Below, one piece after another: positions 1 to 40,667 of a stretch of 40,667 nucleotides of DNA (position 1 is its first letter; the number at the start of each line of letters is the position of its first letter). Origin of the DNA: Treponema denticola (GTDB lineage Bacteria > Spirochaetota > Spirochaetia > Treponematales > Breznakiellaceae); assembly GCA_020719845.1 (NCBI GenBank), contig DYPP01000008.1, positions 22,472 to 63,138 of the forward strand. Direction: 5' to 3'. The position numbers were made by a program, and so were the translations under genes. A model generated the notes under the pieces. That model was not told where the DNA came from. It did not search any database and saw nothing but the letters and a program-made list of their open reading frames with translations.

Positions 1-18
1 CGAGTCCCTCAGCGCCCA
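1..18 (+). tRNA. 3' end of a tRNA, cut by the window edge
   Basis: The first 18 bases fit the end of a tRNA. CGAGT would be the last five bases of a TTCGAGT T-loop, CCCTC the 3' side of the T-stem, AGCGCCC the 3' side of the acceptor stem, and A18 the discriminator base. The following bases are GAG, so CCA is not encoded and would be added by CCA-adding enzyme. The anticodon lies outside the window, so the isoacceptor is unknown. A terminator follows directly. Confidence 0.6.
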
Positions 19-24
19 GAGAAA

Positions 25-58
25 AAATGAAAAAGCACCCGCAGGGTGCTTTTTTTTT
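25..58 (+). terminator. bidirectional Rho-independent terminator
   Basis: A perfect 7-bp stem (AGCACCC at 34-40, GGGTGCT at 44-50) with a 3-base loop is flanked by an A-rich tract on the left and eight T residues at 51-58. The symmetry lets it end transcription of the tRNA on the plus strand and of the plsC operon on the minus strand. Confidence 0.85.
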
Positions 59-92
59 GCCGTTGAATCGCGCTGAGGGACTCGAACCGGAG

Positions 93-824
93 CTATACTC
101 CCTGCCCCTCCAGCCCCTGCTCGATCACCCGGCGCACCCGGTCGGGCAAGAGCCGTCGTTCGTCGGCGGAAAGGCCCGCAGTGGGGATGGGATCGCCGAA
201 AACGATGCCCACCGGCACGGGGCGGATCGTCTTGGTCGCTTCCCAGACGCCGTAGCTGCCGGTGATGGACAGGGGCAGGATGACCGCGTCCGCCAGGGTG
301 GCCAGCTTGAAGGCCCCCGCTCGGAAGGGCAGCATGCCCTGACCGCGATTGCGGGTGCCCTCGGGAAAGATGATCATGGCGCCCCCGGAGCGGATGCGCC
401 GGGCACCGGCTTCGATGGCCCGCCGCGCCTTGCCGACGTTTTTACGGTCGATGAATACGCCGCCCAGCAGCCAGATCCAGATATTGATGAAGGGGATGAA
501 GAGCGCTTCCTTTTTGGCGGTAAAGCCGAAGGGCCGGTCGATCAGGCTCAGCGCCAGCAGGACGTCGAAGTCGCCGGGGTGGTTGCCGATAAAGCAGACC
601 CCGCCTGAGGGCGGTATTTTTTCGCGCCCCCGTACGGTCACCGTGGCGCCCGTGGCGGCCACCAGCATCCGCGACCAGTGGACGACAAAAACGTGCAGCA
701 TCCGGCCGGTCCAGGCGCGCGGTCCCAGGATGCTCAGCAAAAAGCCCAGGATGCCCACGGGCATGACGACGACGAAGGACCCCCAGAGCAGGATAAAAAA
801 GAACAGGGTTCGCCGGCTGATCAT
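93..824 (-). CDS. plsC: 1-acyl-glycerol-3-phosphate acyltransferase (PlsC family)
   Basis: A 243-residue membrane acyltransferase that would transfer an acyl group to lysophosphatidic acid in phospholipid synthesis. The N-terminus (about residues 7-33) is hydrophobic and probably a membrane anchor. Catalytic motif I is NHPGDFD at 81-87 (NHx4D), and motif III is FPEGTR at 153-158, which binds the glycerol phosphate. Length is normal for the family. The start codon overlaps the stop of the upstream HAD gene by four bases (ATGA), so the two are probably translationally coupled. The family is clear. Exact substrate preference, such as a glycerolipid or another lysolipid, cannot be read from the sequence. 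Confidence 0.88.
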   Translation of the reverse strand: MISRRTLFFFILLWGSFVVVMPVGILGFLLSILGPRAWTGRMLHVFVVHWSRMLVAATGATVTVRGREKIPPSGGVCFIGNHPGDFDVLLALSLIDRPFGFTAKKEALFIPFINIWIWLLGGVFIDRKNVGKARRAIEAGARRIRSGGAMIIFPEGTRNRGQGMLPFRAGAFKLATLADAVILPLSITGSYGVWEATKTIRPVPVGIVFGDPIPTAGLSADERRLLPDRVRRVIEQGLEGQGV

Positions 825-1435
825 AGCATTACCCCCAGGCCGGCCAGATCCAGCCGGGCCGCGGCGGCGTCCCGCCAGACAAAGGCGCGGAATCCGAGAG
901 CCAGCGCGGCTTCCACGTTCACCGGCAGGTCGTCGAAAAAGACGATCTCCGCCGCCTTCAGGTCCAGGGCGGCCATCAGGGCCTGATAGATGGGCGGCTC
1001 GGGCTTGATGGATCCCAGGTCGCAGGAATAGATCTGCGCGTCCGCGCCGCTGAGCAAAGGAAAGCGGTCCCGGACGATGCGCAGAAAGTCCCGGGGCATG
1101 TTGGAAAGGATGCCTACTTTGAGGCCCGCGTTCCGTACGGATTCCGCCAAACGGACCGCTTCGGGATCCAGATGAGCCCAGCTTTCCACGTCCGCCTGAA
1201 CCAGGGCGTCTACGGTTCGGTCGTCGCTGCCGACGCCCAGTTCCGCCAGGATGCCGGCGTAGTATTCGGCGCCGCTCACCGCGCCCCGGTCGTAGAGGCC
1301 GCGCCGGCCCCAGATCAGCCGTCCCAGGTCCGCCGCGTCCGCCCCGGCGATGGACGCCATGTTCCGGATGGTGTCCTCCCCGGGCGGCAGGGACAGCACC
1401 TTGCCGTAATCGAAAACCACCGCTTTGATGTCCAT
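821..1435 (-). CDS. HAD-superfamily hydrolase (HAD-IA, YihX-like)
   Basis: A 204-residue haloacid-dehalogenase-type hydrolase, probably a small-molecule phosphatase. Motif I is FDYGKVL, with nucleophile Asp9. The usual second aspartate is Gly11, as in the YihX-type subgroup with FDxGxV. Motif II is the Ser in ILSNMP, motif III the Lys in IKPEPPIY, and motif IV is FFDD near residue 168. A good ribosome-binding site (AAGGAG) lies just before the ATG, within the 14 bases after the mfd stop. It sits between mfd and plsC on the same strand, so co-transcription is likely. The substrate is unknown. Confidence 0.82.
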   Translation of the reverse strand: MDIKAVVFDYGKVLSLPPGEDTIRNMASIAGADAADLGRLIWGRRGLYDRGAVSGAEYYAGILAELGVGSDDRTVDALVQADVESWAHLDPEAVRLAESVRNAGLKVGILSNMPRDFLRIVRDRFPLLSGADAQIYSCDLGSIKPEPPIYQALMAALDLKAAEIVFFDDLPVNVEAALALGFRAFVWRDAAAARLDLAGLGVML

Positions 1436-1449
1436 TGTCGCTCCTTGGG

Positions 1450-4400
1450 CTAACCCGCCAGGGCGGCCAGCTTTTCCCTGATGAATTCGCTCTTTTCTTT
1501 GAGGCCGATGCTGCCGGTCTGCAGGATGACCACGTTGGGCGCCTTGGGGTCCAGCTTGACCTTGCCGGCGCTCTCCTTCATCAGCCGGATCAGCCGCTCC
1601 ACCTTCACCTTGGATACTTTGGCAAACTCCACCCGCACCAGGCCGCCGCGTTCCTTCAGCGTCGCCACCGCCAGGTCCCGGCAGATGATGCGGATTTCAG
1701 CCAGGGATAGGAGGCTCTGGACTTCGTCGGGCAAGGGTCCGAATCGGTCCAGCAGCTCCGCGTAGACCCGGTCCAGTTCATCCCGGGATTGGATCGAGGC
1801 GATTTTTTTGTACACTTCCATTTTTTCCTGCGCCGAATCGACGTAGGAATCGGGAATGAAGCCCGAATACTCCAGCTCCAGGTAGCTCTCGGCTTCCGCC
1901 TCGTAGTTGGAATCCTGCAGGCGCCGCACCGCCTCGTCCAGCAGGCGCAGGTACAGGTCGAAGCCCACGGAATAGATGTCCCCGGATTGTTCCCGGCCCA
2001 GCAGGTTGCCGGCGCCGCGGATCTCCATGTCCTTCATGGCGATCTTGAAGCCCGATCCCAGTTCGGTAAAGTCGGAGATGACCTGCAGGCGCTTCATGGC
2101 CAGCTCGGACAAAGCCCGATCTTTGGGATAAAAAAGATAGGCGTAGGCGACCCGGTCGGAACGCCCGACCCGTCCCCGGAGCTGGTAGAGCTGGGAGACG
2201 CCGTACATGTCCGCCCGGTCGATGATGATGGTGTTGACGTTGGGGATGTCGATGCCGTTTTCGATGATCGTGGTGGACACCAGGATATGGAAACCGCCGT
2301 GGACGAAACGGTGCATGACGTCTTCCAGGTCCCGGGGATCCATCTGGCCGTGGGCGACGTCCACCAGCATTTCCGGCAGCAGCCGTTCCAGCATGCGTTG
2401 GGTGTCGCCCAGGGTTTCCACCCGGTTGTGCAGGTAGAAGACCTGCCCGCCCCGCTCGACTTCCCGCCGCACCGCCTGAGCCAGCCGGTCCTCGTTGAAT
2501 TCGTCGATGGCCGTCTCGATGGGGTGCCGGTTGTAGGGCGGCGTAGTTAGAAGGCTCATGTCCCGGATCTTGAGCAGGCTCATGTGCAGGGTCCGGGGGA
2601 TGGGCGTGGCGCTCAGCGTCAGGGCGTCCACGTTGGTCTTCATTTCCTTGAGCCGTTCCTTGTCCTTGACGCCGAAGCGCTGTTCCTCGTCGGTCACCAG
2701 CAGGCCCAGATCCTTGAAAAGGACGTCCTTCTGGATGATGCGGTGGGTCCCGACCAGGATGTCTATTTCTCCTTTGCGGACCAGCTCCAGGGTGCGTTTG
2801 ATTTCCGCCTTGTCCACAAAACGGGACAGCATGCCCAGCCGGACCGGAAATTGGGCAAAGCGTTCCTGAAAGTTTTCGTAGTGCTGTTCCGCCAGAATCG
2901 TGGTCGGCGCCAGAAAGGCTACCTGCTTGCCCCCCATGACGGCTTTGAAGCAGGCCCGCACCGCCACTTCGGTCTTGCCGTAGCCCACGTCGCCGCAGAC
3001 CAGCCGGTCCATGGGCTGGGGGCTTTCCATATCCGCCTTGATCTCCTCCACGCAGCGCAGCTGGTCTTCGGTTTCTTCGTAGGGAAAATTGGCCTCGAAG
3101 GCGGTCTGCCATTCCGTATCCCGGGGATAGGCGTAGCCCTGGGCGGCCTTGCGCTTGGAGTACAGCTCGATCAGCTTTTCGGCGATGTCCTCGACGGATT
3201 TCTTTACCCGGCCCTTGCGGTTCTCCCAGCTTTTAGAACCCAGCTTGTCCAGCCGCGGCGGACTGCCCTCATTGCCGATGTAGCGCTGGACCAGGTTGAC
3301 CTGTTCGATGGGGACGAAGACGAATTCCTCGTCCGCGTATTCCAGCTTGACGTAGTCCCGCTCGAGGCCCAGGGCGCGGATGCGCTCGATGCCCTTGAAC
3401 AGACCGATGCCGTAGTTGACGTGCACCACGAAGTCCCCGGGATTCAGCTCCACGAAGGTGTCGATGGCCGCGCTGCGGCCGTGCTTCAGCGAACGGGGCA
3501 AGCGGCGGCGGCGGCCAAAAATTTCGTTTTCCTGCACCACCATCAGCTTGATGTCCGGCAGGGCAAAGCCGGCGGAAAAGGGCAGATCCGCCACTTTGAC
3601 GGGCACTTCCCTGAGCATCTCGGCGATGCGTCCGGCCTGGGCCGCAGACTCGGCGAACACCACCAGCTCCCAACCCTGTTTGTGCAGGTTGGCGAACTCC
3701 TCCTTCAGGTAGGTGAGGTTGCCGAAGAAACTGCGCGGCGGATCGCAGGGGATGGCCAGACGGAACGCGCCGTTCTCGCCGCCGCCCTTGATGGCGTTGA
3801 AAGAAACCCGCCGCGCCTTGCCGGCGGCCAGGGTCCGGAAATCAAGCAGGATCCGTTCCGGGGCGGGCACCGGCCGGTCCCGGCGGGCTTTGCGGTACAT
3901 GCCCTGGTATTCCCGCTCCAGCGATTCCTGGGCGTTCTCCAGCCGTTCCCGATCCACAAAGAGCACGGTGGCTTCGGGTCCCAGGTAGTCGGTCAGCGCT
4001 GCGGCGGAGGCAAAGGCCAGCGGAAAGTAGAGTTCTTCCCCGGATACGCTGCGCCGGACTTTCAGTTCTTCCAGCAGCGTTCCGGCGCCGGCGCCGAATT
4101 CCTCCAGGGTTGCCAGCCGCGCTTCCAGAGCCGCGATCCGGTCATCCGTCCATACCAGTTCCTTCAGCGGCCGGATCACCACTTCCTGGGCCGTACCCGT
4201 CCCGCTCTGGTCTTCCGGATCAAAGCGGCGGATGGATTCCAGCCGGTCGAAGTCCAGCACCAGCCGGTAGGCTTGATCGTCGCCGGCCATCAGGATGTCC
4301 AGCACCTCGCCCCGCAGGGCAAACTCGCCGTGGATCTGCACCCGGGGCACCCGGGTGTAGCCGTAGGCCACCAGTTTTTCCGCCAGCGCCGACGGATCGA

Positions 4401-4851
4401 TCTTGCCGCCGGCGCGCAGGGGAATGAGCAGGGACACGAAGTAGGACGGCGGCGGCAGGGGCGTCAGCAGCGCCCGCTCGGAGCAGACCATGACCTGGGG
4501 CTCCCCGGCGGCCAGGGCGGCCAGGGCGGCGCAGCGGGCGCCGAAGACGGCGGAAAGGGGCGCCATATCCCGGTAAGGCATGGTGCCCCACCAGGGAAAA
4601 ATCCGCACCGCGACGCCGGCGATTTCCAGGTCCGACGCCAACTCCTCGGCTTCTTTTTCCGTCGGGGCCACCACCAGGACCGGCCCCGGAGAAGAGCGGA
4701 ACAATTCCGCCGCCAACAGAGCGGCAAAGGCGCCGTCGGCGCCTTCGATCTCCAGGGGAAATTTCTTGGACTTGTAGGCGTCCAGGACCGCGGCGACCGC
4801 TTGGGAAGCGCGCAGGCGGTTCATGAACGCAGGAAACAATAAGGTATTCAT
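1450..4851 (-). CDS. mfd: transcription-repair coupling factor Mfd
   Basis: A 1133-residue protein of normal Mfd length. It removes RNA polymerase stalled at DNA lesions and recruits UvrA. The order of parts is visible. First comes a UvrB-like N-terminal region. An RNA-polymerase-interacting (CarD-like) segment follows at about 475 (VVHVNYGIGLFKGIERI). The superfamily 2 translocase has Walker A GDVGYGKT near 620 and the DEEQ box (VTDEEQRFG) near 720. Helicase motifs around SATPIPRTL and the QLRGRVGR motif VI follow, then the C-terminal TRCF domain. No ribosome-binding site precedes the ATG, and a TATACT -10 box ends 15 bases upstream, so the leader would be very short. Confidence 0.96.
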   Translation of the reverse strand: MNTLLFPAFMNRLRASQAVAAVLDAYKSKKFPLEIEGADGAFAALLAAELFRSSPGPVLVVAPTEKEAEELASDLEIAGVAVRIFPWWGTMPYRDMAPLSAVFGARCAALAALAAGEPQVMVCSERALLTPLPPPSYFVSLLIPLRAGGKIDPSALAEKLVAYGYTRVPRVQIHGEFALRGEVLDILMAGDDQAYRLVLDFDRLESIRRFDPEDQSGTGTAQEVVIRPLKELVWTDDRIAALEARLATLEEFGAGAGTLLEELKVRRSVSGEELYFPLAFASAAALTDYLGPEATVLFVDRERLENAQESLEREYQGMYRKARRDRPVPAPERILLDFRTLAAGKARRVSFNAIKGGGENGAFRLAIPCDPPRSFFGNLTYLKEEFANLHKQGWELVVFAESAAQAGRIAEMLREVPVKVADLPFSAGFALPDIKLMVVQENEIFGRRRRLPRSLKHGRSAAIDTFVELNPGDFVVHVNYGIGLFKGIERIRALGLERDYVKLEYADEEFVFVPIEQVNLVQRYIGNEGSPPRLDKLGSKSWENRKGRVKKSVEDIAEKLIELYSKRKAAQGYAYPRDTEWQTAFEANFPYEETEDQLRCVEEIKADMESPQPMDRLVCGDVGYGKTEVAVRACFKAVMGGKQVAFLAPTTILAEQHYENFQERFAQFPVRLGMLSRFVDKAEIKRTLELVRKGEIDILVGTHRIIQKDVLFKDLGLLVTDEEQRFGVKDKERLKEMKTNVDALTLSATPIPRTLHMSLLKIRDMSLLTTPPYNRHPIETAIDEFNEDRLAQAVRREVERGGQVFYLHNRVETLGDTQRMLERLLPEMLVDVAHGQMDPRDLEDVMHRFVHGGFHILVSTTIIENGIDIPNVNTIIIDRADMYGVSQLYQLRGRVGRSDRVAYAYLFYPKDRALSELAMKRLQVISDFTELGSGFKIAMKDMEIRGAGNLLGREQSGDIYSVGFDLYLRLLDEAVRRLQDSNYEAEAESYLELEYSGFIPDSYVDSAQEKMEVYKKIASIQSRDELDRVYAELLDRFGPLPDEVQSLLSLAEIRIICRDLAVATLKERGGLVRVEFAKVSKVKVERLIRLMKESAGKVKLDPKAPNVVILQTGSIGLKEKSEFIREKLAALAG

Positions 4852-4866
4852 CGATGCTTACCGATC

Positions 4867-4874
4867 AGTATACT
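4867..4874. promoter_or_regulatory. palindromic -10 box shared by divergent promoters
   Basis: AGTATACT is its own reverse complement, so each strand reads TATACT here (plus 4869-4874, minus 4872-4867). On the minus strand it lies 15 bases before the mfd ATG. On the plus strand it lies 30 bases before the TTG of the secreted protein. An inverted TATACC/GGTATA pair follows at 4874-4879 and 4885-4890. No clear -35 box is seen on either side. Confidence 0.45.
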
Positions 4875-4904
4875 ATACCCCAACGGTATACGTGGAGTTC
4901 CGCC

Positions 4905-5870
4905 TTGAAACGATTGAACCGCCGAACGCTCATCGCTTCTTTGTTTTTCCCCGTCCTGCTCGCCGCCGGCACCGCCGGCGCCGCCGAAATCGACGTGGCC
5001 ATCCGCTACTACGATAAACGGGTCTATTACGCCGGCGAAGGCCCGGTGTTGGTCCAGATTACCGTATCCAACCAAAGCAAAGCGCCTTTCCGCTTCAAGC
5101 TGGCGGACGAGCGCGCGTTTTCCGTGGATTTCGACGTGCGGACGCTTTCCAACCGCATCGTGGACGCTACGGACATACTTATCAGAAAGCGGACCCAAGA
5201 TCAACGGGTGTTTTTCCGGGAACTGTCCGTGGAAAGCGGTGAATCCTTCTCCTTCACCGAGGATCTCCGGGACTACGTCAGCCTGGACGCCGCCGGATCC
5301 TACGTGGTCAAGGCCCGTCTCTACCCGGAATTGTTCCGGTCCGTGCCCGCCGCCGCCCCGCTCTTGTCCAACAGCCTGTCCCTGAACCTGCGTCCCGCGC
5401 CGCTGGCCGAAGCCGGCGGGCCGCCGCCGGCCCTGGATGTGGAGACCAACGCCGTCCTGGTGCGGGACAGCCTGCCCCCGGATCAGGTTGTCGAGTACAT
5501 CCTCAATGCCCGTCAAAAGGGCCAGTGGGAAAAATTCTTCCTGTACCTGGACGTTGAAGAAATGCTGAAACGCGACGGAGTCCGCAAGCGCGCCTGGATC
5601 GCCGAATCGGAGGAAGGCCGGCAGGGAATGCTGGACCGCTACCGCAGGGACCTGCGCAACGCCCTGGTGGACGGGGACATCGTGACCATTCCCGTCGAAT
5701 TCCAGGTGGAGCGCACCAGCTACGCCGGGGAAGAAGGTACGGTTGCGGTACTTGAAAAATTCCGGTTCGGCACCTATGTTGAACGCAAGCGGTACACCTA
5801 CTACCTGCGCCGCCGGGACGATATCTGGATGATCGTCGATTATTCCGTGATGAACCTGGGGACCGAATGA
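4905..5870 (+). CDS. secreted protein of unknown function
   Basis: About 321 residues from a TTG start at 4905. The start is chosen because a TGGAG ribosome-binding site precedes it, a typical signal peptide follows (basic KRLNRR, then a hydrophobic stretch ending in AGAA), and the upstream ATG at 4854 would lie before the likely promoter. The mature N-terminal half looks like a beta-sandwich of the Ig-like/BsuPI kind (IDVAIRYYDKRVYYAGEGPV). The C-terminal third (from about residue 200) resembles a small alpha/beta cone of NTF2-like type, ending DDIWMIVDYSVMNLG. Both fold guesses are inferences. It overlaps the next gene by four bases (ATGA). I do not recognise a named family. Confidence 0.75.
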   Translation: MKRLNRRTLIASLFFPVLLAAGTAGAAEIDVAIRYYDKRVYYAGEGPVLVQITVSNQSKAPFRFKLADERAFSVDFDVRTLSNRIVDATDILIRKRTQDQRVFFRELSVESGESFSFTEDLRDYVSLDAAGSYVVKARLYPELFRSVPAAAPLLSNSLSLNLRPAPLAEAGGPPPALDVETNAVLVRDSLPPDQVVEYILNARQKGQWEKFFLYLDVEEMLKRDGVRKRAWIAESEEGRQGMLDRYRRDLRNALVDGDIVTIPVEFQVERTSYAGEEGTVAVLEKFRFGTYVERKRYTYYLRRRDDIWMIVDYSVMNLGTE

Positions 5871-6601
5871 AGCTTCTACTCGTCGTCGGTTCGGACGCTA
5901 CGTTCAACCTTGTTTCTACGTACATCGGTCCCCTCGGCTTCGAGTTGATCCGCTACCGCCACGCGCTGAAGGCCATGGACAATATCGACGAAGTCGATCC
6001 GGAGGCGGTGATCATCAGCGCCGAGGATTTTCCCCGGCACTGGAAAACGCTGGTGCAGTTCATCAGGAGCGAACGTCCGAAAGACAAAACGGCCATCGTC
6101 ATCCTGAAGGGTCCCAATTTTCCCTTTGAGGAAGCCGCCAAAGCCTCGTATATCGGCGTCAGCGGCATCGTATCGGAAAATCTGGACCAATCCGAGGAAC
6201 TGGATCGCCTGCAGAGCATCCTGGGCCGCTACGTTTCGGTGGACGACGGCCGGGGCGCCAAACGGGTGCGGCCGGCGGAGTGGGACCGGGTGGGGTTTGT
6301 CTTTTCCCGCGCCGAAGACGCTACCCTGGTGAGCGGCACGGTGGAAACGATTTCCCTGACCGGCCTGTCCTTTTTGCCCGACCGTTCCGCCCTGATCAAA
6401 GACAGCCCTCCGGGCACGGAATTTTCCCCTTGCACGCTGCGGGTCGGCGAGGCGCTGCTGTCCCCGGTCTGCCGCCTGGTGCGCACCGGCCGGATCATCT
6501 CGCTCCATTTTGTCTCATTTCCCGGCAACGAGCTCGGCGCGCTGGAAAAATACCTGCAGGATCGGCCGCTCCGGGAACGGCGCTTCAACGACAAAGCCTG
6601 A
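5867..6601 (+). CDS. REC-like/PilZ domain protein
   Basis: A 244-residue cytoplasmic protein. The first half (1-125) has the alternating strand/helix pattern of a response-regulator receiver (MKLLLVVGSDATFNLVSTYI, then VDPEAVIIS), but a standard phosphoacceptor Asp with its acidic pocket is not evident. The C-terminal half (about 140-235) looks like a PilZ domain: an S-x-x-G core (ISLTGLSF) and strands ending in IISLHFVSF. The arginine pair that binds cyclic di-GMP is degenerate at best (RVRPAEWDR region). It starts inside the stop of the secreted-protein gene, so the two are coupled. A role in cyclic di-GMP-linked envelope or motility control is inference. Confidence 0.65.
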   Translation: MKLLLVVGSDATFNLVSTYIGPLGFELIRYRHALKAMDNIDEVDPEAVIISAEDFPRHWKTLVQFIRSERPKDKTAIVILKGPNFPFEEAAKASYIGVSGIVSENLDQSEELDRLQSILGRYVSVDDGRGAKRVRPAEWDRVGFVFSRAEDATLVSGTVETISLTGLSFLPDRSALIKDSPPGTEFSPCTLRVGEALLSPVCRLVRTGRIISLHFVSFPGNELGALEKYLQDRPLRERRFNDKA

Positions 6602-6604
6602 TCC

Positions 6605-7345
6605 TCAGCCGATTCCCAATCCCCGCACCACCTGATAAGCCAACAAATGCCCCGCCGCCTGGGGCACAAAGGGCGCCGACGCCTGGGCGCGGCGCGGACG
6701 GCCGGGTATTCCCGGCGCCGGAGCTTCATAGTCTCCGGGAGCCACGGGCGTCTCGTCGGACCAGACGCAGGGTACCCGGCGGGAAGGGTCCAGACCCAGA
6801 CGCCGCAGCCGCTGCCTGACCGCCCGGGCCAGGGGACAGCCGGAACTGTCCCACAGCGAACCGAAGCGCAATCGGCCCGGGTCCAGGCGACCCGCGGTGC
6901 CCATGCTGGAAACGAAGGGCAGGTTGTTGCGGCTCAGGTAGGCGATCAGGTTGGCCTTGGAATTCAGGGAATCGATGCAGTCGACGTAAAAGTCATACCC
7001 CGGCACCACCGCCTCCGGGATCCCGTCGCCGCGGATCAACAGCGGGACCGCCTCCACCTCGGCTTCCGGGTTGATTTCCCGGGCCAGTTCCTTGAAGGCC
7101 AGCGCTTTAGGCACGCCGACGAAGCGCTGGTAGCCGAACACCAGCCGATTGAAGTTGGATACGCCCACCAAGTCGAAATCGCAGGCCCGGATGTGGCCGA
7201 CCCCGGCCCGGACCAGGTCCACCGCGCAGGCCGCGCCGACGCCGCCCAGGCCGAAGACGCAGACCCGGGCCGCAGCCAGCCGGCGGAGGCCGGCCGCTCG
7301 GATGAGCAGCGCCGTCCGGTCGGAAAATGCGGCCCTAGCAGCCAT
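6605..7345 (-). CDS. tcdA: tRNA threonylcarbamoyladenosine dehydratase (TcdA/ThiF family)
   Basis: A 246-residue E1-like adenylating enzyme. TcdA activates and cyclises N6-threonylcarbamoyladenosine at tRNA position 37, using ATP. The nucleotide-binding loop is FGLGGVGAACA, followed by the DFDLVGVSNFNR segment, the family's DxxNxxR signature, then DCIDSLNSK in the active region. The tail GHLLAYQVVRGLG matches the end of the family. The ATG at 7345 is chosen because the fold begins right after it and an upstream extension would lie in the tatD frame. It overlaps the end of tatD by 11 bases. MoeB- or HesA-like roles are less likely, since no Cys-rich zinc site is visible. Confidence 0.82.
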   Translation of the reverse strand: MAARAAFSDRTALLIRAAGLRRLAAARVCVFGLGGVGAACAVDLVRAGVGHIRACDFDLVGVSNFNRLVFGYQRFVGVPKALAFKELAREINPEAEVEAVPLLIRGDGIPEAVVPGYDFYVDCIDSLNSKANLIAYLSRNNLPFVSSMGTAGRLDPGRLRFGSLWDSSGCPLARAVRQRLRRLGLDPSRRVPCVWSDETPVAPGDYEAPAPGIPGRPRRAQASAPFVPQAAGHLLAYQVVRGLGIG

Positions 7346-8147
7346 ACGCCCTCCTGAAATTGTCGTCGCTCCGGATTTCCAGCTCCGCCGCGTCGGAAGC
7401 CGCAGCCTCTGCGGCCCGCCGCAGCGCCCCGGCGGCGGCGAGTACCGCCGCCAGATCCGTCCAGTCCGAGTAAGCCTTGCCCCGGGGCGGCTGGTAGGGC
7501 GCGTCGGTTTCAAACAGCAGCCGGTCCGCGGGAAAGGAGGCGCAGCAGGCCTGGGCTTGCTTGTGGTTGAGCAGCAGCGGCGTCCCGAAAGAAAAATAGG
7601 CGTTGACGCCCCGTTTGACCAGATCCGTCCCTTCCCGGAAAGTGCCGGAATAGGAATGAAAGATGACCGCCGGAAGCCGGGCCAGCCGTCGGGAGTAGGC
7701 GAACACCTTGTGCATCCCCCGGCGCACGTGCAGCACCAGCGGGAGCTGCGCCGCCAAAGCCAGGTCCAGTTGGGCTTCAAAATAAAAGTCCTGCCGCGAT
7801 TCGGTAGCCCGGTAGCGGTCGTCGAACAGGTCGAAGCCCGCCTCACCCACCGCCGCCGGACGCCGGTCGGGGTGGCGGTCGGCGATCAGGGCGGACAGCG
7901 CCGCCAGGGATTGATCCGCCGCCGGGCTGCCCTCCAGGGCGGGCAGCTGGGGGTGGACGCCGAAGCAGTTCAGCACCGCTGCGGCGCCCTCCGCCCGGGC
8001 TTGGGCGGCGAATTGCGCCTGGTACGAGTATTCCGCTTCGTTCCAGGCGCTGGCGGCGCAGACGATGCCCAGCCGCCGCCGTTCGGCTTCGGCGTCCGGG
8101 TGCCGCCGGAAAAGATCGTAGGGATGACAGTGGGCGTCGCTGGCCAT
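7335..8147 (-). CDS. TatD-family metal-dependent hydrolase
   Basis: About 270 residues from ATG 8147. TatD proteins are amidohydrolase-fold enzymes acting as 3'-5' DNases or related hydrolases. Visible metal ligands are the HxH near the N-terminus (DAHCHPYD), the Glu in VGEAGFD, His in LVLHVRRG, His in IFHSYSG, and the Asp in FETDAPYQPP. The ATG is preferred over an in-frame TTG at 8183, because -35/-10 boxes lie immediately upstream and no ribosome-binding site fits, so the transcript is probably leaderless. It overlaps tcdA by 11 bases and the two should be one operon. The in vivo substrate is unknown. Confidence 0.82.
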   Translation of the reverse strand: MASDAHCHPYDLFRRHPDAEAERRRLGIVCAASAWNEAEYSYQAQFAAQARAEGAAAVLNCFGVHPQLPALEGSPAADQSLAALSALIADRHPDRRPAAVGEAGFDLFDDRYRATESRQDFYFEAQLDLALAAQLPLVLHVRRGMHKVFAYSRRLARLPAVIFHSYSGTFREGTDLVKRGVNAYFSFGTPLLLNHKQAQACCASFPADRLLFETDAPYQPPRGKAYSDWTDLAAVLAAAGALRRAAEAAASDAAELEIRSDDNFRRAYGC

Positions 8148-8153
8148 GCACCG

Positions 8154-8183
8154 ACTATACCGGGCGCGCGGCGGGCTGGGCAA
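8154..8183 (-). promoter_or_regulatory. tatD promoter, leaderless type
   Basis: On the minus strand, TTGCCC (8183-8178), an 18-base spacer and TATAGT (8159-8154) are followed by only six bases before the ATG at 8147. Transcription would begin at or next to the start codon. Confidence 0.45.
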
Positions 8184-8241
8184 GACAAATAATCCTCAGC
8201 CGCGGCCGACTTGCTTCCGATATTCTGTATGGAGGCTACCG

Positions 8242-8454
8242 ATGAAACGCTATTGCATCAAATGCGAGACCGACCGCGTCGAATTCCTGGATGTGCTCCG
8301 CGAAATCGAGGACGGCTACCTGGTCCGGGTCATTCGGGTCAAGGACGGCTACGATAAAGTTATCGAAGAAACCCTGCCCTACCACCTTTTTGAGGTATGC
8401 CTCAAGACGGGCTACATCTACGAGATGAAGGCTGCGGCCAATTCGGTGGCCTGA
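8242..8454 (+). CDS. small CxxC protein of unknown function
   Basis: A 70-residue protein starting at ATG 8242, six bases after a strong GGAGG ribosome-binding site (8231-8235). It begins MKRYCIKCETD, giving a CxxC pair that could be half of a zinc or redox site. One further Cys lies in the sequence EVCLKTGYIYEM. The rest is charged and probably a small beta-rich fold. It stands alone between the divergent tatD operon and the convergent parC gene, ending three bases before the parC stop. The codon pattern and start signal make it a real gene. No function can be assigned. Confidence 0.72.
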   Translation: MKRYCIKCETDRVEFLDVLREIEDGYLVRVIRVKDGYDKVIEETLPYHLFEVCLKTGYIYEMKAAANSVA

Positions 8455-8457
8455 GGG

Positions 8458-10380
8458 CTATTTGACTTCCAGTCGCGCCATCTCTTTGGCCGCCAGCCTG
8501 ACGCCGCCGGCTTTGAGTCCCTTGACCAGAAAATCCTGAGCTTTGAAGGCTTCCTTGGCGATTTTAAGCCGTGGCTTGGGCGCGTAATGCACGGTAAATG
8601 AAAATTTATCCCGGGTATCCACGTGCAGCGCTTCGGCACCCTCGGGCACCAGGCTGTATTCCTTGTTCATGATCCACCCTTCGATCACGCAGCGCTTGAT
8701 GTAGACGAAGGAACTGGCGGTTTCCCGGAACAGAATCGTAAACACCGTCTTGGACAGCGCATCCTTGTCCGCCAGGCCGATCCACCAGGCGTCCTTGCCG
8801 GCAAAGACCTTGTCCGGCAGGTCCATCACGCTGTAGGTGCCGTTCCGGCGCACTGCCAGCACCCGGTCAAAGCTGGAAACCGGGGCGATCAGCTCGCCGC
8901 CGGAAACGCTGGTGCCCAAATAGCCGGTGCTCCGGTCGTAGCGCAGTTCCAGGTCCTTCTTGACCACTTCTTTGACGTCGATGCGCTCAAAGCTGCCCAC
9001 CTTGGTTTTGCGCTTGCCCCGGCCCAGTTCTTCGTCGGCCTTGATTTTGGCGATGATGCCGTCCAAGAAGCCCGTGGCGTAGACGACGATATTCTGCAGA
9101 TGTCCGTCGATTTCGGCGATCCGGAGCTTGATCTCCTTCATCTCCGTCCGGGCTTTGTTGATATCGTAGAGCGAGATGCGGCGGATGGGAATTTTCAGCA
9201 GCCGTTCCACGTCCTCGGCGCTGACGCCCCGGCGGCCTATTTCCTTGAGGAAGGGCTTGAACCCGGCGACCACCGCCGCGGCGACGGTCTCGGCGGTCTT
9301 CATTTCTTCGATAGCCTTGTAGATCCGCTCTTCGATGAAGATGCGCTCCAGCGTGCGCTGGTGCAGCCGGTCCTGCAGCTCCGTCTTTTCCAGCTCCAAC
9401 TCCCTGGTCAGGATCAGGAGCAATTGCCGGGAGTGGTGCTCGACGACCTCGGTGCCGGTCATGATGGTGGGCATGCCGTCCTTGATCACCAGCAGGTTGA
9501 CCGAGATGGACTGTTCGCATTCGGTGAAGGCGAACAGGGCGTCCACGGTTTCCGGGGAATAGACGCCCCGGGCCAGCTTGATCTCGATCTCCACCGCCTC
9601 GGTGGTAAAGTCGGAGATGGACTGGATTTTGATGCGCCCCGCCTTGGCGGCGGTTTCCACGCTGTTGATCAGGCTCTCCGTAGTGGAGCCGAAGGGCAGT
9701 TCCCGGATGACGATGCGCTTGGGGTCGGACACGTCCAGTTTGGCCCGCACCAGCACCTTGCCGTTGCCGTCCCGATATTCCGCCACGTCCACCAGGCCCC
9801 CGGTCGGAAAATCCGGATACAGAGTGAATTTCTTTCCCGCCAGGCAGGTCTTTTCCGCCTCCAGCACCTCCAGCGGGTTGTGGGGCAGGATCTTGGTGGA
9901 CATGCCCACGGCGATGCCCTCGGCGCCCATGATCAGCACCACCGGCACCTTGGCCGGAAAAAGGATCGGCTCCCGGTTGCGGCCGTCGTAGGAATCCGCC
10001 ATGGCCGTCAGCTTGGGATTGTAGAACAGGTCTTTGGCCAGTCCGCTGGCCCGGCATTCGATGTACCGCGCCGCGGAAGCCTCGTCGCCGGTAAACAGGT
10101 TGCCGAAGTTGCCCTGCCGGTCGATGAACAGGTCCTTGTTGGCCAGCACCACCAGGGCGGAACCGATGGACGCGTCGCCGTGGGGATGGTACTTCATGCA
10201 GTGGCCCACCACGTTGGCCACCTTGTGGAACTTGCCGTCGTCCATCTCGAAGAGGGAGTGCAGGATCCGCCGCTGCACCGGCTTGAGCCCGTCTTCCAGG
10301 TCCGGGATGGCCCGGTCCTTGATCACGTAGGAGGCGTATTCCAGAAAATTCCGGTCAAATAGGTTTTTTACGTAAGCCAT
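8458..10380 (-). CDS. parC: DNA topoisomerase IV subunit A (ParC-like)
   Basis: A 640-residue type IIA topoisomerase cleavage subunit, shorter than enterobacterial ParC (about 750). It begins with the conserved YASYVIKDRAIPDLEDGLKPVQRRI segment. The DNA-linking tyrosine is Tyr106 (SAARYIECR). The helix contacting quinolones reads HPHGDASIG, so the usual Ser is Ala70 and the usual acidic residue is Ser74. A long coiled-coil follows, and the C-terminal DNA-wrapping part is compact, lacking a visible GyrA box. It lies 12 bases after parE, with GGAAAAG as ribosome-binding site. Assignment to ParC rather than GyrA rests on length, the missing GyrA box and the parE-parC order. Confidence 0.88.
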   Translation of the reverse strand: MAYVKNLFDRNFLEYASYVIKDRAIPDLEDGLKPVQRRILHSLFEMDDGKFHKVANVVGHCMKYHPHGDASIGSALVVLANKDLFIDRQGNFGNLFTGDEASAARYIECRASGLAKDLFYNPKLTAMADSYDGRNREPILFPAKVPVVLIMGAEGIAVGMSTKILPHNPLEVLEAEKTCLAGKKFTLYPDFPTGGLVDVAEYRDGNGKVLVRAKLDVSDPKRIVIRELPFGSTTESLINSVETAAKAGRIKIQSISDFTTEAVEIEIKLARGVYSPETVDALFAFTECEQSISVNLLVIKDGMPTIMTGTEVVEHHSRQLLLILTRELELEKTELQDRLHQRTLERIFIEERIYKAIEEMKTAETVAAAVVAGFKPFLKEIGRRGVSAEDVERLLKIPIRRISLYDINKARTEMKEIKLRIAEIDGHLQNIVVYATGFLDGIIAKIKADEELGRGKRKTKVGSFERIDVKEVVKKDLELRYDRSTGYLGTSVSGGELIAPVSSFDRVLAVRRNGTYSVMDLPDKVFAGKDAWWIGLADKDALSKTVFTILFRETASSFVYIKRCVIEGWIMNKEYSLVPEGAEALHVDTRDKFSFTVHYAPKPRLKIAKEAFKAQDFLVKGLKAGGVRLAAKEMARLEVK

Positions 10381-10392
10381 GGCTGCTTTTCC

Positions 10393-12204
10393 TTAGGTAA
10401 CGTCGGCGACGAGATTCTTCATGATGTATTCCCGACGTTCCGGGGTGTTTTTGCCCATATAGAACTCCAGCACCTGGGGCACCGCTTTGAGGGTGTTCAC
10501 CGAGACCGGAACCAGGCGCATGTCGGCGCCGATGAACTGGCCGAATTCCTTGGGACTGATTTCGCCCAGTCCCTTGAAGCGGGTAACCTCGCTCTGGGCG
10601 CCCAGCTCCTTGACCGAAGCATCCCGTTCCTTTTCGTTGTAGCAGTAGACCGTATCTTTTTTGGTGCGCACCCGGAACAGGGGCGTCTCCAGAATATAGA
10701 CCCGGCCGGCGGTGACCAGTTCTTCAAAAAAGGACAGAAAAAAGGTCAGCAGCAGGTTGCGGATATGAAAGCCGTCGAAGTCGGCGTCCGTGGCCACCAC
10801 GATGCGCCCGTAGCGGAGCCCGTCCACGTTGTTCTCGATGCCCAGGGCCATCATCATGTTGTACAACTCTTCGTTCTTGTAGATGGAAGTGCGCTTTTTG
10901 GCGTACATGTTTTCCGGCTTTCCCCGGAGCGAAAAGATGGCCTGGGTCATCACGTCCCGGCTGGAGACCATGGACCCGGCGGCGGAATCACCCTCGGTGA
11001 TGAAGATGGTGGCAAGCAGACCCTTTTCGCCGTCCTCCAGGTGGAATTTGCAGTCTTTCAGTTTGGGAATCTTGAGGGCGATCTTTTTGGCCGCTTCCCG
11101 GGCTTCCTTCTTGACCATGTTCAGCTCGGTGCGCAGCCGTTCGTTGGCGGTGATCTTCTGTTCCAGCAGCTTGGCGAACTCCACGTTTTTGTGCAGCCAA
11201 TCTTCCACCGCCTCCTTGGTCTCCTGCACGATCCAGGGCCGGATGTCCGAATTGCCCAGCTTGTTCTTGGTCTGGCTTTCAAACACCGGATTCTTCAGCT
11301 TGACCGAAACCGCCGACGCCGTGCCTTCCCGCACGTCCTCGCTCTTGTAGTCCTTTTTGAAGTACGTCTGGATGCCCTTGAGCAGGCCTTCTTTAAAAGC
11401 CGAAAGGTGGGTCCCCCCGTCGGACGTAAACTGTCCGTTGACGAAGGAAAAATATTCTTCCCCGTAGTTGTTGGTATGGGTAAACGAAAATTCGATCCGC
11501 TCGCCCTTGTGATAGGCGATGGGATAGATGGTCGCGTCCCCGGTTTCGTCTTTCAAAAGGTCCAACAGGCCGTTCTGGGACGTATAGATTTGGCCGTTGA
11601 ACTTGAGCTGCAGCCCGGCGTTGAGGTAGGCGTAGTTCCAGATGCGGCGTTCGATGTATTCGGCGTTATATTTATAGTCGCCGAAGATTTCCGCGTCCGG
11701 GGTAAATTCCACGTAGGTGCCGTCGGGCTGCGCCGTCTTGAGCCGGCCTTTCCGTTCCTTGATCAGCAGTCCTTTTTCAAAATCCGCTTCCGAAAACTGG
11801 TTGGAGCGAATGGCGATGACCCGAAAACGGGACGAAAGGGCGTTTACCGCCTTGGTGCCGACGCCGTTGAGGCCGACGGAAAACTGGAAGACGTCATCGT
11901 TGTACTTGGCGCCCGTGTTGATGACCGAAACGCATTCCACCACCTTGCCCAGGGGGATGCCCCGGCCGTAGTCCCGGACCTTGACCGTACCTTCCTTGAT
12001 CTCGATGTCGATCTCCGTGCCGTGGCCCATGATGAACTCGTCGATGGCGTTGTCGATTACCTCTTTGAGCAGAATGTAGATACCGTCGTCGACGTTGGAT
12101 CCGTCCCCGAGCCGGCCGATGTACATGCCCGTCCGCAGGCGGATGTGCTCCAGGGACGAAAGGGTTTTTATTTTGGACTCGTCGTAGCTGTTCTTGGCTG
12201 CCAT
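10393..12204 (-). CDS. parE: DNA topoisomerase IV subunit B (ParE-like)
   Basis: A 603-residue ATPase subunit. The GHKL ATP site is visible: EVIDNAIDE (N-box), RDYGRGIPLG, and GLNGVGTKAVNALS (lid). The TOPRIM domain shows EGDSAAG and DADFDGFHI, and PLRGK is represented by SLRGKPENM. The C-terminal FKGLGEISPKEFG motif is also typical. With ParC it would separate linked daughter chromosomes and relax supercoils. No ribosome-binding site precedes the ATG, and TAAGAT ends seven bases upstream, so a leaderless start is possible. The protein is about 30 residues shorter than E. coli ParE. Confidence 0.9.
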   Translation of the reverse strand: MAAKNSYDESKIKTLSSLEHIRLRTGMYIGRLGDGSNVDDGIYILLKEVIDNAIDEFIMGHGTEIDIEIKEGTVKVRDYGRGIPLGKVVECVSVINTGAKYNDDVFQFSVGLNGVGTKAVNALSSRFRVIAIRSNQFSEADFEKGLLIKERKGRLKTAQPDGTYVEFTPDAEIFGDYKYNAEYIERRIWNYAYLNAGLQLKFNGQIYTSQNGLLDLLKDETGDATIYPIAYHKGERIEFSFTHTNNYGEEYFSFVNGQFTSDGGTHLSAFKEGLLKGIQTYFKKDYKSEDVREGTASAVSVKLKNPVFESQTKNKLGNSDIRPWIVQETKEAVEDWLHKNVEFAKLLEQKITANERLRTELNMVKKEAREAAKKIALKIPKLKDCKFHLEDGEKGLLATIFITEGDSAAGSMVSSRDVMTQAIFSLRGKPENMYAKKRTSIYKNEELYNMMMALGIENNVDGLRYGRIVVATDADFDGFHIRNLLLTFFLSFFEELVTAGRVYILETPLFRVRTKKDTVYCYNEKERDASVKELGAQSEVTRFKGLGEISPKEFGQFIGADMRLVPVSVNTLKAVPQVLEFYMGKNTPERREYIMKNLVADVT

Positions 12205-12260
12205 GGAGCGTATCTTAACACAAACGGAGCCTTTTGAAAGCCGTCGCCATTCTTATTTTC

Positions 12261-12289
12261 TTGACAATCCGCCCAGGCGGCCCCATCAT
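12261..12289 (+). promoter_or_regulatory. candidate promoter of the EF-G-like gene
   Basis: A perfect TTGACA at 12261-12266 is followed after 17 bases by CATCAT (12284-12289), a weak -10 match. Transcription would start near 12296, giving a leader of about 44 bases with AAGGAG before the ATG. Confidence 0.4.
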
Positions 12290-12339
12290 GGTACCAGCCG
12301 TCTTAATTCTCAGAAAACGTGCTTCAAGGAGACGCCATC

Positions 12340-14424
12340 ATGAGCTACACCACGGACCTGATCAAAAATGTTTCGTTGTCCGGCCACGGCGGGACCGGAA
12401 AAACGACGCTCTTCGAACGGATGTTGTACGCCGGCGGGATGATTCCCAAGGCGGAAACGGTAGAAGCGGGAAGAACGGTTTCCGATTCCTCGGCGGAAGA
12501 AATCGAGCGCAAGATTTCCATCTATACCGCCCTGGGCCACATCATCTACCGGGGCGAAAAGCTCAATATACTGGATACCCCCGGATCATCCGACTTTATC
12601 GGCGACGTAACTCTGGCGATCCGGGCCTGCGAGTTTTCCATGCTGGCTCTGGATGGCCGCGCCGGCGTCCAGATCGAAACCCTCAAGCTCTGGCGGACGC
12701 TCAACGCCCGGGGCAAGCCGCGGGGGATCTACGTCACCAAAATGGATGACGAACGCGCCGACTTCAACCGCATACTTGAAGACGTCAAAGAAAAGTTCAA
12801 GATCGAACCCGTGCCTTTTTTCATTCCCATGGGCGCCGGCGCGGCGTACCAGGGCGTCATCGACATCCTCAACCAGAAAGCCTACCAGGTTCAGGCCGAC
12901 GGATTAGAGAAGGAAATTCCCGTCCCCGGGGAATACCAAGCGGTCATGTCCGCGGCTCGGGAACGGCTGATCGAAGCCGCGGCGGAAGGCGACGACAACC
13001 TGATGGAGCACTACATCGACAAGGGGTCCCTGGACGCCGAAGAAATGCACACCGGGCTGATCGAAGCCCTGGCGGACCACAAGTACGTTCCCGCCTTCTG
13101 CGGTTCGGCGCTCAAGAATTCCGGCCTGATTCCGTTCCTGGACTTCATCTCCGACGTCGGTCCCGCCCCGCGCACGGCCAAGGACACGGTGCGCGAAGCC
13201 GACGGCACCGAACGGGGCGCCGCGGTGGATCCGGACAAGCCGCTGGCGGCGCTGGTCATCAAGACCGTCTACGACCAGTTCTCGGGCAAGCTGTCCTGGA
13301 TCAAGGTGGTCAAGGGCAAATTGTCGGCGGAATCCGAAGTGTTCAACGTGACGGAAAACAAAAAGGAGAAGGTCGGCAAACTCTACATCAGCCAGGGCAA
13401 AAAGCTGGAAGAAGTGCGCGAACTGTGGGCCGGAGATATCGGCATCGTCGCCAAGTCGGCTACCTTGAAGACCAACGACACCATCACCGCGCCGGAAGCG
13501 CCGCTTTCCTTCGTGCCCCTGCGCCTGCCCGAACCGGTGCACGCGGTGGCGGTCAACGCGGTGCAGAAAAAAGACGAAGACAAGATGGGCGAATTTCTGC
13601 TGCGGGCTACGGAAGAAGACAAGACCTTCCGTTACCACTACAACGCGGAGACCAAAGAAACCGTCATCTCCGGCATGGGCGAGCTGCAGATCAACATCAT
13701 CTTGGACAAGCTCAGACAGAACCAGAAGATCGAAGTCCAGACCCACGTGCCCCGCATCGCCTACCGGGAGACGATCAACAAAAAAGCCGCCGCCGAATAC
13801 ACGCACAAAAAGCAGACCGGCGGCCATGGCCAGTACGGCAAAGTCGCGCTGGAAATCGCCCCCCTGCCCCGGGGGGAGAAGTATAAGTTCGTCAACGCCG
13901 TCTTCGGCGGCGCCATTTCCAAGGGCTATATTCCGGGTATCGAAAAGGGCATCGTCGAGGCCATGAACGCCGGCGTGCTGGCCCAGTACCCGGTGGTGGA
14001 CGTGGAAGTCAAGATCACGGACGGCAAGGAACATCCCGTCGATTCTTCCGAGCTGGCTTTCCGCCTGGCGGCGCGCAACGCTTTCCGGGAAGCCATGCGC
14101 CAGGCATCGGCCACCCTGCTGGAACCCGTCATGGGCTTGACCGTCTTTGTCGAAGACAAGTACCTGGGCGACGTGATGTCCGACCTTTCGGGCAAACGGG
14201 GCAAGATTCTGGGCCAGCAATCCATCGGCGGCGGCATCGAAGAAATCCGCGCCCAGGTCCCCCAGGCGGAACTGCTGCGCTATTCCATCGACCTCCGGTC
14301 CATCACCAGCGGAACCGGATCCTACGGGGTGGAATTTGACCATTACGCGCCGATTTCCGGCAAGATCGCCGATGAGGTCATCAAGGCGGCGGAAGCCTTC
14401 AAGGTACAGGAAACAGACGATTGA
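12340..14424 (+). CDS. elongation factor G-like GTPase (EF-G paralogue)
   Basis: A 694-residue translational GTPase with the full EF-G domain order. The start at 12340 follows AAGGAG (12326-12331); an in-frame ATG at 12319 lacks one. The P-loop is GHGGTGKT (15-22) rather than the AHIDAGKT of canonical EF-G. The switch region lacks RGITI and instead reads ERKISIYTALGHI. Walker B is DTPGSSDF and the base motif is TKMD. These differences place it in the non-canonical EF-G-like subfamily often present as a second copy beside FusA, whose role is poorly defined. It stands alone between a candidate promoter and a strong terminator. Confidence 0.85.
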   Translation: MSYTTDLIKNVSLSGHGGTGKTTLFERMLYAGGMIPKAETVEAGRTVSDSSAEEIERKISIYTALGHIIYRGEKLNILDTPGSSDFIGDVTLAIRACEFSMLALDGRAGVQIETLKLWRTLNARGKPRGIYVTKMDDERADFNRILEDVKEKFKIEPVPFFIPMGAGAAYQGVIDILNQKAYQVQADGLEKEIPVPGEYQAVMSAARERLIEAAAEGDDNLMEHYIDKGSLDAEEMHTGLIEALADHKYVPAFCGSALKNSGLIPFLDFISDVGPAPRTAKDTVREADGTERGAAVDPDKPLAALVIKTVYDQFSGKLSWIKVVKGKLSAESEVFNVTENKKEKVGKLYISQGKKLEEVRELWAGDIGIVAKSATLKTNDTITAPEAPLSFVPLRLPEPVHAVAVNAVQKKDEDKMGEFLLRATEEDKTFRYHYNAETKETVISGMGELQINIILDKLRQNQKIEVQTHVPRIAYRETINKKAAAEYTHKKQTGGHGQYGKVALEIAPLPRGEKYKFVNAVFGGAISKGYIPGIEKGIVEAMNAGVLAQYPVVDVEVKITDGKEHPVDSSELAFRLAARNAFREAMRQASATLLEPVMGLTVFVEDKYLGDVMSDLSGKRGKILGQQSIGGGIEEIRAQVPQAELLRYSIDLRSITSGTGSYGVEFDHYAPISGKIADEVIKAAEAFKVQETDD

Positions 14425-14503
14425 TCACCGCTATCGGTGGAAGGAAGAGGGAGAGCGACGGACTTGAGCCCCTGCGGCGCTGAAGCCCGTCAAATAAGGG
14501 GGC

Positions 14504-14534
14504 GGCCGTCCGGGAAACCGGACGGCCTTTTTTT
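14504..14534 (+). terminator. Rho-independent terminator of the EF-G-like gene
   Basis: A perfect 10-bp stem (GGCCGTCCGG at 14504-14513, CCGGACGGCC at 14518-14527) closed by a stable GAAA tetraloop and followed by seven T residues. Confidence 0.93.
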
Positions 14535-14576
14535 CGAACCCAGCCAACGGGCCTATCGGCTTTTCAGCCTATCGTC

Positions 14577-15911
14577 CTAGCGGGTGCTTATTTTTTCGTA
14601 GGGCAGCCGGGGCTGCACGCACTTGTAGGCCGGCCGGATGATGCGTCCGCCGGAAATGACTTCTTCCATCCGGTGCGCCGCCCAACCCGCGACGCGGCTG
14701 ACCGCAAAAAGAGGCGTATACAATTCCTTCGGAATACCCAGCATGCTGTACACAAAACCGGAATAGAAGTCCACGTTGGTGCAGATGGTCTTGTCCGATC
14801 CCTTGACCTGCTTGAACACCCGGGGCACCAGGTTTTCGATATTCCGGTACAATTCGAACTCTTCGCTCAAGCCCTTTTCGGCGGCCAGCTGGGCGGCTTT
14901 GTCCCGCAGCAGCGTGGCCCGGGGATCGGAGACGGTGTAGACCGCGTGGCCCTGGCCGTAGATCAGACCGCTTCCGTCGTACGCCTGTCCTTTGAGGATC
15001 TTGGCCAGGTAATCGGCGATCTCGTCCTGGTCGTTCCATTTTTTGACTCCCGCCTTGATATCCTCCATCATGCCCATGACCTTGATGTTGGCGCCGCCGT
15101 GTTTGTAGCCCTTCAGGGAACCGACCCCGGCGGCGATGGCCGAATAGGTGTCCGTATCCGCGGAAGAGACCAGGTGCACGGCGAAGGTGGAATTGTTGCC
15201 GCCGCCGTGCTCGGCGTGCAAAATCAACGCCAGATCGAGGATGTCCGCTTCCAGACGGGTGAATTTTTGATCCTGCCGGATCAGGGACAGGATGGTCTCG
15301 GCGGTGGAACCCTGAGCTGCGGGGGTATGGATAAAGAGGCTCTCGTGGTCGTAGTAGTGCTTTTTGGCCATATAGGCGTAGGCCACCATGGTCGGGAAGC
15401 GGGCGATCAGTTCGATGCACTGGCGCAGCACATTTTCCGGACTCAAGTCTTCCGGAGCGGGGTCGTAGGCGTAGCAGGTCAGCACGGAACGGGCCAGCTT
15501 GTTCATGATGTCCGGGGACGGCACCTTCATGATCGTGTCTTCGGCAAAGTTGGCGGGCAGCGCCCGCTTTTGCCCCAGCAGGATGTTGAATGCCTGCAGT
15601 TCCGCCGCGGTGGGCAGGGTGCCGAACATCAGCAGATAGATGGTCTCTTCAAAACCATACCGACCTTCCGCCGCGGCATTGCGGACCAGGTCCTCGACGT
15701 CGATGCCCCGATAGAACAGCTTGCCGTCGATGGCTACGCGTTCGCCTTCGTCGATCAGGTAGCCGTGGACATCCCCGACCCGGGTAAGGCCAACCAGGAC
15801 GCCGGTTCCGTCGGCGTTGCGCAAGCCCCGTTTTACGTTGTATTTTGTATACAGATCAGCTTCCATCTTGTTGTTTTCGGTTACTTTGGCCAGGTAATCG
15901 CTGATGTTCAT
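14577..15911 (-). CDS. gltA: citrate synthase
   Basis: About 444 residues, condensing oxaloacetate and acetyl-CoA to citrate. Catalytic residues are visible: His in LHAEHGGGNNS, His in GQGHAVY, and Asp in TNVDFYSGF. The motif KGYKHGGANIKV binds CoA. The start at 15911 (MNISDYLAK) has a GGGGGG ribosome-binding site. An in-frame ATG 12 bases upstream (15923) would suit a leaderless transcript, because TATAAA ends six bases before it; the choice is uncertain. With icd at 37993 it would give an oxidative branch to 2-oxoglutarate. No aconitase gene is in the window. The gene is transcribed alone, convergent with the EF-G-like gene. Confidence 0.93.
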   Translation of the reverse strand: MNISDYLAKVTENNKMEADLYTKYNVKRGLRNADGTGVLVGLTRVGDVHGYLIDEGERVAIDGKLFYRGIDVEDLVRNAAAEGRYGFEETIYLLMFGTLPTAAELQAFNILLGQKRALPANFAEDTIMKVPSPDIMNKLARSVLTCYAYDPAPEDLSPENVLRQCIELIARFPTMVAYAYMAKKHYYDHESLFIHTPAAQGSTAETILSLIRQDQKFTRLEADILDLALILHAEHGGGNNSTFAVHLVSSADTDTYSAIAAGVGSLKGYKHGGANIKVMGMMEDIKAGVKKWNDQDEIADYLAKILKGQAYDGSGLIYGQGHAVYTVSDPRATLLRDKAAQLAAEKGLSEEFELYRNIENLVPRVFKQVKGSDKTICTNVDFYSGFVYSMLGIPKELYTPLFAVSRVAGWAAHRMEEVISGGRIIRPAYKCVQPRLPYEKISTR

Positions 15912-15928
15912 AACGCCCCCCATGCATA

Positions 15929-15958
15929 TTTATACACACCATTTAACCTGTTTTGGAA
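15929..15958 (-). promoter_or_regulatory. candidate gltA promoter
   Basis: On the minus strand, TTCCAA (15958-15953), 18 bases and TATAAA (15934-15929) precede the start codons at 15923 and 15911. The -35 match is weak, the -10 match is good. Confidence 0.35.
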
Positions 15959-15989
15959 TACTTATGCAATAGGCCGCCAGCGGATACCT

Positions 15990-16019
15990 TTGACGCAGCC
16001 TGCATTCAGCGGATATACT
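15990..16019 (+). promoter_or_regulatory. asnS promoter, leaderless type
   Basis: TTGACG (15990-15995), an 18-base spacer and TATACT (16014-16019) lie seven bases before the asnS ATG (16027). Transcription should begin at or beside the A of the start codon, leaving no room for a ribosome-binding site. Confidence 0.7.
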
Positions 16020-16026
16020 AGGGATC

Positions 16027-17424
16027 ATGAAGTCAGAACTGATCAAAGATATATTGGGCATGGAAGCCGTCGGGCAAGAAATGACGGTCCACGCCTGGGT
16101 CCGGACCAAACGGGATCTGAAGAACCTGGTCTTTGTCGAACTCAACGACGGATCCTGCTTCGGCAACATCCAGTGCGCCTTCAACCGGGAAACGGGACTG
16201 CCTGAAGAAACGAAAGCCGCCCTGGACGCCCTGACTACCGGCGCTTCGGTGGAGATCCGGGGGACCCTGGTGCCCTCCCCGGCGGCCGGGCAGAAGGTTG
16301 AAGTGGCGGCCACCGGCTTGCGCATTCTGGGCGCCGCGCCGGCGGAAACCTACCCGCTGCAGAAAAAGCGGCATTCCTTTGAATTCCTGCGGGAAATCGC
16401 CCACCTCCGGCCGCGGACCACCAGTTTCGGCGCCGTGGCCCGGGTCCGGAGCCGGCTTTCTTTCGCGGTCCACGAATTTTTCCAGCACCGCGGGTTTCAG
16501 TACATCCATACGCCCATCATCACCGCCAGCGACGCCGAAGGCGCGGGGGCCATGTTCCAGGTCAGCACCCTGGATCTGCCGGGCTTGGCCAAGGCGGGCA
16601 AGGAAGTCGACTATACCAAGGATTTCTTCGGGAAGGCGGCGTACTTGACGGTTTCCGGGCAGCTGGAAGCCGAAACCTACGCCACCGCCCTTTCCCGGGT
16701 CTACACTTTCGGACCGACGTTCCGGGCCGAAAATTCCAACACCGCCCGCCACCTGGCGGAGTTTTGGATGATCGAGCCCGAGCAGGCCTTTGCCCACCTG
16801 GATGACAACATGGCCTTGGCCGAAGACTTTCTCAAGCACCTGTTCCAGGTAGCCCTGACGGACTGCCGGGAAGACCTGGAGTTTTTCGATCAGCGCATCC
16901 AGCAGGGCATCATCGAGACCCTGTCCACCGTGGCGGCTTCCCAATTCGCCCACCTGACCTACACCGAGGCCATCAAGGAGCTGGAAAAAAACCCGGGCAG
17001 TTTTGAGTTCAAACCCTACTGGGGCTGCGACCTGCAGAGCGAACACGAAAAATTCCTGACCGAAAAAGTGGTGGGCGGGCCGGTGATCGTAACCGATTAT
17101 CCCAAGGACATCAAAGCCTTCTACATGAAGCTCAACCCCGACGGCCAGACGGTGCGCGCCATGGACGTCCTGGTGCCGCGTTTGGGAGAAATCATCGGTG
17201 GGTCGGAGCGGGAGGAAGACCTGGCGGCGCTGGAACGCCGGATTACGGAAATGGGGATGAAGCCCGAAGACTATTGGTGGTACCTGGACCTGCGGCGCTA
17301 CGGAACGGTACCCCATGCGGGCTTCGGTCTCGGTTTTGAACGGCTGATCCTGTACGTCACCGGCATGGCCAATATACGCGACGTCATCCCCTACCCCCGG
17401 GCCGTCGGTCTGGCGGACTTCTGA
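16027..17424 (+). CDS. asnS: asparaginyl-tRNA synthetase
   Basis: A 465-residue class IIb synthetase that charges tRNA-Asn with asparagine. The N-terminal OB-fold anticodon-binding domain covers about 15-110 ([22 protein letters not shown]). Class II motif 2 is [19 protein letters not shown], with the WMIEPE segment after it. Motif 3 is [15 protein letters not shown] near the end. The FRAENSNT reading, rather than FRDEDLR, separates it from aspartyl enzymes. Length matches the family. Its promoter lies so close that the message should be leaderless. dacA starts 10 bases after the stop and is probably co-transcribed. Confidence 0.95.
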
Positions 17425-17434
17425 CGGGCAGCTC

Positions 17435-18664
17435 ATGGTTTTTTTGCTGATAGTGCTGTGCGGCTGGTGCCTCGGACCTGCGGGGACCGTCTATGCCGAC
17501 GATTTGGGGACCCCGCTTCAGCCGCCGCGGATCCTCTCCCGGTCGGGCATCCTGCTGGATGCCGAAACCGGCACGGTGCTGTTCGAAAAAGACGCGGACC
17601 TGCCCATTCCGCCCGCTTCCCTGACCAAACTGATGACCATGCACCTGGTGCTGCAGGCCGTCGCCGCGGGACGCGCTTCCCTGGACGATATCGTGGCCTT
17701 GCCGCCCGCGGCCTGGGCGATCAACCAGAGCCCGGGGTCCAGCCTGATGTTTTTGGCCCCCGGCCAAATCGTCAGTTTGAGGGAAATTCTGCTCGGCCTG
17801 GCCGTGGCCTCGGGAAACGACGCGGCGGTGGCGGCGGCGCTGCACGTGGCCGGCGGCGTTTCCGCATTCACCGCAGGCATGAACGCGGAGGCCCGCCGGC
17901 TGGGTTTGTCCCGGACCCGGTTTGCCGAACCCGGCGGTATTTCCGAGTTCAATACGACGACGGCCCGGGATTTTGCCTTTTTTGCCCGGCAGTACGTGCT
18001 GATGCACCCTGATACGCTGCGGGATTACCACTCGGTACGCGAGTTTTCCTATCCCCAACCCCATAATCTACCGCCGGCGTTTCAGGACCAGCCGCGCACG
18101 GTATTCCAGTACAACCGCAACCTGCTGCTTGATTCCGTGGCGGGGGTGGACGGACTAAAAACCGGCTATATCATCGAGTCGGGCTACAATATCGCCCTGA
18201 CCGCCCAACGCGACGATACCCGGCTGATCGCCGTTCTTTTAGGCGGTCCCGGATCGGGCTCCGCCCAGGGCGGGCGCTTTCGCGAGCAGGACGGCGGCGC
18301 GCTGCTGGACTGGGGTTTTACCCACTATAGGACGCTGCGGCCGGTGGTGGCGCACCTGGATCCGGTGCTGGTCTACAAGGGCAAGCGGTCCGACCTGGAC
18401 CTGGTTCTTTCCGAAGCGCCAGCCTTTACCCTGCGTACGGATCGGGGAACCGGATTCGGATGGCGGCTGGAACTGCAGGAACCCTTCGTCGCCCCGATCC
18501 AGAAAGGAGACGTGCTCGGACAGCTGGTGTTCTTCGACACCCGCGGAGAGCTGCGGCGGGTCGCGCTGCAAGCGTCCGGGAGCGTCGCCCCCGGGGGCTT
18601 CTTCAAGCGTATGTTCGATTCGATCCGGTTGCTGTTCCGGTCCCTTACTTGGCGCGCTCAATGA
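17435..18664 (+). CDS. dacA: D-alanyl-D-alanine carboxypeptidase (PBP5/6 family)
   Basis: A 409-residue penicillin-binding protein that removes the terminal D-Ala from peptidoglycan stem peptides in the periplasm. An N-terminal signal peptide ends near VYADD (residue 20). The catalytic motifs are complete: SLTK with Ser62 and Lys65, SGN at 126-128, and KTG at 242-244. A C-terminal beta domain (about 290-385) matches the PBP5_C fold, and the last residues (RMFDSIRLLFRSL) form an amphipathic helix like the membrane anchor of PBP5. It follows asnS by 10 bases. Its 3' end overlaps the convergent beta-propeller gene by 20 bases. Confidence 0.92.
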   Translation: MVFLLIVLCGWCLGPAGTVYADDLGTPLQPPRILSRSGILLDAETGTVLFEKDADLPIPPASLTKLMTMHLVLQAVAAGRASLDDIVALPPAAWAINQSPGSSLMFLAPGQIVSLREILLGLAVASGNDAAVAAALHVAGGVSAFTAGMNAEARRLGLSRTRFAEPGGISEFNTTTARDFAFFARQYVLMHPDTLRDYHSVREFSYPQPHNLPPAFQDQPRTVFQYNRNLLLDSVAGVDGLKTGYIIESGYNIALTAQRDDTRLIAVLLGGPGSGSAQGGRFREQDGGALLDWGFTHYRTLRPVVAHLDPVLVYKGKRSDLDLVLSEAPAFTLRTDRGTGFGWRLELQEPFVAPIQKGDVLGQLVFFDTRGELRRVALQASGSVAPGGFFKRMFDSIRLLFRSLTWRAQ

Positions 18665-20933
18665 GCGTGGACACCGGCACCACCCGGTATCCGGCGCGGA
18701 CCAGCGCGTCCAGCAGCACGTCCAGGCGTCCGAACAGATAATCGTCCCGCCCCCCGGAAGGCACGCCCAGCCGGATGGGGATGATCGAACCCGGCTTCTT
18801 GAGTTCCATGATCCGGTCGGTCAAGGCGGAAGCCGGCAGGTACGGCAGGGCCGCCCGGCGCAGCTCGGAGCGGCTGACCCAGTCCAGGGGATCCAGGTCC
18901 CGGCCGAGCGTCGTATAGCCCACCGAAGCGGCGGCCTTCATCAATTCCGGGGAAACCGCATAGTGCGGCGCGTGCCAGAGCAGGGCCAGCTCGTAGCCCG
19001 AAGCCTGGTAGAATTCGTCTTCATTGCGGGCCAGCCCGCGGCGGATGAACTCGGCGTCGATGCTGTAGCGGGAATCGCTCAAGTCGATGGGCGCAAAAAA
19101 CAGGGAAGCCGTCTCGTGGCCGGCTTCGGCGATTTCCCTGGCCGCCGCGGGATGGCGACGGATGAATTCGCCGTTCAGGAAAAAGGTAGCCCGGATGCCG
19201 AAGCGCCCGAGGGTATCCAGGACGAAGGGCAGACCTTCCGCGTCGTCGATCAGGTCAAAAGTCAGGGACAGATCCCGCAGGCCCGTACGGCGGCCATGGT
19301 TGAAGGGGCCGGCGACGTCCGGCGGCGGATCTTCCGCCTTGGGCAGTTCGTCGTAGGCCATGCCGTTCTTCAGCAAAAGCGACGTAGTGCCCACGCCGGA
19401 GACGTTCCTGATCATCGGCAGGTTTTCGTAGGGTCCGGAAGCCTGCTGCTCCAGATACACCCGATAGCGTTCCCCCGCGGTGGCCGGCGCCCGCGGCGCA
19501 GCCGCCGGGATTTCCTTCCAGGGGCTGCGGCCGTCGGTGCCGAACCAGAGACCGTCCTTCATGGCCAGCACCAGGCCGGTTTTTTCCTGGTACCCCTGCC
19601 GGTCCGCCGCAGCCAGGCAGACCAGGTTCTTTTTTCCCGCCACGTTCATCCGTTCGATGCGCGCTTCGTCGGCAAGGATAAAGTCTTCGTTGCCCAACCA
19701 GCGGGCGGCGTAGCTTTTCCGGGTACCCAGGACCTTGAGCGCCTTCCAGTTGACGTAGTCGTAGAGGGCGGCGCCTTCGGCGCCCCAGATCAGCGCCCGG
19801 GTTCCGTCGGGCGAAAGGTCCGCCCCCGCGCCGACCGGGGTTTCCAGCTCGTAGAAGGTTTCGGGACCGACGTTCTCGGCCAGATCCAGGCGGTAGACGA
19901 GTATTTTCTTTCCTTCGTTGCGGGGCAGGGACACGATGACCGTCACCAGGCCGGCGGGCGACCAGAGCACGGATAGATCCGAGCAGGAACGGGGCAACAA
20001 CAGGTAGGGCAAAGAGGATTCAAAGCCGGCAGCGTAGTCATCGATGTTGAGGGGGTAATAAAAAAGGTTGCGGCCGCCTTTGGACAGCAACAAGGACCGC
20101 GAATCCGGGGCTACCCAAAACTCATCAAAATTGGCGTCGAATTCAAAGGGAATTTTTCCGGACACCTGGCCGATTTCCAGAAAATCCGCGTACAGCGCCC
20201 GGGCAAAGAGTTCGGAGCTCCGTACCCGGTAGACCGTGGAGCCCCGGATATAGAAGAAATCCCCCGTCGCCCCCCAGTAGATGGAACTGATCAAGCCGTC
20301 GCCGATCAGGCGGTAGCGCTCGTCCACCGAACTGACCGGGCTGGCTGTCGAAGACTGGTAGTACAGGCGCCCCTCCCGGGCGTACACAAAAACCCGGGAA
20401 TCCGGACTCCACTGGGCGGGGAAAACCCGGCCCGGCCGCTCCACGTTGCGGGAAACCGGCGTACGCTTGCCCGTCGCGGCGTCGATGAGCACCAGGTTGC
20501 CATAGGCGGCGCTGACGGGCTCCACGTAGAGGATCCACTTGCCGTCCGCCGAGGGGGCCATATCCTCCACCCGTCCCCCCAGGGCCGGGGCGCCGTCCAT
20601 GAAAGACGGGAACCCGGGAATGCCCGCGGGCAGGCCTCCGACGACGTTCAGGCGCAATGCGCCGAAGGCGTTGCGCACCTGGAGCGTCCGGCCGCCTTCC
20701 AGGACGTCTATTTTTTCGGGGAAGGCGGTCAACTGGCGGATCTTCAGATCCGTCACCGTGGCCATGAACAAGGCGGACTGATCGACCGCGCCGCCGCCGG
20801 CGGAACGCGCCCTGAAGAGCAGGCGGTCGTCGGCGGACAGGTCCAGGCCGTCAAAAACGACCCGCGCCGGGAGGGATGCGGCGGTCAGCAGGATCAGGCC
20901 GCACAGTGCCAAATGGTTTTTCCGTATACGCAT
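18645..20933 (-). CDS. secreted beta-propeller protein with degenerate NodB-like domain
   Basis: About 762 residues from ATG 20933, which follows GGGGG and opens a signal peptide (MRIRKNHLALCGLILLTAASLPARV). Residues about 25-480 repeat a WD/TolB-like blade pattern (SADGKWILYVEP, SPDSRVFVYARE, SPDGTRALIWG). Residues about 550-755 align with the polysaccharide deacetylase (NodB) fold: LTFDL, then GIRATFFLNGEF, LWHAPHY, LDPLDW and the VVPVSTLI end. The second Asp of TFDD, both metal-binding His of the second motif (here GHETASLFF) and the last-motif His (here PIRLG) are missing. It is therefore probably not an active zinc deacetylase and may bind glycan instead. Confidence 0.8.
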   Translation of the reverse strand: MRIRKNHLALCGLILLTAASLPARVVFDGLDLSADDRLLFRARSAGGGAVDQSALFMATVTDLKIRQLTAFPEKIDVLEGGRTLQVRNAFGALRLNVVGGLPAGIPGFPSFMDGAPALGGRVEDMAPSADGKWILYVEPVSAAYGNLVLIDAATGKRTPVSRNVERPGRVFPAQWSPDSRVFVYAREGRLYYQSSTASPVSSVDERYRLIGDGLISSIYWGATGDFFYIRGSTVYRVRSSELFARALYADFLEIGQVSGKIPFEFDANFDEFWVAPDSRSLLLSKGGRNLFYYPLNIDDYAAGFESSLPYLLLPRSCSDLSVLWSPAGLVTVIVSLPRNEGKKILVYRLDLAENVGPETFYELETPVGAGADLSPDGTRALIWGAEGAALYDYVNWKALKVLGTRKSYAARWLGNEDFILADEARIERMNVAGKKNLVCLAAADRQGYQEKTGLVLAMKDGLWFGTDGRSPWKEIPAAAPRAPATAGERYRVYLEQQASGPYENLPMIRNVSGVGTTSLLLKNGMAYDELPKAEDPPPDVAGPFNHGRRTGLRDLSLTFDLIDDAEGLPFVLDTLGRFGIRATFFLNGEFIRRHPAAAREIAEAGHETASLFFAPIDLSDSRYSIDAEFIRRGLARNEDEFYQASGYELALLWHAPHYAVSPELMKAAASVGYTTLGRDLDPLDWVSRSELRRAALPYLPASALTDRIMELKKPGSIIPIRLGVPSGGRDDYLFGRLDVLLDALVRAGYRVVPVSTLIERAK

Positions 20934-20968
20934 GGTACCCCCAGTATCGGCGCGGCGGCCGGATTTGA

Positions 20969-22273
20969 TCACAGGAGCCGTGCCGCCAGCTCGGCCAGTT
21001 CGCTCCGCTCCGTCTTCTGCAGGGTAATATGCCCGTAAAGACGCTCGCCCTTGAAGGCGTCGACCAGGTAGGTCAATCCGTTGCTGTTGGCGTCCAGATA
21101 CATGTTGTCGATCTGTTCCGGATCGCCGGTCAGAATGACCTTTGAATTTTCCCCCGCCCGGGACACGATGGTCTTGATCTCGTGGGGCGTCAGGTTCTGT
21201 GCTTCGTCGATGACGATGAATTGGTTGGGCAGCGAACGGCCCCGGATGTAGGTGATGGCTTCCACTTCCATGATCTTGTCCCGCATCAGCTGTTCGACGT
21301 TCTTGACGTTGGGCCGCTTGTTGACCGCGATCAGCTGTTCCAGATTATCGAAGATCGGCTCCATCCAGGTGGCCAGCTTGGCGTTCTTTTCCCCCGGCAG
21401 GTAGCCGATATCCTTGCCCAAGGGGACGATGGGGCGGGAAACGAGGATGCGGTCGTATTTTTTTTCCTCCACCACCATGTGCAGTCCCGCGGCCACCGCC
21501 AGCAGCGTCTTGCCCGTCCCCGCCCGGCCGACCAGGGTGACGCAACGCACGTCCTCGTTGGTCAGCAGGTCCATGGCCGCCCACTGGCGCTCGTTCCGGG
21601 CGATGATCCCGAAGATGGCGGATCTTTCTTTGGCTACCCGCCGCAGCGCGGCGCCGGTGCCGTCCCAGCGCCCCAGAAAGGTCCGTTCGCCCTCCCGTTC
21701 CCGGGCGTACAGGTATTCGTTGTGGATCAGCTTTTCTTTCCAGAGGGGAAGATCCGTATCCAGAAGGTCGCTCATCAGCGCCGGCGCGGCTTCTACGGAC
21801 CGGATGCCCTGGTACAGGGAGGCGGCGTCGACCTTCTGTTTTTCGTAGTCCACCGCCTTGAGGCCCAGGGCGGCGGCCTTGACCCGGGCGTTGATATCCT
21901 TGGAGACAAAAAACACCCGGCGTCCCCGCTTGAGCAGGCCCGCCGCCTGCAGCAGAATGCGGTTGTCGTTTTTATCCAGGGGCAGATCCGGCGGGGGTTC
22001 GTCGATGCCCCCCAGGATTACCCGCAGTACCGAACCGTTGTCCAATTTGATGCCCGCGCGCACGTCGCCGCCCCGGATGACGGAATTCAAAAACCGGATG
22101 GCTTCCCGGGCGTTGCGGCCCCGTTGGTCCGAATAGGTTTTTAGTTTATCCAGTTCTTCCAGCACCACCAGGGGAATGGCGATTTCGCTGTTCCGGAAGG
22201 ACGTTATGGCCTCCGGATTATGGATGAAAACATTGGTGTCGATGATGAATAGTTTTTGGCCCGAGTTTGTCAT
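20969..22273 (-). CDS. PIN-PhoH family ATPase/ribonuclease
   Basis: A 434-residue fusion of an N-terminal PIN nuclease and a PhoH-type ATPase, the PhoH2/YlaK arrangement linked to RNA unwinding and cleavage. PIN acidic residues are Asp12 (IIDTNVFIH), Glu39/Glu40 (VVLEELDKL), Asp103 (DKNDNRIL) and Asp126 (VSKDINAR). The ATPase has Walker A GRAGTGKT (249-256) and Walker B VIDEAQN (354-360), with conserved SRPIVPLGKDIGYLPG between them. Its promoter lies eight bases before the ATG, so the message is probably leaderless. The propeller/NodB-like gene starts 35 bases after its stop. No antitoxin-like partner is present upstream, unlike in some PhoH2 systems. Confidence 0.88.
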   Translation of the reverse strand: MTNSGQKLFIIDTNVFIHNPEAITSFRNSEIAIPLVVLEELDKLKTYSDQRGRNAREAIRFLNSVIRGGDVRAGIKLDNGSVLRVILGGIDEPPPDLPLDKNDNRILLQAAGLLKRGRRVFFVSKDINARVKAAALGLKAVDYEKQKVDAASLYQGIRSVEAAPALMSDLLDTDLPLWKEKLIHNEYLYAREREGERTFLGRWDGTGAALRRVAKERSAIFGIIARNERQWAAMDLLTNEDVRCVTLVGRAGTGKTLLAVAAGLHMVVEEKKYDRILVSRPIVPLGKDIGYLPGEKNAKLATWMEPIFDNLEQLIAVNKRPNVKNVEQLMRDKIMEVEAITYIRGRSLPNQFIVIDEAQNLTPHEIKTIVSRAGENSKVILTGDPEQIDNMYLDANSNGLTYLVDAFKGERLYGHITLQKTERSELAELAARLL

Positions 22274-22281
22274 ATCGGTTC

Positions 22282-22310
22282 AGTGTACTACCCGCCCAAG
22301 CCATGCGCAA
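22282..22310 (-). promoter_or_regulatory. phoH promoter, leaderless type
   Basis: On the minus strand, TTGCGC (22310-22305), a 17-base spacer and TACACT (22287-22282) lie eight bases from the ATG at 22273. No ribosome-binding site is present. Confidence 0.5.
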
Positions 22311-22316
22311 GGGCGT

Positions 22317-22474
22317 CCAGGAGCCTGTCGGACTTGTGGATTTTGGCAACCCAAGGGTGCCCCTTGGGTTGCCAAAATGTCGATTAACTCGACTCCTTTG
22401 GGAGTTTGCAAGGTAAAAAGTGCGTTTCACCGCACTTTTTTGATTGGAAACGGACAAGTCCGACAAACTCCTAG
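22317..22474. repeat. 158-bp MITE-like structured element
   Basis: The ends are 21-base inverted repeats matching at 18 positions (22317-22337 and 22454-22474), with core TGTCGGACTTGT / ACAAGTCCGACA. Inside lie three hairpins. The first is a perfect 18-bp stem (22340-22357 with 22361-22378, loop TGC). The second is a 5-bp ACTCC/GGAGT stem (22392-22405). The third is a 10-bp AAAAAGTGCG/CGCACTTTTT stem (22415-22424 with 22431-22440) that could terminate transcription both ways. No open reading frame of note is inside, and no target duplication is clear. It lies between phoH and a small membrane-protein gene. Confidence 0.8.
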
Positions 22475-22599
22475 CGATCTGAAGGATAGTCCAGGGACGC
22501 TTTTATGATGGCCGGGGAATCGGGATGCGGAGCTTCGTAAGCCCGGATGAAGGTGGCCACCGCGATGAGGGCTACCAGAATCAAAACCAGATTGCGCAT
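22471..22599 (-). CDS. 42-residue small membrane protein
   Basis: Starts at ATG 22599, directly after a strong GGGAGG ribosome-binding site, and behind a good promoter. The protein is one hydrophobic segment (MRNLVLILVALIAVATFI) followed by a short polar tail ending DYPSDR. The N-terminus would be a membrane anchor or an uncleaved signal. Its TAG stop (22471-22473) falls inside the outer edge of the neighbouring 158-bp element, so the element may have changed the original C-terminus. No family is recognised. It lies 73 bases downstream of the M23 endopeptidase gene on the same strand but has its own promoter. Confidence 0.6.
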   Translation of the reverse strand: MRNLVLILVALIAVATFIRAYEAPHPDSPAIIKASLDYPSDR

Positions 22600-22620
22600 G
22601 GAACCTCCCGTCCCTGCTTC

Positions 22621-22650
22621 AGTATACCATAGTCCCGATCTGAAGGACAA
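22621..22650 (-). promoter_or_regulatory. promoter of the small membrane protein
   Basis: On the minus strand, TTGTCC (22650-22645), an 18-base spacer and TATACT (22626-22621) are followed by a leader of about 15 bases with GGGAGG before ATG 22599. Confidence 0.5.
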
Positions 22651-22672
22651 CAAGGCCGTTGCCGCCGGGGGT

Positions 22673-23761
22673 TCATTTTTTCAGGAACTCCAGCGGATTC
22701 ATGGCGCGGCCGTTCTTGAAAACCGCAAAATGCAGGTGCGGCCCCGTGCTGTAGCCGGTGGAGCCCACGGTCCCGATCTTGCCGCCCTGGACCACCCGGT
22801 CGCCCTTGGCCACCGAAAAGGAGTTCAAGTGGGCGTAGAGCGTCTGATACCCGCCGTCGTGGCTGAGGACGATATAATTTCCGTATACCCCGCTGAAGCC
22901 CCGGGTGGACACCCGGCCGTCCAGGGACGCCTTGACCGGCGAGCCGATCGGCGCGGCCCAGTCCACGGCGGCGTGGAAGCGCCGGACCCCGGTGAAGGGA
23001 TCGCTGCGCCAACCGTACCCGGACGTCAGTCTGCCCCGCAAGGGATGGATGAACAGTTCGCCCAGGGCTTTCTTCAATTCATCTGTCCGCATTCGGGCGC
23101 CGGGCAGGAACAGGGTAGCCCCCACCGCCAAGCGGTCGCTGTCCAGATCATTGGCGTCCAGGATCGCGTCCATCGGAATGCCTGAGTCGGCGGAAATGCG
23201 GGAAAGCGAGTCCCCGCTGCGCACCGTGTAGGGAATACCGTCCATGTTGGGGATCCGCAGCACCGTCCCGACGGTCAATTTTTTGACGTTGGCGATGCGG
23301 TTGAGCGCGATGATCGCGTCCATCGAAAGGTTCCGGGCCTGGGCGATGGCGGAAACCGAATCCCCGGCCTGCACGGTGTATTTTTCCCAGCCGAAGGTTT
23401 CCATCAGATCCAGCGGAATGCCGTCGCCCTCCACCGCCGGAGTCAGGCCCGGGATCGGGATTCCGGCGTAGGCGCTCATGGCGCGCCGGTTCAGTCCATC
23501 GCTGCCCGCGGGCAAGCGGGACGCGTGGAAGCGGAGCAGGACCGGCAAGCCTTGCAGGGACCAGCCGGCCAGCAGGACCAGCGCGGACCAGAGGGCCGGC
23601 AGGACCAGGCGCCGAAGGGTTCTTGAAAACCCGGCGGGGAGATCAGGGACCTTGATTACGTTCAGGTCCGCCTGAACGGGCAGGCTTTTGCCGACCCGCC
23701 CGGGCAAACGGTTGAAAAGACGGCGGCGGCGGGGGTGTTGCGTTGCGATTATATCGATCAT
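22673..23761 (-). CDS. LysM/M23-family peptidoglycan endopeptidase
   Basis: A 362-residue envelope protein. A cytoplasmic basic N-terminus is followed by one membrane segment (about 52-70), two LysM peptidoglycan-binding modules (127-171 and 177-221, each opening YTVxxGDS) and a C-terminal M23 zinc endopeptidase domain. Zinc and catalytic residues are present: His263 and Asp267 (FHAAVDW), His311 (LYAHLNS) and His342/His344 (GPHLHF), so it should be active on peptide cross-links. The start is uncertain. A TATAAT box overlaps the ATG at 23761, so initiation could lie further in, before the membrane segment. It diverges from lepB. Confidence 0.88.
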   Translation of the reverse strand: MIDIIATQHPRRRRLFNRLPGRVGKSLPVQADLNVIKVPDLPAGFSRTLRRLVLPALWSALVLLAGWSLQGLPVLLRFHASRLPAGSDGLNRRAMSAYAGIPIPGLTPAVEGDGIPLDLMETFGWEKYTVQAGDSVSAIAQARNLSMDAIIALNRIANVKKLTVGTVLRIPNMDGIPYTVRSGDSLSRISADSGIPMDAILDANDLDSDRLAVGATLFLPGARMRTDELKKALGELFIHPLRGRLTSGYGWRSDPFTGVRRFHAAVDWAAPIGSPVKASLDGRVSTRGFSGVYGNYIVLSHDGGYQTLYAHLNSFSVAKGDRVVQGGKIGTVGSTGYSTGPHLHFAVFKNGRAMNPLEFLKK

Positions 23762-23773
23762 TATACTGCTTTA

Positions 23774-23802
23774 TCGACATTATTCAGCCTGGGCATTATA
23801 CT
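23774..23802 (+). promoter_or_regulatory. lepB promoter, leaderless type
   Basis: TCGACA (23774-23779), a 17-base spacer and TATACT (23797-23802) end nine bases before the lepB ATG at 23812. No ribosome-binding site lies in between. Confidence 0.6.
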
Positions 23803-23811
23803 CAAGCGCGT

Positions 23812-24216
23812 ATGGGAGCAGATTCTGGAGCCCGGGGCATCGGCAAGACCATAGCGCTGGCCTTGGCCGCGGCTTTGTTGGTCAAGGTATTCACGTTCGA
23901 TTTTTTGATTGCCGAGGGGGAATCGATGCTTCCCGTCATCCCGAGCGGGTCCATGCTGGTACTCAACCGCGTCGCCTACGGACTACGTCTGCCCTGGGGC
24001 TCGGGATATCTTATAACCTGGAACACGCCCCGAACCGGTGATATCGTCGTCTTTTCGTCCCCCGTCGGCAGCGTGGCGGTCAAACGGATCGCCCAGGTCA
24101 TCGACGGGCGAACTTTTATCGCCCTGGGGGACAATCCGGGAGCCTCTTATGACTCCCGCGCGTACGGCCCGGTGCCGATTGCTTCAATCCTTGGTAAGGT
24201 AGTACCCGCAAAATGA
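23812..24216 (+). CDS. lepB: signal peptidase I
   Basis: A 134-residue serine-lysine membrane protease that cleaves signal peptides from exported proteins. One N-terminal membrane segment (about 13-33) is followed by the catalytic serine, Ser38 in GESMLP, and the general base, Lys91 in VAVKRIAQV. Box E is GDNPGASYDSRAYGPV (106-121). It is short for the family, with little of the second domain, but all catalytic boxes are there. ATG 23812 is chosen because the promoter ends nine bases before it; an upstream in-frame ATG at 23743 would add an unlikely leader. Its stop overlaps the ftsI start (ATGA). Confidence 0.88.
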   Translation: MGADSGARGIGKTIALALAAALLVKVFTFDFLIAEGESMLPVIPSGSMLVLNRVAYGLRLPWGSGYLITWNTPRTGDIVVFSSPVGSVAVKRIAQVIDGRTFIALGDNPGASYDSRAYGPVPIASILGKVVPAK

Positions 24217-26108
24217 TCGATTACGACGCCCAGGACGCCAATCATTCCGGAACCTCCGTGCCGACCCGGATGCGACTGGTTGTTTTCTCCGTCCTGTTTT
24301 CCCTGGCCGCGCTGGCCGTCTTTGTCCGCTACGCGGTGGTGATGACCGCCCCGGAACTCCGGGACACGGGAACCGAAACCCGGGTCGCGCTGGAGCGTGG
24401 TCCCATCCTGGACCGCAACGGACGCATTCTGGCCTTGCAGACGCGGCTGGGCAACATAACCCTCTGGCGGCCCGAAGCCGGCGACGCCGCAAGCCTTTCC
24501 CTGGAACTGCAGCCGATCCTGGAAACCGACGCCCGGGAAATCGAGGACCGGATCAACACCGCAAGCAGCGAATTCATCTACCTGCGGAAGGGCGTGGACC
24601 AGTCCACCATTCGACAGATCGAACAGCTGAAGGCCGAAGGTCGGCTCAAAGGGGTGGAGATCGAACCGGTCATGGGCCGGGTATATCCGGAAAACCGGCT
24701 GGCGGGGCCCTTGATCGGATTCGTCGGCGACGGCAACCAGGGTCTGGCGGGCATCGAGTACGCCTACGACGGCGATCTTGCTCCGGCCGGCGGCGCCGTC
24801 TACGGCAACCAGGTGCTGCTGACCATCGACGCCAAGGTGCAGCACATCCTGGAAGAAATATCCCGGCGCACCCTGGTGGAGAACGAAGCCGAGGCGGTGA
24901 TGCTGATCGCCATGGACCCCCGCAACGGCGACATTCTCGGATACGCTTCGCTCCCGGATTTTGACCCCAACGATATCCGGACCTCGGATGAACGGTCCCG
25001 CATCGACCGACCCGCGATCTGGGCCTACGAGCCGGGGTCGGTGTTCAAGATTTTCTCCCTGGCCGCGATCATGGACCTGGGGGGCATCGACGAGCAGAGC
25101 GCCTTCGTCTGCGACGGCACGTACGAACAGACGACGGGGACGGGGGAAAAAGTGGCCATCAAATGCCTGGGAACCCACGGCACCGTCCACGCCCGGGAAA
25201 TCATCACCTATTCCTGCAATGCCGGCGCAGCCTACGCCTCGGACCAGGTGGACGCGGCGTCCTTCTACGCCCGGCTGCGGGATTTCGGCTTCGGGTCCCG
25301 GACCGGGGCGGGCAATCCGGGAGAAACCGCAGGCTATCTGCGCCCGGTGGACCGTTGGTCGCGGCGTTCCAAGCCGACCATCGCCATCGGGCAAGAAATA
25401 GCGGTTTCCGCGCTGCAGATGCTGCAGGCGGCGACGGCCATCGCCAACGACGGGATTCTGGTGACGCCCCGGGTCGTCGCCCGGGTGCTGGCCAACGACG
25501 GCACGGTGCTGAAAGATTTGGCCGACCAACCGTCCCGGCGGGTGCTGGCGGCCGAGACCGCCCGGGCCATCCGCAGCTACATGGTGGACGCGAGTTCGGA
25601 AGCCGGCACCGGGCGTCGGGCCAACGTGGCGGACGTGCCCATGGCGGTCAAGACCGGCACCGCCCAGCTGGTGGATCCCGGAACGGGCAAATACTCGGAC
25701 ACCGACTTCATCGCCAGCACCATGGCCATCCTGCCGGCGGACGATCCCAGTCTGGTGCTGTACCACGTGATCGTCAAACCCAAGGGGAGTTCCTACCTGG
25801 GCGGCCGGATCGCGGCGCCGCCCATCCGGGAAGCCGCGGAAGCGCTGGTGGACTACCTGGGCATCCCCCGGGGCCGCAATCCCCAGGCCACCCATCCGCC
25901 GTCGGTCGTACTGGGCAAAGACGAGATACCGGAGCTGGGATCGGTCATGCCCGACCTGCGCGGTTTTTCCAAACGGCAAATCCTGCCCCTGCTGCTGCGG
26001 GACGATATTACGATTCAGATCCACGGTGAAGGCTGGGTCCGTTCCCAGACCCCGGCGGCGGGCAGCCCTCTGATTCCGGGCCAAATGATCACGCTGGACC
26101 TGGAATGA
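24213..26108 (+). CDS. ftsI: class B penicillin-binding protein, FtsI/SpoVD-like, with PASTA domain
   Basis: A 631-residue peptidoglycan transpeptidase anchored by one membrane segment (about 21-42). The dimerisation domain starts ERGPILDRNGRILA. The active-site motifs are Ser276-x-x-Lys279 (PGSVFKI), SCN at 334-336 and KTG at 480-482. A PASTA domain occupies about 575-631 (MPDLRGFSKRQIL through GQMITLDLE), as in SpoVD and PBP2x, which is not found in E. coli FtsI. The overlaps with lepB and with the DUF115 gene (four bases each) show tight coupling. An FtsI division role is likely but not proven, since a cell-elongation role would have similar motifs. Confidence 0.88.
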   Translation: MIDYDAQDANHSGTSVPTRMRLVVFSVLFSLAALAVFVRYAVVMTAPELRDTGTETRVALERGPILDRNGRILALQTRLGNITLWRPEAGDAASLSLELQPILETDAREIEDRINTASSEFIYLRKGVDQSTIRQIEQLKAEGRLKGVEIEPVMGRVYPENRLAGPLIGFVGDGNQGLAGIEYAYDGDLAPAGGAVYGNQVLLTIDAKVQHILEEISRRTLVENEAEAVMLIAMDPRNGDILGYASLPDFDPNDIRTSDERSRIDRPAIWAYEPGSVFKIFSLAAIMDLGGIDEQSAFVCDGTYEQTTGTGEKVAIKCLGTHGTVHAREIITYSCNAGAAYASDQVDAASFYARLRDFGFGSRTGAGNPGETAGYLRPVDRWSRRSKPTIAIGQEIAVSALQMLQAATAIANDGILVTPRVVARVLANDGTVLKDLADQPSRRVLAAETARAIRSYMVDASSEAGTGRRANVADVPMAVKTGTAQLVDPGTGKYSDTDFIASTMAILPADDPSLVLYHVIVKPKGSSYLGGRIAAPPIREAAEALVDYLGIPRGRNPQATHPPSVVLGKDEIPELGSVMPDLRGFSKRQILPLLLRDDITIQIHGEGWVRSQTPAAGSPLIPGQMITLDLE

Positions 26109-27985
26109 CTTTTTCAGCCCAGAATCGGGAACTGCTCCAGCGACGTTTTCCCGGACTCGCGGAACGCCTGGACCAGGCGGCGCCCGAGCCGGAACTGCGG
26201 ACGGCCCTGGCGGCGACCGCGTCCGGACACCCCACGCTGACCGTGGGCGGAGTTCTGGTCCATTCTCCCCGGGATCCGGTCCGGGAAGCGGAAAAGCTGG
26301 CCGCCGCCGCCGACGGCAAGGAACCGGTGATCCTGCTCGGCTTCGGCCTGGGCTATCTGGCCGAAGCGCTGCGCCGCCGGGACGGCAACCGGGCCATTCT
26401 GATTGTGGAACGCCACGAAGCCCTGCTGGCTGCCGCCTTTGCCGCCCGGGATCTGGCGGACCTGCTGGCCCACGAAAACCTGGCCTTCATGGTCGGCGGG
26501 GACAGCGACGGCATCCTGTCCCTGCTGCAACTCTTTTCCGGCGCGCCCCGGATCATGGCCAACCGGACGCTCCGCAATCGGGACGCCCTCTGGTACGACG
26601 AAGTCGAGAACCGGGTCGCCACCTGGATCGCCAAGGATGACGTCAACGCCGCGACCCTGCGGCGTTTCGGAAAGCGCTGGGTGCGGAACCTGGCCCGGAA
26701 TCTGGAAGCCCTGCGGGACATCCCCGGCGTAGCGGGCTTCGCGGGCTGCGCCCAGGGCTTGCCCGCGCTGGTGCTGGCCGCGGGTCCGTCGCTGGATGCG
26801 GTGCTGCCCTACCTGCCCCGGTTGGCCGAACGCTGCGTCATCGTCGCCGTGGACACCGCGCTGCGCGCCGCGCTGGCCGTGGGCGTAGATCCGGACTTTG
26901 TGCTGGTCGTGGACCCCCAGTTCTGGAACGCCCGCCACCTGGACCGCTGCCCCGGGCCGCACAGTTACCTGATTACCGAGTCGGCGGTTTTCCCCTCCGT
27001 GCTGCGCCACGACTTCGCTTCCCGGTTCCTGTGCTCCACCCTGTTTCCCCTGGGCCGCTTTATTGAGGACCGGCTGGATCCCAAGGGGGCGCTGGGCGCC
27101 GGAGGCTCCGTGGCCACCAGCGCCTGGGACTTTACCCGCCTGCTGGGCGCCGGCCCGGTCTGGATCGCGGGATTGGATCTTTCTTTTCCCGGACTCAAGA
27201 CGCATTTCAAGGGCGCCCTGTTCGAGGAGCGCGCGCTGGCCGAGGCGGACCGTCTGTGCCCGGCGGAAACCCGGTCTTTCCGGGCGCTGCGGGACGGGCG
27301 CCCCTACCCGGCGGCGGCGGCGGACGGATCCACGGTCTTGACCGACCGGCGGCTCAGTCTGTACGCAGCCTGGTTCGCGCACCGCTTCCGGCAGATGGGC
27401 ACTGCGGCTCCCCGCAGCCTTTCCGGCCGGGGCCTTGCCCTGGACGGCTTTGCGGTCGCGGCGCTGGAGGAACTCCTGGCCCTCCCCCGGCGCCGCCCGG
27501 AAATCCGGCGGGCCCTCGCCGCCGCGGCGGCGGCCATCGGGCAAGCCTACGGCGATGCCGGCGCGGCGCGCAGCCGGGAGACCCGGTTTGAGCGCGCTCT
27601 GGCGGAACTTTTGGCGGGACTGGCGGAAATGGCCTCCCTTGCCGGAGGAGCGGAGAAAACGGCGGCGGACGCGCTCCGGACCAGCGGCGCCCCGGCGGAC
27701 CGGGAGCGGTCCCTTGAAGCCCTGGACCGGGCGCACCAGGCGATTTCGGCCAATAGCGCCAAAGACGTGGCCGGTTTTCTGCTGCCGCCGCTGGAAGCGC
27801 TGGAAGCCCGGCTGAGCATCGATACCCGGGATCCCTTCGGCCGCCACCTGGAACTGTCCGCCCTGCTGTACGGCGCCCTGGCGGGGGCTGCGGAGTACCA
27901 CCTCAAAGTACTGTCGAATTTCATTAAAGCCCGGCGGGGACGCGCCGATAATATGGCAACGGGGAATAATTCCTCAGGTTTTTGA
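26105..27985 (+). CDS. DUF115/MptE-like protein, motility accessory (Maf) type
   Basis: A 626-residue cytoplasmic protein. The central part (about 215-400) carries the DUF115 signature: LVLAAGPSLD (residues 222-231), then VAVDTALRAALAVGVDPDFVLVVDPQ and GGSVATSAWDF and IAGLDLSF. Proteins of this family modify flagellin with nonulosonic sugars or have related glycosyltransferase roles. The N-terminal part (72-130) has a Rossmann-like ILLGFGLGYLAEAL segment, and the C-terminal region is an Ala-rich helical extension. The gene overlaps ftsI by four bases and ends inside the following terminator stem. The flagellin target is inferred from the family; no flagellin gene is nearby. Confidence 0.8.
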   Translation: MTFSAQNRELLQRRFPGLAERLDQAAPEPELRTALAATASGHPTLTVGGVLVHSPRDPVREAEKLAAAADGKEPVILLGFGLGYLAEALRRRDGNRAILIVERHEALLAAAFAARDLADLLAHENLAFMVGGDSDGILSLLQLFSGAPRIMANRTLRNRDALWYDEVENRVATWIAKDDVNAATLRRFGKRWVRNLARNLEALRDIPGVAGFAGCAQGLPALVLAAGPSLDAVLPYLPRLAERCVIVAVDTALRAALAVGVDPDFVLVVDPQFWNARHLDRCPGPHSYLITESAVFPSVLRHDFASRFLCSTLFPLGRFIEDRLDPKGALGAGGSVATSAWDFTRLLGAGPVWIAGLDLSFPGLKTHFKGALFEERALAEADRLCPAETRSFRALRDGRPYPAAAADGSTVLTDRRLSLYAAWFAHRFRQMGTAAPRSLSGRGLALDGFAVAALEELLALPRRRPEIRRALAAAAAAIGQAYGDAGAARSRETRFERALAELLAGLAEMASLAGGAEKTAADALRTSGAPADRERSLEALDRAHQAISANSAKDVAGFLLPPLEALEARLSIDTRDPFGRHLELSALLYGALAGAAEYHLKVLSNFIKARRGRADNMATGNNSSGF

Positions 27986-28026
27986 CGGTGCGCGCAACGA
28001 CGTCCAGGCGCACCGTCGTTTTTTTT
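27984..28026 (+). terminator. terminator after the lepB-ftsI-DUF115 operon
   Basis: A perfect 10-bp stem (GACGGTGCGC at 27984-27993, GCGCACCGTC at 28008-28017) with a 14-base loop is followed by eight T residues (28019-28026). The stem begins within the TGA stop of the DUF115 gene, and the T-run overlaps the alaA stop on the other strand. Confidence 0.85.
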
Positions 28027-29242
28027 ATGCCTGCCGATAGGTCTCCAGGAATTTCCCCAGTCTGCCGATGGCATCCCGGATGGTTTCCTTGTCCGGCAAG
28101 AACACGATGCGGAAATGATCCGGCTCCATCCAGTTGAAACCCGTCCCCTGCACCAGCAGCATGTGCTGGGCGCGCAGCAGGTCCATGATGAACCGTTCAT
28201 CGTCGGTGATGTTGAAGCGCTTGGCGTCGATCCTGGGAAAACAGTACAGGGCGCCCTTGGGCATGACCACCGACAAGCCGGGTATCTGGTTGACCAGGGA
28301 TACGCAGGTATCCCGCTGTTCCTTGAGCCGTCCCCCGGGCAAGAGCAGGTCGTTGATGCTCTGATAGCCGCCCAGCGCGGTCTGGATGCCGTACTGGGCC
28401 GGGACGTTGGCGCAGAGGCGCATGTTGGACAGCATTTCCAGGCCTTCCAGATAGCCGGAAGCGCATTTTTTGTTCCCCGAAAGCACCATCCACCCCGCCC
28501 GGAAGCCTGCGGCCCGATAGGCCTTGGAGAGCCCGTTGAAGGTGATGGTCAGCAGGTCCGGGTCGATGGAAGCCAAGGGAATGGGCAGCGCGCCGTCGTA
28601 GACGATGCGGTCGTAGATTTCATCCGCAAAGAGGATCAACTCCCGTTCCCGGGCCAGCCGGGCGATGGCTTCCAGCACCGGCCGTGCGTAGACCGCGCCG
28701 GTGGGATTATTGGGATTGATGACCACGATGGCCTTGGTGCGGTCGCTCACCTTGGCGCGCAGATCGTCCAGGTCCGGATTCCAGTCGGCGCTTTCATCGC
28801 AGCGGTAGTGCACCGCCCGGCCCCCGGCCAGGGTTACCGCCGCGGTCCAGAGGGGATAGTCCGGCGCGGGGATCAGCACCTCGTCCCCCGTATCCAGCAG
28901 CCCCTGCATGGCCATGACGATCAGCTCGCTGACCCCGTTGCCGATGAAGACGTCTTCCACGCCGACGTCCATGATGCCCTTGGACTGAAAATCCTGCATG
29001 ATGGCTTTCCGCGCCGAGAACAGCCCCTGGGAATCGCAGTAGCCCTGGGCATTGGGCAAATTGTAGATGATGTCGTGCAGGATTTCGTCCGGCGCGTTGA
29101 ACCCGAAGACCGCCGGATTGCCGATGTTCAGTTTCAGGATGCGGTAGCCGTCGCCTTCCAGCCGCTTGGCTTCTTTCAGGATCGGTCCGCGAATATCGTA
29201 GCAGACCTGGTCCAACTTGGCGGATTTGGAAAAATTCCTCAT
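28025..29242 (-). CDS. alaA: alanine aminotransferase AlaA
   Basis: A 405-residue class I/II PLP aminotransferase, the same length as E. coli AlaA, moving amino groups between alanine and 2-oxoglutarate. The PLP lysine is Lys240 (FNGLSKAYR). The substrate and cofactor motifs NPNNPTG (176-182) and ADEIYD (206-211) and the C-terminal FRIVFLP are present. ATG 29242 is fixed by the four-base overlap with the upstream membrane-protein gene (ATGA); sequence further upstream in this frame is not coding. It can link to citrate synthase and isocitrate dehydrogenase, which supply 2-oxoglutarate. It ends against the DUF115 terminator. Confidence 0.9.
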   Translation of the reverse strand: MRNFSKSAKLDQVCYDIRGPILKEAKRLEGDGYRILKLNIGNPAVFGFNAPDEILHDIIYNLPNAQGYCDSQGLFSARKAIMQDFQSKGIMDVGVEDVFIGNGVSELIVMAMQGLLDTGDEVLIPAPDYPLWTAAVTLAGGRAVHYRCDESADWNPDLDDLRAKVSDRTKAIVVINPNNPTGAVYARPVLEAIARLARERELILFADEIYDRIVYDGALPIPLASIDPDLLTITFNGLSKAYRAAGFRAGWMVLSGNKKCASGYLEGLEMLSNMRLCANVPAQYGIQTALGGYQSINDLLLPGGRLKEQRDTCVSLVNQIPGLSVVMPKGALYCFPRIDAKRFNITDDERFIMDLLRAQHMLLVQGTGFNWMEPDHFRIVFLPDKETIRDAIGRLGKFLETYRQA

Positions 29243-30081
29243 AACTTGCTCTCCGTAGCGTAGATGTGTTCCGATCCCTCCTGGATCGGTTTGGAAAGGA
29301 TGACCACGTGTATTTCCGAGCGGGCGCGGTCCACCTCCCGGTCCCAGGCGCGCCGGGTCGGAAAGGCTTTGAGTACCCGGACGCGGGCGGCTTCCGCGGC
29401 GGTCCGCACCTGGTCTTCCCGCTCCGGCAGGGCCTTGATCACCGTCTGGCCCAGAAAATGGCCGGTCAGGGCGGTTACCAGCGGGTCCTTGGCGTCCGCG
29501 GCCAGGGGAACCAGGATATCCGCGGCAGCGGCAAAATCCCGGGCCAGCAGCAGGGCAAAGGCGTGGTACCAGCGCAGCCAATCCCCGTCGCCGCCGGGTT
29601 CCCGCCGGCGATCGGCGATGAACGCCGCCGCGCCGGCGTGGTCCGCCGCCAGGATGCGGGCCACGGCAAATTCAAGGGCGTTCTTTTTAAGCAGCCCCGG
29701 TTTGTCGGCGGCCACTTTTTTTTCCAGCCCCAGCACGGCGGCGGAATCCGACATGACCAGGTAGGTATTGACCAGCAGGCGCGTCAGCCGCGGAGAGTAC
29801 TGTCGGCGCCTGATTACCCGGTCTTCCAGGTACTGCACCAATGCCGGCCAGTCTTCGCGTTCCAGCAGGGCGAACAGCCGCTGATTGGCAAAAAAATAGG
29901 CGTCCATCCCGCCCAGGATGGCGAGCAAGCCCAAAGCCAACGCCCAGTTGGCCATCCAGAAGGTGCGGGCGAATTCGGTGCCCAGGACAAAAAAGGGCAG
30001 GGCAAAGATAAAAACAAAAGAGCCGGCGACGACAATATTGAATAAAATGAAGACGGATTTGAATTTCGAATGGAATTTCAA
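29239..30081 (-). CDS. membrane protein with helical repeat domain, unknown function
   Basis: A 280-residue protein starting at TTG 30081, seven bases after AGGAG. Two membrane segments (about 10-33 and 43-62) are followed by a soluble Ala-rich region of antiparallel helix pairs (about 68-255) that looks TPR-like. Examples are LERDW-type pairs such as REDWPALVQYLED and RDFAAAADILVPLA. This suggests a membrane-tethered scaffold, which is an inference from pattern only. It is coupled to alaA by a four-base overlap, though no shared function is evident. The gene diverges from the HD-GYP gene across a 70-base gap. No named family is recognised. Confidence 0.7.
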   Translation of the reverse strand: MKFHSKFKSVFILFNIVVAGSFVFIFALPFFVLGTEFARTFWMANWALALGLLAILGGMDAYFFANQRLFALLEREDWPALVQYLEDRVIRRRQYSPRLTRLLVNTYLVMSDSAAVLGLEKKVAADKPGLLKKNALEFAVARILAADHAGAAAFIADRRREPGGDGDWLRWYHAFALLLARDFAAAADILVPLAADAKDPLVTALTGHFLGQTVIKALPEREDQVRTAAEAARVRVLKAFPTRRAWDREVDRARSEIHVVILSKPIQEGSEHIYATESKL

Positions 30082-30151
30082 TTGATAACTCCTGTATACT
30101 TGTCGAAAATGATAGTTGGAAAGCAGTACAGGGTCAACGGGGGACCGGTCG

Positions 30152-31300
30152 GTGCAAAATTACGCGATCAAAGATCTGGCGGCGGGGAGCTATTTCAGCA
30201 AGCCTGTTTTTCTGGACGGCCGTTTTTTACTCAGCGCTCCGGAAATGCCGCTGTCCGGCGAGATGGTCCGGGCCTTGCTGGATTGGGAATTCCGCGAAGT
30301 CCTGAGCGAAGGGGAACCCCGCTCCGAATATACTTCCGGCGGTTCGGAAGTGATCGTCGAAGACAGCGCCGCACTTCCGGAAGAAACCGCTTCCAGCGAC
30401 AGCGACCAGATCAAGCGCGCGGCGGATTTTTACCAGCGTTTTCTGGAATACACGGAAAACCTCTTTTCCCGCATGGCCACCAAGAATGAACCCAACTTCA
30501 AGGACGTGGCCGACAAGGTCAAGGAATTATGCGACGTGGTCCGGGAAGACCGGCGTTTCCTGCTGCGCGCCCAGGGGGTGGTCAGTCCGAACCAGAATTT
30601 CCTTACCGCCCACTCGGTCAAATCGACCATCATCGCCGTGGTGATCGGCACCTACCTGAAGCTGCCCAGCCATCGCCTGATCGAACTGGGCGTGGCGGCG
30701 CTGCTGCACGAGATCGGCATGACCAAACTGCCGCCCCAGCTGTATCTGACCGGGAAGCCGCTTTCCCCCCAGGAACGCAAGGCCATCGTCACCCACCCCA
30801 TCCTGAGCTACAACATCCTCAGGTCCTTCAATTTTCCCCTGACCATCTGCGTGGCCGCCCTGGAGCACCACGAACGGGAAAACGGCGAAGGCTATCCGCA
30901 GAAACTTATCGGCGAAAAAATCAGCCTGTACTCCAAGATCATCGCCGTGGCCTGCTCCTACGAAGCGTTGACCGCGCCCCGACCGTACAAGGATGCCAAG
31001 GACGGGTATACGGGCATGATCGACCTGCTGAAAAACGTGGGCAAACAGTACGACGACACCATCGTGCGGGCCCTGGTCTATTCGCTTTCGATCTACCCCA
31101 TCGGACTGTACGTGCTCCTGTCCAACGGCAAGAAGGGTCAGGTGGTGGACATCAATCCGGAAAATCCCCGCTACCCGATCGTCCAGATTTTTGGTGAAAA
31201 GACGCCGGACGGCAAGAACAAGACCCTGCAGACGTCCCAGGTGGGTATCCATATCGAGCGCCCCCTGGTCCGGGATGAAATAACCCCCCAGTCCGAATGA
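30152..31300 (+). CDS. HD-GYP-like domain protein
   Basis: About 382 residues from GTG 30152, seven bases after GGGGGA. The first 145 residues are a variable sensor-like region that opens like the DUF3391 family (MQNYAIKDLAAGSYFSKPVF). The HD-GYP-like part covers about 150-330: HSVK (154), HEIGMTKLP (186), HPILSYNIL (215), HHEREN (239) and GEGYP (245-249). The name-giving HD pair is His186-Glu187 here. HD-GYP enzymes hydrolyse cyclic di-GMP. The Asp-to-Glu change at a metal ligand may lower or change activity, so this may be a sensor or a weak enzyme. It lies 44 bases upstream of the CorC-like gene. Confidence 0.82.
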   Translation: MQNYAIKDLAAGSYFSKPVFLDGRFLLSAPEMPLSGEMVRALLDWEFREVLSEGEPRSEYTSGGSEVIVEDSAALPEETASSDSDQIKRAADFYQRFLEYTENLFSRMATKNEPNFKDVADKVKELCDVVREDRRFLLRAQGVVSPNQNFLTAHSVKSTIIAVVIGTYLKLPSHRLIELGVAALLHEIGMTKLPPQLYLTGKPLSPQERKAIVTHPILSYNILRSFNFPLTICVAALEHHERENGEGYPQKLIGEKISLYSKIIAVACSYEALTAPRPYKDAKDGYTGMIDLLKNVGKQYDDTIVRALVYSLSIYPIGLYVLLSNGKKGQVVDINPENPRYPIVQIFGEKTPDGKNKTLQTSQVGIHIERPLVRDEITPQSE

Positions 31301-31344
31301 ACCGCCCTTGTCCGCCGGGGACTTTCGTGCTAGGCTGACCGGGT

Positions 31345-32685
31345 ATGAACGACCCCCCCATAAAAGAAATCCTCATCATTTTCGGATTGATACTGATCAA
31401 CGGTTTTTTCTCCATGTCCGAAATGTCCATCGTATCGTCCCGCAAATCCCGGCTGAAAGCCCAGGCGGCGAAAGGCAAAAAAAAGTACCGCAAGGCCTTG
31501 GCCGCCGCCGAACGGCCGTCGCGGTTTTTGTCCACCATCCAGATCGGGATCACGCTGATCGGCATTCTGGCCGGCGCCTTCGGCGGGGCCACCATCTCCG
31601 CCCCCCTGACCCGCTACCTGGACCAGGCCGGACTGTCGCCGGCCTACGCCGAGGGCTTGGCGGTGGGTATCGTCGTCCTTTCGATCACCTTCTTTTCGAT
31701 TATTCTGGGCGAGCTGGTACCCAAACAGGTCGCCCTGTCCAATCCGGAGCGGGTAGCCGTCATCGTGGTTCCCTTTCTGGAACTGATCGCCCTCGTATTT
31801 ACCCCGGTGGTCAACTTTTTTTCCCGGACCACCGCGCTGATCGTCAAGATGCTGGGGATCAGCGAGGCCGCGGACCACACGATCACCGAAGAAGAGCTGC
31901 GCCTGGCCCTGCTGGACGGGGAGCGTTCCGGCATCGTGCAAGAGAAGGAACGCGCCATGGTGGAAGGCGTCTTCTACCTGGGCGACCGGCCGGTGGAAAC
32001 CTTCATGAACCACCGGTCCGAGCTGGATTGGCTGGACGTCCAGGCGCCGCTGGAACAGGCCAAGGCCATGGCGCTCAAGCTGAAGAGCCGCCCCTTCTTT
32101 CCGGTGGCCGCGGGCAGCCTGGACCAGGTCGTGGGCGTCGTCTCGGCCAAGGACATCCTGTCCGTCCTGATCCAGAATAAATGGCAGGGCCTGAAGCAGA
32201 TCATGAAGCGGCCGGTCTTCATCCCCGGCACCATGTCGGCCCTCAAGGCTTTTGAATCTTTCCGCAAGGGAGACGCCGAATTCCTGCTGGTCATGGACGA
32301 GTACGGCGGACTGGCCGGCGCCCTGTCGCTCTCCGACCTGATCGAAGAAATCGTCGGCGAGCTTACCACCCCCGACCAGGATGACGAAGCCCTGCTGCTG
32401 CGGGAAGACGGCACCTACCTGGTCGGCGGCATGGCCAACATCGACGAGGTGGCGGAAGCCCTTTCTTTTGCCGCCCTGCTGGGCGAACACACCGAATACC
32501 ATACGCTGGCCGGCTTTATCCTGGAGCTTTCCGGTGAAATACCCCGCACCGGCGAGTGCTACGACTGGCAGGGCTTCCGCTTTGAAGTAGTCGACATGGA
32601 CGGAAACCGCATCGACAAGGTGATTGTCCGGCCGCCGTTGGCCCAACCCGGTGCCCTGTTGGTAAACGACCCCGACGAATCTTGA
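31345..32685 (+). CDS. CNNM/CorC-family membrane protein (DUF21-CBS-CorC)
   Basis: A 446-residue protein with the full family layout. A DUF21 membrane domain (about 1-200) contains segments near 9-25, 60-82, 98-120 and 132-158. It is followed by two CBS modules (about 210-335) and a CorC_HlyC domain (about 355-435, GTYLVGGMANIDEV). Members are linked to magnesium or cobalt transport and were once called hemolysins. The motif GELVPKQVAL near residue 125 is typical of the DUF21 part. The ligand is unproven. A clear ribosome-binding site is not seen. It lies between the HD-GYP gene and the aminotransferase fragment on the same strand. Confidence 0.85.
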   Translation: MNDPPIKEILIIFGLILINGFFSMSEMSIVSSRKSRLKAQAAKGKKKYRKALAAAERPSRFLSTIQIGITLIGILAGAFGGATISAPLTRYLDQAGLSPAYAEGLAVGIVVLSITFFSIILGELVPKQVALSNPERVAVIVVPFLELIALVFTPVVNFFSRTTALIVKMLGISEAADHTITEEELRLALLDGERSGIVQEKERAMVEGVFYLGDRPVETFMNHRSELDWLDVQAPLEQAKAMALKLKSRPFFPVAAGSLDQVVGVVSAKDILSVLIQNKWQGLKQIMKRPVFIPGTMSALKAFESFRKGDAEFLLVMDEYGGLAGALSLSDLIEEIVGELTTPDQDDEALLLREDGTYLVGGMANIDEVAEALSFAALLGEHTEYHTLAGFILELSGEIPRTGECYDWQGFRFEVVDMDGNRIDKVIVRPPLAQPGALLVNDPDES

Positions 32686-32708
32686 TTCCAGTAGGAGGAT
32701 ACGGACAG

Positions 32709-33284
32709 ATGAACGCTTTGAACGCCATCAAAGATACCCTGCTCATGGGTCCCGGACCTTCCTGCGTGGCCCCCGAAGTCTACCGGGCCCTGGCGCTGCC
32801 CACGGTCGGCCACCTGGACCCCCGCTTCATCAGCGTCAGGGACAAAATCAAATCCATGCTCCGCACCGTGATGGGCACCGCCAACGAACTCACCCTGCCC
32901 ATGTCGGGGACCGGCTCGGCGGGCATGGAAGCCGCCTTCGTCAACCTGGTCGAAAAGGGCGATCCCGTCCTGGTGCTGGTCAACGGCGTATTCGGCAAGC
33001 GCATGGCCGAAGCAGCCCGCCGTCTGGGCGCCGAGGTGGAAGAGCTCGAATTCCCCTGGGGCACGCCGGTGTTGCCGGAAATCGCGCAGCGGCGCATCGC
33101 CGCCAAAAAATGGGCCATCGTAGCGGTGGTGCACGCCGAAACTTCCACGGGCGTGCGCAATCCCGTCGACCTCCTTGGTCCGCTGGTAAAAAGAGCGGGC
33201 GCCCTGTTCATCGTGGACGCCGTGACCAGTCTGGGCGGCATCCCGGTGGACGTGGACGCGCTGAAGCGGGCTCTGGGACGCTGA
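32709..33284 (+). CDS. truncated class V aminotransferase (alanine-glyoxylate type)
   Basis: A 191-residue fragment with a strong GGAGGA ribosome-binding site before ATG 32709. It matches the N-terminal half of alanine-glyoxylate/serine-pyruvate aminotransferases: LLMGPGPSCVAPEVYRAL, LPMSGTGSAGMEAAF, VVHAETSTGV and VDAVTSLGGIPVDVDAL. It then stops after KRALGR, where full-length proteins continue into the SGTQK segment that holds the PLP lysine. No frame downstream restores the missing half. The stop overlaps the next start (TGATG). It is probably a decaying or domain-reduced gene that cannot perform transamination alone. Confidence 0.75.
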   Translation: MNALNAIKDTLLMGPGPSCVAPEVYRALALPTVGHLDPRFISVRDKIKSMLRTVMGTANELTLPMSGTGSAGMEAAFVNLVEKGDPVLVLVNGVFGKRMAEAARRLGAEVEELEFPWGTPVLPEIAQRRIAAKKWAIVAVVHAETSTGVRNPVDLLGPLVKRAGALFIVDAVTSLGGIPVDVDALKRALGR

Positions 33285-33967
33285 TGACCCTGTTGCCCGG
33301 GCTTACTTCCACCCAGGCCGAATCGATCCCGGCCTTTGTGGAAGACCTGCGACGACGGGCGATCCGGCTGATCGCCCTGTTTCCCACCTGCCTGGACGCC
33401 GCCGCCCGGCGGGCTCTGTACGGGGAACTGGAAACCCTGCCGGACCTCCGCATTCCCCACGTCCACCTGCGTTCCGACTGCGGCGAAGGAGAAATCGAAT
33501 ACCTGGCGGAGCGCTTCGGCACGGAAGCGTTCAACATCCACCCCCGGACCAGCACCCACCCCTTCGGACCGATTCCGGCGCGGTTCCGGAAACGCTTTTT
33601 TGTCGAGAACGTGGACGTCCCCCCGGATACGGCGGAGCTGGAAGAGCTGGGCGGCATCTGCCCTGATTTTTCCCATCTGGAAAACGCGGCGCTGCAGGGC
33701 CGGAGCGCCTACGTGCGCACCGTCCAGGACCAACTGCGGCGCTTTCCCGTCGGTTGCTGTCATCTTTCGGCCATCCGCCTGGGGATCCCCAACGTCTGGA
33801 GCGGGGAATGGGACCATCACCGTTTTGCGGATCTCACAGATCTGGACTACCTGGGCAAGTATCACGCCTACCTTCCCGCAGCCTGGGCCAGCCTGGAGCT
33901 GGAAAACACCCTGGACGAACAGCTTGCGGCTAGCGATTATCTGCGCTCTCGGTGGTCTTGGACGTAA
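33284..33967 (+). CDS. TIM-barrel protein of xylose isomerase-like fold
   Basis: A 227-residue protein starting at ATG 33284 within the TGATG junction with the aminotransferase fragment. Features of the sugar isomerase/endonuclease IV barrel are visible: HVHLRSDCGEGEI, FNIHPRTSTHPFGP, FFVENVDVP (a Glu ligand), CPDFSHLENA (an Asp/His pair) and CCHLSAI (a His ligand). These suggest a divalent metal site. The substrate is unknown. The size is at the small end for the fold, but the ends look complete. Its last 38 bases overlap the convergent 3' end of speA. Family assignment is based on pattern and is tentative. Confidence 0.65.
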   Translation: MTLLPGLTSTQAESIPAFVEDLRRRAIRLIALFPTCLDAAARRALYGELETLPDLRIPHVHLRSDCGEGEIEYLAERFGTEAFNIHPRTSTHPFGPIPARFRKRFFVENVDVPPDTAELEELGGICPDFSHLENAALQGRSAYVRTVQDQLRRFPVGCCHLSAIRLGIPNVWSGEWDHHRFADLTDLDYLGKYHAYLPAAWASLELENTLDEQLAASDYLRSRWSWT

Positions 33968-35867
33968 CCTGCAGGTAGGTATAGCGCTTGAGCCCCGACT
34001 CGAACTCGATGAGGATACGCATGCCTTCGTTGGGCTTGACCACATCCTGCTTGATCGCCTGCTCCACCTGGTTCTTCATGGATCGCACCAGTTCCGCCGG
34101 GGCGTACTCGTTTTCTTCCAGCACTTCCCGAATCGTGTCCCCCTCGATGGTCTCGTCGATGTACCACCCGGATTCCTCGTCGCTGTCCAGGAGCACGTGG
34201 GCTTCGTCCATGCGGCCGAACAGGTTGTGCATGATGCCCAGCGTATCCTGGTAGGCGCCGGTCAGGAAGACGCCGATATAGTAGGATTGGTCGTTCAGCT
34301 GGTGGAACCAGAGGTATTCCCGCTGGTCGTCCCCTTCCCCGTCGCCGATGAAATGGTCCAGTTTGCCGTCGGAATCGCAGGTGATGTCGGCGATGGTGCC
34401 CTTGACCGTGGGTTCTTCGTTCAGGCGCACCAGGGGCGCGATGGGAAAGAGCTGATCCAGCGCCCAGGCGTCGGGCAGGGAGCGGAAGATGGAAAAATTG
34501 AACAGGTACTGGTCCTTGAGGCCCGCCACCAGTTCCTTCATTTCATCGCTCATGCGCGCCTTGCCTTCGTAGTGCCGGGCAATCTCGGCCAGGATTTCCC
34601 AGGAAAGGGATTCCACCACCGCCCGGGACTGCAGGTCCAGGTACCCGAGGTCAAAGAGGCTCATGGCCTGCTGCCGGTAGAAGACCAGGTCATGGAAGGC
34701 TTCGTCGTAATGCCCGTCGTCCACCGTCTCCTTGACGCCCAGGATGTCCCGCACCACCTTGGGCGCGTTTTTGGGGATGGCGAAATTCTTCATCGTGTTC
34801 AGCTTGGCGATGTGGCCGAAGGCTTCCACGGCGATCATGGAGTGGTGGGCCACCAGGGCGCGGCCGCTTTCGCTGACGATGGTCGGATGGGCCACCCGTT
34901 CTTCGTCGCAGACGTCCATGATGCCGTACACCAGGGTGTTGGCGTATTCCCGGAGGCTGTAGTTGGCCGACGAAGCCACGGCGCTGCGGCTGCCGTCGTA
35001 GTCCACGCCCAGACCGCCGCCCACGTCCATGTACTCGATGGGGCAGCCCAGGCGCACCAGCTTGGCGTAGAAGCGCGCGCCTTCCCGCACCACCTTGGTG
35101 ATGACCTGGATGTCCGGGATCTGGCTGCCCACGTGGAAATGCAGCAGCGTAACGCAATCCTTGAGACCCGCAGCTTCCAGCAGGGAAATGGCTTCCAGCA
35201 GGTCGATGGTAGAAAGGCCGAATTTGGCGGCTTCGCCGGAAGAGGTAGCCCATTTGCCGGAACTGCGGGTGGCCAGCTTGATGCGGATGCCGATCAATGG
35301 CCGGACCGCGAGTTCCCGGGAAATCCGGATCAGACCGCGCACTTCTTCCAGCTTTTCCGCCACCACCACGACCTTTTTGCCGATCTTGCGCCCCATCAGG
35401 GCAAAGCGGAGGAATTCATCGTCCTTGTAGCCGTTGCAGAGCAGCAGGCGGTTGCCGTTCTTGAGCAGCGACAGGCAGAGCAGCAGCTCGGGCTTGCTGC
35501 CCGCCTCGATGCCCAGCTCGTAGCTTTCGCCGGCGTCCATCAGGGTTTCCACCACTTCCCGCATCTGGTTGACCTTGACCGGGTACACGCCGCGGTAGAT
35601 TCCCTTATAGCCCGCTTCCTCGATGGACTGGGCAAAGGCTTCGTTGATCCGCCGCACCCGATCCTGCAGGATGTCCTGGAACCGGATGTGCAGCGGCAAG
35701 CGGAGCCCCCGAAGCTTGGCTTCTTCCACCACCTCGGAGATGCGGATGGCGGCGCCGTCCTTCTGGGGCTCCACGCTGATGCAGCCCTGGGCGTCCACCG
35801 AAAAATAGCCCGATCCCCATTTGGAAACTCCGTACAGCTTGTCCGCGTCTTCCTGCGTCCAGGGCAT
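33930..35867 (-). CDS. speA: biosynthetic arginine decarboxylase
   Basis: A 645-residue PLP enzyme of the alanine-racemase-like fold that converts arginine to agmatine, the first step of this putrescine route. The PLP lysine is Lys98 (VYPVKVNQM). Other family marks are FGLSTIDL, LLHFHVGSQIPD, DVGGGLGVDYDG and, near the C-terminus, GVFLTGAYQDTLG. Length matches SpeA. ATG 35867 shares one base with the aguB stop (TGATG); a TTG just upstream is also in frame. It is the last gene of aguA-aguB-speA. Its 3' end overlaps the TIM-barrel gene tail to tail by 38 bases. Confidence 0.95.
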   Translation of the reverse strand: MPWTQEDADKLYGVSKWGSGYFSVDAQGCISVEPQKDGAAIRISEVVEEAKLRGLRLPLHIRFQDILQDRVRRINEAFAQSIEEAGYKGIYRGVYPVKVNQMREVVETLMDAGESYELGIEAGSKPELLLCLSLLKNGNRLLLCNGYKDDEFLRFALMGRKIGKKVVVVAEKLEEVRGLIRISRELAVRPLIGIRIKLATRSSGKWATSSGEAAKFGLSTIDLLEAISLLEAAGLKDCVTLLHFHVGSQIPDIQVITKVVREGARFYAKLVRLGCPIEYMDVGGGLGVDYDGSRSAVASSANYSLREYANTLVYGIMDVCDEERVAHPTIVSESGRALVAHHSMIAVEAFGHIAKLNTMKNFAIPKNAPKVVRDILGVKETVDDGHYDEAFHDLVFYRQQAMSLFDLGYLDLQSRAVVESLSWEILAEIARHYEGKARMSDEMKELVAGLKDQYLFNFSIFRSLPDAWALDQLFPIAPLVRLNEEPTVKGTIADITCDSDGKLDHFIGDGEGDDQREYLWFHQLNDQSYYIGVFLTGAYQDTLGIMHNLFGRMDEAHVLLDSDEESGWYIDETIEGDTIREVLEENEYAPAELVRSMKNQVEQAIKQDVVKPNEGMRILIEFESGLKRYTYLQVTSKTTESADNR

Positions 35868-36763
35868 CAATCGCCGTCCTCTGCACCAGGATGGCGGTGC
35901 TCCCCGTCGTAGGTCAAAAGCGGCGCGTACACGTCGGGCCGCCGGTCCCGGAAAATCCCCCAGGCGGCCCGGGTGCTTGCAATTTCGTCCAGATCGAACT
36001 CCTGGACCAGAATGGTTTCGCCGCTGCGGTCCGCTTCCTTGACCAGGGCGCCATGCTCATCGGCGATGAAGGACGAACCGTAGAAGGTGATCGACGAATC
36101 GTCGATGGTCTCGGCGCCCACCCGGTTGGCGACGATCACGGGCACCAGATTGGCGCCGGCGTGGCCCCGCTGGACTACCCGCCAGTGCTCCATGGAATCC
36201 AGGCCGGGGTTGCGGGGCTCCGAACCGATGGCGGTGGGATAGAACAGCAGTTCCGCGCCCATCAGCACCATAGCCCGGGCCAGTTCGGGGTACCACTGAT
36301 CCCAGCAGATACCCACGCCGATGACGGCGTAGCGGGTTTTCCAGGCCTTGGCGCCCAGGTCGCCGGGATTGAAGTAATATTTTTCCTCATAGCCCGGACC
36401 GTCGGGGATGTGGCTTTTACGGTAGAGGCCGAGCACCGCACCGTCGGCGTCCACCACCGCCACCGTGTTGTAGCGGGCCATCCCCGACCGTTCAAAAAAA
36501 CTGACCGGAATGACCACCGCCAGCTCCCGGGCCAGGCCGCGCAGGCGGAGCAGCGCCGGGTTTTCTTCCGCCGGCAGGGCCAGGGCGAAGAATTCGGGCT
36601 TTTCCTGCTGGCAGAAATAAGGCGTTTCAAAAAGTTCCTGCAGAAGGACGATCTGGGCGCCCTGGGCTGCGGCCTGGCGCACCATGGCTTCGGCCTTGGC
36701 GATGTTCCGCTCCCGATCCGCAGTGCAGGCCATCTGGACCGCGGCGACGCGCACCTTTCTCAT
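35867..36763 (-). CDS. aguB: N-carbamoylputrescine amidohydrolase
   Basis: A 298-residue nitrilase-family enzyme that hydrolyses N-carbamoylputrescine to putrescine, CO2 and ammonia. The Glu-Lys-Cys catalytic triad is Glu43 (LLQELF), Lys116 (YRKSHIPDG) and Cys153 (GVGICWDQW). The sequences ETPYFCQQ, YYFNPGD and YPTAIGSEP are typical of AguB. The ATG overlaps the aguA stop by four bases, and the stop shares one base with the speA start. The operon context with AguA and SpeA supports the function strongly. Confidence 0.95.
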   Translation of the reverse strand: MRKVRVAAVQMACTADRERNIAKAEAMVRQAAAQGAQIVLLQELFETPYFCQQEKPEFFALALPAEENPALLRLRGLARELAVVIPVSFFERSGMARYNTVAVVDADGAVLGLYRKSHIPDGPGYEEKYYFNPGDLGAKAWKTRYAVIGVGICWDQWYPELARAMVLMGAELLFYPTAIGSEPRNPGLDSMEHWRVVQRGHAGANLVPVIVANRVGAETIDDSSITFYGSSFIADEHGALVKEADRSGETILVQEFDLDEIASTRAAWGIFRDRRPDVYAPLLTYDGEHRHPGAEDGD

Positions 36764-37860
36764 TCGGATGCTCCCGTAATACCTTCCGCCGGAATCTGCT
36801 GGGTGATGCAGTGCACGTTGCCGCCGCCCTTGATGATCTTCATGCCGTCGATGGCGACAATCTTTCGTCCCGGATAGAGCTCCGCCAGGATGCCCAGAGC
36901 CCGGTCGTCGGCCCGGCGCAGGTCCGCCGAGCCGTCCCGGCCGAACACGGGCACCACCAGGCCGCCTGAAACGGGATAAAAATTGATATAGCTCAGGGCC
37001 AGGGTTTCTCCCCCGCAGGCGCGGACCGGGGGTTCGGGAATCCCGACCACCCGCAACCGACGTCCCTGGGCGTCCGTCGCCGCCGCCAGAATGGCCGCGT
37101 TGCGCGCCATCGCCGCGTGGTTGGCCGAGTCCGCGTCGGCGGCCACCTGCAGGGCGACCAGCCCGGGTTGGACGAAGCAGGCCACGTTGTCCACGTGGCC
37201 GTCGGTCTCGTCGCCCGAAAGCCCCCGGTCCAGCCAGACGACGGTATCCACGGTCAGATAATCCCGCAGGAAGCTTTCAATTTTTTCTTGGGAAAGTTCC
37301 GGGTTGCGGTTGGCCGCCAGAAGGCACTGGGCGGTGGTCAGCAGCGTGCCCTGGCCGTCGACGTGGATGGAACCGCCTTCCAGCACCAGCGGCGCGTCAA
37401 AGCGGCGCAGCCCCAGGCGGTCCAGGATGCGCGCCGCCAGGGCGTCGTCGGCGTCGAAGGGGTCGTACTTGCGGCCCCAGGCGTTGAAACGCCAGTTCAC
37501 CCCCGCCCGCCGGCCCCGGTCATCCACCAGAAAGGTGGGGCCATTGTCCCGAATCCAGGAATCGTCCTGGGGCAGTTCCCAGATCTCCGTGTTCCGGCCC
37601 AGACGGCGCCGGGCGTCGGCGGCGGCGGTATACCCCGAGGCGTCCGCTTCGCCCCGGGCCACCATGACCAGCGGTTCGAATTCGGCAATCGCCGCGGCGA
37701 CTTCCGTAAAACCGTCCCGGGCTTGGTCCAGGCCGTCCAGCCAGGCTTCGGTCCGCACCGGCCAGGCCATCAAGGTTGCCGCCCGGGGATACCACTCGGC
37801 GGGCATGCGGAAGGATGCGCGCCGGGGCGTCGGCGCCCCGGAAAATTGTTCGGTATTCAC
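36760..37860 (-). CDS. aguA: agmatine deiminase
   Basis: A 366-residue enzyme that converts agmatine to N-carbamoylputrescine and ammonia. The PAEWYPRAATLMAWP opening, LEGGSIHVDGQGTLLTT, the catalytic His in ETDGHVDNVA and the catalytic Cys in GGGNVHCITQQ near the C-terminus all fit the agmatine deiminase family. The GTG at 37860 (VNTEQFSG) gives the usual length. Codons continue upstream in frame to 37926, but that stretch is Arg-rich and not like the family. ATG 37806 would be too short at the front. It leads the aguA-aguB-speA operon and diverges from icd. Confidence 0.93.
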   Translation of the reverse strand: MNTEQFSGAPTPRRASFRMPAEWYPRAATLMAWPVRTEAWLDGLDQARDGFTEVAAAIAEFEPLVMVARGEADASGYTAAADARRRLGRNTEIWELPQDDSWIRDNGPTFLVDDRGRRAGVNWRFNAWGRKYDPFDADDALAARILDRLGLRRFDAPLVLEGGSIHVDGQGTLLTTAQCLLAANRNPELSQEKIESFLRDYLTVDTVVWLDRGLSGDETDGHVDNVACFVQPGLVALQVAADADSANHAAMARNAAILAAATDAQGRRLRVVGIPEPPVRACGGETLALSYINFYPVSGGLVVPVFGRDGSADLRRADDRALGILAELYPGRKIVAIDGMKIIKGGGNVHCITQQIPAEGITGASE

Positions 37861-37925
37861 AAAATTCGTTGTACTCCATCGACGGCGGCGACGCAAGCCC
37901 TTCGAGGTTCGTTTCGGACCCGGCA

Positions 37926-37948
37926 CGAGTTATCAGACAGCCTCAATT
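37926..37948 (-). repeat. half copy of the GACAGCCTCAATT palindromic repeat
   Basis: These 23 bases are the exact reverse complement of 40001-40023. The core is GACAGCCTCAATT. It lies between the divergent aguA and icd genes, and its last two bases are the first two of the icd -35 box. Confidence 0.9.
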
Positions 37949-37976
37949 GACATTTTATGGTCCGGATGCATATATA
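37947..37976 (+). promoter_or_regulatory. icd promoter
   Basis: A perfect TTGACA (37947-37952), an 18-base spacer and TATATA (37971-37976) lie ahead of a GGAGGA ribosome-binding site (37983-37988) and ATG 37993. The leader would be very short. The -35 begins inside the palindromic repeat. Confidence 0.7.
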
Positions 37977-37992
37977 GCTCACGGAGGAATCT

Positions 37993-39192
37993 ATGGCCAG
38001 GCGCATCGGCATGAAGAACGCGATCGTGGAAATCGACGGGGACGAGATGACCCGGGTACTCTGGGCGCTGGTCAAGGAAAAACTGATCCTGCCCTACGTG
38101 GATCTCACAACCGAATACTACGATCTGGGCCTGATGAACCGGGACGCCACCAACGACGAGGTCAGCGCCGCCTCGGCTCAGGCCATCCTGCGGCTCGGCG
38201 TGGGCGTCAAGTGCGCCACGATCACCGCCAACACCGCCCGGCAGGCCGAATATTCGCTCAAGGCCCTGCATCCGAGTCCCAACGCCACCATCCGGGCCAT
38301 TCTGGACGGCACGGTGTTCCGCAAGCCCATCGTGCTGGCCAACGTCCAACCGACGGTATCCACCTGGAAAAAACCGATCGTCATCGGCCGCCACGCCTAC
38401 GGCGACGTCTACAAGAGCGCCGAAATGCTGGTTCCCGGCAAGGGCACGGTGGAGTTGGTCTACACCGCCGAAGACGGCACGGAAAAGAGGGTGCTGGTGG
38501 CGCGCATGCCCGGCAGCGGCGTCGTGCAGGGCATGCACAACCTGGACGCCTCCATCACCAGCTTTGCCCGGGCCTGCTTCATCTACGCCCTGGAAGAAAA
38601 ACTGGATATCTGGTTCGCCACCAAGGACACGATCTCCAAAATCTACGACGGCCGGTTCAAGGAACTTTTCAACCAGGTCTACGAGACGGAATTCAAACAG
38701 AAATGCGCCGAGCGGGGCATTGCCTATTTCTATACCCTGATCGACGACGCCGTCGCCCGGGTAGTCAAAGGCGAAGGCGGCTTTCTCTGGGCCTGCAAAA
38801 ACTACGACGGCGACGTGATGAGCGACATGGTGGCCAGCGCATCCGGCAGTCTGGCCATGATGACCAGCGTGCTGGTTTCCCCGTCCGGCGCCTATGAATA
38901 CGAAGCCGCCCACGGCACGGTGCAGCAGCACTACTACCGCTGGCAGAAGGGCGAAAAGACCAGCACCAACCCGGTGGCCCTGATTTTTGCCTGGACCGGC
39001 GCCCTGGCCAAGCGGGCCGAACTGGATCGGCTGCCCGATTTGGCGGCCTTTGCGGCCAAGCTCGAAGCCACGACGCTGCGCACCATCGAGGAAGGCGACA
39101 TGACCGGCGACCTGGCGCGCCTGGCCGTCCCGGCTCCCGCCAAAGCCCTGGATTCCTGGGCCTTCGTGGACGCCATCGCCGCCCGGCTCTGA
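37993..39192 (+). CDS. icd: isocitrate dehydrogenase, eukaryotic-type (type II)
   Basis: A 399-residue homodimeric-type enzyme oxidising isocitrate to 2-oxoglutarate and CO2. It matches the subfamily shared with eukaryotic NADP enzymes: EIDGDEMTRVLW, YYDLGLMNRD, VKCATIT, SPNATIRAILDGTVFRKPI, IGRHAYGD, GGFLWACKNYDGDVMSD and TSTNPVALIFAWT. The cofactor loop reads EAAHGTVQQHYYR. The arginine that binds the NADP 2'-phosphate in relatives (GTVTRHYR) is Gln here, while the next His and the Lys of RVVKGEGG remain. Cofactor use may therefore differ. A strong promoter and GGAGGA precede it. It is alone, divergent from aguA. Confidence 0.93.
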   Translation: MARRIGMKNAIVEIDGDEMTRVLWALVKEKLILPYVDLTTEYYDLGLMNRDATNDEVSAASAQAILRLGVGVKCATITANTARQAEYSLKALHPSPNATIRAILDGTVFRKPIVLANVQPTVSTWKKPIVIGRHAYGDVYKSAEMLVPGKGTVELVYTAEDGTEKRVLVARMPGSGVVQGMHNLDASITSFARACFIYALEEKLDIWFATKDTISKIYDGRFKELFNQVYETEFKQKCAERGIAYFYTLIDDAVARVVKGEGGFLWACKNYDGDVMSDMVASASGSLAMMTSVLVSPSGAYEYEAAHGTVQQHYYRWQKGEKTSTNPVALIFAWTGALAKRAELDRLPDLAAFAAKLEATTLRTIEEGDMTGDLARLAVPAPAKALDSWAFVDAIAARL

Positions 39193-39193
39193 T

Positions 39194-39238
39194 ATTGAGG
39201 CCGTCTGATCGAATCAGTCCGACCCCGTGATCTTTTTT
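39194..39238 (+). repeat. degenerate repeat copy, possible icd terminator
   Basis: ATTGAGGCCGTCTGAT (39194-39209) matches the palindromic repeat family at 15 of 16 bases. With 39213-39224 it forms an imperfect hairpin (CTGAT/ATCAG core at 39205-39209 and 39213-39217), followed after eight bases by seven T residues (39233-39239). It starts two bases after the icd stop and may act as its terminator. Confidence 0.6.
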
Positions 39239-39263
39239 TGTTTATATGATTTAATGCCGTCCC

Positions 39264-39953
39264 ATGGATGCAGTACAGTCCCCGGTTCTGGACAAGGTAA
39301 AGAAACTACTCGCCCTGTCAAAATCACCCAGCGAGGCTGAGGCCGCGGCGGCCCTGGCCAAGGCCAATGTCCTGCTGGCCAAGTACGGCCTGAGCATGGC
39401 CGAGGTTCAGCAGGAAGAAGATGTGCAGGAGGCGGTCCTGCTTGAAAAGAAACGTCTGCGGGTATGGGAATCGTTCCTGGTTTCCGTGGTCTGCAAGGCT
39501 ACGTTCACCGAAGCCCTGCATTACCGTACCCAGGCTGAAGGCCGCATCCTGCTTATAGGGCGGGAGGTGAACATCGTAACCGCACAAGAACTGTTCAGCT
39601 ATCTGCACCGCGTGATCCTGATCCTGGGTCGCGCCTACAGTCCCGAGATTGCGCATGTAGACAGTTTCCGCCAGGGAGTCGTGCAGCGCATCGGTGAACG
39701 ACTGGCAGAGCAGTACCGGAAAGGGCAAGGCTCAGGGCCGGAGATGGACGAGGATTCACCAGCGGGAGATGAGACCACCGCCCTGGTCTTGCGGGCCGAT
39801 GCTGCCGCGCACAAAGAAAACCATGCGTTCATCAAAGAAAAATATGGCAGAACCACCAGCAGGAAAACCGGCCGCAGGGTTGAGGCGGATTCATACCACC
39901 GAGGCAGGGCGGTGGGGAATACGGTGAATCTGGACCAGCAGATAGCGGAATGA
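39264..39953 (+). CDS. DUF2786 domain protein
   Basis: A 229-residue protein. The N-terminal 50 residues carry the DUF2786 pattern (VLDKVKKLLALSKSPSEAEAAAALAKANVLLAKYGLS), often seen in phage and mobile-element proteins. The remainder is the companion region with ILLIGREVNIVTAQELFSYL and a basic tail. The family's biochemical role is unknown. ATG 39264 has no ribosome-binding site; TTTAAT (39250-39255) ends eight bases before it, so a leaderless start is possible. The gene lies alone between copies of the palindromic repeat, which hints that it is accessory or recently acquired. Confidence 0.78.
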   Translation: MDAVQSPVLDKVKKLLALSKSPSEAEAAAALAKANVLLAKYGLSMAEVQQEEDVQEAVLLEKKRLRVWESFLVSVVCKATFTEALHYRTQAEGRILLIGREVNIVTAQELFSYLHRVILILGRAYSPEIAHVDSFRQGVVQRIGERLAEQYRKGQGSGPEMDEDSPAGDETTALVLRADAAAHKENHAFIKEKYGRTTSRKTGRRVEADSYHRGRAVGNTVNLDQQIAE

Positions 39954-40000
39954 GCCGGCTTGGTGTAATGAGCCCAGAAAGGCGGATAGAATTTATGGGT

Positions 40001-40176
40001 AATTGAGGCTGTCTGATAACTCGGTTAGTTATCAGACAGCCTCAGTATTTTCTCGGATTTTGGCGGATTTAAACGGTTTGTGTTGTTAAAACCAGGTAAA
40101 ACCGCCAAAATCCTGCGAAAATACAACATTAAGGTAGCTGTCCCGCAACTCTCTGAGTTACGGGACAGCCTCAATT
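40001..40176. repeat. 176-bp palindromic element with 13-bp inverted ends
   Basis: The ends are perfect inverted repeats: AATTGAGGCTGTC (40001-40013) and GACAGCCTCAATT (40164-40176). Three nested hairpins fill it. One is a perfect 17-bp stem (40004-40020 with 40028-40044). The second is a long imperfect stem (40045-40066 with 40102-40124, sharing GGATTTTGGCGG in inverted form). The third is a 15-bp stem with one mismatch (40137-40151 with 40155-40169). The whole block has overall dyad symmetry. No encoded protein or target duplication is evident, so it is MITE-like or a repeat doublet. Confidence 0.85.
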
Positions 40177-40509
40177 ATGATGCAATGCCCTCCGACACCG
40201 TCATTTGGACAGCATACTCAAAGAGATTCTGCAAAGGCAAGACCGAAACCTTCAAAGGGACCGCCGTCGGTTAAACACAAAATCGCACAGTATATTGGGC
40301 TCATCATAGCCTCAGGCTTTGTTGAATTGGCCCAAAACCAAGGGGGGACCACCGAAAAAAGCCAGATTTTCACTTTCCCTTGTTGGCGTTGCCAAATCAT
40401 TGGAAAGTCGGCGCCTGGGAGACGGTATCAGTTGCCATTCGGCATACAGTCCGAATCCCGTTGAAAAACCGCAAAATTCCCGAAATGACCATTTCGATCA
40501 GTCACTATC
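40177..40509. other. non-coding stretch, nothing recognised
   Basis: About 330 bases of lower GC than the rest. Short open frames exist on both strands but none has a ribosome-binding site, a family motif or a consistent codon pattern. The short frame ending at 40274 runs through the palindromic element and is not credible. It could be the remains of an old insertion, but nothing identifies it. Confidence 0.5.
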
Positions 40510-40529
40510 ATACCAATTCGTGGTATAAT
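40510..40529 (+). promoter_or_regulatory. extended -10 promoter with overlapping inverted repeat
   Basis: TGGTATAAT (40521-40529) is an extended -10 box with a perfect TATAAT. ATACCA (40510-40515) and TGGTAT (40521-40526) form an inverted repeat with a five-base gap that covers the box, so a dimeric repressor could bind here. No good -35 is present. The leader to GTG 40598 would be about 60 bases. Confidence 0.55.
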
Positions 40530-40597
40530 TTTTCCTGGCACAGCCGCCGAGGAACCGGTAACCCTAATGCTGATGGGTGCGTGAAGGAAGGAGCGAC

Positions 40598-40667
40598 GTG
40601 GAACGAAATCCCTTCGTCGGTATCGATGCGTTGCCCCACGAAGGCGTTGCATATGTAAAAGACGGAA
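40598..40667 (+). CDS. start of an unidentified gene, cut by the window end
   Basis: A GTG at 40598 follows a strong AAGGAAGGAG ribosome-binding site (ending 40593) and an extended -10 promoter. Only 23 codons are visible, beginning MERNPFVGIDALPHEGVAYV. The frame stays open to the window end. The sequence is too short to identify a family, and no function is proposed. The start is well supported by its signals. Confidence 0.6.
   Translation, partial: MERNPFVGIDALPHEGVAYVKDG

Follow-up and report, generated by a model that had tools for sequence, protein, structure and literature searches.

The window analysed here, a stretch of 40,667 nucleotides, contains a short mobile element of 168 bp at positions 40005 to 40172, with four bases, AATT, duplicated on each side. 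The element is real, mobile and gene-less, and is best read as a MITE with IS1182-type ends that is most likely moved in trans by a DDE transposase of the IS1182 family, its folded ends probably being needed for this; we give this reading a probability of about 0.78. As a MITE it is ordinary, and it is unusual in the order-wide covariation of its hairpins and in the possible dependence of its transposition on structure. It belongs to an order-wide family of minimal spirochaete transposons.

Architecture and fold of the element

The element lies 3′ of a DUF2786/DUF7168 gene (39264 to 39953), and no open reading frame of at least 100 aa overlaps it, in agreement with the preliminary description, which had called it non-coding. 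Its sense, from left end to right end, is the minus strand, as set by the asymmetric family consensus together with a covariance model that scores it at 112 bits on the minus strand and at 49 bits on the plus strand. On that strand the right-end hairpin (40005 to 40043) has 17 perfect stem pairs, or 18 if one T-A of the flanking AATT is counted, and carries the loop motif ACTRACCGAGT. The central hairpin (40045 to 40124, minus strand) has a GCA/GA internal loop common to several divergent relatives, and is followed, in window coordinates, by the linker CTACCTTA (40130 to 40137, written in sense on the minus strand), which is conserved in the alignment of relatives and connects the left-end hairpin with the central one. 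The left-end hairpin, reading GCTGTCCCGTAACT...AGTTGCGGGACAGC in sense, occupies about 40136 to 40170 of the minus strand. The two copies of the target-site duplication stand outside, at 40001 to 40004 and at 40173 to 40176.

A 17-bp perfect stem, a long central stem and a third stem had been described earlier, and all three hairpins are indeed present. The proposed check of the RNA fold on both strands gave −91.1 kcal/mol for the plus strand (z −13.4) and −98.6 kcal/mol for the minus strand (z −14.2), far better than shuffles, with none of 200 dinucleotide shuffles folding as well as the element on either strand. The overall dyad symmetry reported for 40001 to 40176 was also picked up by a repeat finder (41-nt arms, 76% complementary); the hairpins and the dyad are thus real, but three separate hairpins describe the structure better than the one large cruciform that had been envisaged. 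Similarly, the perfect inverted repeat of 13 bp claimed for the ends of this stretch (AATTGAGGCTGTC / GACAGCCTCAATT) exists, but its outer AATT is the target duplication, and the outer ends of the element proper are perfect over 9 bp (GAGGCTGTC/GACAGCCTC) and imperfect out to about 18. A remnant of a second copy, half a right-end hairpin with AATT, lies on the plus strand at 37927 to 37948, about 45 bp before the start of the isocitrate dehydrogenase gene.

Copies and target duplications

The genome from which the window comes (252 contigs, 3.3 Mb) holds 15 full copies with 93–100% identity, each 168 bp between the duplications; all of them agree from GAGGCTGTC to GACAGCCTC, where the agreement stops. 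The element is thus short (<500 bp), non-coding and multicopy, with terminal inverted repeats and a target duplication of fixed length, as expected of a MITE, and its 4-bp duplication and IS1182-type terminal repeat are those expected if it were derived from IS1182. The earlier suggestion, a mobile element of the size of a MITE or a repeat doublet, is therefore upheld by the full copies, by the duplications and by a transposase family with matching ends. Further full copies, which the preliminary description had advised searching for, occur in other genera and families. Solo hairpins exist, yet complete three-hairpin copies exist too, and because of these full copies elsewhere a chance assembly of the three hairpins is excluded.

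About 25 further element ends were found in the same genome, nearly all at contig ends and about 49–54 bp into the repeat, as is expected where an assembler stops inside a repeat. A pattern scan added around ten solitary copies of one or other end hairpin, roughly half of them flanked by AATT on both sides; the whole element is thus dispersed, and so are its single end hairpins. The solo hairpins may be products of deletion inside a full element, which would fit their sequences. A solo hairpin of ~39 bp was also seen in the genome G035 (L372:12318-12357), where the outer arm of the left end is joined to the outer arm of the right end and AATC flanks either side; it probably derives from a full element by internal deletion.

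Target duplications of fixed length arise from the staggered cut made by a DDE transposase. The search for them, likewise proposed earlier, showed identical 4-bp flanks at 13 of the 15 full copies, usually AATT and also AATC/AATC (L008) and GATT/GATT (L013). AATT is near-universal at the copies of this genome, whose duplications alone are weak evidence. In G293, a genome of a different genus in the same family, duplications of exactly 4 bp were found at 13 of 19 copies, against 1.13 with the flanks shuffled, and they vary (ATTT, AACT, ATTC, AAGA, GATC, AATC and others). Two further families of the element have 4-bp duplications as well, f5 at 10 of 13 copies (0.9 expected) and f4 at 3 of 3. 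One of the copies in the window's genome (L007) splits a reading frame, and joining its flanks in silico restores a single open frame of 460 aa, whose C-terminal half, after the insertion, is an HD domain and whose half before the insertion has no recognised domain; as evidence for insertion this is supportive, not conclusive.

Family f3 has a 4-bp duplication in only 1 of 37 copies, and its flanks are mutually inverted above chance (1.32 vs 0.56 bases, a value reached in 0 of 2000 shuffles). Its copies (L286-L292, L395-L414, L420-L425) have GGGG...CCCC ends, often with an A-tract on the left and a T-tract on the right. These copies look as if the element may have replaced intrinsic terminator hairpins. 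Elsewhere, at G049:C7:402594-402723 (L264), the ends of one copy carry a direct repeat of 8 bp, AATTTCTA, in place of one of 4 bp.

Terminal repeats, covariation and the proposed mechanism

Since G293, a relative of the window's genome, encodes an IS1182-type transposase, annotated IS1182 elements on plasmids were examined and their ends read from the sequence. These ends include GAGGCTGTGTGAAAACTC, with GGCC duplicated; ISPse1, a member of the IS1182 family with a length of 1653 bp and a 4-bp duplication (PMC3281130), was recovered at exactly 1653 bp with the end GAGGCTGTGTGGAAACTG and with GGCC duplicated. A 4-bp duplication was found in most of the 12 plasmid elements examined, including all 7 with clean ends. 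The outer arm of the right-end hairpin matches the IS1182 terminal inverted repeat at 16 of 18 positions and that of the left-end hairpin at 13 of 18, whereas the best match of shuffled sequences averages about 6.2 and an ISAzo13 end, used as a control, reaches 5, and it is on these matches that the element is assigned to the IS1182-type MITEs. ISAzo13 also makes a 4-bp target duplication; it was considered as a source on that account and discarded, as the ISAzo13 ends read in these genomes (TGCGCAAA, also TGCGCAAAAACAA) do not resemble the element.

The search for a transposase, also suggested earlier, led to the IS1182 family with its matching ends, but the assembly that contains the window had no match to PF01609 or PF13751. 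Nor was a related autonomous element found there, in 252 contigs with collapsed repeats; in type II MITEs the ends are all that is shared with the partner element. The sequence examined around the two PF01609 genes of G293 contained no such ends, and none of the genomes examined showed an IS1182 copy whose ends were hairpins. A scan of all the collected loci and of 636 kb of G035 for an autonomous element ending in the same way gave MITEs, truncated MITEs and a single solo hairpin, and nothing else. The presumed acting enzyme of the window's genome may have been lost, may have collapsed in the assembly or may be too divergent. The inner inverted arm is absent from the seven autonomous IS1182 elements that were measured, so that hairpin ends are special to this MITE family.

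Of the 393 spirochaete genomes sampled, 51 contain the element according to the covariance model, frequently in numerous copies, and all but one of these 51 are in the window's order. The single hairpin also has matches in Spirochaeta sp. UBA9216 and Spirochaetaceae UBA1318, on which the assignment of the window's genome to the spirochaetes rests. A search of plasmids and viral contigs gave no copies. When 15 divergent full-length relatives were aligned, two-sided changes were present in 41 of the 62 pairs of the three-hairpin structure, with 131 two-sided change cells; shuffles gave 42, and sliding the partners gave no more than 33. Several motifs persist, namely ACTRACCGAGT in the loop of the right hairpin, AACTTCAGTT or AACTCAG in the left hairpin and ACCTTA after it, and the central GCA/GA internal loop is exact in 9 of 42 relatives (next best loop, 3 of 42). 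Such identical folds with different letters across a spirochaete order suggest selection on shape in addition to sequence; the arms might also stay paired without selection if hairpins were repaired by template switching. In G293 (L236-L239, L251:636-753, L240) several subfamilies were seen to coexist, with stems quite different in sequence and the same fold.

In the mechanism that we propose, a copy of a gene-less DNA transposon inserted at AATT and duplicated it. Its termini are terminal inverted repeats of the IS1182 type, and a DDE transposase of that family, provided in trans, most likely moved it. Each terminal repeat is followed by an inverted copy of itself, so that both ends form hairpins, with the third hairpin between them. 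The folded ends are probably required by the transposase or by another factor, because across the order both arms of the stems alter and yet remain paired, with the loop motifs retained. The likeliest model would be a structure-dependent transposition such as that reported for IS1272, a member of the same IS family, which picks stem-loops as targets and replaces them without target duplication (PMC5678879). Recognition of this kind would explain why the stems are free to change their letters and not their pairing, and replacement of this kind may explain the f3 copies without duplications.

A bolder version, which we put forward tentatively, would be a system of DDE transposition that identifies its own ends by their hairpin fold and not by sequence. 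Within one spirochaete order the stems would drift freely, with only the pairing and the loop motifs retained, and two such hairpins could transport any intervening DNA, genes included. One copy in G293, of 1.17 kb (L145:784-1955; G293:C16:3283-4454), consists of a left hairpin, a lipoprotein-like gene, an HTH_3 gene and a right hairpin, with ATTT duplicated outside; it is a possible cargo-carrying version, and suggests that DNA lying between a pair of end hairpins can be mobilised by them. The covarying hairpin ends make the idea that IS1182 transposition depends on structure, so far little tested, directly testable with short synthetic substrates, because the natural variants supply stems that differ in sequence and not in shape.

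Alternative explanations and comparison with known systems

A MITE with such ends could also be moved by a different DDE transposase that makes 4-bp duplications, its likeness to IS1182 being convergent. This is unlikely: the lack of a detected IS1182 transposase in the window's own assembly and the weaker match of some subfamilies (the G043 end GGGAATCTC reaches 12 of 18) would fit it, but all nine element ends tested exceed shuffles against the IS1182 ends (P ≤ 0.002, best 16 of 18), the length of the duplication is that of IS1182, and ISAzo13 is excluded by its ends. Slightly less probable again is a structured RNA, in which the sense-strand transcript, as an mRNA stabiliser, terminator or small RNA, would be the selected unit and mobility secondary. 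The covariation of the stems and the T-tracts flanking several f3 copies are in its favour, and G·U wobbles on the sense strand outnumber A·C mismatches by 36 to 15 distinct events (P 0.005; only 18:8 when collapsed by column), an excess favouring the sense (minus) strand that is suggestive. The exact 4-bp duplications nevertheless show a transposon in any case, no Rfam family matches the element above its gathering score, and the copies in G293 have no orientation bias to neighbouring genes (tandem 5 vs 6).

A REP/RAYT-type element moved on single-stranded DNA by a Y1 (HUH) transposase would fit the palindromes, the occurrence of hairpins both solo and paired, the GTAG next to one stem and the two Y1 genes of the window's genome. 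Transposition of that kind is not known to leave a target duplication, so the clear 4-bp duplications contradict it, and these hairpins flank neither Y1 gene; we regard it as very improbable. Least probable of all are attC-like recombination sites of a chromosomal integron, which would account for a structure conserved over sequence and for the lipoprotein-like and helix-turn-helix genes between the two end hairpins of the 1.17-kb copy, but the copies are dispersed and bear 4-bp duplications, none has so far been found in a cassette array, and inspection by eye revealed no attC core sites.

The BOX elements of pneumococcus are modular, hairpin-forming, gene-less repeats and, compared by description only, resemble the present family in this respect, with different modules. 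The IS1182 family (ISPse1, ISPa7, IS1272) shares with the element a terminal repeat such as GAGGCTGTGTGAAAACTC and the 4-bp duplication, several times of a palindromic tetranucleotide, but its members are autonomous, about 1.6–1.8 kb long, with a transposase gene and with ends that lack the inner inverted copy. The reported recognition of stem-loops by IS1272, without target duplication, resembles the f3 copies, in which duplications are likewise missing and the A/T flanks are often inverted to each other; it concerns, however, how an autonomous IS chooses its targets in Staphylococcus and not the hairpin ends of a MITE (PMC5678879). The bacterial MITEs Correia, ERIC, Chunjie and QMITE (reviewed in PMC10969869) are also short, multicopy and gene-less, with inverted ends, target duplications and stable transcript folds; the present family differs in its three separate hairpins, order-wide compensatory change, 4-bp duplication and IS1182-type ends. 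Searches of Rfam and of the literature did not find this order-wide family of minimal transposons, and the literature on treponeme MITEs held nothing relevant. The REP/BIME repeats with RAYT have solo and paired palindromes in one genome as well, but the present family differs in its target duplications and in having no RAYT linkage. A different hairpin, CCCAAGGTAGGCC...GGCCAACCTTGGG, was seen just upstream of a Y1 transposase gene at G000:C144 (L108:67-103), and is perhaps part of an unrelated REP/RAYT pair.
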